In this document: positions 1 to 64,000 of the stretch, piece after piece
Layout: every line of letters starts with the position of its first letter
Position numbering within the stretch: the stretch's first letter is position 1
From: Phycisphaeraceae bacterium
GTDB lineage: Bacteria > Planctomycetota > Phycisphaerae > Phycisphaerales > UBA1924
DNA: 64,000 nucleotides
Direction of reading: 5' to 3'
Assembly: GCA_019636795.1 (NCBI GenBank)
Contig: JAHBWW010000004.1
Coordinates: forward strand, 372,001-436,000
Position numbers and translations under genes: made by a program
Notes under the pieces: generated by a model
The model's input: the letters and a program-made list of their open reading frames with translations, nothing else
Databases searched by the model: none
What the model was told of the DNA's origin: nothing

Positions 1-36
1 TGCGCCTGCTCGAAGCTTGAACCAGGAGTGGACGCA

Positions 37-639
37 ATGGACGCGGCCGCGTCACACTACGCAACCCCTCTGCCCGACGACCTCATCGCCGTCTGGCGGC
101 AGGTCTTCGAGCGCCAGCAGGCTTTTGCTGAGCATGCGATGAAGCAACTCGATGACGAGGGCTTCTTCCGCGCGCCCGGGCCGGGGATGAACTCGATCGC
201 CATCATCGTCCAGCACATGGCCGGAAACATGCTCAGCCGCTGGACCGACTTTCTCACGACCGATGGCGAGAAACCCTCACGCGATCGCGACGCCGAGTTC
301 ATCGCTCCTGAACCCACCAGCTCGTCACGCGCCGCGCTCATGGCCCGCTGGAACACCGGCTGGGCTGCTCTGTCTGCAACGCTCGACGCGCTCACGCCTG
401 CAGACCTCGGCCGCATAGTGCCTATCCGCAGCGTGCCGCACCCGGTGCATGCCGCCATCGCTCGCCAACTTGACCATTACGCATACCACGTCGGGCAAAT
501 CAACCTCATCGCGAGGCTGATAGTCGGTACGGATCGCTGGCAATGGTTCACCATCGCACCCGGAGCAACGTCCGCGTTCAATGCGAAGTTGTTCGCAGGC
601 AAGGGCGTCCAGGCAACGCCGAGCAAGTCGAAGTCTTGA
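37..639 (+). CDS. DinB/DUF1572-family protein
   Basis: A 200-residue cytosolic protein of the DinB-like four-helix type (DUF1572 branch). The N-terminal half carries the family signature around VQHMAGNMLSRW followed by a DGEK and a DRDAEF stretch. The C-terminal half has a second His cluster (LDHYAYHVGQ), and these His residues are the likely metal ligands. Members act as metal-dependent thiol-linked enzymes or have unknown function, so I assign no substrate. ATG 37 is chosen over GTG 28 because AGGAG at 24-28 sits 8 nt before it and overlaps the GTG. Followed by a 161-bp gap before hutH. Confidence 0.8.
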   Translation: MDAAASHYATPLPDDLIAVWRQVFERQQAFAEHAMKQLDDEGFFRAPGPGMNSIAIIVQHMAGNMLSRWTDFLTTDGEKPSRDRDAEFIAPEPTSSSRAALMARWNTGWAALSATLDALTPADLGRIVPIRSVPHPVHAAIARQLDHYAYHVGQINLIARLIVGTDRWQWFTIAPGATSAFNAKLFAGKGVQATPSKSKS

Positions 640-695
640 ATGTCCTGATGCAGCACTTGTTTTCACCCATCCGTATGCCCGTCCAGGGCCTCATG

Positions 696-724
696 TTGCT
701 GATAGACATAATATATATTATAGG
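696..724 (+). promoter_or_regulatory. AT-rich perfect palindrome and candidate promoter before hutH
   Basis: A 14-bp perfect palindrome ATAATATATATTAT lies at 708-721 in otherwise GC-rich DNA. TTGCTG (696-701) and TATAGG (719-724) are separated by 17 bp and could form a weak sigma-70 promoter with the palindrome between and over the boxes, as an operator would be. The arrangement is seen directly; a role in regulating hut genes is inference. Confidence 0.35.
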
Positions 725-800
725 ACGTTATTGATCTCCGATCCGCGCCCCGCCCTTCCCGCTTGCCTCAGGGCCTCCCACGGCACACCATCTCACCACG

Positions 801-2351
801 ATGTCGAACCAACCCCTGACTCTCCTCGATGGCTCGCCCCTCACCACGGAACAAGTCGCCCGCGTCGCTCGAAATTTGGCTCCCGTCACTCTTGCCCGCG
901 ACGCCCGCAACCGGATGGACGCGTGTCGCGGCTCGCTTCTGGCCACCATTGCGTCCGGCGATGCTCACTACGGAATCAACACCGGTTTCGGGTCGCTCGC
1001 GCGCACACGCATCGATGATGCCTCGCTTGGCGAGCTTCAGCGAAATCTTGTGCGTTCTCATGCCGCAGGAATTGGCGAGCCGCTTTCGGTCGAAGTTGTG
1101 CGCGCGATGATGGTTGTTCTGGCAGCATCGCTCAGCCGCGGACTCTCTGCGGTGCGCCCCGAAGTTGTCGATCTCATTCTCGCGTTGCTCAATCATCGCA
1201 TTACACCCATGGTTCCCGAAACAGGGTCTGTCGGCGCGTCCGGTGATCTCGCCCCGCTTGCCCATGTCGCGCTCGCACTGATCGGTGAAGGTGAAGTCCT
1301 TGTGGACATCGGCTCCGGACGCTGCGAAACCTGTCCTGCGTCGACTGCACTGGGGCGTGCGGGATTGTCGCCGGTGGTGCTCGAAGCCAAGGAGGGTCTG
1401 GCCCTCATCAATGGCACACACCTGATGGCCGGTCGGGGTGCGTTGCTTGTCGATGATTTTGACCGCTGTGCCGGTGCTGCGTTTGTCGCGGCCGCGATGT
1501 CGATGGATGCCTGTCGGGTGACCCATCGCTTCCTTGATGCACGCGTTCACGCTGCCCGGAATCAACCCGGTTGTGCGCACGTCGCCCAGCAGCTGCGAGA
1601 CCTTCTGCACGGAAGCGAGATCGCTCAGTCGCACGCGGTCAATGACCCGCGCGTGCAGGATCCGTACTCATTCCGGTGTGCTCCGGCGGTGCTCGGGGCT
1701 TCGCAGCAACTTGCCCAGCATGTGCGCACAGCGGTCGAACATGAACTGGGAGCAGTCACGGATAATCCGCTGGTGTTTGCGACCGATGCAAATCAGGCTG
1801 ACATCGTTTCGGCGGGCAACTTTCATGGCATGCCAGTCGCGCTGCCGCTCGATTGCCTGGCGCTCGCGGCGTGTCATGTTGCCGGTCTTGCTGAGCGGCG
1901 CGTGTTTCACATGCTTTCGGTGTTTGACCCCGAATCGGGGCTCAAGCCGTTTCTGAGTCCGACGCCGGGGTTGCATTCGGGGTACATGATTGTGCAGTAC
2001 GCTGCTGCGGCTGCGTGTAACGAGATGATCGGATTGTGCACGCCAGCGTCGGTTTCAAACCTCGCGACTTGCGCTGAAATGGAGGACTACAACTCGTTCG
2101 GTCCTCGATCGGCAGCCAAGGCGGGTCGGGCGCTGGACCTTTTGACATCGGTGATTGCGGCCGAGTTACTCTGTGCTGCGCAGGGTCTCGAAGCGCACCG
2201 ACCCCTCCGAAGTGGGCAGGGCGTGGAGCGTGCGCACACTCTCATCCGCGAACGTGTACCGAGGCTGATTGCTGATCGTCCGCCGTATGCGGATGTGCGT
2301 GCCATCGAATCAATGGTTCGGGATGGAACGCTTGCTGCTGTGTACACCTGA
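801..2351 (+). CDS. hutH: Histidine ammonia-lyase
   Basis: Cytosolic enzyme that deaminates L-histidine to trans-urocanate, the first step of histidine degradation. The 516-residue length is usual for the family. The MIO-forming Ala-Ser-Gly triad is residues 146-148 inside [14 protein letters not shown], and the conserved YGINTGFG active-site loop is near residue 57. The C-terminal half keeps the family motifs ([18 protein letters not shown]). ATG 801 has no clear Shine-Dalgarno sequence. Urocanase follows on the same strand 116 bp downstream, giving the first two steps of the pathway; hutI and hutG are not in the window. Confidence 0.97.
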
Positions 2352-2467
2352 TTTTGTGCGCTGTTTTGTGGCTGGGGGTTGTGTTTGGCGCGCAACTGAC
2401 GTACAACATGGTTTGTCGGCGTCTCGGAATGGTTGCGCGAGATGCTTGCCGGCTGAGGAGCAGGGCC

Positions 2468-4207
2468 ATGTCGGTTTCAACGTTGGAGCAGGAGCGGGCT
2501 GTGCGTGTAGTGCGTGCGCCGCGCGGAACGCAGCGTCGGTGTCACACCTGGCAGGCTGAAGCCGCCATGCGCATGCTGATGAACAATCTTGATCCTGAGG
2601 TTGCGGAGCGCCCTGCGGATCTTGTTGTCTATGGCGGGCGCGGTCAGGCTGCCCGATCGTGGCCCGCATTCGACGCCATCATCGAAACGCTCCTGCGACT
2701 CGCGCCTGATGAGACGCTGCTTGTGCAGTCGGGCAAGCCTGTCGGGGTGGTGCGCACGCATGAAGAAGCGCCGCGCGTGCTCATTGCCAACAGCAATCTT
2801 GTCCCGCACTGGGCAACACAGCAGACGTTCGACGACCTGGCTGCCCGTGGCTTGATGATGTTCGGACAGATGACCGCGGGTTCGTGGATCTACATTGGAA
2901 CGCAAGGCATTCTTCAAGGCACATACGAGACATTTGCAGAATGTGCCCGAATGCACTTCGGGGGTACGCTCGCCGGGCGGCTGTGCGTGACGGCCGGGTG
3001 CGGCGGGATGGGCGGCGCGCAGCCACTGTCGATCACGCTCAACGGCGGAACGTGCCTCATTGCGGATGTTGATCACGCCCGGCTCGACCGCCGTCTGCGC
3101 GACAATTATCTCGATGAGATCGTGCTTGAAGTTGACGACGCGATTGATCGAGCACTTGATCTTGCCGGGCAGCGCAGCGCGACGAGCGTCGGTGTGCACT
3201 GCAACGCGGTCGAACTGCTCGAACGCATGATTGAGCGGGACATTACCCCTGATATTCTGACGGATCAGACCAGCGCTCACGACCCGCTCGAAGGCTACAC
3301 CCCGGTCGAGTTCAGTTGTACGGAAGCCGAAACTCAGCGCATCGAAGACCCGGAGCACTATGTCGAACTGAGCATGGCATCGATGGAGCGGCATGTGCGC
3401 GCGATGGTGGAGTTGCTGCGGCGCGGCGCGGTCACCTTCGACTATGGCAACAACATCCGCCAGCGTGCGCTCGATCATGGGTATGAGGACGCGTTCGCGT
3501 TTCCGGGGTTTGTCCCTGCGTATATCAGGCCTCAGTTCTGCGTGGGTCGGGGGCCGTTCCGCTGGGTGGCGCTTTCGGGCGATCCTCGCGACATCTACCG
3601 AACGGATCGTGCGCTGCTCGATGCTTTTCCGCGCGACGGAGGCGGGTACAACGAACGGCTGCACCGGTGGTTGCTCAGTTGCCACGCCAATCCGGACGCC
3701 CTGCTCGCCGGGGATTTTGACAACTGCCATCCAAGATTTGCTTTCCAGGGCCTGCCTGCGCGGATCTGCTGGTTCGGGCTGGGCGAGCGCGCCCGCGCCG
3801 GATTGATCTTCAACCAGATGGTGGCTCGCGGCGAAGTCTCGGCCCCCATCGTCATCGGACGCGATCATCTCGACTGCGGGTCGGTGGCAAGCCCGAATCG
3901 CGAAACCGAAGCGATGCTCGATGGCACCGACGCGGTCAGTGATTGGCCCCTGCTCAATGCGATGGTCAATGTCGCCAGCGGTGCGAGCTGGGTGAGTTTT
4001 CATCACGGAGGCGGTGTTGGAATCGGGTTCAGCCAGCACGCCGGTCAGGTGATCGTGGCCGATGGCACTCCTGAAGCTGAACGCCGCTTGGCCCGCGTCC
4101 TGACCAACGACCCAGCGATGGGAATTTTCCGCCATGCCGATGCGGGATATGCGGACGCTCTGGCGTGTGCCGATGCGTGCAGCGTGGATATTCCGATGCG
4201 GCCCTGA
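2468..4207 (+). CDS. hutU: Urocanate hydratase (urocanase)
   Basis: Converts urocanate to imidazolone propionate with tightly bound NAD+; cytosolic, second step of histidine degradation. The 579-residue protein opens with the family block [13 protein letters not shown] and [11 protein letters not shown], then the NAD-binding [13 protein letters not shown]. The catalytic region [11 protein letters not shown] places the conserved Cys at about residue 434, and [19 protein letters not shown] follows. ATG 2468 is chosen because GAGGAG (2455-2460) lies 7 nt before it and homologues start here; the open frame reaches back to 2354 but its first 38 codons do not resemble urocanase. Same strand as hutH. 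Confidence 0.97.
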
Positions 4208-4379
4208 CCCAGCGTATAAACCGCAGATTTGGTGCAATCGAACGCACGGAAGCGCAACATTTGCGCTCTCCACTTGTGAGCGGTTGTCGCAGGGGTGAAC
4301 AATTGCGATCTTCATGGGTGGAAGGCCGAAAGAGTCCCTGCACACACATGTGCAAAGGACCTTTGAAGGAGATCACACG

Positions 4380-4619
4380 ATGCCCGCGCTCGGTACTTGT
4401 ACGCTCAGAGACCTTATTGATCGGCTGCCTTCGGGAGAGCGGCGTCTGATCCTGCTTCGTTATGCCAGCCGACTCTCGATCGAGGAGATTGCGGGGATGG
4501 AAGGCGAAGACATCGACCGCATCGAGTCGCGCCTGACGGCCCTCGAAGATGTGTTGTTCGAACAGGTACAGCAACGCCTTGAGAACGAACTGGCTGACGA
4601 CACGGCAGCAGCGGCGTAA
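4380..4619 (+). CDS. Small sigma-70 region-4-like HTH protein
   Basis: A 79-residue protein almost entirely made of a sigma-region-4-like unit: LPSGERRLILLRYASRLSIE followed by EIAGMEGEDIDRIESRL matches the pattern of sigma region 4.2, in which a helix-turn-helix binds the -35 box. No region 2 is present, so it cannot be a complete sigma factor. ATG 4380 is chosen because GAAGGAG (4365-4371) is 8 nt upstream. The tail is acidic and Ala-rich. It may be a stand-alone HTH regulator or an anti-activator. Function unknown; monocistronic, ended by the hairpin at 4649-4681. Confidence 0.7.
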   Translation: MPALGTCTLRDLIDRLPSGERRLILLRYASRLSIEEIAGMEGEDIDRIESRLTALEDVLFEQVQQRLENELADDTAAAA

Positions 4620-4648
4620 ACAGCAGTGCAACATTTGAATCACAAACG

Positions 4649-4681
4649 GCGGACCGAGCGCTCGAGTAGCGCCCGGTCCGC
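4649..4681. terminator. Hairpin between convergent genes
   Basis: GCGGACCG (4649-4656) pairs with CGGTCCGC (4674-4681), and an inner GCGCT/AGCGC adds five pairs around a 5-nt loop. It sits between the ends of two convergent genes. There is no T-run, so it is either a bidirectional structure-only terminator or an mRNA 3' end protector. Confidence 0.55.
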
Positions 4682-4713
4682 GTCACGTCGTATCGCAGTC
4701 CGGCAGGAACGAC

Positions 4714-5340
4714 CTACCGTCGGCGATTGTTGACATCGATGCGAACGTTGAACCCGGTGTCGCACGAATCATCCCACCGCCGACCCCAGCCGCGATCGAT
4801 CGAGTCGAATCGCGAAGAGCCGGAGATGATCGTCACGCCTGAGCGAGGCGGTGTTGAGCATCCCCACGATGGCGGGCGGTATGTGTCGTACTTTCGAACA
4901 ACGGGCGTGGAGACGTACGTCACTCGCGTGGGTGGCGGGGTGTAGTGCCGGACGGAGACCTGGCGATTGATCCTTGCAAGCGTGAGGACCAGGTTCGTCC
5001 CGCGCCAGCAGGTTTGAAGGTCGTAGTCGCATCCGGTCCAGCAGATGTCGGGCTGGCGACACCCGCGTGTGTACACGACGATGTCGCGGCCGACGATTCG
5101 CGCGTCGTATCCGGCCGAGCACAGGGCTTGACGGATCTGATTGTTGAAGCTGTACCCGTCGCGAATCTGAAAACACCGGCCGTCGATGGTGAGTGTGCCG
5201 AGAATCGCACGGTTTGAATACGAAATCGAACCCCGGCTCGCGCTGCTTGCTGTTGCTGGTGCGACCGCAAGCGGAAGTGTGAGTGCGGCTGCCAGCGCGA
5301 GGGCGCGCAGCGGCGAAGGTGCTCGTTGCGAGCGTTTCAT
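4714..5340 (-). CDS. Secreted Cys-rich hypothetical protein
   Basis: A 208-residue protein with a clear signal peptide: MKRSQRAP, then a hydrophobic Ala/Leu stretch, cleaved probably after ATASSA. The mature part has seven or more Cys (for example GCRQPDICWTGCDY and QTCWRGTN), which suggests disulfides outside the cytoplasm, followed by a Pro/Thr-rich linker and a short basic end. I do not recognise a family. ATG 5340 is chosen because AAGGAG lies about 8 nt upstream on the minus strand and the signal peptide begins there. The 219-bp gap to mqnC holds no gene I can support. Confidence 0.65.
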   Translation of the reverse strand: MKRSQRAPSPLRALALAAALTLPLAVAPATASSASRGSISYSNRAILGTLTIDGRCFQIRDGYSFNNQIRQALCSAGYDARIVGRDIVVYTRGCRQPDICWTGCDYDLQTCWRGTNLVLTLARINRQVSVRHYTPPPTRVTYVSTPVVRKYDTYRPPSWGCSTPPRSGVTIISGSSRFDSIDRGWGRRWDDSCDTGFNVRIDVNNRRR

Positions 5341-5559
5341 GATTGACTCTCCTTTTTGAGTTGTACCGATCACCCTCACGCCACGAGCGCGAGGATCGAA
5401 CGCACCCGGCAACGGGCCCTGTTTGCCGGATCCGCGATGGGGCCATCGGGCCTCCATGTGATACACACCCGCATTGCGGGCCGAATCCTGACAGAATGTC
5501 GGGCAAGAGTGTGCGAGACCGGCGCTGTGAGCAGGTGTCGGGCGGGTTTCAGGGCGTCG

Positions 5560-7023
5560 TTACACGCTCTGCTCCCCTGCTGCTTCGATGGTCAGTTCGG
5601 CCTTGATCTGGGCGGATTGAGTGTGAAGCCTGCGCGTGCGATGGCGGGACCAGTCCGTGACGGCCTGATCGGGCGAGGCGGTGCCATCCTTGATGCTCAG
5701 GATGTCGTATGTGTTGTTCCGCTGCGCGGGCGTAAACCCGGCATCGCGGATGAGCCGACAGAGCACGGCTTCATCGAGGCAGTAGGTCGTGCCTGCTGAT
5801 GAGACGACATTTTCCTCGATCATGACGCTGCCCATGTCGTTGGCGCCGAACATCAATCCGAGTTGGCCGACGTGCGGCCCCATCGTGACCCAGCTCGCGC
5901 CGATGCTGTAGATGTTGTCGAGAAAGAGGCGACTCGTGGCCTGCGTGCGGAGATACTCGACCGCGCCAGCCATGCGAAGGCGGCGTCCGAACTCGGGGTG
6001 AAGATCCTTGGTGCCGGTGCCGTCGAGTCGTGCGACCGCATCGCCCGGGAAGACGCGTCCGCAGTGTTCGACATCTGCCGGATCGGAGCCCCAGTCGCGC
6101 AGGCGCCCGAGCGGAGTGTTCTCACGCTGGAAGGGCCAGGTGATGAACGCGGTGTAGTGTCCACCGGTTGCGAGGTTCTTGTGGGCGGGATCGTTGGCGA
6201 TGTCACTGGGTGCGTGTCCGCCGCCGAAGTCTGCCAGTGCCCGATCCTGCCACTGGCGTACGAGGTGCATGTGATGGATGCGGTCGGCATGGCCTTCGAT
6301 GTGTCCGAACATCATCGTCGCGCTCGTGAACATGCCCAGCGAGTGCGCGACGTACATGCATGTGAGCCATGCCTCGGCGGTGCACTTGCCCATGCCGATC
6401 TTCGAGCGCACAGCCGGCGCGAAGATTTCGCCGCCGCCGCCTGGAAGACTGTCGAGCCCGGCATCGCGCAGCCGCACCATGACCCAGCGGATTTTTTCTT
6501 CGAGGTTGCGTCCCGGAGGATCGAAGAAGTTGACGAACTCGATGAACTCGGGCGGGCTGAATGCGTGGATGTGCAATGCGGGGAACTTCGACTTGATTCC
6601 GCTCAGGAGTTCGATGTACCAGTCGAGCGGGAGAGCAGGGTTCATTCCGCCCTGCATGAGAATCTGTGTGCCGCCGAGGGCGACGAGTTCGGCGATCTTT
6701 TCGTGGATCTGTTCGAAGGCGAGCGTATAGGCGTCATGGTCTTCGGCATCGCGGCGGAAAGCGCAGAAGGTACACTTAGCGGTGCACACGTTGGTGTAGT
6801 TGATGTTGCGATCGATGACGTATGTGCGCAGCGACGGGCCATGCATGCGGCGGCAGCGGGTGTCGGCTGCCCGACCGAGGTCATGGAGCGATGCGGCTGT
6901 GAGAAGTTCGAGCCCCTGCTCTGGCGTGAGCCTTGCGTGCCCGGCAGCGACGGCCTCCAATAGACCGCGATCGGTCGCGGGCAGGTGCGGATGTTCGACG
7001 GGCGGGCGGTAGATGGGGGTCAT
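5560..7023 (-). CDS. mqnC: Cyclic dehypoxanthine futalosine synthase (radical SAM)
   Basis: Radical SAM enzyme that closes the spiro ring of cyclic dehypoxanthinylfutalosine in the futalosine pathway to menaquinone. The [4Fe-4S] motif is C80-x3-C84-x2-C87 (CTAKCTFC). MqnC rather than MqnE is indicated by SLPGGGGEI, HYTAFITWPFQRENT, and GASWVTMGPHVGQL followed by GANDMGSVMIEENVV. At 487 residues it is longer than typical MqnC (about 370-400): there is an extra stretch around residues 265-345 and a C-terminal tail. It indicates menaquinone by the futalosine route. No other mqn gene is in the window. Confidence 0.9.
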   Translation of the reverse strand: MTPIYRPPVEHPHLPATDRGLLEAVAAGHARLTPEQGLELLTAASLHDLGRAADTRCRRMHGPSLRTYVIDRNINYTNVCTAKCTFCAFRRDAEDHDAYTLAFEQIHEKIAELVALGGTQILMQGGMNPALPLDWYIELLSGIKSKFPALHIHAFSPPEFIEFVNFFDPPGRNLEEKIRWVMVRLRDAGLDSLPGGGGEIFAPAVRSKIGMGKCTAEAWLTCMYVAHSLGMFTSATMMFGHIEGHADRIHHMHLVRQWQDRALADFGGGHAPSDIANDPAHKNLATGGHYTAFITWPFQRENTPLGRLRDWGSDPADVEHCGRVFPGDAVARLDGTGTKDLHPEFGRRLRMAGAVEYLRTQATSRLFLDNIYSIGASWVTMGPHVGQLGLMFGANDMGSVMIEENVVSSAGTTYCLDEAVLCRLIRDAGFTPAQRNNTYDILSIKDGTASPDQAVTDWSRHRTRRLHTQSAQIKAELTIEAAGEQSV

Positions 7024-7095
7024 TGCTCGGACCTTTCTTCCGGGTTTTCAGTAAACAATGAAAGTTTAGCCCCCCCGCTTCCGTCCCACCATCGT

Positions 7096-7881
7096 TCAGG
7101 GGTACACCGTCCCGCCGAAGAAGTAAGGCCCGAGCCCGACCGTGAAGATCCAGCAGCCGTACAGGGCGTGTTGGATCGACGCGGCCAAGGTTGAGTGTGT
7201 TCGTTCGTAGGTCGCAGCAAACAGCACGCCGCCGATGAGGCAGAGGAGCGGCGCGATGAGGTTCATGAACAGGATGTGCATGAACCCGAATGCGATGGCG
7301 CTCGCTGCGATTCGCGCTTCGGGCGTGCGCAGGAGCGCGGCGTAGCGATGAAAAAAGAACGCACGGTACAGAACTTCCTGAGGCCAGACACTCACGAGCG
7401 GATAGAGCACCATGATCATGACCCAGAGCAGCGGCTTTTCGCTTGGCAGGCGGAAGAGTGACGCCATGCCAGGCAACCAACGCGGGGGCACGCCCAGATT
7501 CGCTGCTGCGGTCAGCAGGTACGAACCGGGCGTCAGTTGCCATGCGAGCAGAGTGAGTAAACCTGCCAGCGGCACGAACTCTGCGGTGCACTTGGGCAGG
7601 CATCTCCACGCGGCTCGGGCGTTCCACAGCCGCTTGCGCTCGAAAGAACGGTCTCGAAGCAGATACACGAGGCACACGATGGTGAATGCCATGAGCGAGG
7701 GCAACATGAAGCGCCCGGGTTTTGCGAGGAAGTCCGCCTCGATTCCCAGCGTCGCGGCCGCCTCGGCGACGGCCTGCGGGTTGAGCCGCCAGAATGTCAT
7801 TGCAGCCGGAACCGCAAAGAACAGCACCGTGAGTTCGATGCTCAGCCAGAGGCGTTTTGATCTTGGTGCGGCAGAGTCCAT
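7096..7881 (-). CDS. CPBP-family intramembrane protein (Rce1/CAAX-like)
   Basis: A 261-residue polytopic membrane protein with about six to eight hydrophobic segments. CPBP motifs are recognisable: motif 1 as PQEVLYRAFFFHRY, motif 2 as FGFMHILF, motif 3 as SIQHALYG. The family includes Rce1-like glutamic peptidases of the membrane. In motif 1 the usual EExxxR reads QExxxR, so the first Glu, taken to be catalytic in Rce1, is Gln; a PQE subgroup seems to exist among bacterial members, but activity is uncertain. ATG 7881 is chosen because the residues upstream are not hydrophobic or conserved. Its 5' end faces the thiolase gene divergently. Confidence 0.75.
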   Translation of the reverse strand: MDSAAPRSKRLWLSIELTVLFFAVPAAMTFWRLNPQAVAEAAATLGIEADFLAKPGRFMLPSLMAFTIVCLVYLLRDRSFERKRLWNARAAWRCLPKCTAEFVPLAGLLTLLAWQLTPGSYLLTAAANLGVPPRWLPGMASLFRLPSEKPLLWVMIMVLYPLVSVWPQEVLYRAFFFHRYAALLRTPEARIAASAIAFGFMHILFMNLIAPLLCLIGGVLFAATYERTHSTLAASIQHALYGCWIFTVGLGPYFFGGTVYP

Positions 7882-7963
7882 GATTCGCTCGGTGGGTCGC
7901 GATAGAATAGGGTTCGCGGCCCCTCGACGGGGTGATTCATGTTGAAGGCAAAGGGAGAAGTTC

Positions 7964-9157
7964 ATGGCCACGCAGTCTGTCATCGTCGCTGCCAAGCGCA
8001 CTCCGATCGGTCGCTTTTTCGGAGGTTACGCTCGCGTACCTGCGACGAAACTGGGGTCATGGGCGGTCTCGGCGGTGCTTGCCGATGTTCCCGGTGCGAA
8101 GACGGCGGTCGATGAGTGCGTAATGGGGTGCGTGCTTCAGGCGGGTCTGGGGCAGAACCCGGCGCGGCAGGCGGGGCTGGGGGCCGGACTTGCGACGACG
8201 CTTTCGGCCAAGACGATCAACAAGGTGTGCGGCTCGGGTCTCGAAGCTGTGATGATGGCGGATCAATCGATCCGCGCAGGCGACAACCGGTGTGTGGTGG
8301 CGGGAGGCATGGAGAACATGACGCTTGCACCGCACTTTGCCGAACTCCGCAGTGGCGTGAAGTTCGGCGAGGTTGCGTTCAAGGATCACATGCAGTTCGA
8401 CGGACTGACGTGTGCCTTTGAAAACTGCGGCATGACCAACTCGGCGGACTACATCGCCAAAAAGCACGGGATCTCGCGGGCCGAGCAGGATCGCTTCAGT
8501 GCGCAGAGCCACGCTCGCGCGGCGGCCGCAACTTCGGCAGGGCATTTCAAGTCCGAACTCATCACCATCACCGGCGAGATGGTCGGCAACAAGAAGGTGG
8601 CCGGGCCAGAGGGCGGCGTGGCGGCGGATGAAGGGATCCGTGCCGATTCGACAGCCGAAGTCCTCGGCAAGTTGCGAACGGTTCCGGGGCACGAGACGAT
8701 CACGGCTGGTAATGCGAGCCAGATCAGCGACGGTGCGGCCGCAGTCCTGGTGATGAGTTCATCGCGGGCCGAAGAACTGGGCGTCAAGCCTCTGGCGCGC
8801 ATTGTGGCCACTCATACGCATGGCGTCGATCCGAAAGACATTTTCGAAGCTCCGATCGGTGGCATTCGCGGGGTACTCGACATGGCGAATCTGAAGGCGA
8901 GCGACATCGACCTCTTCGAGATCAACGAGGCCTTCGCCGCGCAGGTGTTGTGCAATGTCAAGGAACTCGGCATCAAGGAAGATCGGCTGAACATCTGCGG
9001 CGGCGGGGTTGCACTCGGACATCCGATCGGTGCTTCGGGCGCTCGCGTGTTGGTGACACTCGTGCACCAACTGCGTCGCACAGGGGGCAAGCGAGGCGTT
9101 GTGAGCCTGTGCCTCGGCGGCGGCAATGCAGTGGCGATGGTGATCGAGGCATGCTGA
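7964..9157 (+). CDS. Acetyl-CoA C-acetyltransferase (thiolase)
   Basis: Biosynthetic-type thiolase, 397 residues, condensing or cleaving acetoacetyl-CoA. Nucleophile Cys89 lies in INKVCGSGLEA; the C-terminal catalytic His353 (ALGHPIGASGAR) and Cys383 (SLCLGGGNA) are both present, as is NEAFAAQ. AAGGGAG about 7 nt before ATG 7964 fixes the start. A TAGAAT -10-like box at 7903-7908 could be its promoter, with a weak -35. No hydroxyacyl-CoA dehydrogenase or PHA genes are adjacent, so whether it serves fatty-acid breakdown or acetoacetyl-CoA supply cannot be said. Confidence 0.93.
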   Translation: MATQSVIVAAKRTPIGRFFGGYARVPATKLGSWAVSAVLADVPGAKTAVDECVMGCVLQAGLGQNPARQAGLGAGLATTLSAKTINKVCGSGLEAVMMADQSIRAGDNRCVVAGGMENMTLAPHFAELRSGVKFGEVAFKDHMQFDGLTCAFENCGMTNSADYIAKKHGISRAEQDRFSAQSHARAAAATSAGHFKSELITITGEMVGNKKVAGPEGGVAADEGIRADSTAEVLGKLRTVPGHETITAGNASQISDGAAAVLVMSSSRAEELGVKPLARIVATHTHGVDPKDIFEAPIGGIRGVLDMANLKASDIDLFEINEAFAAQVLCNVKELGIKEDRLNICGGGVALGHPIGASGARVLVTLVHQLRRTGGKRGVVSLCLGGGNAVAMVIEAC

Positions 9158-9281
9158 AGTAACCCGGCGTGCGCGACAGGTGTTGCGAATTGATCACGGC
9201 AACTCTGTGCCACACCATGGAATTTTCGGTTGAGCCTAAAACGGTCCTATTCATCATCGCATGCCCGACACACGTTGGGAG

Positions 9282-11351
9282 TCAGGGGCATCCACCCGAA
9301 TAGAGATTGAGGAATGACTGAACATCCGCAAAGTCAAACGTCCAGTTCGGTGTCGTAAGGTCGGCGCGAGAGTCACGCTGAATGAAAAGGGCTAGAAACA
9401 TCTGAATATCGAAGAAGTCGAGTCGTCCGTCCCCGTTCAGGTCGGCCCGACAGTAGATCGGACCATCGCAGTGCCAACTGCTCGACCCTTCGCCAGTCCG
9501 GAACACTCTTCCGTTTGGAGCGACAGCTGCATTCGGCCACATATATCCAGGACCGTTTGGCGATAGACCGTACTGAATGCGATTCCATTCGAATGTCAAA
9601 GGATCTCTGCGAAACACCCACCCGAGCCATTGCCCGCTCCTTCGACCTCCCATGAGAATCAGCCCGCCATACTTTTCCGAGTACACAATCGCGGGGTACT
9701 CCAAATTCTCGGGAACAAGGGTTCCTTGAAGGAACCAGAGCCCCAGACTGCGGTTAAACTCGTAGACGGATTGACCGACCACGCTGTAGATGCCGCCGGT
9801 CTGTCGATCAACGCCCATAACTGATCCACGGTTCGTAATCGGGGGTTCATTGCCGATCCGTGTCCATGTGCGTGCAACGCCGTCCCATTCCCAGATGTCT
9901 CGCATATTGAAGTCATGGCTTTCGCCTCCATACATCAGGACACGCTGTGTCGTCGGGTCGTAAGCAATTGATGCGAAAGTCCGATGGCCGGGGGCAGAGT
10001 ACTGGATCACACGCTCCCAAGTGCGTGCAAAAGGATCAAAGATCCATGTATCTTCCCGAACCTGAATCCCGCTTGGCACAAACTCGGTCCCGCCGTACAG
10101 AACAATTTCTCCAGTTGATTCATCGAGAACCCAACTGTGATTGACGCGAATGCCGGGATTTGGGCCTGCAACTTCGATTTCTTCCCACCCATGAGTTTGT
10201 TCGTTCCATGACCACATGCGTCCCATATCCGTCGATCCGCCATACATGAGTGCGGTGCCTGTGGCGGGGTCACCTGCGACGCCTGCGCGAAGCGACAGAA
10301 CATTCCCCAATCCTTGAATCGTCACCTGTTCCCACCCTGTAGCGGAACCCGACCACTGCCAAAGATCGTTATAGACAATATCGGCCGCGGTCGATCCCCC
10401 ATGCAGATACAGCCGGGTCGAATCCTTGTGAAGGACCATTACTGCATTCGTCCGTGCACCGGGTCTGAATGGCGTGTCAACCTGGCTCCAAGCTACACCA
10501 TTGCTGGGGAGGAGCCAAGTGTCATCCAGTCTCTGTGTTTGCCCGCCCAGGTTTCCTCCGTACATCAAGAGTCCACCGTCCGCCGGCGAGTAGGCCATGA
10601 CGTGTCCGATGCGCGCAATGGGGCCGCCAAAGGCTATGGGAATCCACTGCCCTACTGCACTGTCCCACTTCCATGTGTCATTGTGCCATGCAACCGCTCC
10701 TTGACCTCCGAACATGATCACGCCTCCACGTTCGGGGTCATAGGCCATTGCATGCCGAGCCCGAGCCATGGGGGGAGAAGTGTTGCGCAATAACCATTCC
10801 TCACCATCCCATTCCCATGTATCTCCTGTCAGTGCTCCGCCGTCATTGAGTACCCCACCGAAGAGCACGATCTTGCCCGTGGATTCATCAAGCGCCATTG
10901 CGTGGTGGTTCCGTCGAGCGGGAACGGCGTTGTTCGTCGCAAGCAGTTTCCAAGCTCGAACCGATCGCGTCAGGCTGTAGGTGCGACCTTCTCCATCGCT
11001 CGTGCCACCGAATACGATCACCGATTCAGTCGCAGGATCCCATGCCGCTGCCGGTCCGTGCAAGCCCGCTGGACGTCGATAGTGTATTGAGGTCCAGACG
11101 CCGCTCGTTGGGTTGAACAGATAGTCTGTTGAGGACGACCCACCAAAGAACAGAATTTCCTGAGTGGTGGGCAGATAGGCGGCACAATGCTGTTGACGAC
11201 CGAGAATCGGCCCGTGCGACTCCCATCCAAAGCACTGTGCGCTGGCCAGAGCAGTCGATGCGATCAACAGAGTCGCAACAAGCCATCTTTCACAGGCCAT
11301 GACACTGCGTGCGATGCTGTGTTGTAGCGAACTCAGACTCATCTGAAACAT
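9282..11351 (-). CDS. Secreted Kelch-type propeller protein with dockerin-like tail
   Basis: A 689-residue exported protein. The signal peptide spans about residues 15-38 (ending ALASAQ). Repeats of about 50 residues follow, each with a Kelch-like VLFGG / MYGG strand and a WEWDG-type strand (for example HAMAYDPERGGVIMFGG), consistent with one or two beta-propellers. The last ~60 residues are a dockerin-like pair: CRADLNGDGRLDFFDIQMFL, then a second degenerate FDFADVQSFLNLY, closing with Cys. AGGAG 8 nt before ATG 11351 supports the start. It lies 72 bp downstream of another secreted propeller gene on the same strand, probably one operon. No enzymatic motif was seen; a surface or adhesive role is a guess. 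Confidence 0.8.
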   Translation of the reverse strand: MFQMSLSSLQHSIARSVMACERWLVATLLIASTALASAQCFGWESHGPILGRQQHCAAYLPTTQEILFFGGSSSTDYLFNPTSGVWTSIHYRRPAGLHGPAAAWDPATESVIVFGGTSDGEGRTYSLTRSVRAWKLLATNNAVPARRNHHAMALDESTGKIVLFGGVLNDGGALTGDTWEWDGEEWLLRNTSPPMARARHAMAYDPERGGVIMFGGQGAVAWHNDTWKWDSAVGQWIPIAFGGPIARIGHVMAYSPADGGLLMYGGNLGGQTQRLDDTWLLPSNGVAWSQVDTPFRPGARTNAVMVLHKDSTRLYLHGGSTAADIVYNDLWQWSGSATGWEQVTIQGLGNVLSLRAGVAGDPATGTALMYGGSTDMGRMWSWNEQTHGWEEIEVAGPNPGIRVNHSWVLDESTGEIVLYGGTEFVPSGIQVREDTWIFDPFARTWERVIQYSAPGHRTFASIAYDPTTQRVLMYGGESHDFNMRDIWEWDGVARTWTRIGNEPPITNRGSVMGVDRQTGGIYSVVGQSVYEFNRSLGLWFLQGTLVPENLEYPAIVYSEKYGGLILMGGRRSGQWLGWVFRRDPLTFEWNRIQYGLSPNGPGYMWPNAAVAPNGRVFRTGEGSSSWHCDGPIYCRADLNGDGRLDFFDIQMFLALFIQRDSRADLTTPNWTFDFADVQSFLNLYSGGCP

Positions 11352-11423
11352 CGTGAAACTCCTGACGATTGCGTACGAGCGCCGGATGGCGACGCAGGTT
11401 GTGAGAATGGAAATCCGGTCAAC

Positions 11424-12782
11424 TCAGAAGCATGCGCTGAAGGCTGCAAGAAATGCTGCAATATCAAAGAAATCGATCAGGCCGTCGCTATTGAAGTCTG
11501 CGATCGTTGAGCCACTGGAAAAATGGTTCAAAAATGCCTGCACATCAAAGAAATCGGCAATGCAGTTTTCATCCAGATCCGCCCGACAAGCCTCGCGTGG
11601 GAAGCGCCATTGTGCGACGCGCGAAGCGACAGCACCATCGACCATCGTGAAATTTCCACCCGCGAATAGTGTCGGGCCATAACCAATGTCGTACAGCCCA
11701 ATGACCTCAACCGACTCACTATTGATACCTACGCCAGCCCCGAAGGTTGCCCAGTTCTGCCCGTCCCAGTGGGCGATATTCTTGGCAGGCTGAGTTCCGG
11801 CCTGCGTGAATCGTCCACCGACGTACAAACCCGCATATGGACCGTCGGCACTCGAAAACGCAGAATTAATGTCCGATGTGCCGGTTCCATCGACTCCAAG
11901 CCCTATTGGTGCCCATGTGCTCCCAGTCCAGCGTGTGACACGGCGTATCGGTCCGTCAACCAGAGGAGCGCTGACAAACTGCCCCATTGCATACAGCGAT
12001 TCACCGTTGCCATCATCGTGTACGAGAACATCTGACACCAAAGCACCCAGCCCAGCACGCAGCGGCAACCAGAAGGAGTTCTTCCACTCGGAGATGTAGT
12101 TGACGCCAAGACCCCCTGCCATGGTGAACTGCCCGCACGCAACGAGCCTTCGAGCGGTCCCATCGTGATAGGTGGTCAGACCGAGCACATTGTTGTTCAT
12201 CCCTATTTCACCAGGACCAGTCAGTGCCGACCACGCCGAACCGTTCCATCGGGCAATACGATTGACGGTTTGTCCTCCGGCATTGATGAAGCTTCCGCCA
12301 ACAATGAGTACTGGTCCGTCATCATCATCGTACTCGGTCATCGCCCTGACGACCCCGCTTGTTCCCTGCCCAAGAGCCGAATAGGTCGAACCATTCCATT
12401 TGACGATGTTTGATGCCAGTACACCTCCAGCGTTGACGAACGTACCACCGATGAACAGTGCCGGGCCGCTGCCGTCATCGAAGACCTGCATCGAATACAC
12501 CGTTCCGCTTGTCAACCCGCCCCCGACCGACGACCACGACTGCCCGTTCCACTTGCCGATGCGATAGAGTGCCTGCCCCGAAGCGTTGGTGAACGCACCA
12601 CCGACAAATAAAGCAGGACCCGTCCCGTCATCAAACACCTCCATCGCGAAGACGCTGCCATTGAGTCCACCCCCCACCGACGACCAACCGCACGGCGGTG
12701 CTGCAGCCATCGCCGCGCCTTTCAACCCGATGAGCATCGAAGCCCCGATCCAAACACCCAAGGCAATTCTTGTGCTTGTCAT
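11424..12782 (-). CDS. Secreted repeat protein with dockerin-like tail
   Basis: A 452-residue exported protein. The signal peptide is the first ~26 residues (ending AAMAAAP). It has about seven repeats of about 50 residues built around VGGxF, W(N/D)GxxW and a ddGxGPxLxVGG strand, the pattern of planctomycete WNG-type propellers. The C-terminus carries two dockerin-like segments (ADFFDVQAFLNHF and IDFFDIAAFLAAF) bracketed by Cys residues. ATG 12782 is chosen because GGGAGAG lies about 6 nt upstream and the signal peptide starts there. Upstream partner of the Kelch-type gene. Confidence 0.8.
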   Translation of the reverse strand: MTSTRIALGVWIGASMLIGLKGAAMAAAPPCGWSSVGGGLNGSVFAMEVFDDGTGPALFVGGAFTNASGQALYRIGKWNGQSWSSVGGGLTSGTVYSMQVFDDGSGPALFIGGTFVNAGGVLASNIVKWNGSTYSALGQGTSGVVRAMTEYDDDDGPVLIVGGSFINAGGQTVNRIARWNGSAWSALTGPGEIGMNNNVLGLTTYHDGTARRLVACGQFTMAGGLGVNYISEWKNSFWLPLRAGLGALVSDVLVHDDGNGESLYAMGQFVSAPLVDGPIRRVTRWTGSTWAPIGLGVDGTGTSDINSAFSSADGPYAGLYVGGRFTQAGTQPAKNIAHWDGQNWATFGAGVGINSESVEVIGLYDIGYGPTLFAGGNFTMVDGAVASRVAQWRFPREACRADLDENCIADFFDVQAFLNHFSSGSTIADFNSDGLIDFFDIAAFLAAFSACF

Positions 12783-12834
12783 TGTCTCTCCCGATATCAG
12801 ATCGGCTTCACCACTCCGCGCCCAGAGCCTTACG

Positions 12835-12854
12835 GGCAATAATACCATATTGCC
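12835..12854. promoter_or_regulatory. Inverted repeat upstream of secreted propeller gene
   Basis: GGCAATA (12835-12841) and TATTGCC (12848-12854) form a perfect 7-bp inverted repeat with a 6-bp centre, 53 bp before the minus-strand start at 12782. Position and shape fit an operator, but one site alone is weak evidence. Confidence 0.3.
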
Positions 12855-13300
12855 TCCGAATCATGGAACAATTCCCAGATTGTTACCGAATTCGACCTTC
12901 CTGAGATTCGCCTGAACTCTTGAATCCGATAAGAAAAATCCACAAACACCATCGCCGCATCGGTGCACAACGTCATTGCACTGCGCTCGAAACGAAACCA
13001 ACAGCTATTCCCCTTGCTAACTCTCACGCAGGATCATGCAGCACCGTCAGAAGTGCAACTCGCATCTGTGCACATTCGGTGCCACACGTGTGAAGTCCGG
13101 AGGCTGACTCGATTCTCGTGTCACCTGTGTTGCGAAACTGTAAGGGGTCGTGTGCCATTGGACTCTTGGGACGGGCTGATAGTCATCATCGTGGTATGAA
13201 GGCTCGTGGAGCGTAGCAGGCGGTGCACGGTGAACTCGGTTCGATTGGCCAATGACCTCCCCACTTTGGGTTCCTTAGTGAACAAAACCGGATTTCCGGC

Positions 13301-13329
13301 TTGCGGCTTTTTGCAGTTCGCTGTACCAT
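13301..13329 (+). promoter_or_regulatory. Candidate promoter for the PEP-CTERM-like gene
   Basis: TTGCGG (13301-13306) and TACCAT (13324-13329) are separated by exactly 17 bp, 67 bp before ATG 13396. Matches to the sigma-70 consensus are 3/6 and 4/6. Confidence 0.4.
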
Positions 13330-13395
13330 GGCGAGCGAGAGAGGGCTGATTCCGTCCAGCCCTCGCGGCAAAGCAGGAAGAGAAGGAGAGACATC

Positions 13396-14685
13396 ATGCG
13401 ATTGACTCAAACGGCGTTTGTGGCTGTGGTTGCCGGTTTGTCGGCCAGTGTTCTGGCTGGTCCTCCTGTTTCGGGCAACGTGATTGTGCGTGAGGGCGAT
13501 ATCGTCGACGGCTCGGCCGTGACGATCATCAACAGTCCGTTCACCAACGGCAACGGGCAGGTCGGGCTGGTGATCGGTCTGGCCGACGGTCGCCGGGCCA
13601 TCTGGTTCGACACGGGCGTGATCTTCCTGTCCAGCGACGCTTTGCCCGATGTACTCACCGGTGGCGAGGGCACGATGGGCGTGGGCAACAACGGCGAGTT
13701 CATCTACAGCCCGTCATACAACGGCAATGACTCGGTGTGGGGCCAGAATGGGCTGATTCTCGCGGGGACGCAGGCGGCTCCGGGTTATGGTGCAAACTTC
13801 TTCAGCACGTTCAACAGCCGGCCGCAGATGATCGACGACGGCACAGCGTTCTGGGTCGGGGGCATCAACAACGGGCAGGGAGGAACCGCGAGCTTCCAGC
13901 GGGCGCTGTACAAGCAGGGCCCGGGCGGAGCGATCTCGCGCGTGCTGTCTTCAGGCGATGTCATCGGCAACACCGGCGGGCTGACGGTTGCGTTCCCGTC
14001 GGGCATCAACTTCGACTACCACGTCTCGGGCAACGGCAATCACTACATCAACAACCTGACAGCCGCGACGGTGGCCGCGTCTGACACCATGATCGCGGTC
14101 AACGGCTCGATGGTTGCGCAGGAAGGCGGCGCGACGGGCCAGGGCGATGCCTGGCAGAACTTCGATCTGGTCTCGATCAACAACAGCGGGAATTACATCT
14201 TCACCGGCGACACCAACGCCGCGACGAATATGGACGAGTTCATCGCGTTCAACGGCGTGATCGGGCTGCGCGAGGGTCAGATGGTCGATGGCCTGACCCT
14301 TGGTTCGGCCGTTAATGCCGCGTCACTGAACAACCTCAATCAGGCAGTCTTCGTCTGGACGACTGTGCAGGAGACCGAGACGCTGTTCTTTGCTTCGGAT
14401 GCTTCGAATCTGGCTGCCAGTGTCAAGCTGCTCTCGGTTGGCGATCTGTTCGACGAGGACAACGACGGCATCGGCGACTGGACCGTGACGGATTTCAACG
14501 CTTCGGGCATCATCGGGCCGGGGCTTGATTTTGCCGATGACGGGTACGTGTTCGTCGAGGTCGATCTGCGTTCGCTTGATGGCAGCACCACGATCGAGGC
14601 GATCATTTCCCTGCGCGTTCCGTCGCCGGCTTCGGCTGCGGTGCTCGTGCTCGGCGCTCTTGCCGCGGCTCGCCGGAGGCGATGA
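13396..14685 (+). CDS. Secreted protein with PEP-CTERM-like C-terminus
   Basis: A 429-residue exported protein. Signal peptide: first ~21 residues, cleaved after VLAG. The body is Asn/Gly-rich beta-type sequence with repeated EGDIVDG- and EGQMVDG-type strands and FNGVIGLREGQ segments; no enzyme motif is recognised. The end has VPSPASA, a hydrophobic stretch and an RRRR terminus, which is the planctomycete form of a PEP-CTERM sorting signal (motif, one membrane helix, Arg cluster), expected to be processed by an exosortase. No exosortase is in the window. The AGGAG-type site before ATG 13396 is strong. Confidence 0.8.
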   Translation: MRLTQTAFVAVVAGLSASVLAGPPVSGNVIVREGDIVDGSAVTIINSPFTNGNGQVGLVIGLADGRRAIWFDTGVIFLSSDALPDVLTGGEGTMGVGNNGEFIYSPSYNGNDSVWGQNGLILAGTQAAPGYGANFFSTFNSRPQMIDDGTAFWVGGINNGQGGTASFQRALYKQGPGGAISRVLSSGDVIGNTGGLTVAFPSGINFDYHVSGNGNHYINNLTAATVAASDTMIAVNGSMVAQEGGATGQGDAWQNFDLVSINNSGNYIFTGDTNAATNMDEFIAFNGVIGLREGQMVDGLTLGSAVNAASLNNLNQAVFVWTTVQETETLFFASDASNLAASVKLLSVGDLFDEDNDGIGDWTVTDFNASGIIGPGLDFADDGYVFVEVDLRSLDGSTTIEAIISLRVPSPASAAVLVLGALAAARRRR

Positions 14686-14800
14686 GACCTCTACTCGGCT
14701 GAGGCATGCTGGTTGTTCGGGCAGCCGCTGAACGAATCAGTTCCTTCGGTTCCATCATGGATCGCGCATCGCGTCGCGATCTATATTGACTCTCTCGTTC

Positions 14801-14836
14801 GGCCCGGGGCGTTGCGGTGCATGCCTCGGGCCGTTT
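14801..14836 (+). terminator. GC-rich hairpin followed by TTTT
   Basis: GGCCCGGGGC (14801-14810) pairs with GCCTCGGGCC (14823-14832) with one G-T pair, followed by GTTTTC. It lies downstream of the secreted-protein gene and before the convergent kinase gene end. Confidence 0.55.
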
Positions 14837-14861
14837 TCATCCGGTCTGCTGCCGGGCCGAT

Positions 14862-17525
14862 TTACGGGTTTTCGATGTCGTCGAGTGCCGCAGCGAGTCG
14901 ATCGCGCTGCGCTGCGGCCGCGGTCGAGCCATCGGCGTTGCAGGCCTCGATGGCCTCGCGCAGGAGTGTGGCCGCCTGGTCCGCCTCTCCAAGCCCGGCG
15001 CTGGCGATCGCCAGGGCGATGCACAGTTCGACGCGGATGGGGTGCACCGGGCCCAGGCGCTCGAGCGCGCGGGCGTGGGTGTCAATGGCCAGTGCGCGGG
15101 CTTCGTCCAGCCGCGAGAGCCTCAGCAGCAGCCGCACATAGTTGGCTGTCACCTGCAGCGTGTGCGGATGATCGGGGCCGGCGAGCGAACGCATCAGTTC
15201 GGCGGCCTGGCGTGCGAACGGCTCGGCCTCGTCGTGGCGATCCTGTCGCGACAGCGCTCCGGCCATGCCGTTGAGCAGCCCGGCGCGGCGCGGATCGTTG
15301 GGGCTGGCTTCGGACGCGGCCAGCGCGCGACGGAACATCGCTTCGGCCTCGGCATGCTGCCCCTGGCGCGAGAGCAGCCCGGCCAGCGCGCTGATACTCG
15401 ACAGAGTGCTCGGGTGCTCGTCGCCAAAAACCGCGCTCTTGTGCGTGATCGTGGTTGTGAGCAGCGTGATGGCGTCGTCGAGCCTGTCGATGTCCGAGTA
15501 GGCCGCCGCGAGGTTGTGGGCCGTGGTCATGGCCCGCGGGTGATCGACGCCGATTGTTCGTTTCTGGGCTTCGAGCACCTGGGCCAGCAACTCTGCGGCT
15601 CCGGCGTCGTCGCCCATGTCCGAGAGCATGATGGCCAGGTTGTTGGCAGCGGTCTGGGTGTCGTCGTGATCGGGGCCGAGTCGGGCTTTGCGCTGAGTGT
15701 GGAGCCTGGCGAGCACGGCGGCGGCGCGGTCCGGGTATCCCCCGCGCCCCAGGGCCGTCGCAAGATTCAGTTGGGCCGACTCGGTCGGGCCGGCGTCGGG
15801 TCCGTGCGTTGTGATATGCCCGTCGAGCACGATGGCGAACAGGTCGATCGCTTCGTCGTAGCGGGCCGACTCGGTCAGAGCGCCCGCGAGGTGTGCGCCC
15901 GCTTCGAGTGTTACGGCAGCGATCGGCCCGGCGTGAGCGGTCGCGCGATCAAAGGCGTTGCGCAGCAGGGTCAGCGCCTTGGGCAGGTCGCCGAGGCGCG
16001 CGTGCGCGACGCCGAGCGTCGTGAGCATGTCGATCGCGGCGTCGGGGTTGTCGGCAAGTTCCGTGATGACGCGCGTGGCGGCGTCGTCGAGGATCTCGCG
16101 CAGCAGGGTCGTGTCGGCTCCGCGCGCGCGGGCTGGGTCCACGCTCGAAAGAACGCTGCGGGCAAAGTCGGCGGCCGCGTCGGAGCGCAGCGTCTGCTCG
16201 GCCAGCCGCGTGGCCTGCGCACGCTGCTCGATCGCCACGTATACCGCTGCGCCCGCCAGGCCCACCAGCGCGAGCACGGCCAGCGCGATCGCCGCGGTTT
16301 CGATCTTGCGGCGTCTGATCAGTTTGCCCAGCCGATAGCGCAGCGTCGGCGGCCCGGCGTCGAGCGGGGCTCCGGCCAGGAACCGCCGCACATCGGCCGC
16401 GAGGGCATCGACGGTCGCGTAGCGATCGGCCGGATCCTTGGCGATGGCTTTCATGACCAGATGGTCGATGTCGCCGCTCAGGTCGCGCCACAGCCGCAGC
16501 GTGTCGCTGTCGCGCGCTTGCGCGATCGCGTCGCCCATGTTGCCCAGGGCCATGAACCGTGCCGAGGGGCGCGGGGGGTCTTCTTGGCAGATGATGTGCA
16601 TGAGGCTGAAGATCGACGCCGCGTCGAGCCTGTTGCGCTCGAACGGCGGCAGCCCGCACAGCAGTTCATACAGAACAACGCCCAGCGCGTAGACATCGGT
16701 GCGGGTGTCGATCTCGCCGCCCGAGGCCTGCTCGGGGGCCATGTACAGCGGCGTGCCGAGCAACTGGCGTGGCTGGGTGATATCGCCCGCGGCCGCGACA
16801 GCCGGAGAGGCTCCCGCGACGGCCTTGGCGATGCCGAAGTCGATCACGCGAGGACTGAACGCGCCGTCATCGTCGGTTACGAGAATGTTCCCCGGCTTGA
16901 GGTCGCGGTGAATGACGCCCTTCTGATGAGCGTGGGCAACTGCGCCGCAGACACGCTCGAACAGGGCTAAGCGCTCGTCGAGCGTCAGCCTTCGCCTGTC
17001 GCAGAACGTGCTGATGGGCTCGCCTTCGACGAACTCCATCACGAAGTACGGTCTGCCGCTGGCGGTGGCCCCTGCGTCGAAGATGCGCGCGATGGCTGCG
17101 TGGTTCATCATCGCCAGCGTCTGCCGCTCGGCCTCGAAACGCCGCACCACCGCGCCCGAGTCCATGCCCGGCCGCACGACCTTGATCGCGACGGTTCTTT
17201 GAATGGGACTGACCTGCTCGGCCCGGTACACGATCCCGAAACCGCCCTCGCCCAGCGCGCGTTCGATGCGGTACGGCCCGAGCATCGTCCCCTCGGCCAG
17301 TTCCTCATCCACGTTGCCAAACGCACCCGCTCCGAAGGTCAGGCGCGTGGGCATGGTGGCGTCGCCGAGAAAGCCCGAGGCCTGGTCATGAGCCAGCAGC
17401 AGCGCTTCGACGGCCCGCCTCAGCGTGAGCGACGCAGCGCAGGCCTGGGCGATGTACTGCTGACGCGCGTCGCCTTCGAGTTCGACCGCCTCCATGAAAA
17501 TGTCTCGTGCTTCAGGCGGGTGCAT
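14862..17525 (-). CDS. Membrane Ser/Thr protein kinase with TPR repeats
   Basis: An 887-residue Hanks-type kinase. The kinase domain is at about 85-365: Gly loop LGEGGFGIVY (91-100), Lys115 in VAIKVV, HRDLKPGN (206-213), DFG (229-231) and APE (263-265). One transmembrane helix follows at about 409-431, then an array of TPR/kinesin-light-chain-like repeats from about 480 to the end. All catalytic residues are present, so it should be active. By topology the kinase is cytoplasmic and the TPR part is exported or membrane-proximal. Its start overlaps the end of the ECF sigma gene by 14 bp, so the two are translationally coupled, as is common in planctomycetes; the kinase probably acts with that sigma factor. 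Confidence 0.93.
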   Translation of the reverse strand: MHPPEARDIFMEAVELEGDARQQYIAQACAASLTLRRAVEALLLAHDQASGFLGDATMPTRLTFGAGAFGNVDEELAEGTMLGPYRIERALGEGGFGIVYRAEQVSPIQRTVAIKVVRPGMDSGAVVRRFEAERQTLAMMNHAAIARIFDAGATASGRPYFVMEFVEGEPISTFCDRRRLTLDERLALFERVCGAVAHAHQKGVIHRDLKPGNILVTDDDGAFSPRVIDFGIAKAVAGASPAVAAAGDITQPRQLLGTPLYMAPEQASGGEIDTRTDVYALGVVLYELLCGLPPFERNRLDAASIFSLMHIICQEDPPRPSARFMALGNMGDAIAQARDSDTLRLWRDLSGDIDHLVMKAIAKDPADRYATVDALAADVRRFLAGAPLDAGPPTLRYRLGKLIRRRKIETAAIALAVLALVGLAGAAVYVAIEQRAQATRLAEQTLRSDAAADFARSVLSSVDPARARGADTTLLREILDDAATRVITELADNPDAAIDMLTTLGVAHARLGDLPKALTLLRNAFDRATAHAGPIAAVTLEAGAHLAGALTESARYDEAIDLFAIVLDGHITTHGPDAGPTESAQLNLATALGRGGYPDRAAAVLARLHTQRKARLGPDHDDTQTAANNLAIMLSDMGDDAGAAELLAQVLEAQKRTIGVDHPRAMTTAHNLAAAYSDIDRLDDAITLLTTTITHKSAVFGDEHPSTLSSISALAGLLSRQGQHAEAEAMFRRALAASEASPNDPRRAGLLNGMAGALSRQDRHDEAEPFARQAAELMRSLAGPDHPHTLQVTANYVRLLLRLSRLDEARALAIDTHARALERLGPVHPIRVELCIALAIASAGLGEADQAATLLREAIEACNADGSTAAAAQRDRLAAALDDIENP

Positions 17526-18093
17526 CGCTGTCGTCTCCGCTCAGGAGTTGATAGAGCCGGGCCCGCGCATAGGACCACTGCCGCTTGATGGTGCGATCGC
17601 TGACGCCCAGCAGGTCGGCCACGGCCTCGACGCCGAGCCCGGCATAAAAGCGCAGGCGCACGATCTCCGCGGCGCGTTCGTCCTCGCGCGCGAGCGCCCC
17701 GATCGCGTCATCGAGCATGAGCACTGCGTGCGGGTCGTCGTCGGCCGCGAGTTCGACGATGCTCGCCGGGAGCCGCACGCGGCCTCCGCCGCGCTTCTCG
17801 GCCCCGCGCGCCCGCGCGTGATCGACGAGAATGCGCTGCATGGTCTGGGCGGCGGTACGGTAAAAGTGTGCCCGGTCCTGCCAGTCGATCTCGGCCCCGC
17901 CGAGCAGGCGCACGAAGGCTTCGTGGACCAGCCCGGTGGCGTCGAGGGTGTGGCCTTTTCGTTCGCCGGCCATGCGGCTGCGGGCGATGAGGCGCAACTG
18001 GTCGTACACGGCGGCGAGCAACCGGGCCTGGGCGTCGGGGTCGGCGGGGCCGGCCGCCAGCAGGGCCGTGATGTCGGCTCGGCTCTGGTGCAT
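17512..18093 (-). CDS. ECF-type RNA polymerase sigma factor
   Basis: A 193-residue sigma factor of the planctomycete ECF kind often paired with a kinase. Region 2 is recognisable from YDQLRLIARSRM through LVHEAFVRLLG and the -10-binding region FYRTAAQTMQRILVDHAR. Region 4 contains GLGVEAVADLLGVSDRTIKR, a helix-turn-helix for the -35 element. GGGAGGA before ATG 18093 fixes the start; the frame extends further upstream without conserved residues. No anti-sigma gene is adjacent, which fits control by the overlapping kinase gene downstream. Confidence 0.92.
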   Translation of the reverse strand: MHQSRADITALLAAGPADPDAQARLLAAVYDQLRLIARSRMAGERKGHTLDATGLVHEAFVRLLGGAEIDWQDRAHFYRTAAQTMQRILVDHARARGAEKRGGGRVRLPASIVELAADDDPHAVLMLDDAIGALAREDERAAEIVRLRFYAGLGVEAVADLLGVSDRTIKRQWSYARARLYQLLSGDDSDAPA

Positions 18094-18209
18094 GGCGCGT
18101 CCTCCCTGCGGCGGTGGCTGCTGACGCACAGCGCGCAGGGCGCCGCCCGCCGGGCATGATACCCGACGGGCGGTCATGGTGCGACCGTCGCCATGAATCG
18201 GCCGCACCA

Positions 18210-19016
18210 TCAGAGCCCTTTCCACCGGCGCAGAGGGTTGGGGATGATCGACGGCACGTGGCGACGGTACTGCCTGTAGTGTTCTCCGAAGGTTCTGATC
18301 AGGTCGCGCTCCTCCATGCTCACGCCCACGAGGATGTAGGCCGTCATCGCTGCAGCAAAGAGCAGGCGACCCGCGCTCATGGTCGGGGCCGACCAGAAGG
18401 CGATGAGAAACCCGAGCATCAGCGGGTGGCGGACGAGCCGGTACGGCCCGACCACCGCAAACCCGATGTGTTCATAGGTCCGCGAGAGCATGTGCAGCAC
18501 CGACTGCCGCAGGCCGAAGAGATCAAAGTGCGAGATCACGAACGACGAGCCCAGCACCAGCGCCCACCCGAAGCCGAAGGCCGCCCACAGCAGCCCGCGC
18601 ATGACCGGATGCTCGAACTCCCAGACCGGCCCGGGCATCGGCTGCCAGAAGGCGAACAGGGCCACCAGGCACAGGCTCGCCGCGATGACGAACGTGCTGC
18701 GCTCGGCCGCAGCGGGGATGAAGCGCGTGATCCACGCCTTGAAGCGCGGGCGGGCCATGATCGCGTGCTGCACGCCAAAGAGCAGGACCAGAGCGATGTT
18801 GACCGGAATCGCAAGAGCCAGCGGCGCGGCCGTGCCCGAGCCGGTGTGCCTGGGCACCAACACGCCGCCGACGAACGCGATCAGGTACAGGAACACCGCG
18901 AAGAACAGGGCGTAGGCGACGATGCCGTACACCCCCACAGCGATGCGCTGGGCGGTGCCGGCGGCGGCGGGCTCGGGCGCGGCGGATGGTTCGGTTGTGA
19001 GTGTGGTGCTGGACAT
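18210..19016 (-). CDS. mddA: MddA-like methanethiol S-methyltransferase / NnrU-type membrane protein
   Basis: A 268-residue membrane protein with about six helices, of the isoprenylcysteine-methyltransferase-like fold. Features shared with MddA, which methylates methanethiol to dimethyl sulfide with SAM, are QHAIMARPRFKAWITRF, ISHFDLFGLRQ, RLVRHPLMLGFLIAFW and the C-terminal MEERDLIRTFGEHYRQYR, including the SAM-site RHP and EERDL motifs. The substrate is assigned by family resemblance only; a general membrane thiol methyltransferase remains possible. GAAGGAG 8 nt before ATG 19016 supports the start. It lies 36 bp downstream of the OsmC gene on the same strand. Confidence 0.7.
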   Translation of the reverse strand: MSSTTLTTEPSAAPEPAAAGTAQRIAVGVYGIVAYALFFAVFLYLIAFVGGVLVPRHTGSGTAAPLALAIPVNIALVLLFGVQHAIMARPRFKAWITRFIPAAAERSTFVIAASLCLVALFAFWQPMPGPVWEFEHPVMRGLLWAAFGFGWALVLGSSFVISHFDLFGLRQSVLHMLSRTYEHIGFAVVGPYRLVRHPLMLGFLIAFWSAPTMSAGRLLFAAAMTAYILVGVSMEERDLIRTFGEHYRQYRRHVPSIIPNPLRRWKGL

Positions 19017-19052
19017 GGCGGAGGCTCCTTCGTATACTTTCATAGCGGCGGC

Positions 19053-19619
19053 TCAGCAGCCCGCGATGGTCAGGCTCGGTTTGACGGCGATGGGCATGGC
19101 CAGGTTCCAGCGGTTGGGGCTGCGCGACAGAGCCGCCTCGCAGGCTGCGCGGATGTCGGCCTCGGGCGCGGCGGCATCGATCGTGACCGCGACGGCGACC
19201 TCTTCGTAGCCCGGCTTGACGGTCGCGTCGAGCCCGAAGAAGCCCGCAAGATTGAGCGTACCGCTGGTCTCCAGACTCACGCTGCGAAGGGTGATGCCGC
19301 GGCGGCAGCACTCGACGACCAGCCCGACCATGATGCACGAGTTGACAGCGGCCATCAGCAGTTCCTGCGGGTTGGGCGCTGTGTTGGTGCCGCACAGTTC
19401 GGCCGGTTCGTCGGCGTGGATCGTAAAGCCACGAGGACGCTGCTCGCCGGCGATCGTCCACTGGTCCACGCTGCTCTGGGCTTTGGTGCCCCCGAGCCAT
19501 TGGGTGCGGACGGCAAAGCCGAGCTGCCCGGCGGACTGCTCGGCGGCGACGCCGGAAATGGCGGCCTGCAGAGCTTCGACATCGAGGCCGTTGAAAAGAC
19601 TGGTGGTTGCGGTGGTCAT
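19053..19619 (-). CDS. OsmC/Ohr-family protein
   Basis: A 188-residue cytosolic OsmC-fold protein. The typical block ELCGTNTAPNPQELLMAAVN is followed by SC, with Cys95 at the peroxidatic position of the long central helix; further Cys at 104-105 could be the partner. The second Cys usual in the C-terminal domain of classic OsmC/Ohr is absent (the equivalent region reads SRSPNRWN). The family reduces organic hydroperoxides, or has related thiol chemistry. AAGGAG before ATG 19619 is clear. Probably co-transcribed with the downstream mddA-like gene. Confidence 0.8.
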   Translation of the reverse strand: MTTATTSLFNGLDVEALQAAISGVAAEQSAGQLGFAVRTQWLGGTKAQSSVDQWTIAGEQRPRGFTIHADEPAELCGTNTAPNPQELLMAAVNSCIMVGLVVECCRRGITLRSVSLETSGTLNLAGFFGLDATVKPGYEEVAVAVTIDAAAPEADIRAACEAALSRSPNRWNLAMPIAVKPSLTIAGC

Positions 19620-19786
19620 GATGATGCTCCTTGTGGAAATGCTGTGTTCTGCTGCGGCAGCGAGCACCAGCCCGCCCCGACCGCAGACAAGCGGACCGAC
19701 CCCGCGCGGGGGGACAGGCAGCGGGAGAAAAAGTGCTGAGGCCCAACGCCCGAAGGAGGGTGGGACGGCCACGCAGTACTGTCTTT

Positions 19787-20053
19787 CGGCCCCGGCGGGG
19801 CCGAGGGTTGTAGCCACGGGTGGAGCGGCGACTGCGGAGCAGGCGACGCGCAACCCGTTGACAGCGACCCTTGTCTTCTATCTCCTCGCCCCGGAGGGGC
19901 GAAGGAAGAGCGGGGTCTGTGCGATGTTCGTTTCCTCTGCCCCTCCGGGGCAGGGGAGGGAGAAGGGGGTGCTTTGTCCACGGGTTGCGCTGCGACCGGC
20001 TGATGCCGGGCTGCGCTTCACCCGTGGCTACAGCCAGCCGCCCCTCCGGGGCG
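19787..20053. repeat. Palindrome-rich inverted-repeat element
   Basis: Two arms of about 58 bp, 19806-19862 and 19976-20035, are imperfect reverse complements: one begins GTTGTAGCCACGGGTG and the other ends CACCCGTGGCTACAG; inner ends match as CGCAACCCGT and ACGGGTTGCG. Short GC palindromes lie at and between the arms: 19787-19803 (CGGCCCC-GGC-GGGGCCG), 19887-19901 (CGCCCC-GGA-GGGGCG), 19938-19952 (TGCCCC-TCC-GGGGCA) and 20039-20053 (CGCCCC-TCC-GGGGCG). No transposase is encoded. It looks like a non-coding mobile or REP/MITE-like repeat; there is one copy in this window. Confidence 0.7.
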
Positions 20054-20141
20054 TAGAACGGTGCGGGCGTGGGGTGTCGTCGGAGAAAATCGGCCCTGGC
20101 GCGGCCAAAAACGCAGCTCAGGCTCACGAGAACGCGATCTG

Positions 20142-20267
20142 GACCCTCGAAAATGGAGCAAAATCCTTCAAAAGTGCTCCGCAATTGAAGGGAAATGCTC
20201 CTCCATCGAAGGATTCCAGAGCTCCCGCGAGGGGAAATGAAGCTCCCGCGAGCGAAAAAAGTCCTCC
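20142..20267. repeat. Degenerate 21-bp tandem array (6 units)
   Basis: Six contiguous 21-bp units start at 20142, 20163, 20184, 20205, 20226 and 20247. Most end in a TGCTCC, AGCTCC or TCCTCC block and have an A-rich middle (for example GGGGAAATGAAGCTCC). Units are far more diverged than those at 55.8 kb. The array ends 30 bp before the stop of the next minus-strand gene. Confidence 0.6.
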
Positions 20268-20297
20268 CGTCGCCGCTGGCGTTGCCCTGACGCCCCC

Positions 20298-20978
20298 CTA
20301 CCGCACGACCCGCAGCGGGACCAGGGAGATCCCGCAGGCCGCATTCCCCGCCCGGTCGGCGATCGCGATCACCTCGACCGACGGACTCGAGATCGGCAGG
20401 TCGCGCCGGACCAATTCGCTCGCCATCACGCCTAGGTCGTGCCGGACCCCCTCGGCCTCGGCCCCGAACAGGAGCACCAGCACCCCGCCGCGCTCGATCC
20501 CCGCATCGCGCGCGAGTTTGGCCAGATCGGCCGCCGGACCCCCCACCAGCAGCGAGCCGTACGAGCGGTTGGGCACCGGAACCCCCTCGACAAACGCCAG
20601 TTGCGCGACCGCTTTGAGTTCGAGCCAGAAGGCGTCGGGAGCCTCGGCGTCGGGCTCGGAGGTCGCAAACAGCGGGGCCGCCAGTCGCGTGCGGGCCGCC
20701 GCGACCGGATCGACCATCGGCGGCATGCCGGGCAGCGTGAGCACCAGATCGCACCGCTCGCGGGCCGAATCGCGCACAGCCGGATCGGGACTGGCGGGAT
20801 AGGGAAACTCGCGGGCCACGCCCAGGTGCGCGGCTGTAAACGCCTGCGCCACCACCGCGTGCAGTTCCACCTCGCTCATGGCGTCAAGCCCGTAGACCGC
20901 CTGCTCGCAGGCCAGAGCCGCATCGACCTCTGACAGGTACCCGGCCACGATCGACACCAACTGATCAGTCATCCACAT
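20298..20978 (-). CDS. Hypothetical protein, possible PD-(D/E)XK fold
   Basis: A 226-residue protein without a recognised family. The N-terminal half has an acidic helix (DAMSEVELHAVVAQAFTAAH) then REFPYP, followed by ERCDLVLTLPG and, after a variable stretch, FWLELKAVAQL. The order Glu helix, D, then E-x-K is the layout of PD-(D/E)XK nuclease-like proteins; this is inference from spacing and motif only. The C-terminal half ends in a hydrophobic strand (VLVLLFGAEAEG) and SVEVIAIAD. GGAG 6 nt before ATG 20978 supports the start. Confidence 0.6.
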   Translation of the reverse strand: MWMTDQLVSIVAGYLSEVDAALACEQAVYGLDAMSEVELHAVVAQAFTAAHLGVAREFPYPASPDPAVRDSARERCDLVLTLPGMPPMVDPVAAARTRLAAPLFATSEPDAEAPDAFWLELKAVAQLAFVEGVPVPNRSYGSLLVGGPAADLAKLARDAGIERGGVLVLLFGAEAEGVRHDLGVMASELVRRDLPISSPSVEVIAIADRAGNAACGISLVPLRVVR

Positions 20979-20999
20979 GATCGCTCCGCCCGGAGAATG

Positions 21000-21028
21000 T
21001 TGCACGCACAGGCAGAATACGCCATAAT
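21000..21028 (+). promoter_or_regulatory. Sigma-70-type promoter for the symporter gene
   Basis: TTGCAC (21000-21005) and CATAAT (21023-21028) are separated by exactly 17 bp. Transcription would start near 21035, giving a 5' leader of about 113 nt with a CTCCC-GAT-GGGGAG hairpin. I found no match to a glycine riboswitch in the leader. Confidence 0.55.
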
Positions 21029-21147
21029 GCCCGGGCCTGACGCTCCCGATGGGGAGAAGGGTGCGGCACCGCGCGGCGCGGCCGCCGTCATGTCGGTTCG
21101 ATGGCCACGCCGGACCCGCGGCGTCAATCCTCGGAGATTGCGACCCT

Positions 21148-22932
21148 ATGGAACACTTCTGGACACTGCTCGACTCGATCAATGGCGTCATCTGGGCCGA
21201 CTGGGTGCTGTATGTGGTGCTCGGCGTGGGCGTGCTGTTCACGATCTGGAGCGGATTCAGCCAGTTCAGAGCGCTCACGCACGGCTCGGCCGTGATTCGA
21301 GGCAAGTACGACGACAAGAACGACCCGGGCGCAATCAATCACTTCCAGGCATTGTCGGCCGCACTCTCGGCGACCGTCGGACTGGGCAATATCGCAGGCG
21401 TCGCCGTGGCTGTCGCGCTGGGCGGGCCCGGAGCGGTGTTCTGGATGTGGGTCGTCGGCCTGCTGGGCATGGCCATCAAGACCACCGAAGTCACGCTCTC
21501 GATGCTCTACCGCGATACCAGCGACCCCGACAACCCCCACGGCGGACCGATGTTCGTCGCCAAGAAAGCATTCAAGGAACGCGGGCTGGGCTTGCTCGGC
21601 ACCACCGTCGGCGGCGTGTTCGTCGTGACGCTGCTGATCTCGACCATCACGGGCGGGAACATGTTCCAGTCGTGGAGCGTGGGGGTCATCACCGAACAGT
21701 ACTTCCAGATCCCGTCGATCGTGACGGGCATTGTGCTGGCTGTGCTTGTCGGCATGGTCATCATCGGCGGCATCAAACGCATCGGCGCTGTTGCAGGACG
21801 CATCGTTCCGCTCATGTGCGGGCTGTATGTGCTTGCGGCGCTCGTGGTGGTGATCATGAACTTCACGGCCATCCCTGGCCTGCTCAAACTCATTGTTGTC
21901 GAAGCCTTCACGCCTTCGAGTGCCGAAGGAGCGTTCCTCGGCGGGACAGCGGGCTACGCCCTGCTGTGGGGCATGAAGCGGGCACTGTTTTCGTCCGAAG
22001 CCGGTCAGGGCTCGAGCCCCATTGCCCACTCGGCCGCCAAGACTGATGAGCCTGTGCGCGAAGGGATCGTGGCGGGTCTGGAGCCTTTCATCGACACCAT
22101 CATAGTGTGCACACTGACGGCCATGGTCATCCTCTCGACGGGAGCCTGGAACCGCGGACCGGAGGCCATCCTCGTCGCTCCGTTCAACGTCGTCGCGGTC
22201 GAGGGCCAGAGCGACACATGGACCATCGAGACCGCTGTGCTTGGTCAGGCCAACTGGCTACCACGCAAGGAAGCCGAAGCCCGACGCATCGCTGGCGAAT
22301 GGCGCACCGGCGACAAGGTTTTCGTTGTGGTGCATGCTGATGTGAACAAGAACACCGGACTCAACCTTCACCGCGTGGAGGGGGCTGTTACCGTCGGCGA
22401 AGGTCCGGAAGAAACTCAAGTAGTGTGGAAAACGTTCAAGACCAACCCCGGAACCGTCCCTACACCCGCTAGCGAGGGCACCTCGGTGTATGTTGACTAT
22501 CCGGGTCCGAACCTGACTGGGCATGCCTTCGATCGCGCCATTCCCGGGCTTGGCAAGTGGCTCGTGACTCTTGCAGCATGGCTCTTTGCGATCTCCACCA
22601 TGATCTCATGGTCGTACTACGGCGAGAAGGGCATCGTGTATCTCTTCGGTTCCGGTGAAGCCATCACGCTCGCGTATAAGGTCATCTACTGCCTCGCGAT
22701 TGTCGTGGCGGCAGCAGGTTTCATCAAGACCGACGCCGAACTCGATTCGCTCACGGCGCTGGGCACGGGCGTCATGCTCTGGGCCAACATCCCGATCATG
22801 CTGATCTTCGGCTCACTGACAATGAAGGCGTATCACGCGTACGTTGCTCGCCTCAAGAGCGGCGAAATCGACCGGACGGCGCACAAGCCGGCTTCGATTG
22901 CGGACGTCATCGAAGGCCGCGACGTCGAATAA
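21148..22932 (+). CDS. Alanine/glycine:cation symporter (AGCS family)
   Basis: Inner-membrane transporter taking up alanine or glycine with Na+ or H+. The 594-residue protein has ten or more hydrophobic helices. Family signatures include SALSATVGLGNIAGVAVA, GGPGAVFWMWVVGLLGMAIK, the middle block KRALFSSEAGQGSSPIAHSA and SYYGEKGIVYLFG. Between about residues 340 and 460 it carries a hydrophilic insertion (DTWTIETAVLGQ through TSVYVDYPG) not usual in this family, which explains the length above the usual 450-540. ATG 21148 is chosen because the family begins just after it; GGAG is about 13 nt upstream. Followed by a strong terminator. Confidence 0.92.
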   Translation: MEHFWTLLDSINGVIWADWVLYVVLGVGVLFTIWSGFSQFRALTHGSAVIRGKYDDKNDPGAINHFQALSAALSATVGLGNIAGVAVAVALGGPGAVFWMWVVGLLGMAIKTTEVTLSMLYRDTSDPDNPHGGPMFVAKKAFKERGLGLLGTTVGGVFVVTLLISTITGGNMFQSWSVGVITEQYFQIPSIVTGIVLAVLVGMVIIGGIKRIGAVAGRIVPLMCGLYVLAALVVVIMNFTAIPGLLKLIVVEAFTPSSAEGAFLGGTAGYALLWGMKRALFSSEAGQGSSPIAHSAAKTDEPVREGIVAGLEPFIDTIIVCTLTAMVILSTGAWNRGPEAILVAPFNVVAVEGQSDTWTIETAVLGQANWLPRKEAEARRIAGEWRTGDKVFVVVHADVNKNTGLNLHRVEGAVTVGEGPEETQVVWKTFKTNPGTVPTPASEGTSVYVDYPGPNLTGHAFDRAIPGLGKWLVTLAAWLFAISTMISWSYYGEKGIVYLFGSGEAITLAYKVIYCLAIVVAAAGFIKTDAELDSLTALGTGVMLWANIPIMLIFGSLTMKAYHAYVARLKSGEIDRTAHKPASIADVIEGRDVE

Positions 22933-22960
22933 TCGAGCAACACGTTCTATGAGAATTGAC

Positions 22961-22996
22961 AAAGGAACCCGCGAGAGTCGCGGGTTCCTTTTTTTT
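22961..22996 (+). terminator. Rho-independent terminator
   Basis: A perfect 13-bp stem, AAGGAACCCGCGA (22962-22974) with TCGCGGGTTCCTT (22978-22990), a 3-nt loop and a run of eight T, 28 bp after the symporter stop. Confidence 0.93.
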
Positions 22997-23127
22997 ACAT
23001 GACATTGTTCACGCGCGAAGATTCGATGGGGCAGTGCACCTGACCATCAGCACCACTCGGCACGCATAGATGGACAATGGGAACTCGATGACGAATTGCG
23101 CGTCAAAGAAGAGGTGCCGAGCAAGAC

Positions 23128-23334
23128 TCAGACGATCATCGCCGGATTGCGGTTCAGGTCGCGGGCCAACTGTTGGGCGTGTTCGCGGTCGCTGCACCTC
23201 CGCAGCGTGGCCCAGCCGTTACTCCCCAGTTTGCGCCAGACGTACCAATCTCCCGACTGGTCAACATCGGCGCGGAACAGGTTTTTCGGCTCAACGAGTG
23301 TCCGGGTTTGACGCATGGTGCTGGTATCAGGCAT
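23128..23334 (-). CDS. Small hypothetical protein
   Basis: A 68-residue basic protein with no recognised family. The sequence reads TRTLVEPKNLFRADVDQSGD, then WYVWRKLGSNGW and a charged helix ending in LARDLNRNP. A very strong AAAGGAGG lies 5 nt before ATG 23334, the best ribosome site in this part of the window, and is the main argument that this is a real gene. Confidence 0.6.
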   Translation of the reverse strand: MPDTSTMRQTRTLVEPKNLFRADVDQSGDWYVWRKLGSNGWATLRRCSDREHAQQLARDLNRNPAMIV

Positions 23335-23756
23335 GGGTCCTCCTTTCGTGACATCTCGAACGCGAACGCCGCCGACGAGCGACGCTCGAACCAAGCCCCC
23401 GCGGGCCCCGCATCCAACTGTCAGAGCGTTCTTCCACACCGAACATTGAGACCAGGTCACAAACGATTTCCGGCCTCGCCCATCGAACGAAAACGCTCTA
23501 ACCCTTCAACACCTCAGATTACCAAATCTTCTCTCGATCTGGGAGACCTTTTTGGCAATCTAGTCAATTTTTCAGTCAAATTTGCCGGCCCACCCCCTAT
23601 GCTGGTGGGTCAACGTTCCGATACTACCACAGGTCGGGGGTATTCATGGATGCCTCTGCTAGGCGCGAGTACTACGCAGCAGGTGCATTTCTCTGTTCGG
23701 CACGACGCGCCAGTTTGCTGTACAGTTCATCTGAATCACCATTTGAGAGGGCGAAG
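23335..23756. other. Divergent intergenic region
   Basis: 422 bp between the small minus-strand gene and the M14-like operon. The stretch about 23470-23590 is AT-rich and contains two AGTCAA direct repeats (23562 and 23574) and a CCCACC/GGTGGG hairpin near 23589-23609. It is likely to hold the promoter of the peptidase operon; I cannot fix the -35/-10 boxes. Confidence 0.5.
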
Positions 23757-25748
23757 ATGTTCCGATATCTCGTTGTTCTGACTTTGGGCGCTGGGGTGTG
23801 TTGTGCCGAGCCGACGGTGACGGAACAGACCTTTGGAACCAGCCGCATGAACCACCCGCTTCGGGTGTACACCATTGCTGGTGCGGGAACGAAACCTGCG
23901 GATGAGAGGCCGGCGCTTCTGGTGGTTGCCGGGGTTTCAGCGGAGCATCTCGTCGGAATTCAGGTTGCGGAGCGTCTGGCTTCCCGAGTCTGGGGTGAGC
24001 ATGCCGGGTTGCTTGCGGATCGGACGCTGTATGTCGTGCCGGTGGTCAATCCGGATGGTCGGCGATGGCTCGCTGGTGAGGTTGGTGGCGTGCGAGTCGA
24101 ATTGGGCCGGACCAATGCCCCGTTCGATGCTGACCGCGATGGACGCACGAACGAGGATGGGCCGAATGATCTGAATAGCGACGGCATGATCACGATGATG
24201 CGTGTCAGGAACCCGCCCCGGTCGTACGGACTGGACACGGGCTGGTTGATCGACGCGAGCGAGCCCAGACTTTTGCGGCGAGCCGACCCGGAGAAGGGGG
24301 AACGTGGCGAGTATGCGTTGATTGTCGAGGGGCATGATGTTGACGGCGACGGCCGACTGAACGAAGACGGCGCGGGCGGACCGGGCAGTGGTGTTGATGT
24401 GAACATGAACTTTCCGACCCATTGGCCGGAGTTTCGTGAAGGCGCGGGTGCGATTCCTTTGAGTGAGCCCGAGAGCCTTGCGCTCGTGCGCTGGATGCAG
24501 AGCCGACGCAATATCGTCAGCGTGCTTGTGCTGGGACCTGGCGACAGCATGCTCAATAAGCCCGCGACCGGACAGTTCGATGAGACTGGGCGCATGCCCA
24601 AGGGGCTTGAACGCGGCGACGAGGCGTATCACAACCATGTGATCGAGGCATACAAGAAGCATGTGACGCTCGATTCAGCACCCGCACCAACGTATGAGGG
24701 TTCGCTGCTGGCGTGGTCGTATGCCGACTTTGGGGCGTGGTCGTTTCAGTCTGTGGTGTGGTCGCGCCCGAAACCAATGGCGGGTGATGACAAACCAAGC
24801 GAGGGGGCCACCCCCGCGAATTCTGTTCCACAGCCCGAGCCTGAGACCATCGCACCTGCAAGGAGCGAGCGAGATGTGCTGCTCGAGCAAGGCGTTCCCG
24901 TTCGATTTGCGACGTTCCTGACGGCGACGGCTGAAGAACGTCAGGTCATGGCGCAGGAGTTTCTGACTGCGAGCGAAGCGGAGCGCGCGGCTGCGATGGC
25001 TGAAATGCGTGCTCTTTCGCCCGAGTTGCAGGCGAGACTGATGGCGGCGATGCAGAACACCGCTGGCGGGAATCCCGAGGGGGCAGTCACCGAAACCGCC
25101 GTCGCTCAGCCTCAAGTCCCGCGTGGTGGAGGTCGAGGGCGCGGCGCTGTGACTCCTGCTGCGCCAGGCGCGGGGGCTCCGGCTGCTGGAGCAGGCAAAC
25201 CCGATGCGGGCGAACTGGCATGGCTCACCTACAGCGATAAGCAACGCGATGGTGAAGGATTCGTCGCATGGGAGGAAGTTGAGCACCCGCAGTTCGGCAT
25301 TGTCGAGGTCGGCGGGTTTGTGCCGGGATTTCGCATCAATCCACCGGAATCGGAGATTGAGCGTCTGGCTGACGAGCAGTTCGGGTTTGTCAAGGATCTG
25401 TTGCAACTGCTGCCTTCGGTATCCGTCGGACCGATCGAGGTTGAGAGGTTGAGCGATCAGGTGTGGCGTGTGGGCGTGACGCTGCACAATCCTGGCTATT
25501 TGCCGACAAGTTCTGCTGTCGGATTGAAGATTCGTCAGACCATCGCGGTCGAGATCGCGATCAAGCCTGAAGATGTCATCTCGGGCAATCGCGTCGTGCT
25601 GATTGATCGGCTGATGGGCTCGGGGAACGAGCGTCGATTGGAATGGTTGATTCGTGGCGAGCCTGGGCAGAGCGTTGAGGTCAACGTGCGATCGAATCGT
25701 TTCGGCCATCAGACCGCCGAGACCCGACTGGAAGGAGGCAGGCCATGA
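23757..25748 (+). CDS. Exported M14-like protein lacking the zinc site (pseudo-peptidase)
   Basis: A 663-residue exported protein; signal peptide ~17 residues (ending GVCCA). It aligns with the M14 carboxypeptidase encoded next to it: LYVVPVVNPDG (91-101), DVNMNFPTHW (214-223) and the same Asp-rich Ca-binding-type inserts DADRDGRTNEDG (124-135) and DVDGDGRLNEDG (194-205). The metal site is lost: HxxE is replaced by SAEH (61-64), the strand that should carry the third His reads SVLVLGPGDS, and the catalytic Glu strand reads GAWSFQSVVW. A low-complexity Glu/Ala/Pro-rich stretch (about 370-480) precedes a C-terminal beta domain. Its stop overlaps the next start by 4 bp. Confidence 0.8.
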   Translation: MFRYLVVLTLGAGVCCAEPTVTEQTFGTSRMNHPLRVYTIAGAGTKPADERPALLVVAGVSAEHLVGIQVAERLASRVWGEHAGLLADRTLYVVPVVNPDGRRWLAGEVGGVRVELGRTNAPFDADRDGRTNEDGPNDLNSDGMITMMRVRNPPRSYGLDTGWLIDASEPRLLRRADPEKGERGEYALIVEGHDVDGDGRLNEDGAGGPGSGVDVNMNFPTHWPEFREGAGAIPLSEPESLALVRWMQSRRNIVSVLVLGPGDSMLNKPATGQFDETGRMPKGLERGDEAYHNHVIEAYKKHVTLDSAPAPTYEGSLLAWSYADFGAWSFQSVVWSRPKPMAGDDKPSEGATPANSVPQPEPETIAPARSERDVLLEQGVPVRFATFLTATAEERQVMAQEFLTASEAERAAAMAEMRALSPELQARLMAAMQNTAGGNPEGAVTETAVAQPQVPRGGGRGRGAVTPAAPGAGAPAAGAGKPDAGELAWLTYSDKQRDGEGFVAWEEVEHPQFGIVEVGGFVPGFRINPPESEIERLADEQFGFVKDLLQLLPSVSVGPIEVERLSDQVWRVGVTLHNPGYLPTSSAVGLKIRQTIAVEIAIKPEDVISGNRVVLIDRLMGSGNERRLEWLIRGEPGQSVEVNVRSNRFGHQTAETRLEGGRP

Positions 25749-27472
25749 GATTCTTGACACTGATACTGACGATGTGCGTGCTGGGGGGCTCTGCGTTGGC
25801 GCAGGCTCATGTGCCTTCAAAGGTCGACGTGAGTTTCAATCGGTACTACGACTTTGATGAGATCGAGAACCTGCTTCATCAGTTCGCACGCGAGTATCCG
25901 GATCTTGTGACGCTCGAAAGTCTGGGCAAGAGCGAGCAGGGGCGCGAGATCTGGCTTGCGATCGTCAACCCCAAGCGCGGGCTTGCGCACACCGACAAGC
26001 CAGCGATGTTCATTGACGGGAACATTCATGGCAACGAGATTCAGGCGGCGGAAGTTGTGCTGTACACGTTGTGGTACTTGACCAAGTCATACGGGCAAAT
26101 TGAATCGCTCACTTCGCTGATGGATCGATGCGCGTTTTATCTTGTGCCGGTGCAGAACCCTGACAGCCGGGCGTGGTGGTTCAGCAAGCCTTCGTCGCCA
26201 CACAGCCCGCGTGGGAACCAGCGTCCGCACGATGACGATGGCGACGGGCTGATCGACGAGGACGGCCCGGATGATCTCGATGGCGATGGTTCGATCACGC
26301 AGATGTGGGTGCGCGATCCTGATGGTGAGTGGATTCGTGACCAGTGGGATGATCGCATTTTTCGCCGCGTGCCGGCGGGCAAGAAGGGCGAATGGACTCG
26401 ACTCGGGCAGGAAGGCATCGACAACGACGGCGACGGTCGCATCAACGAAGACGACACGACGGCTGAGGACATGAACCGCAACTGGCCTGGCGACTGGAAG
26501 CCGAACTATGTGCAGGGCGGTGCCGGGCCGCATCCGCTCAGTTCGCCCGAAACGCGCGCGGTCGCCGAGTTCGTGCTTGCACATCCGAACATCGGGGGGT
26601 ATCAGAGTTACCACAACGCGGGGGGGATGATGCTGCGCGGGCCGGGCGCAGCGTACCGCGAGAACTTTTATGGCAGAAGCGATCTGAACGCGTATGACGA
26701 GATTGGCCGAACGGGAGAGCAGTTGCTCCCCTACTACCGCTATCTCGTGATTTATCGCGATCTGTACGGCGTGCATGGCGGAGAGGTCACATGGGCAGCC
26801 GAGAGTCTGGGCATCGTCGCGTTCACGAATGAACTCTGGACAGCGGACAAGTACTTTCAGCGCGAAGGCGGGGCCGACGAGGAGCGCATGTGGGTCTGGC
26901 GGGATCGTCTGGATTTCGGCCAGACTTTCACGCCGTATACGGAGGTCGATCACCCGCAGTATGGCAAGGTGCTCGTAGGCGGGCTGAACAAGTGGTCGAG
27001 CCGAAACACTCCGACATTCATGCTTGAAGAAGAATGCCATCGGAATTTCGCGTTCACGATGTTCCATGCCGAGCAGTTGCCGAGCGTCAAGTTCGGCGGG
27101 CTGACCCTGAATCAGTTGGGAGATCGGCTTTGGGAAGTTACGGTATCGGTGGAAAACGAGTCTCGCATTGCGACGAGGCTCGAACTGATGGCTCGGCGGG
27201 GTATCGGACTTTCGGATCGGTTGGAAGTCGAGCTCCCGGCCGGGGCGCGTGTTGTGACGAGCGGGTCAATCCGCTCACGCCGCGACGTGCAGATGAACGA
27301 GGTACGTTTTGAACCTGGTCGAGTCCTGCTCGATGGTGGCGTGCCTGGCAGAGGGCAGATTCTGCATCGGTTCATCATTGACGCCGCGCCGGGTACAAAA
27401 GCGACGCTGCGTTTCACGTCGCAACGGGCGGTCGACATTCAGCGGGAGTTGACGCTGGAACTTGTTCGGTAG
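25745..27472 (+). CDS. Exported M14-family zinc carboxypeptidase
   Basis: A 575-residue exported metallopeptidase; signal peptide ~20 residues (ending ALAQA). The M14 site is complete: His95 and Glu98 in NIHGNEIQ, Asn244-Arg245 in DMNRNWPGDW, third ligand His290 in YQSYHNAGG, and catalytic Glu363 in VAFTNELW. Two Asp-rich EF-hand-like loops (DDDGDGLIDEDG, 163-174; DNDGDGRINEDD, 226-237) are inserted between the first zinc ligands and the NR motif and probably bind calcium. ATG 25745 lies in an ATGA overlap with the upstream paralogue, so the pair is translationally coupled. Substrate unknown; probably secreted or periplasmic peptide trimming. Confidence 0.92.
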   Translation: MRFLTLILTMCVLGGSALAQAHVPSKVDVSFNRYYDFDEIENLLHQFAREYPDLVTLESLGKSEQGREIWLAIVNPKRGLAHTDKPAMFIDGNIHGNEIQAAEVVLYTLWYLTKSYGQIESLTSLMDRCAFYLVPVQNPDSRAWWFSKPSSPHSPRGNQRPHDDDGDGLIDEDGPDDLDGDGSITQMWVRDPDGEWIRDQWDDRIFRRVPAGKKGEWTRLGQEGIDNDGDGRINEDDTTAEDMNRNWPGDWKPNYVQGGAGPHPLSSPETRAVAEFVLAHPNIGGYQSYHNAGGMMLRGPGAAYRENFYGRSDLNAYDEIGRTGEQLLPYYRYLVIYRDLYGVHGGEVTWAAESLGIVAFTNELWTADKYFQREGGADEERMWVWRDRLDFGQTFTPYTEVDHPQYGKVLVGGLNKWSSRNTPTFMLEEECHRNFAFTMFHAEQLPSVKFGGLTLNQLGDRLWEVTVSVENESRIATRLELMARRGIGLSDRLEVELPAGARVVTSGSIRSRRDVQMNEVRFEPGRVLLDGGVPGRGQILHRFIIDAAPGTKATLRFTSQRAVDIQRELTLELVR

Positions 27473-27485
27473 GCCGGGCGGGACT

Positions 27486-27514
27486 TTCATTCGGGCAGTC
27501 GCTGTGTGTATACT
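27486..27514 (+). promoter_or_regulatory. Candidate promoter giving a near-leaderless mRNA
   Basis: TATACT (27509-27514, 5/6 match) with a weak TTCATT (27486-27491) 17 bp upstream. Transcription would start near 27520, only a few bases before ATG 27524, which has no Shine-Dalgarno site. Confidence 0.4.
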
Positions 27515-27523
27515 GGCGGTTCG

Positions 27524-28723
27524 ATGGTGAAGGATTTTGTCTATCTTGATAACGCTGCGACGAGTTGGCCCAAGCCGCCATGCGTGTCGCGCGCGATGGT
27601 CGAGTTCCTCGAAACCAGTGCAGGAAACCCCGGGCGCGGCGGACACATGCTCGCGCGAGCCGCTTCGGCGACGATTGAGCAGGCGCGAGCACTCCTTGCC
27701 GAACTCATCAATGCCGAGTGTGACTCGCGTGTTGTGCTCACGCACGGCTGCACTGATGCGGTCAATCTTGCGATTCATGGCATCTTTCGCGGGGCGATGT
27801 GCCAGTCGTGCGGGGGGCTGCCGCATGTCGTTGCATCAGCGATCGAACATAACGCAGTGCTGCGCACGCTGCATGGATATGAAGAGGACGGCCTGATAAC
27901 GCTCGATCTCATTCATTGCGGCACGGACGGCCTGATCGACCCGGGCGAGTTTCTGGCGGCTTGCGGCGAGAAAACTGTGCTGGCGTGCCTGTCGCACGCT
28001 TCGAACGTTCTCGGCACGATTCAGGATGTGCGTGCAATCGGGAGCGGTCTTCGAGAGCGGGCACCACGGGCGTTGTTTCTGGTTGACGCGGCCCAGACGG
28101 CTGGACATATTCCGATCGATGTGCAAGGCTGCTGTATCGACCTGCTTGCGATCGCAGGGCACAAAGGTTTGCTCGGCCCGACGGGGACCGGGGCGTTGTA
28201 TGTTGGTTGCCGGGCGTATCCGGATGATTGCGCCCAGCCGCACCTGTTCTGCGAGCGTCGTGGCGGCACCGGAGCGATGGCCCCGGGGCTTGACATGCCC
28301 GCGACTCTGCCCGATGCGCTTGAGGCGGGCACGATGAACGCGGTGGGTTTTGCCGGTCTCATCGCGTCGATGAATGAGATTCACTTGCTCGATCACGATC
28401 GAGAACGAATGCACATTGCGACGATCGTTGATGGGCTTGGGTCGATGAAGAGCGTGACGCTCTATGGGCTGCGAACGGCTGCCGGCCGCACGCCCTCGAT
28501 TGCGTTCAATGTTGGCAGTCTGGCGGCTCGCGCGGTCGCGGCACAACTCGACAGCGAGTTTAATATCGCGGTGCGTGGCGGTGTGCACTGCGCGCCCATG
28601 CTGCATCAGATCATCGGGACCGGAGAACGCGGGGCGGTGCGTGTCAGCCCGAGCATGTTCAATACCGATCAGGATGTTGAGCGGTTCCTGCGGGGTGTTG
28701 ATGCCGTCGCAACGAGCGTATGA
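27524..28723 (+). CDS. Cysteine desulfurase-family PLP enzyme
   Basis: A 399-residue class V aminotransferase-fold protein close to the TIGR01977-type cysteine desulfurases. It begins with YLDNAATSWPKPP; the PLP-Asp region is LVDAAQTAGHIPID and the PLP Lys is in AIAGHKGLLGPTGTGALY. The candidate sulfur-carrying Cys is in RGGVHCAPMLHQ near the end. The expected reaction is Cys to Ala with persulfide formation, for Fe-S or thio-cofactor use; no scaffold gene is nearby. ATG 27524 is preferred because the first conserved strand starts at once and a -10 box sits just upstream. Confidence 0.88.
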   Translation: MVKDFVYLDNAATSWPKPPCVSRAMVEFLETSAGNPGRGGHMLARAASATIEQARALLAELINAECDSRVVLTHGCTDAVNLAIHGIFRGAMCQSCGGLPHVVASAIEHNAVLRTLHGYEEDGLITLDLIHCGTDGLIDPGEFLAACGEKTVLACLSHASNVLGTIQDVRAIGSGLRERAPRALFLVDAAQTAGHIPIDVQGCCIDLLAIAGHKGLLGPTGTGALYVGCRAYPDDCAQPHLFCERRGGTGAMAPGLDMPATLPDALEAGTMNAVGFAGLIASMNEIHLLDHDRERMHIATIVDGLGSMKSVTLYGLRTAAGRTPSIAFNVGSLAARAVAAQLDSEFNIAVRGGVHCAPMLHQIIGTGERGAVRVSPSMFNTDQDVERFLRGVDAVATSV

Positions 28724-28764
28724 GGTCTGGGTCCTAATCTCGGAGTGCGCCGGGCCGGGGTCAA

Positions 28765-30783
28765 TCACTCGTCGTCGTCGCGGCCTCGATCGAGCAGGAC
28801 GTAGTCGTGCCGCTTGATCATCGCATCGAGCGTAAACGGCCAGTTGCGGTCTTCGCCCATCGCCTCGGCGATTTCGCGGCTCGCGAGCGTGCGCACATCG
28901 GATTCGCGCAATGCGTAACGATTCTCCAGGGTTGCGGGCCTGAACGCCAGCACCTTGACAATGACGACGGATTGCTCCGATGGCAGCGCAACGCTCAGCA
29001 CCGATGTTGAGGGATCGTAACTGTCGAACTCCGCCAGCGGGTCGAGCGCTTCGGCCTTGGTCAGCACGGCGTCAAGAAATTCCTTTTTGTTGAGGCTGTA
29101 GTCGGGCTGATATACCTGATCGAGCGGTTGTTGGCCGTTTCGGCTGATCTGGACCCAGCGTGTGAGTTTCGGCCTCGGCTGTTCGGTGGCCTCATCGCCC
29201 TCGGGCACAGGAAACCAGTTGATCACGCCTTCGAGCCCTTCGTCCATTGCGAGTTGTTCAAGTCCTGGCAGCTGATCGACCAGAGCCTCAAACGCACTCA
29301 GGCGGCGGTAGTCGGCGACCAACTGCTCGCGGATTTCTTCCCACGAATCCGGAGGCGACATCTCCCGTGAACCGAACAGCACGACGTAGTAGCGATTGCC
29401 TGCGTCGTCGGTTGCGGGCGGTTCGACGACGGGGATGCGCTCCTGAATCGCAATCAGACGCGAGCCGCCGAGATTCTTGGCGAGATTTGTGATTTCCGAC
29501 ACGGGCACGCGCTGCGGCCCAACCTGCCACCATGCCTTGCCGAACCCCGCCAACGCCGCGATCTGGCTCGATGTGAACCAGCGATCAACGCGATATGTGA
29601 TGGCAGGATGCGGGATCGTGATCTTGCGCTGCTCAGCGAGTTGGGTGACGATCGATTCGGAGAGGCTTTCCATCGTCACGCCGCCCCAGGTCTCGGGGAT
29701 GTTCCAGTAGTTTCCGGTTCTGGTTGTATCACGCAAGGCGTTGCGCAGCTGCCCGCTCACAATGCGGTCGATGTCGAGCATCAGCTCGGAAGCCTGCTCA
29801 TTGATGAAGTCCTGCTCGACCCGTGTCCGTTCGGAGTCGAACTCGCCGGGATATTTGAGGCGATTCTCGCTCCAGCGTTTGCGGATCTCGATGCGATCGG
29901 GAACGATTGCAGCCGCGACGTCCGTCTTGTACAGCGTGATCCATCCGAGTTTGACTCGCGATGGCAGCTTGTAACCGATGCCAAGGTCACCTTCGCCCGG
30001 TGCAAAATCGCGAAAGCGCTCGAAGTGGGCTGCGAGTTGTTCATCGGTCGGCATGAGTGATTCATCGGTCAGCACCCCGGCCGGCACGACCACATAGTCG
30101 GCGATGGCTGAATCGAATACTGTGCGAACGGTCCGCACGACGCTGCTGTCCGATTGCCGGGCGGCCTGATCGTGCCGGCGGATCAGGCGCGAGACGCCGC
30201 GTGCGTGGGCAAACATCTCGTATACGTCATTTTCCTGAATACCGCTCTTGGCTGCCTGCTGTCGAACACGTGCTGGGATGACTGTACCGAGTTCGTCGGC
30301 TCGCTGGGCAATCTCGGCCTGCACTTGAGGATCATTCATGCGCTGGTTTACAAACGGCATGTAGGGCAGCTGCCGATAGAGTTCGGCCTGTTTCTCCGTG
30401 AATGCCATGATCTGTGCCAGTTCTTGCGTGAGCCACATGCGACCTTCATCCGCCTCGCCGATGAACCCTGCCTCCTCGGCTTCGATTTTGAGGAGCAACC
30501 AATGGTCAAACTCATCATCGAGGTTGATCATCCCGACTGCGCCGCGGCGTGTGTCGCCGAAGAGGATCGGTACGATGTCGGACATCACCTGTCGCTCAGC
30601 AGCGGCCCGGTAGCGTTCGCCCATGGTGATTTTGCGCGTTCCGCCGTGCATGCGTGCAACGGTCTTGTTGGTGGATGCTGCACCGATCCGGTTGATGATC
30701 GGTTCGAAGAGAAAGACCACCATGAGCAGCGATCCGCCGATGGCCAGCAGGATCAACTGATACTTGCGGATGAACTTGAGCAT
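28765..30783 (-). CDS. Membrane-anchored PpiD/SurA-like protein
   Basis: A 672-residue protein with one N-terminal transmembrane helix (LILLAIGGSLLMVVFLFEP) and a large periplasmic part. The start MLKFIRKYQ plus a TM helix, a long helical segment with FAHARGVSRL, and repeated PTDEQLAAHFE-type helices resemble the PpiD/SurA chaperone layout; a canonical parvulin domain is not evident. Its role is probably envelope protein folding, inferred from architecture. GGAG 7 nt before ATG 30783. It lies directly downstream of rpsD but is separated from it by a terminator. Confidence 0.65.
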   Translation of the reverse strand: MLKFIRKYQLILLAIGGSLLMVVFLFEPIINRIGAASTNKTVARMHGGTRKITMGERYRAAAERQVMSDIVPILFGDTRRGAVGMINLDDEFDHWLLLKIEAEEAGFIGEADEGRMWLTQELAQIMAFTEKQAELYRQLPYMPFVNQRMNDPQVQAEIAQRADELGTVIPARVRQQAAKSGIQENDVYEMFAHARGVSRLIRRHDQAARQSDSSVVRTVRTVFDSAIADYVVVPAGVLTDESLMPTDEQLAAHFERFRDFAPGEGDLGIGYKLPSRVKLGWITLYKTDVAAAIVPDRIEIRKRWSENRLKYPGEFDSERTRVEQDFINEQASELMLDIDRIVSGQLRNALRDTTRTGNYWNIPETWGGVTMESLSESIVTQLAEQRKITIPHPAITYRVDRWFTSSQIAALAGFGKAWWQVGPQRVPVSEITNLAKNLGGSRLIAIQERIPVVEPPATDDAGNRYYVVLFGSREMSPPDSWEEIREQLVADYRRLSAFEALVDQLPGLEQLAMDEGLEGVINWFPVPEGDEATEQPRPKLTRWVQISRNGQQPLDQVYQPDYSLNKKEFLDAVLTKAEALDPLAEFDSYDPSTSVLSVALPSEQSVVIVKVLAFRPATLENRYALRESDVRTLASREIAEAMGEDRNWPFTLDAMIKRHDYVLLDRGRDDDE

Positions 30784-30801
30784 CTGCGTCTCCAGCCGAT
30801 C

Positions 30802-30839
30802 AAAAAGGCGAACCCTCGAAACCCGCGAGGATTCGCCTT
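30802..30839 (-). terminator. Rho-independent terminator after rpsD
   Basis: Read on the minus strand, AAGGCGAATCCTCG pairs with CGAGGGTTCGCCTT (one mismatch) around a 7-nt loop and is followed by a T-run (the A-run at 30802-30806 on the plus strand). It ends the rpsD transcript before the PpiD-like gene. Confidence 0.85.
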
Positions 30840-30885
30840 GCTCATCCTCGGCGTCGGGTCGCGGCGCGAGGGTACGGGCCGACGA

Positions 30886-31485
30886 TCAACGATAAAATTC
30901 GATGATGAGATTCGTGTTCACATCGAACGGAACCTGATCCGAAGTGGGAAGAGAAATGATTCGAACACGCAATTCCGAAGGATTGAAGTCGATCCAACCC
31001 GGAACTTCGTGGCCGGCCATCGACTCCATGTTTTCACGACAGAGTTTCTCGATGCCCTTCTTGAAGGAGATCACGTCCCCGACTTTGACCTGGAATGATG
31101 GGCGGTCGGTCTTGCGGCCATTGACCAGCACATGCCCGTGCGCGACGATCTGCCGGGCTGCCCAGATCGTGCGAGCAACGCCCGAGCGACGCACCACGTT
31201 ATCCAGACGCCTTTCGAGCAGCTGGAGCAGAACCTCACCCGAGTTGCCGGGGCGGCGTTTGGCCTCATCGACCATGCGGCGGAACTGCTTCTCCATCACG
31301 TGGTATTGATACCGCAGTTTTTGCTTTTCCTGAAGGCGGATGCCATAGTCACGCAGACGACGACCACGAAACCCGTGCATGCCGGGCGTGATCAACTGGC
31401 GCTTGCTGGTGTGCTTGGGAGTGTCGGCAATCGGCGAACCGACGCGACGAGACAAACGGACCTTCGGACCTGTGTATCGAGCCAT
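30886..31485 (-). CDS. rpsD: 30S ribosomal protein S4
   Basis: A 199-residue S4, a primary 16S rRNA-binding protein of the small subunit body. The N-terminal region starts MARYTGPKVRLSRR, and the S4 RNA-binding domain has LERRLDNVVRRSGVA, ARQIVAHGHVLVNG and VKVGDVISF. The zinc-binding Cys residues of some S4 proteins are absent, so this is the Cys-less form. AGAGGAA about 8 nt before ATG 31485. It stands alone here, not next to rpsK, rpsM or rpoA, as can happen outside the alpha operon. Confidence 0.98.
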   Translation of the reverse strand: MARYTGPKVRLSRRVGSPIADTPKHTSKRQLITPGMHGFRGRRLRDYGIRLQEKQKLRYQYHVMEKQFRRMVDEAKRRPGNSGEVLLQLLERRLDNVVRRSGVARTIWAARQIVAHGHVLVNGRKTDRPSFQVKVGDVISFKKGIEKLCRENMESMAGHEVPGWIDFNPSELRVRIISLPTSDQVPFDVNTNLIIEFYR

Positions 31486-31723
31486 TCAATTTCCTCTTCC
31501 GTCCCGAAACGGATGCTTCGGGTGTCGACAGCTTTGGCCGACAATCACTTTCGCCGGGGCCCGCGGCTGCGAGGCGGCATGATTCGGGCATACAAACAAC
31601 GGCCCTATTCAAGGCACCACCATCGAGCAGGTCAACAAGCGAACTCCTCCCAACTTCCCAGTCACCGATGCTACACTCACCACGCCTACCCCACGATCCG
31701 CGAATGCAGCCACCGGAATACCC

Positions 31724-33184
31724 ATGCAGACACCGATTTCCTTGCCCATGTTCGCCTCCGACTCGGCACCCAAGGAAAAGTGCGGAGTCATCGGAATCTG
31801 GAATCATCCGCAAGCGGCCCATCTGACCTATCTGGGGCTCTACGCACAACAGCACCGCGGGCAGGAATCGGCCGGGATCGCCGTTTCGAACGGGCAGAAA
31901 CTGACTGCGCATACCGGCATGGGTCTGGTTTCGGACGTCTTTGATGGAGCGACGATTACCCGCTTGTCGGCTTTTGGCGGAGCGGGAGCCATCGGGCACA
32001 ATCGGTATTCGACCTCGGGCGGATCGCTCTCATGCAACGCCCAGCCGCTACTCGAATCGTTCATCGATGGACAAGTAGCGGTGGCGCACAATGGGAATCT
32101 GGTGAATGCTGACGCGCTCCGCGCACGCTTCAGCGAAGAAGGGCATCTGTTTCATACCACCAGCGATACAGAAGTCGTCATCCATCTGCTGGCTCACCCG
32201 GAGCAGCGGTTGTCAGCCGACCCGCTTGCGGCCACGCTTCGCAGGCTTCAAGGCGCGTTCAGTCTGGTCCTGCTCTTTGCAGATCGGATCGAAGCAGCCC
32301 GGGACCCCTGGGGATGGAGGCCTCTGGTCCTTGGCAAGATGCCCAGCGGGCAACCTGTCGTTGCGAGCGAAACTGTCGCGCTTGTGGTAATGGGTGCGAC
32401 GTTTGTTCGCGAGATCGAGCCTGGTGAGATTGTGACGCTTGATGACACCGGGGTGAGCAGTCGCCGGTTTGCACCGCCAGCCGAACGCCGCGCGATGTGC
32501 GTCTTCGAGCATGTGTACTTTGCGAATCCCGCGAGCGATGTCTTCGGGCAGAACGTGCTGACGGCGCGCGAGGCGATGGGTGCCAAACTTGCTGAAGAAG
32601 CACCCGTTCCGGCGGACTTTGTCATGCCCATGCCCGACTCGGGTCGATCGGCGGCCAATGGTTACGCCCGTGCCAGCGGGCTGCCGTATCGCGAAGGCAT
32701 CGTCCCCAATCGCTATGTGGGACGCACTTTCATTAAGCCGACCGATGAGGAGCGCAAGTCGGCGGTGCGGCTGAAACTTAATGTCGTTTCGGAAATCGTC
32801 AAGGGTCGTCGACTTGTGCTGGTCGATGATTCGATCGTGCGCGGCACGACGACGCGAGAAAAGATGGCCCAGCTCCGCGAGGCGGGCGCGGCTGAGATTC
32901 ACTTGCGCATTTCCTGCCCGCCGATTCGCCATCCGTGCTACTTCGGCGTCGACTTCGCGACACGCGAGCAACTCATCGCACATCGTCGCAGCATCGAAGA
33001 CATCCGCGCCTTTCTCAACGTCGATTCGCTGCACTTCCTCAGTCTCGAAGGGTTGCTCAGTGTCATGAAGCACGAGCCACAGCACTATTGTGCTGCCTGC
33101 TACACCGGGGAGTACCCGATCGACATCGAGCACCCGATGACGGAATCGGTCGTCGAGAAAGAACAACTCGAGATGTTCGGCTGA
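31724..33184 (+). CDS. purF: Amidophosphoribosyltransferase
   Basis: First committed enzyme of purine synthesis: PRPP + Gln to phosphoribosylamine. The Ntn-hydrolase glutaminase nucleophile is Cys20 (KEKCGVIGIW) after a 19-residue propeptide, so processing is expected. The PRPP loop is LVLVDDSIVRGTTT. Fe-S ligands of the Bacillus-type enzyme are conserved: MCVFEHVYF, HPCYFGVD and YCAACYTGEYP, so it should carry a [4Fe-4S] cluster. ATG 31724 gives a propeptide of reasonable length; no Shine-Dalgarno site is seen. It faces rpsD divergently across 238 bp with nothing else recognised. Confidence 0.97.
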   Translation: MQTPISLPMFASDSAPKEKCGVIGIWNHPQAAHLTYLGLYAQQHRGQESAGIAVSNGQKLTAHTGMGLVSDVFDGATITRLSAFGGAGAIGHNRYSTSGGSLSCNAQPLLESFIDGQVAVAHNGNLVNADALRARFSEEGHLFHTTSDTEVVIHLLAHPEQRLSADPLAATLRRLQGAFSLVLLFADRIEAARDPWGWRPLVLGKMPSGQPVVASETVALVVMGATFVREIEPGEIVTLDDTGVSSRRFAPPAERRAMCVFEHVYFANPASDVFGQNVLTAREAMGAKLAEEAPVPADFVMPMPDSGRSAANGYARASGLPYREGIVPNRYVGRTFIKPTDEERKSAVRLKLNVVSEIVKGRRLVLVDDSIVRGTTTREKMAQLREAGAAEIHLRISCPPIRHPCYFGVDFATREQLIAHRRSIEDIRAFLNVDSLHFLSLEGLLSVMKHEPQHYCAACYTGEYPIDIEHPMTESVVEKEQLEMFG

Positions 33185-33234
33185 GCGTGGCTACGAAGGG
33201 GTTGGCTTAGTCTCTTTGTGCCTGATCGATCAGT

Positions 33235-35853
33235 TTACTTCTCTGCTTTGGTGATCAATTGCTGCATGCGGCCCTGATCGAGTGGATCTTTGAGTGAGGC
33301 AAGTCGCCTTGTCAGGAGTTCCACAGCCCAGGGTCCGCCGATGTCGCTAATTTCGCGGGCTGCGGTGTCGCGCGTACGCTGCTCGCGATCGAAGAGTGCC
33401 CTTGCGAGTGTCGCCTTGACGCCTTCGGGATCGTGAGCATACATCGATGCGGCGGTGCGAATCGCCATCGGTCTTGTGCGGCTATGCGTGCCTGGCTCGC
33501 AGAGTCGTTGGACCGCGGGCAACGCGGCCGGGATGTTCAGATCTTCAATGGCATCGAGCGCCGCGCGGCGAACCGCATCCTGCTCCGAGTCCATGTCCAG
33601 AGCACCGATCACCAGATCTCCAGCCGACACCGCCCGCATGGTTCCAAGCCCTCGAATAGCAGCGGCTCGCACCTTCGTGCTCGTGTCATACATCGCCAGA
33701 TCGGTGAGGGCGGCGGCAATCTGTTCGCGTGCTTTGCCGGTCGAGCCGACTTCATGGTCATACCCCATACGACCGAGCGCCGACGCAGCAGCCTCGCGCA
33801 CAGCGTAGTTGTCGATGGCGAAGCGATTGCCCTCGGGAACCAAGAAGAACACCCTCGAAATGTCGCCTTGGGCTTCGAGCGAACGAACCGCCTCGACGCG
33901 CAGTCTTTCGGGCGCATTGCGGTCGAGCGCGATCGCGTACGCGAGTCGCCCTGCTGCCTTTCCATCGGCGTGAGCCATTGCACGCGCGGCCTGAATTTTC
34001 GCAGCGAGTGTCGGACCATGTGCCAGTTGTTCGAGCCAGAGCGAATCCGCCTGCGTGATCTTCAGTTCGGCGAGCACATGCAGATCGGGGTCGAAGACGA
34101 CCATGTCAGGCCTGGCGTCCAATGCCCACCGAACACTGATCTCGCGCGAGTCCATAGCAATGCGGCGTTCCACGGTGCCAAATCCCCGCTGCTTGGGCAC
34201 ACGCACCCAGACGGGGAGTTCAAAAGCGAATGCCGGGTTGTATTCGTCGATGGTTTGCGTCTGGCGAAGCGAAATCACCAACTCACTCGTACTCTCATCC
34301 CAGCGTGTGGAGATGTCGAGCCTCGGAATTCCGGGCCGATAAACCCACTGTGCGAAGAATTGCTCCAATGACTCGCCGCTCACGGCTTCGAGAACACGCC
34401 TGAAATCATCGGTCTCGACAGTCTTGTGCTTGTACTCATCCACATACTGTGCGACAGCCTTGAAGAACACACGGTCCCCGAGTTTTCGCCGCAACATATG
34501 CAGCACACTCGCACCTTTCGGGTACGGATTCGACCCGCGCCGGAAGACCTCCCAAGGGTGGTCATAGATCTTGCTCGCCATGCCGGGCGTGGCGGGTGCG
34601 GTCCCTCGATCCGCTCCGATGACCGAATCGAAGTTGCTGCGGATACTGGCGTGGTAGCCGGCTTGCCCATCGCGCTTCTCGAACCACAACGCTGTGAGAT
34701 ACGTCGCGAAGCCTTCATTCAGCCAGATATGTTCCCACGAGTTGCACGTGATCAGATCGCCGAACCACTGGTGCGCGAGCTCGTGGCTGATCAACCCGTC
34801 GAGATCATGGTCAAGCAGCGCGTCTGCATGAAAGAGCGCCCCATCGTGCATTGTCGTTGCGCTTGTGTTCTCCATGCCGCCGGCACCAAAGTTCCACACA
34901 ACAACCTGCGCATACTTCGACCACGGGTAAGGCTCATCGAACAGGAACTCGAAGTGCCTGTTCATCGCCATGGTGCGCCCATAGGTTCCCTCTGCGTCGC
35001 CTCCGCGGCCTTTGGGCACATACACCGGCATCGAGAGTGTTTTGTCGCCCACATCCACGATGTCGAACTTGCCGACGACCAGAGTCACGAGATAGGGCAC
35101 ATGGCCACCACCGGCCTCATCATCCTGCGCCCAGTGCCACTGGTCGAACCACTGCAAGCGATGTTCGCCGTTTTGATCGATCTTGCGGACAATCTCGCGA
35201 TCTTTCGAGACCAGCCTTCCGTTCGAGAGCACCTGATACCCCTGCGGACTTGTCACGATCAGTTCTGTCGTGAGCCGATCGTTGGGGAAGTCATGACAGG
35301 GGAACCAGTAACTGTTTGTTTCAGGCTGGCCTTGCGTGTGCAACTCGGCCGCTCGCCCCGGAAACGCCGGCGACTCCGGCGTCCATGTCAGTCCATATGG
35401 CGGATCAACAATCTGATACGTCGTGATCACCTCGGTTCGCGTGCCGACCGGCACCGGCGGATCAAACTTCACACTCAGCACCGCCCCGTCGTAGGTGTAC
35501 GTCGTTGCGTATCCCGGTGCCTCGACGCTATTGATGCCCAGCAGCCGCGCATCGAGCGTCAACTCCGTCAGGTCATTGCTCACTGGGCTGAACCACAGAT
35601 GCGACTTGGCATCCATCTTCGGCGTGTTCATGTCTTCGATGCGCAGATAAAGCCGCATGTGCTCGAAGTCGGCGTGCAGTGGCGGCGGAAAGTTCAGCCT
35701 TCCGTACTCGGTCATCTGCGTCGGTCGATGATCCGGGTCGAATCGACAGCATCCCCACTCCTCTTCGCCCCCGCTTGCCGGCACCGCGAGCAGCATCCCC
35801 GCAAGCATCACCCCGATCAGACGCCCCTTCGCCAAGTCCAGTTCCTTCATCAT
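33235..35853 (-). CDS. Exported M1 aminopeptidase with HEAT-like repeats
   Basis: An 872-residue exported metallopeptidase; signal peptide ~29 residues (ending VPASGG). M1 landmarks: GGMENT (325-330, for GAMEN), HELAHQWFG (357-365) and the third zinc ligand Glu380 in WLNEGFATY. After the catalytic domain, from about 640, short helical HEAT-type repeats appear (KVRAAAIRGLGTM; DAVRRAALDAIEDL). It removes N-terminal residues from peptides, probably in the periplasm. Its ATG overlaps the stop of the upstream M1 gene as ATGA (35850-35853), so the two are coupled. Its end converges with purF 50 bp away. Confidence 0.92.
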   Translation of the reverse strand: MMKELDLAKGRLIGVMLAGMLLAVPASGGEEEWGCCRFDPDHRPTQMTEYGRLNFPPPLHADFEHMRLYLRIEDMNTPKMDAKSHLWFSPVSNDLTELTLDARLLGINSVEAPGYATTYTYDGAVLSVKFDPPVPVGTRTEVITTYQIVDPPYGLTWTPESPAFPGRAAELHTQGQPETNSYWFPCHDFPNDRLTTELIVTSPQGYQVLSNGRLVSKDREIVRKIDQNGEHRLQWFDQWHWAQDDEAGGGHVPYLVTLVVGKFDIVDVGDKTLSMPVYVPKGRGGDAEGTYGRTMAMNRHFEFLFDEPYPWSKYAQVVVWNFGAGGMENTSATTMHDGALFHADALLDHDLDGLISHELAHQWFGDLITCNSWEHIWLNEGFATYLTALWFEKRDGQAGYHASIRSNFDSVIGADRGTAPATPGMASKIYDHPWEVFRRGSNPYPKGASVLHMLRRKLGDRVFFKAVAQYVDEYKHKTVETDDFRRVLEAVSGESLEQFFAQWVYRPGIPRLDISTRWDESTSELVISLRQTQTIDEYNPAFAFELPVWVRVPKQRGFGTVERRIAMDSREISVRWALDARPDMVVFDPDLHVLAELKITQADSLWLEQLAHGPTLAAKIQAARAMAHADGKAAGRLAYAIALDRNAPERLRVEAVRSLEAQGDISRVFFLVPEGNRFAIDNYAVREAAASALGRMGYDHEVGSTGKAREQIAAALTDLAMYDTSTKVRAAAIRGLGTMRAVSAGDLVIGALDMDSEQDAVRRAALDAIEDLNIPAALPAVQRLCEPGTHSRTRPMAIRTAASMYAHDPEGVKATLARALFDREQRTRDTAAREISDIGGPWAVELLTRRLASLKDPLDQGRMQQLITKAEK

Positions 35854-37817
35854 CGAGTCTCCATCAAGCTCGAGTCGGTGTTCGTTTCCAATGCCCATCG
35901 CGCCAGGTGCCCGATGAACCCGTCTTCGTGTGTCGCGATACGTTCGATGATCTGTTGCGATGCTTCGTCGCTGCTGGCCAGCGATTCGATCGCTTTGGCC
36001 CGCGACCACGCTGTTCGACCATGCCGGGCTTCATGTTCGAGCATCCCGATCGACTTGGTCACACGATACGCCGCTGCCACCGTCATCTCCGGGTCAATCT
36101 CTACGCTCAACACGCGGCTGCTCGCCTCAAACGTAGCCTCAGCGGTACCCCCGCGCACGCGCACGAACTCAATCGCGCTCTGCCCATCCTCGAATGACAT
36201 CACAATCGGCATATCGAACACATAATGCGGATTGTCTGTGTCGATTCGCTGTTTCTGTTCCACGCGCACCTCAACGCGTCTGTCATCAACGTCCACGGCA
36301 ACATCCAGCCTCGGGATCCCAGGCCTCTCGCACCACTGCCAGAAGAAATGTTCCAGACTCTGCCCCGAAGCCCGTTCCAGCGCCCGCCGCAGGTCGCTGG
36401 TTTCGACCTCGCCGAATCGATGCTCCTTGAGATACTCCCGAACCCCGCCGAAGAACGCCTCATCTCCTAGCCGCATCCGCAGCATGTGCAACACGAGCAT
36501 GCCCTTGGAATACACATTGTCGGTTTTGTAGAACAGATGCTCGCCATCAAGATAGTGATTGCATTGCATGGCCGGATATTGAGGGGCGTAAGCGTTGTTG
36601 TCGGCGTCGAGTGCGTACATCGAACCAGCCACTGTTTCGAGATAGGCTGCCCGCCGGGCATCGGGGTCATCGCCCGCCAGATGCTCGCGCCAGTACGCTT
36701 CGCAGATCATCGCAAAGCCTTCGTTGAGCCACAGATGCTCCCACGATTTGCATGTCACCAGATTCCCGAACCACTGGTGCGCTAGTTCATGGGCGACGAT
36801 ATCACGCAGTTCGTCAGCGTTTTGGTAGGCCGATTCGCCATAGAACGTTGACGCCGTTGTGTTTTCCATCGCCCCGATGTCGAACCCGCGCACGCTCACC
36901 TGATCGTACTTCACCCATGGATAAGGATGATCGAAGAGTTCTTCAAAAAACGCCATCATGGCTGGCGTCTCACCAAAGCCTCCTCGGACATTCTCGCTCG
37001 TCCCGATCGGTGTCCACACCGCCATCGGCAGCCCGGGCCTTGCAGATTCAGGCCCGCCGAGGTCAACCCGCTCAAAAGCCCCGACCACCAGCGTCACCAG
37101 GTACGCCGGGTGAGGCTCCCGCTGGTCCCAATGCCAGCGCTTTCGTCCCTTGCCGATCGCCCGCTCTTCAACCAAAGCCCCGTTAGAAACAACGCTGAAC
37201 GCGTCGTCGACCGTCACGATCAGTTCGGTCGCGAGTCGCTCATTCGGGAAGTCGTGACAGGCAAACCACTGGCTGTTGTACTCGGCCTGCCCCTGGCTAT
37301 AAAGCACTGGCAGCCGCTCCGAAATGCCAGCTGCGCTCGGATCCCCGGGTGTCACGCTCAGCCCCTGACCCGCAGGCTCGAACTGCGTCACGCTGTAGTC
37401 GAGCCAGACTTCAACGACTTGCCCCAATTCCGCCACATGGGGAAAATCGATCCACAACTCTCGCCCGTCATACTCAAAGGTCGCTGGCCGTGGCCTGCTC
37501 GATCGACCAAACCCTACACGAACGTCGACGATATCCAGATTCTGTGCATCCAGCCTCACTCGATCGCGTGCCGATCCAATCGGAGTCATGCGCAGACGCT
37601 GTCGGCCCACGATTTCCGGGGGATCGATCGACACGATATCCAGTTCCAGCCGCATGTGCAGGTGGTCGAAGTGCCGGGCCTTGGGCCAGTGTGCCAGATC
37701 CCGACCTGTGCCGGGGTCGTGCCGAGGCGTGATTTGATGTTCTTCCTGGGCCATCACCACGGTCCCAAGAACACCCAGCACAAGTCCGGCCCCGAGCATC
37801 GCCATACGTCCGCGCAT
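35850..37817 (-). CDS. Exported M1 aminopeptidase
   Basis: A 655-residue exported M1 metallopeptidase; signal peptide ~23 residues (ending VVMAQ). GAMENT (315-320), HELAHQWFGN (343-352) and Glu366 in WLNEGFAM form a complete active site. It lacks the long HEAT-repeat tail of its downstream partner and ends shortly after a few helices. The two share the same N-terminal beta-domain pattern and are tandem paralogues. GGAGG about 8 nt before ATG 37817 supports the start. Its promoter region is shared with the divergent pyrG. Confidence 0.92.
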   Translation of the reverse strand: MRGRMAMLGAGLVLGVLGTVVMAQEEHQITPRHDPGTGRDLAHWPKARHFDHLHMRLELDIVSIDPPEIVGRQRLRMTPIGSARDRVRLDAQNLDIVDVRVGFGRSSRPRPATFEYDGRELWIDFPHVAELGQVVEVWLDYSVTQFEPAGQGLSVTPGDPSAAGISERLPVLYSQGQAEYNSQWFACHDFPNERLATELIVTVDDAFSVVSNGALVEERAIGKGRKRWHWDQREPHPAYLVTLVVGAFERVDLGGPESARPGLPMAVWTPIGTSENVRGGFGETPAMMAFFEELFDHPYPWVKYDQVSVRGFDIGAMENTTASTFYGESAYQNADELRDIVAHELAHQWFGNLVTCKSWEHLWLNEGFAMICEAYWREHLAGDDPDARRAAYLETVAGSMYALDADNNAYAPQYPAMQCNHYLDGEHLFYKTDNVYSKGMLVLHMLRMRLGDEAFFGGVREYLKEHRFGEVETSDLRRALERASGQSLEHFFWQWCERPGIPRLDVAVDVDDRRVEVRVEQKQRIDTDNPHYVFDMPIVMSFEDGQSAIEFVRVRGGTAEATFEASSRVLSVEIDPEMTVAAAYRVTKSIGMLEHEARHGRTAWSRAKAIESLASSDEASQQIIERIATHEDGFIGHLARWALETNTDSSLMETR

Positions 37818-37908
37818 CAACCCATCCTCCGCAGATGAAATTCGTAACGCCCAGAGGGTACACACCCAGCCCCACGGGCACAATCATCCACAACTTTGGC
37901 CGCTTGCA

Positions 37909-37937
37909 TTGGAGCGATGGCGCGAGTCTGATACGAT
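37909..37937 (+). promoter_or_regulatory. Candidate promoter giving leaderless pyrG mRNA
   Basis: TTGGAG (37909-37914), 17-bp spacer, TACGAT (37932-37937). The expected start of transcription coincides with ATG 37943, which lacks a Shine-Dalgarno site; a leaderless mRNA is the simplest reading. Confidence 0.4.
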
Positions 37938-37942
37938 TGGAC

Positions 37943-39892
37943 ATGCCCCCAACGTCTGAAGACGCTGCCAATCAGAATCAACCACCGTACAGCAAGCCGA
38001 ACCGGTTTGCCCATGGCGTACCCGCCGATGAGCCTGAAGCCGAGGTTGACGCTCAGGCCATGCTTGCCGCGGCGGGAGAATCCTCTCCCTATACCGAGTT
38101 CTATTCCCCAGTTCCCGATGGCTACCGCAAAGGGTTTCACAAGTACATCATCGTCCTGGGCACGGTCATGTCAGGCCTGGGCAAGGGCATTTTTGCATCC
38201 AGCGTCGCCAAGGTCCTCAAGGACAAAGGCCTGATCGTCGCCCCCATCAAAATGGAGGGCTATCTCAACATCGACTCTGGAACGCTCAACCCCTATCGCC
38301 ATGGCGAGGTTTTCGTCCTCGAAGACGGGACCGAGTGCGATATGGATCTGGGCACGTACGAGCGCATGCTCGATCAGAATCTCTCCAGGCGGAACTTCGT
38401 CACCTCAGGCCGAATTTTCAGCGAAATCCTCGATCGTGAGCGGCAGGGCGTCTATCTCGGGCGCGATGTCCAGATGATTCCGCATGTGACGGGTGAAGTG
38501 AAGCGCAAACTCCGCGAACTCGCGCTCCGAGGCGACGGCAACCAGCCCGCCGATGTCATCTTTGTCGAAGTCGGGGGCACTGTTGGCGACTACGAAAACG
38601 GCTTTTACATTGAAGCCCTGCGCGAACTGGCTTTCGAGGAAGGTCCAGGTTCATGCTGCTTTGTCGCCCTGACCTACGTCATCGAGCCCAAGAGTCTCGG
38701 CGAGCAGAAATCCAAAGCCGCTCAACTCGGGATCAAGCGACTTCTCGAAGCCGGCATTCAGCCACACATGATCGCCTGCCGCGCGTCAAACCCGGTTCAG
38801 CAGAAAGTCCGCGAGAAAATCGCGATGTTCAGTAACGTGCCGCTGCGTCGTGTCTTCAGCATGCACGACCGCGACAGCATCTACACCATCCCTGACGAAC
38901 TCCGCGCCGAAGGCCTCGACCGCGAGATTCTCTCCGTCCTCAGTCTCCACGATCGCGTTGACAACCGCCACGAGGATGTCGCCCGCGAACGCTGGAGCCG
39001 GTTCATCAGCAAACTGACTGGCCCGCGCGATCACACCATCTCGATTGGCATCACCGGCAAGTACGCTGCCCTCCGCGACGCGTATGCCTCGATCGAAAAG
39101 GCACTCGAACACTGCTCAGCACACCTCCAGTGCCGCGTTGAACAACGCTGGATCGAGACCACAGACATAGACCTTCGCAACGTTGACACCGCGCTAGAAG
39201 GCCTCGATGGGGTCATCGTCCCCGGAGGCTTCGGGTGGCGCGGTGTCGAAGGCAAGATCGCCTGTGTCCGCTTCTGCCGTGAGCGAAAACTCCCATACCT
39301 GGGCATCTGTCTTGGCTTCCAGGTCGCAGTCATTGAGTTTGCCCGAAACGTCCTTGGAATCTCTGACGCATCCAGCACCGAGTTCGACCCCGCCTGTCCG
39401 TCAGCAGTCATCAGCGAGCTCCCCGACCAGAAACGAATTGAAGGCCTCGGCGGAACCATGCGCCTCGGTGCTCAGGATGTCCAGATCCAGCCCGGCACAC
39501 TCGCCCACTTCCTCTTCGGAGGACGCACCAGCATTCACGAACGCTTCCGTCATCGCTACGAAGTGGACCCGCACTACATCGAACGACTCGAAGCCAAGGG
39601 GTTGATTTTCTCAGGTCGGCATCCCGACCAGCCCATTATGCAGGTTCTCGAACTCCCCGAGTTCTCCGAGGACAATCCAAACAACACCCACCCCTACTTC
39701 ATCGGTGCCCAGTTCCATCCCGAACTCACCGGCCGGCCCCTGCGGCCGCAACCCATGTTCATGGGGTTGCTCTCTGCCGCTCTGCGTGCCCGCTACGAAT
39801 CGGACGCCAAAGCGTGGGCAGAGATCAATCGCCGCACCGAGATTTCGCGATGGATCCGCCCTCGCCAGTCGGTGCCTCAGACCCGCGCTTAG
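37943..39892 (+). CDS. pyrG: CTP synthase (divergent, N-terminally extended)
   Basis: Makes CTP from UTP, ATP and glutamine. The synthetase domain starts near residue 67 at KYIIVLGTVMSGLGKGIFAS, where most homologues have GGVVSSLGKG; YLNIDSGTLNPYRHGEVFV and VEVGGTVGDYE follow. The glutaminase domain has PGGFGWRG, nucleophile Cys in YLGICLGFQ, and the His-Glu pair in AQFHPEL. At 649 residues it is about 100 longer than usual, with a ~65-residue Pro/Glu/Ala-rich N-terminal extension and a C-terminal tail. ATG 37943 is preferred to the further upstream frame because it matches the promoter position. Confidence 0.93.
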   Translation: MPPTSEDAANQNQPPYSKPNRFAHGVPADEPEAEVDAQAMLAAAGESSPYTEFYSPVPDGYRKGFHKYIIVLGTVMSGLGKGIFASSVAKVLKDKGLIVAPIKMEGYLNIDSGTLNPYRHGEVFVLEDGTECDMDLGTYERMLDQNLSRRNFVTSGRIFSEILDRERQGVYLGRDVQMIPHVTGEVKRKLRELALRGDGNQPADVIFVEVGGTVGDYENGFYIEALRELAFEEGPGSCCFVALTYVIEPKSLGEQKSKAAQLGIKRLLEAGIQPHMIACRASNPVQQKVREKIAMFSNVPLRRVFSMHDRDSIYTIPDELRAEGLDREILSVLSLHDRVDNRHEDVARERWSRFISKLTGPRDHTISIGITGKYAALRDAYASIEKALEHCSAHLQCRVEQRWIETTDIDLRNVDTALEGLDGVIVPGGFGWRGVEGKIACVRFCRERKLPYLGICLGFQVAVIEFARNVLGISDASSTEFDPACPSAVISELPDQKRIEGLGGTMRLGAQDVQIQPGTLAHFLFGGRTSIHERFRHRYEVDPHYIERLEAKGLIFSGRHPDQPIMQVLELPEFSEDNPNNTHPYFIGAQFHPELTGRPLRPQPMFMGLLSAALRARYESDAKAWAEINRRTEISRWIRPRQSVPQTRA

Positions 39893-40536
39893 AGCGCTTC
39901 GAGGTATCGCCTCAGCCCCCGTGCCGCGTCGAGCATGAGGCACGCAGAAAACCGATCCGGTTTTCCCGTACCCAGCATCGTGCTGTGCACCATCATGTCA
40001 GCGTGCAACCAGACGTCCGACAGATTGCGTTCGTGCGCACAAATCACAAAACCATGCAGCCCGAAAGCGTGCGAAGTCGCATTGTCGGATTGGAGTTCGT
40101 TCACATGCCATTCGACGGCTTGGCGTGCAAGCACTCCACACTCGGGTGCTGCCCGGTCAATCACCCGGTTCCACACGGCATGCAAAGCCCCGAGTTCAAT
40201 CTCGGTCCACAGTTCGATTCCCATATTCGGGTCCGGCGGCACAATGGGCTGTGGCGGCGGTCCCCTGCGGGAATCGCTCTGCAAGTCCTGTCCCCACCAC
40301 AAAGCGATGTCGGGGGTCGGAAAGGCCGGCATTGGACCGGGGCTGGTCCCCAGGAGGCGAGCCAGAACGGCGCGGTCGAGCGCACGCCGATGGCCGAGTT
40401 CGTCTGCGAAGTTTGAAATCCAGTCTGCGACCGAAACGGGATCACTCGCGCCCTCGAACAAGGGGGTTTCCCGCAGGACCATCTGTGCGCCATGTTCGAG
40501 ACGGGTGATCCACTGCTCGATGGTTGGCGGGTTCAC
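39889..40536 (-). CDS. Hypothetical protein
   Basis: A 215-residue cytosolic protein of unknown function. It has an acidic N-terminal helix set (ISNFADELGHRRALDRAVLA), a Pro-rich middle (GPPPQPIVPPDP) and a helical, His-containing C-terminal half (RQAVEWHVNELQSDNATSH; LHADMMVHSTM). No motif of a known enzyme is seen. Its stop codon overlaps the stop of convergent pyrG by 4 bp. No strong Shine-Dalgarno site precedes ATG 40536. Confidence 0.6.
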   Translation of the reverse strand: MNPPTIEQWITRLEHGAQMVLRETPLFEGASDPVSVADWISNFADELGHRRALDRAVLARLLGTSPGPMPAFPTPDIALWWGQDLQSDSRRGPPPQPIVPPDPNMGIELWTEIELGALHAVWNRVIDRAAPECGVLARQAVEWHVNELQSDNATSHAFGLHGFVICAHERNLSDVWLHADMMVHSTMLGTGKPDRFSACLMLDAARGLRRYLEAL

Positions 40537-40610
40537 TGCATGGTCCCAGAATCATATGAATCGTGCAAAAATCTCTTCTCACGAGCGATGGGATACGGTA
40601 GTCTTGGCGC

Positions 40611-40937
40611 ATGCGTCGCGTGTGTTCTCGTGCTGCTGCTCCCGAGTTGTCCCGGAGGCGGTGTGTTTCGTGCGGATTTGACGGGAGTGCGTTTCAGAGT
40701 CCGCTTCAGGACTATGTGTGCCCGAGCTGCGGACAGGACTTGTACGCAAGGCCTCCGCGAAACTACTACGAACTCGAAGGATTCGTGACCGGGACGCTGC
40801 ATGCAGCGGGCGCGCGCAAGCGGGGGATGGCGGCCCGGTGTTTCGGTTGGCTGGTGCGGGTGCTGCTGTTTCGGCCGAAACGCGATACACAGGGAAGTGC
40901 GACGTCGCAGCAAAAGGTTACGGATTCCCGGGACTGA
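40611..40937 (+). CDS. Small zinc-ribbon protein
   Basis: A 108-residue basic protein with two CxxC pairs, RRCVSCGFDG and YVCPSCGQDLYAR, spaced as a rubredoxin/zinc-ribbon knuckle, followed by PPRNYYELEG and a hydrophobic turn before a basic end. Such small ribbons are common in planctomycetes; function unknown. No Shine-Dalgarno site is visible before ATG 40611. Confidence 0.6.
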   Translation: MRRVCSRAAAPELSRRRCVSCGFDGSAFQSPLQDYVCPSCGQDLYARPPRNYYELEGFVTGTLHAAGARKRGMAARCFGWLVRVLLFRPKRDTQGSATSQQKVTDSRD

Positions 40938-41021
40938 ATTGGCTCTCGGACGTTGGGGAGGGTTCCCCCCACGAAAGTCGGGGTGCAACCGATCCGATGA
41001 CAGAGTGCGGAGGGGTGTCCT

Positions 41022-41438
41022 GTGCGCTCGCGCCTTTTGTGCCATTCTGACCAGTACCCGTCAGTTCCCCCGCCTCCGGGCGTAGGTGGCGGTGCGGGAG
41101 TCATTAAGGCTCGTCCTGGGCGACCCAAGGGCGCGGCTTTCAGCGCCGAACTTGACCTTGCGGAATTTGATGAGAGAGGTCGGGTCAAGTCGGTCTGGAC
41201 TGCTCGGGCAGCCCTGCTCAGCCGATCAAACATCGTGATTCGCTCGCGTCGGATGATCTATCCGGAAAGCACCATTGGGATCATGATTCACCTGATCGAT
41301 TCGAAGCCTGTGGTGCTGTTGGCGCGAGTCGTGCTCTGCGACTATGACTGCGACGGGCTGTACTTTGTGGACCTGGACCTGATCCCGCTACCGACGGAAG
41401 GTCCTGTAGCCAAGTGGGCGGCGTCGGCCTCGGCGTGA
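41022..41438 (+). CDS. Hypothetical protein, possibly PilZ-like
   Basis: A 138-residue protein. The second half (LLSRSNIVIRSRRMIYPEST, then GIMIHLID, ARVVLCDYDCDGLYFVDLDL) has the strand order of a PilZ-type beta-barrel, but the c-di-GMP-binding RxxxR and DxSxxG motifs are not clear. The first 35 residues are Pro/Gly-rich and unordered. GTG 41022 is supported by GGAGGGG 6 nt upstream. It lies 34 bp before panC. Confidence 0.5.
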   Translation: MRSRLLCHSDQYPSVPPPPGVGGGAGVIKARPGRPKGAAFSAELDLAEFDERGRVKSVWTARAALLSRSNIVIRSRRMIYPESTIGIMIHLIDSKPVVLLARVVLCDYDCDGLYFVDLDLIPLPTEGPVAKWAASASA

Positions 41439-41472
41439 AGCGATTTGCTCGGGCGGGTCGGGCGATCAACAC

Positions 41473-42300
41473 TTGTGCGTGCGGATTGTGCGCAAGATTC
41501 AGGAACTGAATGCCGAAGGGTGCGTGCTGGTGCCGACGATGGGCGCTTTGCACGAAGGGCACCTGTCGCTGGTACATCGTGCGCGTGAAGTGAGTGACAC
41601 CGGGCTGGTGGTTGTGAGTATTTTTGTGAATCCGACGCAGTTCAATGCGCGGGTGGATCTGGATGCGTATCCGCGCGATCTCGAGCGCGATCTGAATCTG
41701 CTCGACGGTTCCGGCGTGGATGTCGTGTTCTGCCCATCGGTGGAGGAAATGTACCCGCCGGACGCTGGAGTTCCGGTGCCGTCGCTACCCCCAGTGGCCA
41801 CGGAACCTGCGCTTGAGGACGCGGGAAGGCCGGGGCATTTTGCGGGAGTTTGTCAGGTGGTTTCGAGGTTGTTTGATGTCTGCAGCCCGAGCCAAGCGGT
41901 GTTTGGAGAAAAGGACTGGCAACAGTTGCAGGTGGTGCGGGCGATGGTGAGGATGCAGGGCCGAGCAATTGAGATTATCGCGGGTCCGATTGTGCGTGAG
42001 CAGGACGGGCTCGCGATGTCGAGCCGCAATTCGAGGCTTGATGTTCGCGGGCGAGAGCGGGCACTGTCGCTTCATCGCGCGATCGAAGAGAGCGGTCGAT
42101 GTGCGAGTGTAGAGGAAGCCGAGCGTGTGATGCACGAGACCCTTGTCCGGAGCGTGGATGCTGTGCACTACGCGACCGTGCGCGATGCGGTGACGTTGAT
42201 GCCCGCTCAAGAGGTTGGCAGGGAGATGCGGGCATTGGTGTGTGCCGAGGTCGGGGGCGTGAGGCTGCTGGACAATGGGCCTTGGCGGGGACAACCGTGA
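41473..42300 (+). CDS. panC: Pantothenate synthetase
   Basis: Joins pantoate and beta-alanine with ATP to make pantothenate (coenzyme A pathway). Motifs: VPTMGALHEGHLSLV (ATP-binding HxGH type), SIFVNPTQF, VFGEKDWQQL, REQDGLAMSSRNSRL. Length 275, normal. The start is uncertain: TTG 41473 or GTG 41479, both with little sequence before the first conserved strand and no clear Shine-Dalgarno site. Downstream is gcvT on the same strand (72 bp). Confidence 0.95.
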   Translation: MCVRIVRKIQELNAEGCVLVPTMGALHEGHLSLVHRAREVSDTGLVVVSIFVNPTQFNARVDLDAYPRDLERDLNLLDGSGVDVVFCPSVEEMYPPDAGVPVPSLPPVATEPALEDAGRPGHFAGVCQVVSRLFDVCSPSQAVFGEKDWQQLQVVRAMVRMQGRAIEIIAGPIVREQDGLAMSSRNSRLDVRGRERALSLHRAIEESGRCASVEEAERVMHETLVRSVDAVHYATVRDAVTLMPAQEVGREMRALVCAEVGGVRLLDNGPWRGQP

Positions 42301-42372
42301 TGCGGGGCTCAAGCCCGGTTTGAAGTGCTCGCGCCTACGCTGATGATCTGACCTTTTGCGGAGGACTCTGCC

Positions 42373-43497
42373 TTGCATCAATCACCGCTTCATGACTTTC
42401 ATGCCGAGCATGGCGCCCACTTTGTCGAGTTTGCGGGCTGGAGCATGCCGATTCGCTACGGCAGCATTCAGGAAGAACACCTTCAAGTGCGGCGGTCGGG
42501 CGGGTTGTTCGACGTGTCGCACATGGGGCGGGTGAACTTCAGCGGCATGCACGCGCGGCGGCTGCTTGAACACTGTTGCACACGAAAGATCGGCGACATG
42601 CAGGCGGGCCAGTGCCGGTATTCACTGGTGTGCAACGAGCAAGGCGGGGTTCGCGACGATGTGATCGTGATGCGACACGAGGAAGACGAGTTCACCGTGG
42701 TGATCAACGCGTCGAATCGCGAGAAGTTGCTGGCACATTTCGAGGCGGTGCGAGAACGGCGCGGATGGAAGGTCAAGTTCGACGATCGGACGATGGCGAC
42801 GGCGATGGTTGCACTTCAGGGGCCAAAGGTGATGGAACTGATCAGCCGCGTGAGTTCGGAGATTCCGACGCTCAAGCGGTATCGGTTCACGACGAAGAAC
42901 CTGCTGGTGATGAAGTTGATCGTGAGCCGTACGGGATACACCGGTGAGGACGGCGTGGAGGTGATTCTGCCAGCCAAGGCTGTGGGCATGGCACTGAAAC
43001 TGCTGCTCAAGGATGCGGGCCTGAGTGCTGAGCATCCGGTGGTGCGACCGATCGGGCTGGGCGCGCGCGATTCGCTTCGGCTGGAGGCGGGGATGCCGCT
43101 CTATGGACACGAACTGGGCGAAGAGATTAACGCGCTGGAGACCGGGCTTGATTTTGCGATCGCGATGGACAAGAGCGAGGCTGGGGGCGGCGAGCGGTTC
43201 ATCGGGCAGGACGCGTTGGAGGCGACTCAAGCAAAAGGTGTAACACGGAAACTGGTCGGTATAGCGTGCGATGGCAAACGCACGCCGAGGCAGGGGATGC
43301 CGATCAAGGTTGGTGAGGCGGAAATCGGACAGGTCACGAGCGGGTGCCTGAGCCCGACGCTGGAGCGTCCTATTGCGATGGGTTTTGTGCCGATTGAGCG
43401 GGCGGGGGCTGGGCAGGCAGTGCAGATTGATGCGGGCAAGGCGTTGATCGAGGGGCAGGTGGTTCCGCTGCCGTTCTACAAGGCCCCGAAGGCCTGA
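42373..43497 (+). CDS. gcvT: Glycine cleavage system T protein (aminomethyltransferase)
   Basis: Transfers the methylene group from the H protein-bound intermediate to tetrahydrofolate, releasing ammonia. Sequence: EFAGWSMPIRYGSIQEEH, FDVSHMGRV, GGVRDDVIVMR, SRTGYTGEDGVEVI, RLEAGMPLYGHEL; length 374, normal for the family. TTG 42373 is used because GGAGG sits about 7 nt upstream and homologues begin here. gcvH and gcvP are not in the window. Confidence 0.95.
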   Translation: MHQSPLHDFHAEHGAHFVEFAGWSMPIRYGSIQEEHLQVRRSGGLFDVSHMGRVNFSGMHARRLLEHCCTRKIGDMQAGQCRYSLVCNEQGGVRDDVIVMRHEEDEFTVVINASNREKLLAHFEAVRERRGWKVKFDDRTMATAMVALQGPKVMELISRVSSEIPTLKRYRFTTKNLLVMKLIVSRTGYTGEDGVEVILPAKAVGMALKLLLKDAGLSAEHPVVRPIGLGARDSLRLEAGMPLYGHELGEEINALETGLDFAIAMDKSEAGGGERFIGQDALEATQAKGVTRKLVGIACDGKRTPRQGMPIKVGEAEIGQVTSGCLSPTLERPIAMGFVPIERAGAGQAVQIDAGKALIEGQVVPLPFYKAPKA

Positions 43498-43576
43498 GAG
43501 GGTCGGCAGAAGCCTGCTTCCCGATCAGAATTTGAACTGAGTTTGTCGAACCGCGTCCATCCGGGGGCGGTTTTGC

Positions 43577-43606
43577 TTGCACGCAGGGCGCAGTTCTTGG
43601 TATATT
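43577..43606 (+). promoter_or_regulatory. Candidate sigma-70 promoter
   Basis: TTGCAC (43577-43582) and TATATT (43601-43606, 5/6) are separated by 18 bp, 71 bp before ATG 43677 of the FG-GAP protein gene. Confidence 0.5.
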
Positions 43607-43676
43607 GAACCAGCCTTGGCCGTTCTGGCCAGAGTCGGGTCTGCGAAGAAAAACTGGATCGAAAGCGAGGGAAGTG

Positions 43677-45380
43677 ATGGCATTTGCGCGTGCTTTGCGT
43701 GTGGGGATGATTGCTGCGCTGTATGTATGTTCGTCGGCGGGTGCGCAGTTGAAGTTTACTGAGCGAGCCAGCGATGCAGGGTGCTCGGTCGTGCACCAGA
43801 CGGCGTTGCAACTTCCGGACATGGAGTTCATGGCTCCGGGGGGCGCGGTGGGCGACTTCAACCGCGATGGACATCTCGATTTGTTTGTCATCGGCGGGGG
43901 CGGAGGCATGGATCGCCTGTTCCTGAACAACGGGAATGGGACGTTTACTGATGTCACGCTTTCGGCTGGGGTGGGTCGCACGCACCGGGGCACCGGGGCT
44001 GCGGTGGGCGACTACAACAACGATGGGTGGCTTGATATCTACGTCACGTCGATTGGAACCACGCAGATGCAGTCGGCCGGACGGAACATTCTGTGGCGCA
44101 ACAACGGGAATGGGACCTTCACGGATGTGGCGCAGGCTGCGGGGGTGCGGATGACGCATCAGTCATTGGGCGAAGCGTTCGGGGCGGCGTTTGGCGACTT
44201 TGACGGGGATGGCGATCTGGATTTGGCTGTCGCCGGGTGGCAAGGAGGAAACCGGCTGTTCCGCAACAATGGCAACGGGACGTTTACGAATGTCACATCC
44301 ATTGCGTTGCCGGCCGGCATGAACACAGTCAAGGGGTACGCGCCGCGATTTGTGGATATGAATGGAGACGGGTGGCCGGATCTGCTGTGGGTTGCAGATT
44401 TCCTCACGTCGCGATACCTGATCAACAATGGGGACGGGACGTTCACGGACGCTACGGCGAGTTCGGGCACTGGCCTGGACGAGAATGGCATGGGCAATAC
44501 GTACGGTGATTTTGACAATGACGGGTTGTTCGACTGGTACGTGACGAGCCGAATCAATGAGGACAAGAGTGCGGGATCGGGGAACATGCTGTATCGCCAG
44601 GTTTCGCCACATGTTTTTGAGGAGATTTCGGTTGCTGCTGGGGTGAACTTTGGATACTGGGGTTGGGGGACGGAAGCGACGGACTTCGATCATGACGGGC
44701 GAGTTGACATTGTGGCTACGAATGGTTGGGAAGCACCGAACCAGGCGGACCCCACGCAGTTGTACATGAACAACGGAGATGGGACGTTTACTGATCGGGC
44801 TGTTGAATCGGGGATCCTGCACGCGGGCCAGGGGCGAGGATTGCTGACGGCCGACTTTGACAACAAGGGCTCACGCGACATCGTGATCTTCAACACCCGT
44901 CAACCGATGCTGCTGTATCGGAATGATCTGCCGAACCCGGGAGCAACATCGATCACACTGCGTTTTGTCACGAGGCATGTGCTGGGGCTTGCGCCCGACG
45001 GTTTCGGGACGAAGGTCGTCATGCAGACGCCAGGGCTGACGCAGATGCGGTATATTGATGGCGGGTCGACGTATCTGGCGCAATCGGAGTTGTCGGCCCA
45101 CATCGGGCTGGCGGGTGCGACGCACGCGAATCTGACGATCACATACGCCAATGGCATGACGGAAACGCTCAAGAATGTGCCCGCGGGGATTTACACGATC
45201 ACTGCGAGGGCATGTATTGCGGATTTCCAACCCGATGGAGTGCTGAACTTCTTTGACGTTTCGACGTTTCTGGCTGCGTTCAGCGCGAGGCATCCACAGG
45301 CGGACCTCAACGACGATGGGGTTTTTGATTTCTTCGATGTCGCGGGGTATCTGGGGGCGTTCAGTGCGGGGTGCCAGTGA
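43677..45380 (+). CDS. Secreted FG-GAP/ASPIC-UnbV protein with dockerin-like tail
   Basis: A 567-residue exported protein; signal peptide ~23 residues (ending SSAGAQ). Repeats of the FG-GAP/VCBS kind form an integrin-like propeller: GDFNRDGHLDLFV, GDYNNDGWLDIYV, GDFDGDGDLDLAV, with LFLNNGNGTFTDV strands and DxDGDGxxD calcium loops. An ASPIC/UnbV-type segment follows (GFGTKVVMQTPGLTQMRYID; AQSELSAHIGL). The last ~55 residues are two dockerin-like units (NFFDVSTFLAAF, DFFDVAGYLGAF) bracketed by Cys. ATG 43677 follows GAGGGAAG. Probably an extracellular calcium-binding structural or adhesive protein. Confidence 0.85.
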   Translation: MAFARALRVGMIAALYVCSSAGAQLKFTERASDAGCSVVHQTALQLPDMEFMAPGGAVGDFNRDGHLDLFVIGGGGGMDRLFLNNGNGTFTDVTLSAGVGRTHRGTGAAVGDYNNDGWLDIYVTSIGTTQMQSAGRNILWRNNGNGTFTDVAQAAGVRMTHQSLGEAFGAAFGDFDGDGDLDLAVAGWQGGNRLFRNNGNGTFTNVTSIALPAGMNTVKGYAPRFVDMNGDGWPDLLWVADFLTSRYLINNGDGTFTDATASSGTGLDENGMGNTYGDFDNDGLFDWYVTSRINEDKSAGSGNMLYRQVSPHVFEEISVAAGVNFGYWGWGTEATDFDHDGRVDIVATNGWEAPNQADPTQLYMNNGDGTFTDRAVESGILHAGQGRGLLTADFDNKGSRDIVIFNTRQPMLLYRNDLPNPGATSITLRFVTRHVLGLAPDGFGTKVVMQTPGLTQMRYIDGGSTYLAQSELSAHIGLAGATHANLTITYANGMTETLKNVPAGIYTITARACIADFQPDGVLNFFDVSTFLAAFSARHPQADLNDDGVFDFFDVAGYLGAFSAGCQ

Positions 45381-45401
45381 CGCCGAAATAGAGGAATGAA
45401 C

Positions 45402-45487
45402 GGTGCGGGAGGGATTCGAACCCCCGAGACCCTTACGAGTCTAACGCATTTCAAGTGCGTCGCCTTCAGCCGCTCGGCCACCGCACC
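45402..45487 (-). tRNA. tRNA-Ser(UGA)
   Basis: Read on the minus strand, the acceptor GGTGCGG pairs with CCGCACC, the anticodon loop is CTTGAAA (anticodon UGA) on an ACGCA/TGCGT stem, the T-arm contains GGTTCGAATC, and there is a long variable arm as in class II tRNA-Ser. The discriminator is G and CCA is not encoded. Confidence 0.95.
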
Positions 45488-45602
45488 CTGTGCTGGGTGT
45501 CAACGCCGATCGTAGGCCCGAGGTTGCGAGCCGGTGATGGCTTTGCATCGACTTCGGGATAGGATCCACAGTGCGATGGGGCACGACGAACCGCGAAATT
45601 CC

Positions 45603-46691
45603 ATGCTCGCTACACCGCTTCAGATTGGATCACTGCGACTTGAGACGAATCTGCTGCTCGCGCCGATTGCTGGCTGGTGCGATCTGGCGTGGCGGATGAC
45701 GGTGCGGCGACTCGGAGGCGTTGGACTGGCATGCACTGACTTGCTGAGTCCGGTGGGGCTGCTGTGTGGTTCGGAGGCCACCGCGGATCTGGCTCGCACC
45801 AACGACTTCGACAAGCCGATCGGTATGCAGTTGTACGGATCGGATCCTGCACTGCTGGCCGATGGTGCCCGATGGTGCGTTGATCGTGGTGCGACCGTCG
45901 TTGACATCAATATGGGCTGCCCTGTCGACAAGGTCTGCAAGAAGGATGGCGGGTCGAAGTTGATGACTATTCCAGGGACGGCTGTCGCGATTGCGGATGC
46001 AGTTCGACGGGCGATTCCGGACAGTGTGCCAATGACTGCCAAGATGCGATTGGGCTGGACGGACGCGGATGCGGAGCACAATGTAGCCGGTGCGCTTGCT
46101 TGTCAGTTGATTGCGGCTGGTGCTGCTGCGATAACCGTTCACGGTCGAACGACTGAGCAACGGTTCAAGGGGAGCGTGCGTCGCGATGGGATTCGGCGCG
46201 TCGTAGAGACAGTTGGGGAGCGGTTCGGCGCGTACGACGGCACGTCTGCGGGCGGTCCGCCTGTGATTGGCAATGGCGATGTGCGCACACCTGATGACGT
46301 GATGGAGTTGATTGGTCAGACGGGGTGTGCTGGAGTGATGATTGGACGAGGGGCGTTTGCCAGGCCTTGGATTTTCCGTCAGGCATGGGCCAGGCAGACG
46401 ACTGGCGATGAAGGGCGTGTCGAAGAGAGTGAGAAACTCGATACGGTGCTGTACTACTTTGATCGACTGCGCGAGTTTCGTGGCGATGCGAATGCGCTGT
46501 TCAAACTTGGGCAGAAGATCAGTTGGCTCGGCAAGGATATCAATGGCTCGCATTGCCGCCCGCTGAAGGATGCGATCCGCGAAGCGAGATCGGCTGACGA
46601 TGTGTACTCCGCCGTACAGGCGTGGCGGGAGTTGAGCGTGCGGTCAGGGGCCGAGAGCCTGAGCGAACCGGTCGGGATCGCGGACGAATGA
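45603..46691 (+). CDS. dus: tRNA-dihydrouridine synthase
   Basis: FMN enzyme reducing uridines in tRNA D-loops. The barrel begins LLLAPIAGWCDLAWR; IDLxxGCP-type motif as DINMGCPVDKVCKKDGG, which holds the catalytic Cys; TAKMRLGW, VHGRTTEQ and the FMN-phosphate GVMIGRGAFARPWIF. The sequence looks DusB-like; which uridine is modified is not known. Starts at 45534, 45576 and 45603 are open; 45603 is given because conservation begins just after. It lies next to tRNA-Ser (divergent) and overlaps the next gene tail to tail by 48 bp. Confidence 0.9.
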   Translation: MLATPLQIGSLRLETNLLLAPIAGWCDLAWRMTVRRLGGVGLACTDLLSPVGLLCGSEATADLARTNDFDKPIGMQLYGSDPALLADGARWCVDRGATVVDINMGCPVDKVCKKDGGSKLMTIPGTAVAIADAVRRAIPDSVPMTAKMRLGWTDADAEHNVAGALACQLIAAGAAAITVHGRTTEQRFKGSVRRDGIRRVVETVGERFGAYDGTSAGGPPVIGNGDVRTPDDVMELIGQTGCAGVMIGRGAFARPWIFRQAWARQTTGDEGRVEESEKLDTVLYYFDRLREFRGDANALFKLGQKISWLGKDINGSHCRPLKDAIREARSADDVYSAVQAWRELSVRSGAESLSEPVGIADE

Positions 46692-48194
46692 ATCAAGACA
46701 GTTGGCGCAGCAGAACGCGATGACACGCTGATTGTGCACCACAGCGTAGCGGCGATCAACTGGCTTGGACGACACAGGGCACATGGCATTAATGGGTGTG
46801 AGGGCATCGGTGACCGCACGAGCAATCGCAGCCGATGTGTCATCGGTCGAGGCGGTAGCGTCGAGCGGATCGGACAGCGGCGCGTCGCCGGCGTCAATCC
46901 GCAACTGCGGCTGATCCTGGCGCCACTTGGCAATCAAAGGGGCTGAGATACCACTTCCCCAGAGGTAGACGCGAGAAAGGCGCGGGATAGTTTTCAAAAT
47001 CGAGATTGTCTCATCAGTAACGTTTGGCGACTGCGCGATGAGCAGCGTTTCGAGCGATGCGTGCTCAGTCAGATTCGCAAGGCCAATGTTCGAAATACTC
47101 GTTGATGAGAAATCGAGTCGCACAAGGTTGGGAAACTGCGCAAGCAGAGGCATGATCGCGTCGGTCGCCTTGGTGCGAGCGAGAGAAAGATCGGCGACAT
47201 GCTCTCGCAGAGGGATGAGCAATGCTTCAAGGCGTTCATCACTGATTGCGGGCATTGCAGTCGAGGCATCAATGACAAGAAAATTCGTGTTGGCCGCGAC
47301 AGGCTCGACATGAACGAAGTGCTCGCGCAATGCGTGGATCGCGGCGGCAGAAGGCGGTCCTGGATCGGTGCTGAGTGCGTCGGGCGTCGTGGTGTGTTCG
47401 GCAAGCGCCATCGCACTGGCCAGCGAGCGAGTCGCAACGAATGAAGCACCATCGGCAATCCACGCTTCGATCGCGGCTACTTCTGTCGGGGCTGGTTGAG
47501 GCTTGGATCGGGGCGGCATGCGGTCATCGTGATCGAGCGGCAGGAGCATGCGTTTGAGTATTTCACTCTGGCCTGGATCCGAAGCGACGAAAACCGGCCC
47601 CGATTCACCGCCGAGGGTGATTGCTTCGGGTGTGTGAAGCCGCAGGCCGCCCTTGTCACGATCGGAGCCATGACAGCCGACGCACCGAGCAGTGAGTATG
47701 GGCGCAATGACGTGCGTATACACACTCTGGCCCGGCTCAAGATCAACCGGAACAACCACCGGCTCTGTGGGGCGTGTCGCAAAGGGCTCTGTGAGGAATC
47801 TTGGGCCATGAGTCATAGTGGAACCGATGTGACCAGCGGGCATGAGGAGCACGAGCGCGAATGCGAGCAGCACGCCATAGGTGCGCGGCCTGGCAAAGTG
47901 ATTGGCCAATGCAGCGGCAAGTGCTGCCACACCAACCGCAATCGCAAGATACTTGTGCAGTTGCAGCGTTGACCGCGCATACCCGCCCTCTTCTGCAAGG
48001 ATGAGACCAGATGCGATCGACGCTGCAGCAGAGAGTGCAACGAGCCAGATCAGTGCGGCCCGGACGAACGGCGTCAGCGGTTTTTTGGCCAGACGTGAGA
48101 TCAACTCGAGTGCAGCAAGCCCGATGAGCAAGCCGATTGGCGCGTGAAGCAGGAGCGGGTGGAGTCGACCGGCGAACTGAATGAGTGCTTCCAT
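46644..48194 (-). CDS. DUF2231 membrane / cytochrome / LRR / YHS multidomain protein
   Basis: A 516-residue protein. An N-terminal membrane part of about four helices (HPLLLHAPIGLLIGLAALEL) resembles DUF2231. A heme-binding-type CVGCHGSDRDKGGLRL (about 165-180) with ADGASF belongs to the planctomycete cytochrome group. A short leucine-rich segment (FPNLVRLDFSSTSISNIGL) follows. A C-terminal YHS-like domain ends with AFCCANCLDSFVRDPDRF. It is the last gene of an operon with DUF1501 and DUF1549/DUF1553 proteins (26-bp gap), so it probably acts with them at the membrane. Its 3' end overlaps the dus gene by 48 bp. Confidence 0.8.
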   Translation of the reverse strand: MEALIQFAGRLHPLLLHAPIGLLIGLAALELISRLAKKPLTPFVRAALIWLVALSAAASIASGLILAEEGGYARSTLQLHKYLAIAVGVAALAAALANHFARPRTYGVLLAFALVLLMPAGHIGSTMTHGPRFLTEPFATRPTEPVVVPVDLEPGQSVYTHVIAPILTARCVGCHGSDRDKGGLRLHTPEAITLGGESGPVFVASDPGQSEILKRMLLPLDHDDRMPPRSKPQPAPTEVAAIEAWIADGASFVATRSLASAMALAEHTTTPDALSTDPGPPSAAAIHALREHFVHVEPVAANTNFLVIDASTAMPAISDERLEALLIPLREHVADLSLARTKATDAIMPLLAQFPNLVRLDFSSTSISNIGLANLTEHASLETLLIAQSPNVTDETISILKTIPRLSRVYLWGSGISAPLIAKWRQDQPQLRIDAGDAPLSDPLDATASTDDTSAAIARAVTDALTPINAMCPVSSKPVDRRYAVVHNQRVIAFCCANCLDSFVRDPDRFAQALGP

Positions 48195-48220
48195 GGTGGA
48201 TAGATGAGTGTGGTGCGTGC

Positions 48221-49711
48221 TTATGTGATGATGTCGCGATTCACCTTGCCGAAGACGTCTGTGAGTCTGAAGTCGCGTCCCTGGCTTCGAAACTTCAGCC
48301 GAGCGTGATCGATGCCGAGCAGGTGCAGCATGGTGGCGTGAAGATCGTGGACTTCCATGGGGTTTTCAACGATGTTGTATGAGTAATCGTCGGTTCGGCC
48401 ATAGGTGATGCCGGGCTTGATACCGCCACCCGCGAGCCAGAGGCTGAAGCAACGTGGGTGATGGTCGCGGCCATAGTTGTCGGCTGTGAGCGTACCTTGC
48501 GAGTAGACGGTGCGGCCGAACTCGCCAGACCAGAGGATGAGCGTCTCATCGAGGAGCCCGCGACGACGAAGATCCTTGATGAGCGCGGCCTGAGGCTGAT
48601 CGACCGCCTTGCATTGGGCCCGCAACTCGTTGGGCAGATTGTTGTGCTGATCCCAGCCACGCATGTAGAGCTGGATGAATCGGACTCCGCGCTCGGCGAG
48701 CCTTCGTGCAAGGAGGCAGTTGGCGGCGAAGGAGCCGGCGCGAGAAACATCGGGGCCATAGAGCGCAAGAGTTTCGGCATCTTCGTTGGAAAAATCAGTG
48801 AGATCGGGAACGGACATCTGCATGCGATAAGCCATTTCGTACTGAGCGATGCGTGTTCGGATCTCGGGGTCAAGCGTGCGCTCGTTCTCCAGGGCGTTGA
48901 GTTCCCCGACCAGATCGAGCATGCGGCGGCGATCGTTGCGCGAGACGCCATGCGGATCCTTGAGGAACAGCACGGGGTCTTCAGCCGCGCGAAGTTTGCA
49001 CCCCTGATGCTCGCTGGGCAGAAAACCCGAGCCCCAGAAGCGCGCGGAGAGCGCCTGCATGTTTCCCACGCCCTGGGTGATGAGCACGACAAAAGTTGGT
49101 AGATTGGCATTCGCACTGCCCAAGCCATAACTGACCCATGACCCGAACGATGCACGCCCGGGCTGCTGGCTGCCGGTTTGAAAAAATGTGATGCCTGGTT
49201 CGTGGTTGATGGCTTCGGTGTGCATCGAGTAGACGACACACAGTTCGTGCGCGACGGATGCGGTGTGTGGGAGGAGCTCGGACATCCAGAGCCCGCTGTC
49301 GTTATTGCGATACTTGTCAAACTTGAACATGGATGGTGCGACGGGGAATCGTGCCTGACCGCTGGTCATTCCGGTGAGACGTTGTCCCATTCGAATGGAG
49401 TCGGGCAGTTCTTCGTTGAAGCGTTCGTGCAGTGCCGGTTTGTAGTCGAAGAGGTCGATCTGGCTTGGAGCGCCTTCCATGTGCATATAGATGACGCGCT
49501 TGGCTTTGGGTGCGAAGTGAGCTCCGATGCCGGGGAAGAGGTCGCTGATGGCGGGATCGCCGGGATTGATGACGCGCTTGGTGGCTTCGGCTCCGAGCAT
49601 TGAGCCGAGTGCCGTGCCTCCCAAGCCGGCCGCCAGCCCGCGAGCGGCAAGGCTGAAGAAACGTCGCCGAGTGAGGTCAAGATAGTGTTCTTCGAGAGGA
49701 TGCACCGGCAT
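48221..49711 (-). CDS. DUF1501-family protein
   Basis: A 496-residue protein of the DUF1501 family, whose members look like alkaline-phosphatase/sulfatase-fold proteins of unknown activity. The N-terminus has twin arginines (TRRRFFSLAARGLAAG), a probable Tat signal. Conserved blocks include VIYMHMEGAPSQIDLFDYKP, NDSGLWMSELLPH, INHEPGITFFQTGSQQPGR, YMRGWDQHNNLP and WSGEFGRT. Its ATG shares one base with the stop of the upstream cytochrome/DUF1553 gene (TAATG), so expression is coupled. Confidence 0.9.
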   Translation of the reverse strand: MPVHPLEEHYLDLTRRRFFSLAARGLAAGLGGTALGSMLGAEATKRVINPGDPAISDLFPGIGAHFAPKAKRVIYMHMEGAPSQIDLFDYKPALHERFNEELPDSIRMGQRLTGMTSGQARFPVAPSMFKFDKYRNNDSGLWMSELLPHTASVAHELCVVYSMHTEAINHEPGITFFQTGSQQPGRASFGSWVSYGLGSANANLPTFVVLITQGVGNMQALSARFWGSGFLPSEHQGCKLRAAEDPVLFLKDPHGVSRNDRRRMLDLVGELNALENERTLDPEIRTRIAQYEMAYRMQMSVPDLTDFSNEDAETLALYGPDVSRAGSFAANCLLARRLAERGVRFIQLYMRGWDQHNNLPNELRAQCKAVDQPQAALIKDLRRRGLLDETLILWSGEFGRTVYSQGTLTADNYGRDHHPRCFSLWLAGGGIKPGITYGRTDDYSYNIVENPMEVHDLHATMLHLLGIDHARLKFRSQGRDFRLTDVFGKVNRDIIT

Positions 49712-52700
49712 TACTCCTGCGTCGTGGATTCATAGAGGTTGAACACGCTGCTGGCGATCATGGTCCACGCTGCAAGTTCGGCAGCGTCGGCATCCGCGGG
49801 TCGCGAAGACTGCCCGGCCGCAATGACACCGGCAGCGTCGTCGGGTGCCTGGCGATATCGGGCACGATATTCCTCCAAGGCATCATGCAGGAGGGTCAGT
49901 TCGCGTGGTTCTGGCGCACGCCCGATGCACCGACGGAACAGGTGTGTGAGACGAGCGTCATCGTGATCGACCTCGGCGAGCGTGCGTTGCGCCAGCACGC
50001 GATACGCCTCCTGAAACTGTTCGTCGTTCCACAGGACGAGCGCTTGAAGCGGCGTGCTGGTGGGGATGCGGCGTGTGACGCACGACTCGCGTGTCGGAGC
50101 ATCGAACGTGAGCATTGATGGCGGCGGCACGGCACGCTTCCAATAGGTATAGATGCTGCGCCGCCAGAGATCATCTCCGGTGCCTTGCTGATAGATGCGC
50201 GTATTTGATTGTGGCATTGCCACTTCCTGCCATAGTCCAGGAGGCTGATACGGCTTGACCGATGGTCCTCCGAGCTTCTCGACCAGCAGGCCCGAAGCGT
50301 ACAGAGCGTGATCGCGAATCTGCTCGGCAGCAAGGCGGCGCCGCGGGAAAAACGCAAGCAGCCTGTTGTCTGGGTCGAGTTCCTTCAGACTCGGGCGCAC
50401 CCTGGAACTCTGGCGATAGGTCGCGCTCGTGACGATCAGGCGAATCATGTGCTGAAGATCCCAGCCGCTCTCGCGAAACTCGACCGCGAGATAGTCGAGC
50501 AATTCGGGATGGCTTGGCCAGGCGCCTTGAAGCCCGAAGTCGTCACTCGTTTCGACAATACCTGTGCCGAAGAACTGCTCCCACAGTCGGTTCATGGTGA
50601 CGCGAGCCAGGAGCGGGTTGTCGTCCGAAACGATCCACTCGGCAAGTCCCAGCCGGTTGGCAGGTGCGTCAGCGGGCATTGCGCCAAGCGATGCGGGCAC
50701 TCGGCGACCTACGGGGCGAGAGTGATCGGGCTTGTCATACAGCCCGGCACTAAGTACAAATGTCGGGCGAGGCTCGGGCAGTTCCTTCATCACCATGGTG
50801 CGAGGGACGACGGCGTTGATAGAGATGCTTTCGCGGTCAAGCGCCGCTGTACGTTCTGCGGCCTCAAGATATCGCGGCAGAAATGCGCTGCTCCAGGCAC
50901 GATCCAGACGGGATTCAAGCTCAGCCGAGAGGCGATCGTGCGGAATGAGTGCCCAGACAAGATCGCCTCGCAAGGTGGCGGTCTCGGCCTGCTTGTAATA
51001 GAACCCGCCAATGCCTCCGGTGTTGACTATCTTGAGAACGACTGCGTTCTCGCCTGATGTCAGTGGGATTGTGGCTGAATCCTGATCGGGCGCGACGCCG
51101 CGATCGACTTGTCGCTGTGCGACCTGGGTCGCGTTCGCATAAAGCCGAAATCCATCGTCACTGCCAAGCGAGACTTCGACGGACCTCGGCGTCGGTGCGA
51201 AAGCCTGCCTGCCGAGATATGTGATGTTGCGGCCGTCATAGAGAGGAAGTGCAATGCCGTCGCGCAGTCGTTCATCGAAGCGCCACGCAAGACCTTGTTC
51301 GCCGAATGTGGCGGCAAGGTCGAGGCGAGTTTGATGTTCGGGTCCGATTTCCGGCTCCCAGACACGGTTCTGCTCATCGCCCGCGAACGGGCCGACGACA
51401 TGCCATCGACCCCACGCGTTTGGGAGCATGTCCGCACCGACGTCGCTGATCGTGCCGACGCTGATGCGAAAACGGGCGAGCGTGTGCTGTGCGTATATAG
51501 ACTGCTGTCGGATGATGAGGTGGAGATCGGTGACACCTTCGACCCCGAAATCTTCGTCGGCGAGCAGCAGCGCGTAACGCGGTCCCCGCCGTTCGTGCGC
51601 GCGCAACGCCCAGCCCTCGGCGTTGTTCGGGCTGAGCAGGTTTGTCACCGCGAAGTTGCCGTTCTCCTGCGCATAGTCGGCGTAAGCCCACGAGAATGTG
51701 ATGTCATTCTTCGATTCAGGCTTGTCCGGTGTAGACCATGATGCGAGCAGGCCGGTGACGACCACGTTGCCATTGTGTGCCCGCCCGATGCGGCCATCGG
51801 GTGCGGTCGGTTCTTCGAGGGCTTCGAGCAGAATGAGCCTCTGCCCTGACCCGCTGGTGCGGATTGTGACGTGGTAGTCGTCCCGCTCAGGCAAAGTGCC
51901 CGAGGCGCGAATCGAGCCGTCATCGAGGATATCCATCGTCGCGCCGCCATTCGAAGTAACGCTCACGACATGCGCTGGCGACCAGCGCACACCGGCAGAC
52001 TCCTGGATCTGGCCAGCGAAGCGTTCGCGCTGCTCTTGCTCTTCGGGCGTTCTTGTCTCGAGCGTCGCCTTCAAACCCTCGATTTCACGCGTAATCGCAT
52101 CAAGCCTTGCCTGCTGATCCGAAGTTGGCACAAGGATGAACGGCTCGTAAGCGCGGTTGGCGTCGGGCGTCTGCGAATACAGCCCGGGCTCGTCGTTGGA
52201 GTTGAAGAACGCGAAGAACGAGTAGAAATCCTCCATGCTGATCGGATCGAACTTGTGGTCGTGGCAGCGTGCACAACCCAGTGTCAGCCCAAGCAGCACC
52301 GAGCCCGCGGTCGAAACGCGATCCACTGCGTATTCGACAAGATACTCTTCGTCGATGGCGCCGCCTTCATCGGTGATGACGTGATTGCGATTGAATCCGC
52401 TGGCCACAACCTGCCATGTCGAAGCGCCCGGGATCAGATCGCCTGCGAGTTGTTCAATCACGAACTGATCGAATGGCATGTTATCGCGATAGGCGTGAAG
52501 GACCCAATCACGCCACAGCCACATCTGCCGTCCCGCGTCCATGTGGATGCCGGTCGTATCTGCATAGCGTGCCTGATCGAGCCACGGCGCGGTCATGCGT
52601 TCGGCGTATCGCGTGCGGTACGGCTCCCGGGTCAGAAGCCGATCGACCCAACGCTCGTATGCGTCAGGCCTGTGGTCGCTGAGAAACTCGTCGATCTCGT

Positions 52701-53346
52701 CGGGCGTTGGTGCAAGACCTGTGAGATCAAAGAACAACCGCCTCAACTGGCTCACGCGATCGGCTTCGGGCGAGGGGGTGATCCCGGCCTGCTCCAGCGT
52801 CTGAAGAATGAATGCGTCGATCGGCGTGGTTCCCCAGTCCTGCGCACGCTCAGGCACGGGCGGGCGTACCGGAGGCTCGAAGGCCCAGTGCGCTTCATAG
52901 CGAGCGCCTTGATCGATCCATCGCCGCACCAGATCCTGTTCAGCCGCGGTCAGTGCGTTTTTATGACTCTCGGGTGGAGGCATGCGGACCATCGGATCGC
53001 TCGATGCGATGCGACGGAACAGTTCACTGCTTGCCGCGTCGCCCGGCACAATCGCGGGCGGGCCGTCCTTGCGTGCCGCGATCGCATGGTCGCGCACATC
53101 GAGGCGCAGATCCGCAGCCAGCGTCCCCGCATCAGGCCCGTGACACTGAAAACATCGGTCCGAGAGAATCGGCCGAATGTCCCGACCGTAGCGCACCGGT
53201 TCAAGCACCCGCTTGGCAGTTGGAACTGCATCAACTGCATCAACGGGCGCCGGCTGCCGGGCGGCAAGGCTGACAACCAACGCGCTCGCTCCAATGAGCA
53301 CAACGCCGGACCACACCCACGATAGACCCAGTGAATATGTTCGCAT
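49711..53346 (-). CDS. Planctomycete cytochrome / DUF1549 / DUF1553 protein
   Basis: A 1211-residue exported protein of the planctomycete-specific class. After a signal or TM segment, a cytochrome-type domain has [20 protein letters not shown] and [15 protein letters not shown]1549 follows at about 130-350 ([40 protein letters not shown]), then a carbohydrate-binding-like beta region (about 430-760), and DUF1553 to the end ([48 protein letters not shown]). ATG 53346 is preferred over GTG 53385. Paired with DUF1501 as in most planctomycetes; activity unknown. Confidence 0.92.
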
Positions 53347-53517
53347 GACACCCAATGCCCTCGCACACTGACTTTTCGCCAGCACGATGTCCAGTATACA
53401 GACAATCGCAGCAAGCGGGGCTCAACATCTCAATGCACTGGGCTCGAAATCACACGAAGGGAACTGTTTGGGGTGGCATGCACGAAGCGCGGTCCATCCC
53501 GAGCCCCGCATGCAGGT

Positions 53518-55716
53518 TCAATCCTCATCCAGACCGACCTTGAGCACCGCGGTAGCGATCATGCGCGGATCAGGACGAAGGCTGAGTGAACGCCCAATGG
53601 CCGACTCCGTACGCTCAACGGGCCCTGCATGCACGGTGCGGCCGTTCAGAATGACGGTGACTACCTCATCCAGATCCAGCAACGCATCGCTGAGCAGCAG
53701 TTCGACGCGCGACACAGCATCACTTTCGATCGTGATCGTCTGGCCTTCGACTGTGGCGCGAATCACACGCCCCCGAACAGCCTCTTCATCCGGCACCGCG
53801 AGCCAGTAGAACCTCTCGTGCGTGGTATTGCCCTGTCGCCAGACGATCGAGCGGGGCCATGGATCACGAACTTTCTGCGCCATCCACGGAATCGCCTCGG
53901 CATCCTTGCGGTTCATCCAGTGTCCCAGATCAGGATAGATGCGTGCCATGTGTTCGTAGCCATCGGGGTCGGCTGCACGCAGTTGAGCGAGCTGGTCGGC
54001 CCATTGCTGCGCCACCGTGTTGCGGTTGTAGGCGGCGTCATCGGCCCCCATGAACAGACCAAACGGGAGATTGCGCAGACCCAGGGGCGATGAATCGTTC
54101 GGATGCCCCGCCATCATCGAGGCGGCAGCGAATCGATCCGCCAGACGCGGTGCGAGTTGATAGACACCATCGCCTCCGGCCGAGTACCCGATCAGATACA
54201 CACGATCAGGATCGACACCCCAGGCAATGATCGCCGATTCGATGAGCCGATCCAGGAGGCAGTCGATCTCGGGGCGATGCCAGAGGTTCCAGGTGTCGGT
54301 CGGGGCGCGCGGGGCGATGCAGATGCCCTCAGGGAGCGTGTAAAGATTGACCTGATTGCTCCATTGCTGATCGTTCACGCTGGGCGGCGCGCCCCCACCG
54401 CCGTGCATCGAGATCCAGAGGCTCGCTCCGCTCGCCGGCGCCGAGCCGAAGTCGCGGCGCATGAGTCGCATGTCATAATCGCCACAGCGAAGCGACAGGG
54501 CTTCGAGTTCGGCCTGGCGCTGGGCGCGCACGGATGCGGCGTGCTGGGCCCACACGCTCGCGGCTGTCGCCACCGCTGCCTCTTTCGACAGACCGAGTTC
54601 ATTCCAGTACAGTTCGATGACGCGACCGGGCGCGTGCGATTCGCTCAGCACTGCCGTGCGCCTCTGGCCGTCATGAACCAGCGCGATGCGCAATGGCCGC
54701 TGGCCGGTGTCGGCCAGTTCGGCGACGCGGTTGATGTCGTCGGGGTCGGCGAAGGTGCGCGATCGAATCGCCTCTTCGGCTTCGAGCGCCGTCACTTCGG
54801 CCGCGAGCCGCTTCCCGCCGCGCGATTCCCACAGACGGATCGTGAGCACGCTCCTGTCAGTGCCCGCTGCGGCCTTCGCGCGGGTGTAACGCGACGACAC
54901 ATCGACCCCCGGCACACTGCGATCGCTCATGTTCCATGCCAGCGGGAAGCGGTCGCCCGTGCGCCGCCACGACGAGGCCCAGATCGCGTGCAGTTCGTGG
55001 CCTTCGATCGCGTGCGAGGCCGGGCCCGCGAACCAGCCGCGGTCAAGACCGCTTGGGTCATACTCAGCCGCCCCCGCGAACCGCCACTGCTCGCCGTCAT
55101 GAATCTCGACCCAGGTGTGGTTGCCGTTGCGATCGGTCCACGAGGCGATGCCCGCGACGCGCGCGGGGATGCCCACGCTGCGGCAGGCATCGACGAGCAG
55201 AATCGACAGCCCGGTACACGACGCAAGACCGAGTTCCATCGATTCGAGCGGGCTCTGGTTGGCTTTGCGGCGGCCGGTGCTGTACGTGACGTTGACGCTC
55301 TTGAACAGTTCCCGGTTCAGAGCCTGGGCCGCTTCGGTTGCGGTCTTGGCGTCGACGACCATCGCGCTGGCCAGTTCGTGCAATCGCGGCCTCCAGCGCT
55401 CGCGGGTCTCATCGAGCACCGCGTAGGGCAGGACGTCGTTGAAAAAAAGTTCTTCGCGGACTTCGGCGGCCCACGGATAGGTGGTGCGGGCATGCAGCGC
55501 CAGGCCGATGTTCTCGATCACCAGGTCCGGGTCGATCTGGGCGTCGCGCTGCGGGCGATGGGCCATAAGAAACGCGGCCGCGCGCCCGCCGGCCTCGCCG
55601 AACTGCTCGCTGGCCCGCTCCTGAATCGTCGTCCAGACCGGCTCATCGCCGGCTGCAGGTCCGGCAAGGAGGACAAGAGCGGCTGCCACCAGTCCGATGA
55701 GTCGAGTGTGCATCAT
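53518..55716 (-). CDS. Transglutaminase-esterase fusion protein, exported
   Basis: A 732-residue exported protein; signal peptide ~22 residues (ending GPAAGD). A transglutaminase-like domain lies at about 90-280: nucleophile Cys in LGLASCTGLSILLVDACRSV, His in GNHTWVEIHDGEQW, then Asp in AAEYDPSG. From about 420 there is an alpha/beta-hydrolase of the feruloyl/phospholipase-esterase type: oxyanion WISMHGGGG, nucleophile Ser in YLIGYSAGGDG, and His in YPDLGHWMN. A C-terminal beta segment closes it. ATG 55716 is chosen because the signal peptide starts there; further upstream the frame is only the 21-bp repeat array. Substrate unknown, probably extracellular peptides or esters. Confidence 0.85.
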   Translation of the reverse strand: MMHTRLIGLVAAALVLLAGPAAGDEPVWTTIQERASEQFGEAGGRAAAFLMAHRPQRDAQIDPDLVIENIGLALHARTTYPWAAEVREELFFNDVLPYAVLDETRERWRPRLHELASAMVVDAKTATEAAQALNRELFKSVNVTYSTGRRKANQSPLESMELGLASCTGLSILLVDACRSVGIPARVAGIASWTDRNGNHTWVEIHDGEQWRFAGAAEYDPSGLDRGWFAGPASHAIEGHELHAIWASSWRRTGDRFPLAWNMSDRSVPGVDVSSRYTRAKAAAGTDRSVLTIRLWESRGGKRLAAEVTALEAEEAIRSRTFADPDDINRVAELADTGQRPLRIALVHDGQRRTAVLSESHAPGRVIELYWNELGLSKEAAVATAASVWAQHAASVRAQRQAELEALSLRCGDYDMRLMRRDFGSAPASGASLWISMHGGGGAPPSVNDQQWSNQVNLYTLPEGICIAPRAPTDTWNLWHRPEIDCLLDRLIESAIIAWGVDPDRVYLIGYSAGGDGVYQLAPRLADRFAAASMMAGHPNDSSPLGLRNLPFGLFMGADDAAYNRNTVAQQWADQLAQLRAADPDGYEHMARIYPDLGHWMNRKDAEAIPWMAQKVRDPWPRSIVWRQGNTTHERFYWLAVPDEEAVRGRVIRATVEGQTITIESDAVSRVELLLSDALLDLDEVVTVILNGRTVHAGPVERTESAIGRSLSLRPDPRMIATAVLKVGLDED

Positions 55717-55832
55717 GGCAGAGTCTATCGGTGTGAGCGATCGCGTGGCCAACGCGGTTATTGGGCCTGTCAGGCCTCTTTTTGTCGGTCTGAGGCGGTG
55801 GAGCCGCGCGACACGGTTGCACACGCGGCCAA

Positions 55833-56063
55833 TGACACGACAAAAGCGTTCGTTGACACGATAAAAGCGCGCGTTGACACGACAATTCCGCGCGTTGACA
55901 CGACAATTTCGCGCGTTGACACGATACAAACGCTCGATGACACGACAATTTCGCGCGTTGACACGATAATTTCGCGCGTTGACACGACAATAACGCGCGT
56001 TGGCGCAACAAAAGCGCGCGTTGGCGCGACACAATCGCGCGTTGGCGCGACACAAGCACGGGC
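55833..56063. repeat. 21-bp tandem repeat array, 11 contiguous units
   Basis: Eleven head-to-tail 21-bp units without gaps, starting at 55833, 55854, 55875, 55896, 55917, 55938, 55959, 55980, 56001, 56022 and 56043. The consensus unit starts TGACACGACAATTT and ends CGCGCGT. Units 1-8 begin TGACACG; units 9-11 begin TGGCGC; the last unit is degraded at its end. A half-recognisable unit may precede at 55812. The whole array is free of stop codons in several frames because 21 is a multiple of 3. It lies about 117 bp upstream of the exported fusion-protein gene. Confidence 0.95.
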
Positions 56064-56205
56064 TTCACTCGCGTGGCGTCGATGAATTGTTATCTCAGCA
56101 CGCGTTTCGGGAGGCGTGCCGGTGCCCGCCGCAGCGCCATCGGTGCCTCGGGGCGGCTTCGGGCCCGCTCCTGCTCCGTGGTCGGCTCCGTGCGCAGCGG
56201 GCGGC

Positions 56206-56532
56206 TCAGCGGCGCGAGCGAGTCGACTTGCGGTGCTCATAGCGGTGCACGCGGTCGAAGCGCTCGCGGCCAGCGGCACTCGGCGCGCCAGCGTCGGGCA
56301 CGAAGCGGACGGTGCCGGCCTTGAGGTCCAGATCCGTCACCCTGTAGCCCGCCTCCATCCACGCCACCGCCTGCGTGTGGGCGTTGGTGCCGTTGGACCA
56401 CCACTGCCGATGGTGACGGGCGGCGTAGGGAAGCGTGATGCCGGTGGCCCGTTCGAGATCGTCAAAGGATATGGCGAGCTCCTCGCCCGCACACGTCACA
56501 AGAAAGTCGCGCAGCGCGTGATACTTGCTCAT
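56206..56532 (-). CDS. DUF7662-type hypothetical protein
   Basis: A 108-residue protein. The pattern MSKYHALRDFLVTCAG, ISFDDLERATGITLP, HHRQWWSNGTNAHTQAVAW and AGYRVTDLDL matches a small family found widely in bacteria (DUF7662), often near mobile or defence genes but of unknown function. After about residue 75 the sequence becomes basic and unordered (RERFDRVHRYEHRKS), longer than usual for the family. ATG 56532 is used because conservation starts there. Confidence 0.65.
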   Translation of the reverse strand: MSKYHALRDFLVTCAGEELAISFDDLERATGITLPYAARHHRQWWSNGTNAHTQAVAWMEAGYRVTDLDLKAGTVRFVPDAGAPSAAGRERFDRVHRYEHRKSTRSRR

Positions 56533-56673
56533 CGTGGCCGAGTATACCGTCGCAGAATCGGGCCCGGCGCCGCGGTGGACAACCACGAGCGGCTATGCTG
56601 TCGGCGAGTCAGCACGCCGCGGTCGCGCCGCCACCAGGTTTTTGCCAGCTACGGTAGAGAAGGAGGACCACCC

Positions 56674-58002
56674 ATGCTCACCCGAATCCTGTGTCTCATC
56701 TGCCTGTTCGCCGCTCTGCCGCGCACTGTCCCCTCCGCCGCCGCCCGCAGCAGCGAGCCGCAGCGCTGGGTCAGCCTCTTTGACGGCCGCACGCTCGACG
56801 GATGGAGGGTCGTCGGCTCCGAGCAGACCAAATGGGACGTCGTCGACGGCGCGATCGTCGGCTCGGGCCAGCCGTCGATGCTCGTCTCGACCACCGGGCC
56901 GTACAGGAACTTTCGCTACCGCGTCGAGATGAAGATCAATGACGGCGGCAACTCGGGGCTGTACTTTCGCACGACGCCCGAGCCCGGCTTCCTTGACGGC
57001 TATGAGGCCCAGGTGGCCAGCACGCACACCGACCCGATCCGCACCGGCTCGCTCTACGGGATGTGTCATGTGTATGCCAGGCTCGTCGAGCCCGATGCGT
57101 GGTTTGTCTATGAGATCGGCGTGCGCGATGATGTCTGGCGCGGCCGCGCTATGACCCGCATCAGGGTCTCGATCAACGGGCAGGAACTGTATGAGTATCT
57201 TGACTTCGCCAGACAGTTCGGCCCCGGGCACTTCGCGTTCCAGCAGCACGACCCGAAGAGCATCGTCAGCATCCGCTCGATCCAGGTGCTGCGCCTGCCC
57301 GACGAGGACGGCCCGATCCCGCAGCCGGTGCCCGAGCCCGAGGCCATCGAAACCGAAGCCGCGCTCGATGTGCTGACCATTCAAGGCTCAGCCACGATCA
57401 CCTTCGACACCACCGAGGTTCCCGAGCTGCGCGCATGGGTGCAGGAGACGCTCATGCCGGTGGTGAGCGAGTGGTACCCGAAGATCACGGCCCAGTTGGC
57501 CAGCGACGGCTTTTCGCCTCCCGACGACTTCCGCATCATCTTCCGCGCGCAGATGGACGGCGTGGCGCACACCAGCGGCCAGGATATCTATTGTGCCGGC
57601 GAGTGGTACAAGGCGAACCTCAGGACCGAAGCGGTCGGCAGCGTGGTGCATGAACTCGTGCATGTGGCCCAGCAGTATCGCGGCATGCCGCGCGGGCAGC
57701 GCCCGCCGGGATGGCTGGTGGAAGGAATCGCCGATCAGATCCGCTGGTATCAGTTCGAACCGGTCGAGAAGCGGCGCCGGCTCAACTGGGAACGGGCCAA
57801 CTACGACCAGCCCTACTTCCCCGCAGCGACCTTTCTGGATTACATCGTTCGCAACATCGACAGGGACGCGATCACCACAATCAACGCCGACTGCCGCGCA
57901 GGCCGCTACAGCGACGGATACTGGCTGGAGAAGTACGGCATGACGGCAGAAGAAATCTGGGCCGCAGCCAAGGCCGAAGCCACAGCCAAAGGCAACCCAT
58001 AA
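56674..58002 (+). CDS. Exported DUF1080-BSP fusion protein
   Basis: A 442-residue exported protein; signal peptide ~25 residues. Residues ~30-215 are a DUF1080 (3-keto-disaccharide hydrolase-type) domain: SLFDGRTLDGWRVV, DGGNSGLYFRT, DGYEAQV, GMCHVYAR. Residues ~235-440 are a BSP (basic secretory protein) metallopeptidase-like domain: DIYCAGEWYKAN, zinc motif VVHELVHVAQQY, GWLVEGIADQIRWY and a C-terminal KYGMTAEEIW. AGGAGG lies about 7 nt before ATG 56674. It may bind or process a glycan and a protein in one polypeptide; this is inference from the domains. Confidence 0.88.
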   Translation: MLTRILCLICLFAALPRTVPSAAARSSEPQRWVSLFDGRTLDGWRVVGSEQTKWDVVDGAIVGSGQPSMLVSTTGPYRNFRYRVEMKINDGGNSGLYFRTTPEPGFLDGYEAQVASTHTDPIRTGSLYGMCHVYARLVEPDAWFVYEIGVRDDVWRGRAMTRIRVSINGQELYEYLDFARQFGPGHFAFQQHDPKSIVSIRSIQVLRLPDEDGPIPQPVPEPEAIETEAALDVLTIQGSATITFDTTEVPELRAWVQETLMPVVSEWYPKITAQLASDGFSPPDDFRIIFRAQMDGVAHTSGQDIYCAGEWYKANLRTEAVGSVVHELVHVAQQYRGMPRGQRPPGWLVEGIADQIRWYQFEPVEKRRRLNWERANYDQPYFPAATFLDYIVRNIDRDAITTINADCRAGRYSDGYWLEKYGMTAEEIWAAAKAEATAKGNP

Positions 58003-58054
58003 AAGCGCGATCGCACCGCCGCAAGCAGCGCATGGGCCGCCGCAGCGAAAGAAA

Positions 58055-58100
58055 AGCGGGCGAACGGACTCGAACCGTCAACATTCAGCTTGGAAGGCGG
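58055..58100 (-). other. 3' fragment of a tRNA-Gly(UCC) gene, putative attachment site
   Basis: Read on the minus strand, the sequence from the anticodon loop CTTCCAA to the 3' end is tRNA-Gly-like: GCTGA anticodon-stem strand, a T-arm GACGG-TTCGAGT-CCGTT and a 3' acceptor strand CGCCCGC with discriminator T. Upstream of the anticodon loop no matching acceptor strand (GCGGGCG) or D-arm is found. Such 3' halves are left when an element integrates into a tRNA gene. No full tRNA-Gly is in the window. Confidence 0.65.
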
Positions 58101-58317
58101 ACACCATACCCCGCAAGCGACTGACGCTGCAAGCACTTACGACGATCGTACATTTGCCCCCCACCATTCTGCCACCCCATCGGCAAACGAGGCTGAGAAT
58201 CGTCCACACATCGACCGGGAACTTGCCAGTTTGATCACCGCTTGGCCCGACTTGCCGGAAGCGATACGGGTTGGGATCGCGGCGATGGTGGCGAGTGTGG
58301 TCAAAGGAGGAGGCTGA
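58090..58317 (+). CDS. Small ORF, possible remnant of an island gene
   Basis: A 75-residue open frame starting with TTG inside the tRNA fragment. The end, ELASLITAWPDLPEAIRVGI, then AAMVAS, looks like the C-terminal helix typical of small proteins next to integrases. The N-terminal half is unordered and may be a chance fusion created by integration. Its stop is 3 bp before the next start. The 5' part may be truncated. Confidence 0.5.
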   Translation: MEGGHHTPQATDAASTYDDRTFAPHHSATPSANEAENRPHIDRELASLITAWPDLPEAIRVGIAAMVASVVKGGG

Positions 58318-58320
58318 GCC

Positions 58321-58779
58321 ATGCCGTCACCGTCACCAACGGGTTCTAACGGTGGAAAGGGGCCCAAGAGGCGGCCTCGCGGGGCCAAGGCTGATCCCGT
58401 CGCGATGCCGAGCTCGCCTGAAACAGGCATCGTGGCTGCTGGCGATGCTGGGCGAGGCGGCTCCGGCGGGCGAGATGCGCGCGGGCGGTTTGCGTCGGGC
58501 AATCGATTCGCCATCGGCAATCCGCAAGCGGCGCGGGTCGGGCGATTGCGCTCGGCGATGATTGAGTCGGTCACGATCAAGGACATGGGTGAAGTGGTGG
58601 CGACGGTCATTGAGCGTGCCAAGGCTGGCGACATGGCGGCGGCGAAGTTGCTCCTCGATCGCGTGCTGGGGCCGGTGGTTGCGATCGATGTGCTTGCGCG
58701 GATCGAGGCGCTCGAGGCGGCAATGGATGAGACACCTACGGAGATTGGAGTAAAGCCATGGGCCTTGACAAGCGCCTAG
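58321..58779 (+). CDS. Phage/island-type DUF5681-like protein
   Basis: A 152-residue protein. After a Pro/Gly/Lys-rich N-terminus, GRDARGRFASGNRFAIGNPQ leads into RVGRLRSAMIESVTI and ERAKAGDMAAAKLLLDRVLG, the layout of small HTH proteins like DUF5681 or terminase-small-like proteins of phages and islands. AAAGGAGG about 9 nt before ATG 58321 is strong and overlaps the end of the previous ORF. The next ORF starts inside its end (22-bp overlap). Confidence 0.65.
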   Translation: MPSPSPTGSNGGKGPKRRPRGAKADPVAMPSSPETGIVAAGDAGRGGSGGRDARGRFASGNRFAIGNPQAARVGRLRSAMIESVTIKDMGEVVATVIERAKAGDMAAAKLLLDRVLGPVVAIDVLARIEALEAAMDETPTEIGVKPWALTSA

Positions 58780-59009
58780 CGAAACTTGAAGGAAGGATGA
58801 AGAACATGAGGCACGAGTCAGGCTGTGCGGCGTGTGGCTTTCCGGCCACGGCGATTGAGCCGTTCGTTCTTGACAAAGACCTCGGCGAGCCGTGCGAGCA
58901 GTGCGGACGCGAGAGGCATCGAGACGGTCGGCCGTTTATCGATTGGAGGCCACTGATCATTGTGGTGGGCGAGGGGTGCGAAGTCGGGGCTGGGATTGGT
59001 GGCGAGTGA
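58758..59009 (+). CDS. Small Cys-containing island protein
   Basis: An 83-residue protein beginning MGLDKRLAKLE, with two Cys pairs, GCAACGFPA and PCEQCGRERH, that could bind zinc. The opening and the position after the DUF5681-like gene fit a small conserved island protein; function unknown. GGAG about 8 nt before ATG 58758; overlaps the preceding gene by 22 bp. Confidence 0.6.
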   Translation: MGLDKRLAKLEGRMKNMRHESGCAACGFPATAIEPFVLDKDLGEPCEQCGRERHRDGRPFIDWRPLIIVVGEGCEVGAGIGGE

Positions 59010-59045
59010 GAGAGGAAAAGCCAGTTCAAGATCAAGTGAGACGAG

Positions 59046-59633
59046 TCAGTCGGTCTCCCGCATTTTGAGCCTTTGCGTGAGTGCCCAGGTTCGCCATTGC
59101 TCGCTTTGGCTGCGGAGGGCGATATCGTCGAGGAAGCCTGGGGTGCGGTCGTCGGTGCGACCTGTGCGGAGTTGGAGGCGAGCCAATGCCTGGGTGGTTT
59201 CGAGGTGGCCCGGGTAGACGGCCAGTGCGGCGTCGTAGGCGGCGAGGGCTTCGTCGGTGCGGCCAGCGCGCTCGAGGACGAGAGCGAGGTTCATGCGCGG
59301 GTCGGGATGGCCGGGCATCAACTTGCGTGCCCATTCAAACTCCGAGGCGGCCTCATAGAGCATGCCGCTCGAGAGATACAGGATGCCGAGGTTGTTGTGG
59401 GCGGGGCCAAAGTACAGATCGGCACTGAGCGCCTCGCGCAGAAGTTGCTCGGCCCGCTGCTGGTTTTTCTCCATCTGTTCGATGGCCTGTGCTGTGAGTT
59501 TCTGCGCGAGCACAGTGTTGCGGGCCGCTTCAGTCGGTGTTGCATAGGGGCTGTGAGCAGGGCGAGGCTGGGTCGAGCAGCCGCCGCACAGCAACGTGAT
59601 CAAGACACACCAGAACATCACGTTGTGGATCAT
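59046..59633 (-). CDS. TPR lipoprotein of the secretion operon
   Basis: A 195-residue protein. An N-terminal hydrophobic segment ends in LITLLCGGCS, a possible lipoprotein signal with Cys19 as the lipidated residue. Three or four TPR units follow (LREALSADLYFGPAHNNLGI; WARKLMPGHPDPRMNLAL; YDAALAVYPGHLETTQAL). TPR lipoproteins commonly serve as pilotins or assembly factors in pilus and type II secretion systems. Its start overlaps the end of the gspM-like gene (ATGA), so it is the last gene of that operon. Confidence 0.8.
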   Translation of the reverse strand: MIHNVMFWCVLITLLCGGCSTQPRPAHSPYATPTEAARNTVLAQKLTAQAIEQMEKNQQRAEQLLREALSADLYFGPAHNNLGILYLSSGMLYEAASEFEWARKLMPGHPDPRMNLALVLERAGRTDEALAAYDAALAVYPGHLETTQALARLQLRTGRTDDRTPGFLDDIALRSQSEQWRTWALTQRLKMRETD

Positions 59634-60160
59634 CGCTTGATCTCGCTTTCACGCGCGTCGTGCACGGTCATGGTGAGCACTGCCAGCACCGGCAGATCGC
59701 CGCCTCGAGCCGCGTCGGATCGCTGCGGCTTCAAATCGATCGCGGTGATGACCCATCGCGGCTCCTCATCGCGCCACAGACTGAGAAAGCGCCCGAGATC
59801 TCGCAGAGACGGTGCCTGGAGCGTCAACGTGGCACGACGTTGGAGAGCCTGGGTCGTGCCGACTGTCTTGAGCACTCGTTCTGATTCCGGCGACACGCTG
59901 ATGATGGTGCCGCTGGTCAGGCCCGCCCGAGCAACGATCGAGGCGATGCGATTGGCCAGAAGGCGATCGGATGTCGGTGACTGCGCATCAGCCTCGGGTA
60001 GTGCGTGCAGCGCTTCGACATGTCTGGCAATGTCCTGCATGCGCGCGCTTGTCGCGCTTGCCTGCTCGTGTGCGCTTCGCCAGCGCGGCATGGCGCTGAG
60101 CACCATGGCGGCCGATGCCATGATCGACACGGTCCAGATCAGGACAATGCGGCGAGTCAT
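59630..60160 (-). CDS. GspM/PilO-like protein
   Basis: A 176-residue protein with one N-terminal transmembrane helix (IVLIWTVSIMASAAMVLSAM), a helical stretch (HVEALHALPEADAQSP) and a ferredoxin-like beta-alpha domain (RRATLTLQAPSLRDLGRFLS; WVITAIDL). This is the architecture of GspM/PilO inner-membrane assembly proteins. Sequence similarity is low, so the identification rests on operon position between GspL-like and TPR proteins. It overlaps both neighbours by 4 bp. Confidence 0.7.
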   Translation of the reverse strand: MTRRIVLIWTVSIMASAAMVLSAMPRWRSAHEQASATSARMQDIARHVEALHALPEADAQSPTSDRLLANRIASIVARAGLTSGTIISVSPESERVLKTVGTTQALQRRATLTLQAPSLRDLGRFLSLWRDEEPRWVITAIDLKPQRSDAARGGDLPVLAVLTMTVHDARESEIKR

Positions 60161-61008
60161 GGGCGAGCCTCCGCGCGGCGCGAGCGGGTGTCGTCGGGCC
60201 GCAAGCGCAGGGCGATGCGCGACAGGCCGCGGGCGCTGCTCAGACGCGGCTCTTCAAGACGCCAGCCTGCGGGGGCCGAAATCGCTTCGAGCAAAGTCGC
60301 CGGATCGACCGAGGTCGAGACAGCGATCTGGATGTCGGCCTCGGCGACATTGATCGATTCGACAAAGGCATCGGTCGCATCGGGCCAGGCTGAGAGCACC
60401 AGCGCCAGCGTCGTCGTAGCATCGGCTGGCAGGGCAAGAGCCGAGGCCAGTTGCTGGCGATCCTGACGCTGGACGAGTTCACGCTCAAGCGCCTTCGCAT
60501 CGACATTGGCATGCGCGAGCATCTGCTCGATGGCAGCTTGGCCACGGTTGGCGCTGGCGTGATGCGCCTGCGCACGCCGCTCGAGCCCGAGTGCCGTCAT
60601 TGCAGCGCACACAAGCAGCGCTGCGGCGTACACAGCGTGCCCGACGGTGCGCCGGCGCGTGAGGCTGCGCGGTGCATACCGACCGACGAGGAAGTTCAGA
60701 CGCGATGGATCGAGGTCGCTGTTAAGCCAGTCGGGCAGCGCTGCAGGATGCAGCGAGATGACGTTTCGAGTGGATGGGTCCGACCAGACGTGCCCGATAT
60801 CTGACGTCGGAGCCGCGCACACAATGGTCTGGCCGCGCCCGTCGCACGCCGCCACCGCATGCAGCGTGTCGGCATCGCACGGGATATCGGCTGCGGCCTC
60901 GTGAAGCACTCCGGCGGGCGCAGAGCCGTCCTTGCACCGCACCGGCCACTCGATGACGGACCAGTAGCAGCGGTCCGTGGGCCACACCACATCTCGCTCG
61001 CTGCTCAT
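60157..61008 (-). CDS. GspL/PilN-like protein
   Basis: A 283-residue protein. The N-terminal ~115 residues are globular (DVVWPTDRCYWSVIEWPVRC) and may be a reduced actin-like domain. One transmembrane helix is at about 123-142 (VYAAALLVCAAMTALGL), then a coiled helix (AIEQMLAHANVDAKALEREL) and a ferredoxin-like fold (TTTLALVLSAWPD; DIQIAVSTSV). This matches GspL/PilN, the inner-membrane partner of the ATPase. GGAGG precedes ATG 61008. 4-bp overlaps on both sides. Confidence 0.7.
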   Translation of the reverse strand: MSSERDVVWPTDRCYWSVIEWPVRCKDGSAPAGVLHEAAADIPCDADTLHAVAACDGRGQTIVCAAPTSDIGHVWSDPSTRNVISLHPAALPDWLNSDLDPSRLNFLVGRYAPRSLTRRRTVGHAVYAAALLVCAAMTALGLERRAQAHHASANRGQAAIEQMLAHANVDAKALERELVQRQDRQQLASALALPADATTTLALVLSAWPDATDAFVESINVAEADIQIAVSTSVDPATLLEAISAPAGWRLEEPRLSSARGLSRIALRLRPDDTRSRRAEARP

Positions 61009-61469
61009 GACCCGCCTCCGAGCAGTGACAAGGCCACCGTGCGCTCAGCGTCGCGCACGACCACCGTGGACGGATCGATCGACTCGATGACGCGGCCTCG
61101 CGCCACCTCCTGCCCCACGCCCACCGAAATCATCGCATCGCGGTCAGGGTCATAGAGCACCGCGCGCGGCGAGCCGCCTTCGTAGATGATGGCGATCAGT
61201 TGCAGTTTGAGTGGCGGGGGTGGAGGCGGCGGCTTGGGCGCGGCTACCGCGACCGGCGGCGGAGCGACATACCAGATCGGCGCGGCAAAGGCCGCCTGAT
61301 CGAGTGCTTCGCGCGCTGCGGCGGCGGGCGGCTCGGTCGCCTGCTGCGCGAGCATCTCAAACTCGACGGCTGCAAGTGGCCACAGCGACCAGATCGACAC
61401 CGCCACGAGCACAACGCCGCACACCGCGACATGTCTCTTCCACCCAGGCGCGATCTCGTGCCGGCTCAT
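61005..61469 (-). CDS. GspC/PilP-like protein
   Basis: A 154-residue protein with an N-terminal transmembrane helix (VAVCGVVLVAVSIWSLWPL), a Pro-rich linker (APKPPPPPPP) and a small beta domain (LQLIAIIYEGGSPRAVLYDP through VGQEVARGRVIESIDPSTVV) like the homology region of GspC or PilP that contacts the secretin. It lies between the ATPase and the GspL-like gene with ATGA-type overlaps. Confidence 0.78.
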   Translation of the reverse strand: MSRHEIAPGWKRHVAVCGVVLVAVSIWSLWPLAAVEFEMLAQQATEPPAAAAREALDQAAFAAPIWYVAPPPVAVAAPKPPPPPPPLKLQLIAIIYEGGSPRAVLYDPDRDAMISVGVGQEVARGRVIESIDPSTVVVRDAERTVALSLLGGGS

Positions 61470-63055
61470 GTCGCAAGCTCCTCGCCAGCGTCAATGACAC
61501 GCGAGAGTTCGGCGGCAGTGGTGAGGCCCGCAGAGACCAGCGACAGGCCGTGCTCGTGCAGCGTGCGCATGCCGCGCGAGCGGGCCAGCGCCAGGATCTC
61601 ATTGGCCGGGGCACGCTCGCTGATCATCGAACGCAGGGACGCATCGAGCACCAGCAGTTCAAATAATCCGGTTCTGCCCTCAAAGCCTGTTGACAGACAG
61701 GCTTCGCAGCCGCGGCCGCCACACGCGCCGTGCACCGTGCGCACCAGACGCTGGGCCAGCACCGCACTGAGCGACGACGAGACCAGAAACGGCTCGACGC
61801 CGAGATCGAGCAATCGCGCGATCGCGCTGGCCGAATCACTGGTATGCAGGGTCGAGAGCACCAGATGCCCGGTCAGACTCGCCTGCACCGCAATCCTGGC
61901 TGTCTCTTCGTCGCGAATCTCGCCGACCATGATGACATCGGGATCCTGCCGGAGAATGTGACGCAGACCTGTGGCAAACGTAACATTCTTCTTCGGATCG
62001 ACCTGCGTCTGGCTGATCGCAAGCCCGGCACCCGACAGGTCGTATTCGACAGGGTCTTCGACCGTGACCATGTTGAGTTCGCAGCCGCGCAGCGAGCCGC
62101 CGGCGTTGGTCGCGCTGATCCACGCCAGACTCGCATAGAGCGTCGTGGTCTTGCCGCTGCCCGTCGGGCCCGTCGAGAGCACGATGCCGCTGGTGCGCGC
62201 GATCTGCGCCAGATACGCACGCTCAAGCGCATCGGGCATGCCCAGCGCAGTAAAACTCGACAAATGCGGCGAGCGCGCCGGATCAAGCAGACGCAGCACC
62301 ACACGCTCGCCATACACGCTCGGCAAGGTGCTGATGCGCAGGTCCGCCTGCCGACCCGTGGCCGCAGCGTGCCGCCCGCCCGCGCGACCGATCGAGACCG
62401 ACGCGCGTCCATCCTGCGGCGCCCGGCGCTCGGCCACATCAAGGCCCGCCATCACCTTGATCCGGCTGACCACGCTGGCCGCGACGGATGATGGAAGCTC
62501 ACGCATCGTGTGCAATGAACCATTGAGCCGGTAGCGCACCAAGGTGCGTTCACGCAGCGGCTGCAGATGCACATCGCTCGCGCCCCGCACCAGCGCTTCA
62601 AACAGCACCAGATCGACCAGCCTCACCGCTGGAGCCTTGCCGTGCGTGCTCAGGAGATCGCGCTCGGCCTCACGCACGGCGGCATCAAGATCGCTTGTCA
62701 CATCGTCGCTGGCCTCGAGGATAATCGCCCGTTCGGCAGCCTGTTCTTCATCGCGCTCCGAGGCGTACGCGCGGTCAATCGCAATGGCGAGATCCTCGAC
62801 GCCGCACTCGCGCGTGCAGACCTTGCATCCGAGTCTGACGCCGACATTGTGCAGCACGGCCTGTCGCGTACTGCCGGCGAAGAGCAAAAGTTCGACATCG
62901 TCCGCCCTGCCCGCACTGAGCACCAGGTGCCGGCGTGCAAACTCGTGATCGATCAAGCGAAGAAACTCATCGCTTGGCCGCGCCGACAAGGCATCGCTGC
63001 CGGGTCCACCACCACCCGCCGAAGCCGGCGCGTCGCTGGTCGCTGCCACGCTCAC
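61466..63055 (-). CDS. gspE: GspE/PilB-type secretion ATPase
   Basis: A 529-residue cytoplasmic ATPase driving type II secretion or pilus assembly. The N1 domain is short and carries a Cys cluster (LGCKVCTREC, 76-84). The Walker A is GPTGSGKTT (296-304), the Asp box TVEDPVEYDL, the Walker B DPDVIMVGEIRD and the His box LSTLHTSDSA. The metal-binding loop is shortened: GACGGRGCEAC (Cys445, 450, 453) replaces the usual CxxC-long loop-CxxC. Overlaps both neighbours by 4 bp in a tight operon. Confidence 0.93.
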   Translation of the reverse strand: MSVAATSDAPASAGGGGPGSDALSARPSDEFLRLIDHEFARRHLVLSAGRADDVELLLFAGSTRQAVLHNVGVRLGCKVCTRECGVEDLAIAIDRAYASERDEEQAAERAIILEASDDVTSDLDAAVREAERDLLSTHGKAPAVRLVDLVLFEALVRGASDVHLQPLRERTLVRYRLNGSLHTMRELPSSVAASVVSRIKVMAGLDVAERRAPQDGRASVSIGRAGGRHAAATGRQADLRISTLPSVYGERVVLRLLDPARSPHLSSFTALGMPDALERAYLAQIARTSGIVLSTGPTGSGKTTTLYASLAWISATNAGGSLRGCELNMVTVEDPVEYDLSGAGLAISQTQVDPKKNVTFATGLRHILRQDPDVIMVGEIRDEETARIAVQASLTGHLVLSTLHTSDSASAIARLLDLGVEPFLVSSSLSAVLAQRLVRTVHGACGGRGCEACLSTGFEGRTGLFELLVLDASLRSMISERAPANEILALARSRGMRTLHEHGLSLVSAGLTTAAELSRVIDAGEELAT

Positions 63056-64000
63056 CGGATCACCCTGGGCTCAACCACCGGCCAGCCCGTCTGGAGGTCG
63101 AGTTCGTCGGCCCGCCGATCCGACAGATGCCGCAGACTCTCAAGATCGTGTTCACGCATCACGCTCGCGCGGATGAACACATAAAACTTCGATCGGCTGC
63201 TCGCACGGCTCCTGCTCTTGAAGGCCTCGCCCACGACCGGGATCCGGCCCAGCAGCGGCACCTGCGTCACGCTCTGCGACTCATCTTCGATCTCGATCCC
63301 GCCCACCACCACGGTGTATCCATCGGGGATCGTCGCCACGCTGCTCACCCGGTTCTGCTGTCGCGCCGGAGGCAGCGTCGGCGAAGACGCCGGACCAAGA
63401 AAGGCGCTGAGCGACACCGAGTACTCGAGCAGCAGATGATCGCCCTCGGCGATCTGCGGCACAATCGTCACCGTCGTGCCCGCGTCCTGCGTGCCGCCAA
63501 ACGACGTCGTCGAGACCGTGTTCGACGCATTGACGCTCGCAAACGGCTGTTGCACCACCGAATCGAGCCGCGCCACCTGGTTGTTGCCCACCAGCAGCGT
63601 CGGCATACTCACCGAACGCCCGTCCGAGATGCTCTCGATCGCGCGCAGCACAATCGAGAAATCGCCCGGATTCAGAACCACTCCCGTCAAGCCCGTGGCG
63701 GACACCGGGCCGTCGAGTTGACCGTTCGTGCGTGTGCCCAGGCCAAACAGCGACGACAGCCGGATGCTCGTCTGGCCTGACATCGCCAGTTGCTCGAGTT
63801 CCACGCCAAGATCGCGCGACTGACTTTCGGTCAATGTCACCAGCAGCACATCGAGCATCACCTGCGACTGGCGGACATCTAAGGTGCGCAGCAACATCTC
63901 GATCTGAGCGAGCAATCGCGGCTCACCGGCTGCGATGAGGGTGTTGGTATGTTCGTCGGCCGACAACATCACCGCGCTGCCCGCACCTTGCTGCATTGTT
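63052..64000 (-). CDS. gspD: GspD/PilQ-type secretin, C-terminal part (partial)
   Basis: The C-terminal ~316 residues of a secretin; the 5' end lies beyond the right edge and the frame stays open there. An N3-type domain is visible (NTLIAAGEPRLLAQIEMLLR, TLDVRQSQVMLDVLLV), then the secretin barrel with QLDGPVSATG, VSMPTLLVGNNQVARLD and the C-terminal signature IPDGYTVVVGGIEIEDES, VPLLGRIPVVGEAF. It forms the outer-membrane pore. First visible gene of the operon, 4 bp overlap with gspE. Confidence 0.93.
   Translation of the reverse strand, partial: TMQQGAGSAVMLSADEHTNTLIAAGEPRLLAQIEMLLRTLDVRQSQVMLDVLLVTLTESQSRDLGVELEQLAMSGQTSIRLSSLFGLGTRTNGQLDGPVSATGLTGVVLNPGDFSIVLRAIESISDGRSVSMPTLLVGNNQVARLDSVVQQPFASVNASNTVSTTSFGGTQDAGTTVTIVPQIAEGDHLLLEYSVSLSAFLGPASSPTLPPARQQNRVSSVATIPDGYTVVVGGIEIEDESQSVTQVPLLGRIPVVGEAFKSRSRASSRSKFYVFIRASVMREHDLESLRHLSDRRADELDLQTGWPVVEPRVIR

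What the first reader, a model, noticed from the sequence alone, without database searches (positions are those of the whole stretch)
55833..56063. Gapless 11-copy 21-bp tandem array in front of an exported fusion-protein gene
Eleven contiguous 21-bp units share a TGACACGACAATTT-type opening and a CGCGCGT end. Spacing is exactly 21 bp, that is two DNA helical turns, so any bound protein would face one side of the helix. Each junction also creates a TTGACA or TTGGCG block. The array is stop-free in several frames on both strands. Divergence is graded: units 9-11 switch from TGACAC to TGGCGC, which suggests stepwise duplication. A repeat this regular outside a gene is not explained by any feature nearby. 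It could be a nucleoid-protein platform, a regulatory array or a minisatellite.
Basis: seen in the sequence. Interest (0 to 1): 0.72.

Follow-up and report, generated by a model that had tools for sequence, protein, structure and literature searches.

The report
Genome-wide 21-bp DNA lattice arrays
The repeat is real and is one of dozens of short intergenic arrays scattered through this planctomycete's chromosome, all built on an exact 21-base step (two turns of the DNA helix) but written in different words, which suggests that the spacing matters more than the letters.

Summary
The 11-copy, gapless 21-bp array is confirmed. It is non-coding and lies 117 bp upstream of an exported transglutaminase-domain gene. 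It is not a one-off. About 11 such intergenic arrays occur in 845 kb of this Phycisphaerales genome, about 9 in 480 kb of the nearest sampled genus (G024), and 3-4 in 200 kb of a third genus (G082). Seven other family members (100 kb each) and 1.27 Mb of wider Phycisphaerae have no convincing one. Each array uses its own words, and words can be mixed within an array, yet the period is always 21. Across 245 neighbouring unit pairs there are 1,815 substitutions but almost no change of register. Units are on average dyad-symmetric (combined p about 3e-14, though not in the focal array), and A/T content is phased at 10.5 bp (p = 0.003). There is no codon-phase signal. Some arrays were copied to new sites with one conserved flank. 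I favour a helically phased platform for a dimeric bending or nucleoid protein that reads shape and spacing (0.42). The main rival is a selfish or neutral repeat copied by a 21-bp ruler (0.33). No binding protein was identified.

The parts
55833..56063 (.). Focal array: 11 gapless 21-bp units, consensus TGACACGACAATTTCGCGCGT; units 9-11 are of the TGGCGC type
   Evidence: TRF, unit pattern counts against shuffles, rows of 21
20143..20268 (.). Second, weaker 21-bp array in the same window (words GGAGC, GAAGGGAAATG); shares array sequence and one flank with the array at C3:159k
53518..55716 (-). Exported protein with transglutaminase core; its start codon is 117 bp from the array
   Evidence: PF01841 E=2.1e-13; ORF and signal-peptide-like start read
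56206..56586 (-). DUF7662 gene on the other side of the array
   Evidence: PF24698 E=1.7e-14

Best explanation
The focal repeat is one member of a genome-wide class of intergenic 21-bp arrays ('lattices') in a group of Phycisphaerales. Shown: the period is fixed at 21 bp across arrays with unrelated words and across three genera, the register is kept over 10 or more units, units are on average dyad-symmetric, and A/T content is phased at 10.5 bp. Inferred: each unit presents one dyad site on the same face of the helix, so that a dimeric DNA-bending or nucleoid-type protein can bind side by side along the array by reading shape and spacing rather than exact letters, making a curved nucleoprotein segment between genes. 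New arrays arise by copying an array with one flank to a new site, followed by unit duplication and drift of the words (copying shown by shared flanks; the order of events inferred).
For: Non-coding period-21 clusters: 7, 4, 11 and 4 in C4, C2, G024 and G082 samples against 0-2 at other fundamental periods. Lag-21k identity 0.65 to 0.49 over k = 1-11 with one-base-off lags at about 0.23. 1,815 substitutions over 245 unit pairs, yet 268 of 270 profile hits inside arrays and 16 of 22 in flanks are in register. Dyad symmetry, Fisher p about 2.7e-14 against column-permuted units. Permuting arms between units does not lower complementarity at the best axis, as expected for two half-sites of one consensus. 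A/T content has its largest periodic component at 10.5 bp, p = 0.003. Predicted curvature above column-permuted lattices, Fisher p about 3e-6 (focal array p = 0.03).
Against: No binding protein was found and archaeal-type histones (PF00808) are absent from all 163 family genomes searched. Words differ between arrays, which rules out one sequence-specific protein. The focal array itself is not significantly dyad-symmetric (p = 0.77). The wedge values were written from memory. Individual arrays turn over fast. Arrays were found by their period, so the in-register figure inside arrays is partly circular.
Confidence: 0.42

Rival explanations
1. Selfish or neutral minisatellites: the arrays have no function. 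They spread by copying an array plus one flank to new intergenic sites and grow by slippage or unequal exchange, with 21 bp set by the copying machinery (a ruler) rather than by selection.
For: Three sets of dispersed arrays share the array and one flank only. Fast turnover: absent upstream of miaB in 29 relatives, and a G082 array absent from six congeners. Intergenic tandem repeats are deletion hotspots in lake Planctomycetota (PMC9426551). Two contigs break inside one array. Arrays avoid co-directional gene pairs.
Against: Ordinary slippage predicts mixed periods and indels; 21 bp dominates in three genera with unrelated words and register is kept over about 1,800 substitutions. Dyad symmetry and 10.5-bp phasing are not expected of neutral repeats. 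A ruler mechanism would itself be unexplained.
Confidence: 0.33
2. The arrays act as RNA: transcribed hairpin arrays that end or insulate transcription, or that act as structured non-coding RNA.
For: Most arrays fold more stably than dinucleotide shuffles (z down to -8.7). Arrays are over-represented between convergent genes (8 of 27 against 47 of 380, p = 0.02). Terminator-like stems occur in the focal region (4 against 0.8 expected).
Against: The focal array folds less stably than shuffles on both strands (z +2.5 and +1.9). No compensation between arms at the best axis. Arrays also lie between divergent and co-directional genes. No Rfam family above its threshold. An RNA hairpin does not need an exact 21-bp step.
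Confidence: 0.13
3. Each array is a sequence-specific operator or iteron cluster for its own regulator, with the number of units tuning the response of the adjacent gene.
For: Words are repeated within arrays and one word (TTGACACGACAA) recurs in at least seven arrays; the focal array is 117 bp upstream of a start codon.
Against: Words differ widely between arrays and are mixed within arrays; flanking genes and orientations are mixed and no rep gene was seen; no match in plasmids or phages.
Confidence: 0.08
4. The arrays encode heptapeptide repeats.
For: Open frames run through the focal array and 21 bp is seven codons.
Against: Column variability has no codon phase (Fisher p = 0.85 over 26 arrays), and the open frames differ between arrays, with in-frame stops in many.
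Confidence: 0.02

Closest known systems
Bacterial minisatellites / VNTRs, including the intergenic tandem repeats reported as deletion hotspots in lake Planctomycetota (PMC9426551)
   Same: Intergenic tandem arrays of short units, fast turnover, same phylum
   Different: One fixed 21-bp period in many arrays with unrelated words and in several genera; dyad symmetry; register kept. The passages read in that paper mention no such step
Plasmid iterons (17-22-bp direct repeats at replication origins; own knowledge)
   Same: Helically phased direct repeats of about two turns
   Different: Many chromosomal loci, different words at each, no rep gene in the flanks examined
CRISPR arrays (own knowledge)
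   Same: Fixed step, and one conserved flank in some dispersed copies
   Different: No long constant repeat with unique spacers; 21-bp total step; units recur
REP / BIME palindromes with RAYT transposases (own knowledge; GTAG/CGTC-tagged REPs, PMC3733652 seen as an abstract only)
   Same: Dispersed intergenic elements with dyads
   Different: Long tandem lattices instead of single or paired hairpins; no Y1 transposase detected in the array-bearing genome G082
21-bp repeats of the SV40 early promoter (own knowledge)
   Same: Two-turn spacing of direct repeats
   Different: A single viral promoter element bound by a sequence-specific factor; not a dispersed family

Membership tests
Minisatellite / VNTR | Head-to-tail array of units of about 10-100 bp | tested here: met
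   TRF, 10.7 copies of 21 bp
Minisatellite / VNTR | Copy number varies between strains (for VNTR) | not testable with these tools
   The genus holds only this genome; a contig break inside one array hints at it
Plasmid iterons | Located at a replication origin next to a rep gene | tested here: not met
   Dispersed chromosomal loci with unrelated flanking genes; no match in plasmids
Plasmid iterons | Bound by one sequence-specific initiator | not testable with these tools
   Words differ between arrays, which argues against it
CRISPR | Constant repeat of 23-47 bp with unique spacers, and cas genes | tested here: not met
   21-bp total step with recurring units; no Cas domain in the flanking genes scanned
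REP / RAYT | Cognate Y1 transposase in every genome that carries the repeats | tested here: not met
   G082 has arrays but no PF01797 hit
Protein-coding repeat | Variation concentrated at one codon position | tested here: not met
   Fisher p = 0.85 over 26 arrays
Structured RNA | Compensatory changes between paired arms | tested here: not met
   Permuting arms between units does not lower complementarity at the best axis

The most novel reading that the evidence does not exclude
A new class of chromosomal element in Phycisphaerales: dispersed intergenic DNA lattices in which the conserved information is a 21-bp, two-turn, dyad-symmetric step rather than a sequence. They would be read by an unknown dimeric protein that recognises shape and phase, and would spread as array-plus-flank copies whose words evolve freely.
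Probability: 0.3. Interest if true: 0.86.

Novelty: new variant of a known kind. Interest (0 to 1): 0.66.

Why it matters
If spacing rather than sequence is what evolution preserves, these arrays would be an unusually clear natural record of helical-phase constraint in a bacterial chromosome and a direct handle on chromatin in Planctomycetota. If instead they are neutral, they show a copying process with a strict 21-bp ruler, which would also be unusual. Either reading is testable, because more than 20 arrays with largely unrelated words already serve as internal replicates.

Tried and rejected
A genus pattern search was off by one base and is void; the genus holds only this genome anyway. Promoter array: one weak hit. 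Coding heptads: rejected. Histone platform: PF00808 absent from 163 genomes. RAYT/REP. Shared function of flanking genes: none. Rfam: only matches far below threshold. Plasmids, phages and viral contigs: none. Pooled autocorrelation over intergenic DNA was too contaminated by missed coding sequence to be useful. A directional flank motif (CGARAAC, AACGCG pointing towards arrays) is suggestive but inflated by homologous copies, so it is not claimed. Papers: nothing on 21-bp arrays in bacterial chromosomes was found in the searches made.

Full report
OBSERVATION. The window holds a gapless 21-bp array at 55833-56063 (11 units; TRF 10.7 copies, 82% matches, 0% indels). Chance is excluded: 10 matches to an 18-mer of the unit against 0.26 expected. 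The array lies 117 bp upstream of the ATG (55716, minus strand) of an exported transglutaminase-core protein, and 143 bp from the 3' end of a DUF7662 gene. The plus-strand fusion gene named in the title (3-keto-disaccharide hydrolase plus BSP peptidase) is separated from it by that DUF7662 gene.

NOT A ONE-OFF. The window lies in a 3.49-Mb genome (G000, contig C4). A DNA search with the array found seven further loci with the word TTGACACGACAA, or a close variant, on a 21-bp step. Read in rows of 21, several of these mix that word with unrelated words on the same step: CAACATCGTGTATCG at C4:219k, CTGCA/TTTGT words upstream of miaB, and GGAGC/AAATG/GAAGG words at C3:159k and the end of C1. A lag-identity scan that assumes no word found ten period-21 clusters in 445 kb of C4, two of them in coding sequence, against 0-3 at other fundamental periods. 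With a home-made gene caller to set coding sequence aside, non-coding clusters at 21 bp numbered 7 (C4, 445 kb), 4 (C2, 400 kb), 11 (G024, 480 kb) and 4 (G082, 200 kb); other fundamental periods had 0-2. By eye I accept 9 arrays in C4, 2 in C2, about 9 in G024 and 3-4 in G082. Simple scaling suggests about 45 arrays in this genome (inference).

DISTRIBUTION. G024 is the nearest genome found by MiaB identity (78%) and belongs to another genus of the family; G082 belongs to a third. Named relatives place the genome in Phycisphaerales. Seven other family genomes (100 kb each) have no convincing array, nor do 1.27 Mb of Phycisphaerae loci, where there were two period-21 hits: an acidic coding-like repeat and a run of only three units. 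The two-unit word is absent from 84,980 genomes and from viral contigs. No convincing array lies upstream of miaB in 29 relatives, and a G082 array is absent from its six congeners. The class therefore persists across genera while individual arrays and words turn over.

THE LATTICE. Pooled over 26 arrays, identity at lag 21k falls only from 0.65 to 0.49 for k = 1 to 11, while lags one base off stay near 0.23. Neighbouring units differ at 1,815 sites over 245 pairs, yet 268 of 270 profile hits inside arrays and 16 of 22 in the 170-bp flanks are in the same register. Because arrays were found by their period, the inside figure is partly circular; the flank figure is less so. Units are dyad-symmetric on average compared with column-permuted units (Fisher p about 2.7e-14), although the focal array is not (p = 0.77). 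Permuting the arms between units does not lower complementarity at the best axis, which fits two half-sites of one consensus better than RNA helices maintained by compensation. A/T content has its largest periodic component at 10.5 bp (p = 0.003). A wedge model predicts more curvature than in column-permuted lattices (Fisher p about 3e-6; the wedge values were written from memory). Variability has no codon phase (p = 0.85). Most arrays tested fold better than shuffles as RNA, whereas the focal array folds worse.

SPREAD. Three sets of dispersed arrays share the array and one flank only: C4:88k, C4:219k and C1:726k (about 80-100 bp of flank, found nowhere else in the genome); window 20.1k and C3:159k; C4:369k and C2:164k. 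Arrays have therefore been copied to new sites together with a flank. They are over-represented between convergent genes (8 of 27 against 47 of 380, p = 0.02) and under-represented between co-directional genes (p = 0.03), using the home-made gene calls. Flanking genes have no common function.

INTERPRETATION. 21 is the smallest whole number of base pairs that makes a whole number of 10.5-bp turns, and the conserved property is the step, not the letters. I therefore favour a helically phased platform for a dimeric, shape-reading, DNA-bending protein (inferred; the protein is unknown). The strongest rival is a selfish or neutral repeat whose copying machinery sets the step. The present data cannot separate selection on spacing from a copying ruler. 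RNA, operator and coding roles are less likely for the reasons given under the rivals.

COMPARISON WITH WHAT IS KNOWN. The arrays meet the descriptive definition of minisatellites. Intergenic tandem repeats were already noted as deletion hotspots in lake Planctomycetota (PMC9426551). I found no report of a fixed 21-bp step, but only an open-access library was searched. Iterons, CRISPR and REP/RAYT each fail a tested defining feature.

LIMITS. Gene calls are home-made. Only about a third of this genome and small parts of its relatives were read. No second genome of the genus is held for a strain comparison.

Noticed in passing
G000 C1 end (L042, last 300 bases) and C5 start (L043:1-70): Two contigs end in the same 21-bp array and share the 21-mer ATTGTGTCGTGTCATCGAGGG, so the assembly probably broke inside an array of near-identical units.
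   Followed up: partly
Own genome near arrays, e.g. L004:1230-1380 and L043:100-290: A second dispersed element, a TGGCCA-containing imperfect hairpin, sits close to the 21-bp arrays: 6 of 12 sites lie within 700 bp of an array, about 0.3 expected.
   Followed up: partly
Flanks of arrays in G000, G024 and G082: Flanks are G-rich on the strand reading towards the array from both sides (GC skew about 0.1 within 200 bp), with CGARAAC/AACGCG motifs pointing the same way; homologous copies inflate the counts.
   Followed up: partly
window 58050-58170, minus strand: A stretch that by eye resembles the 3' half of a tRNA-Gly; ARAGORN calls no tRNA there. It could be a remnant or an attachment site.
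   Followed up: no
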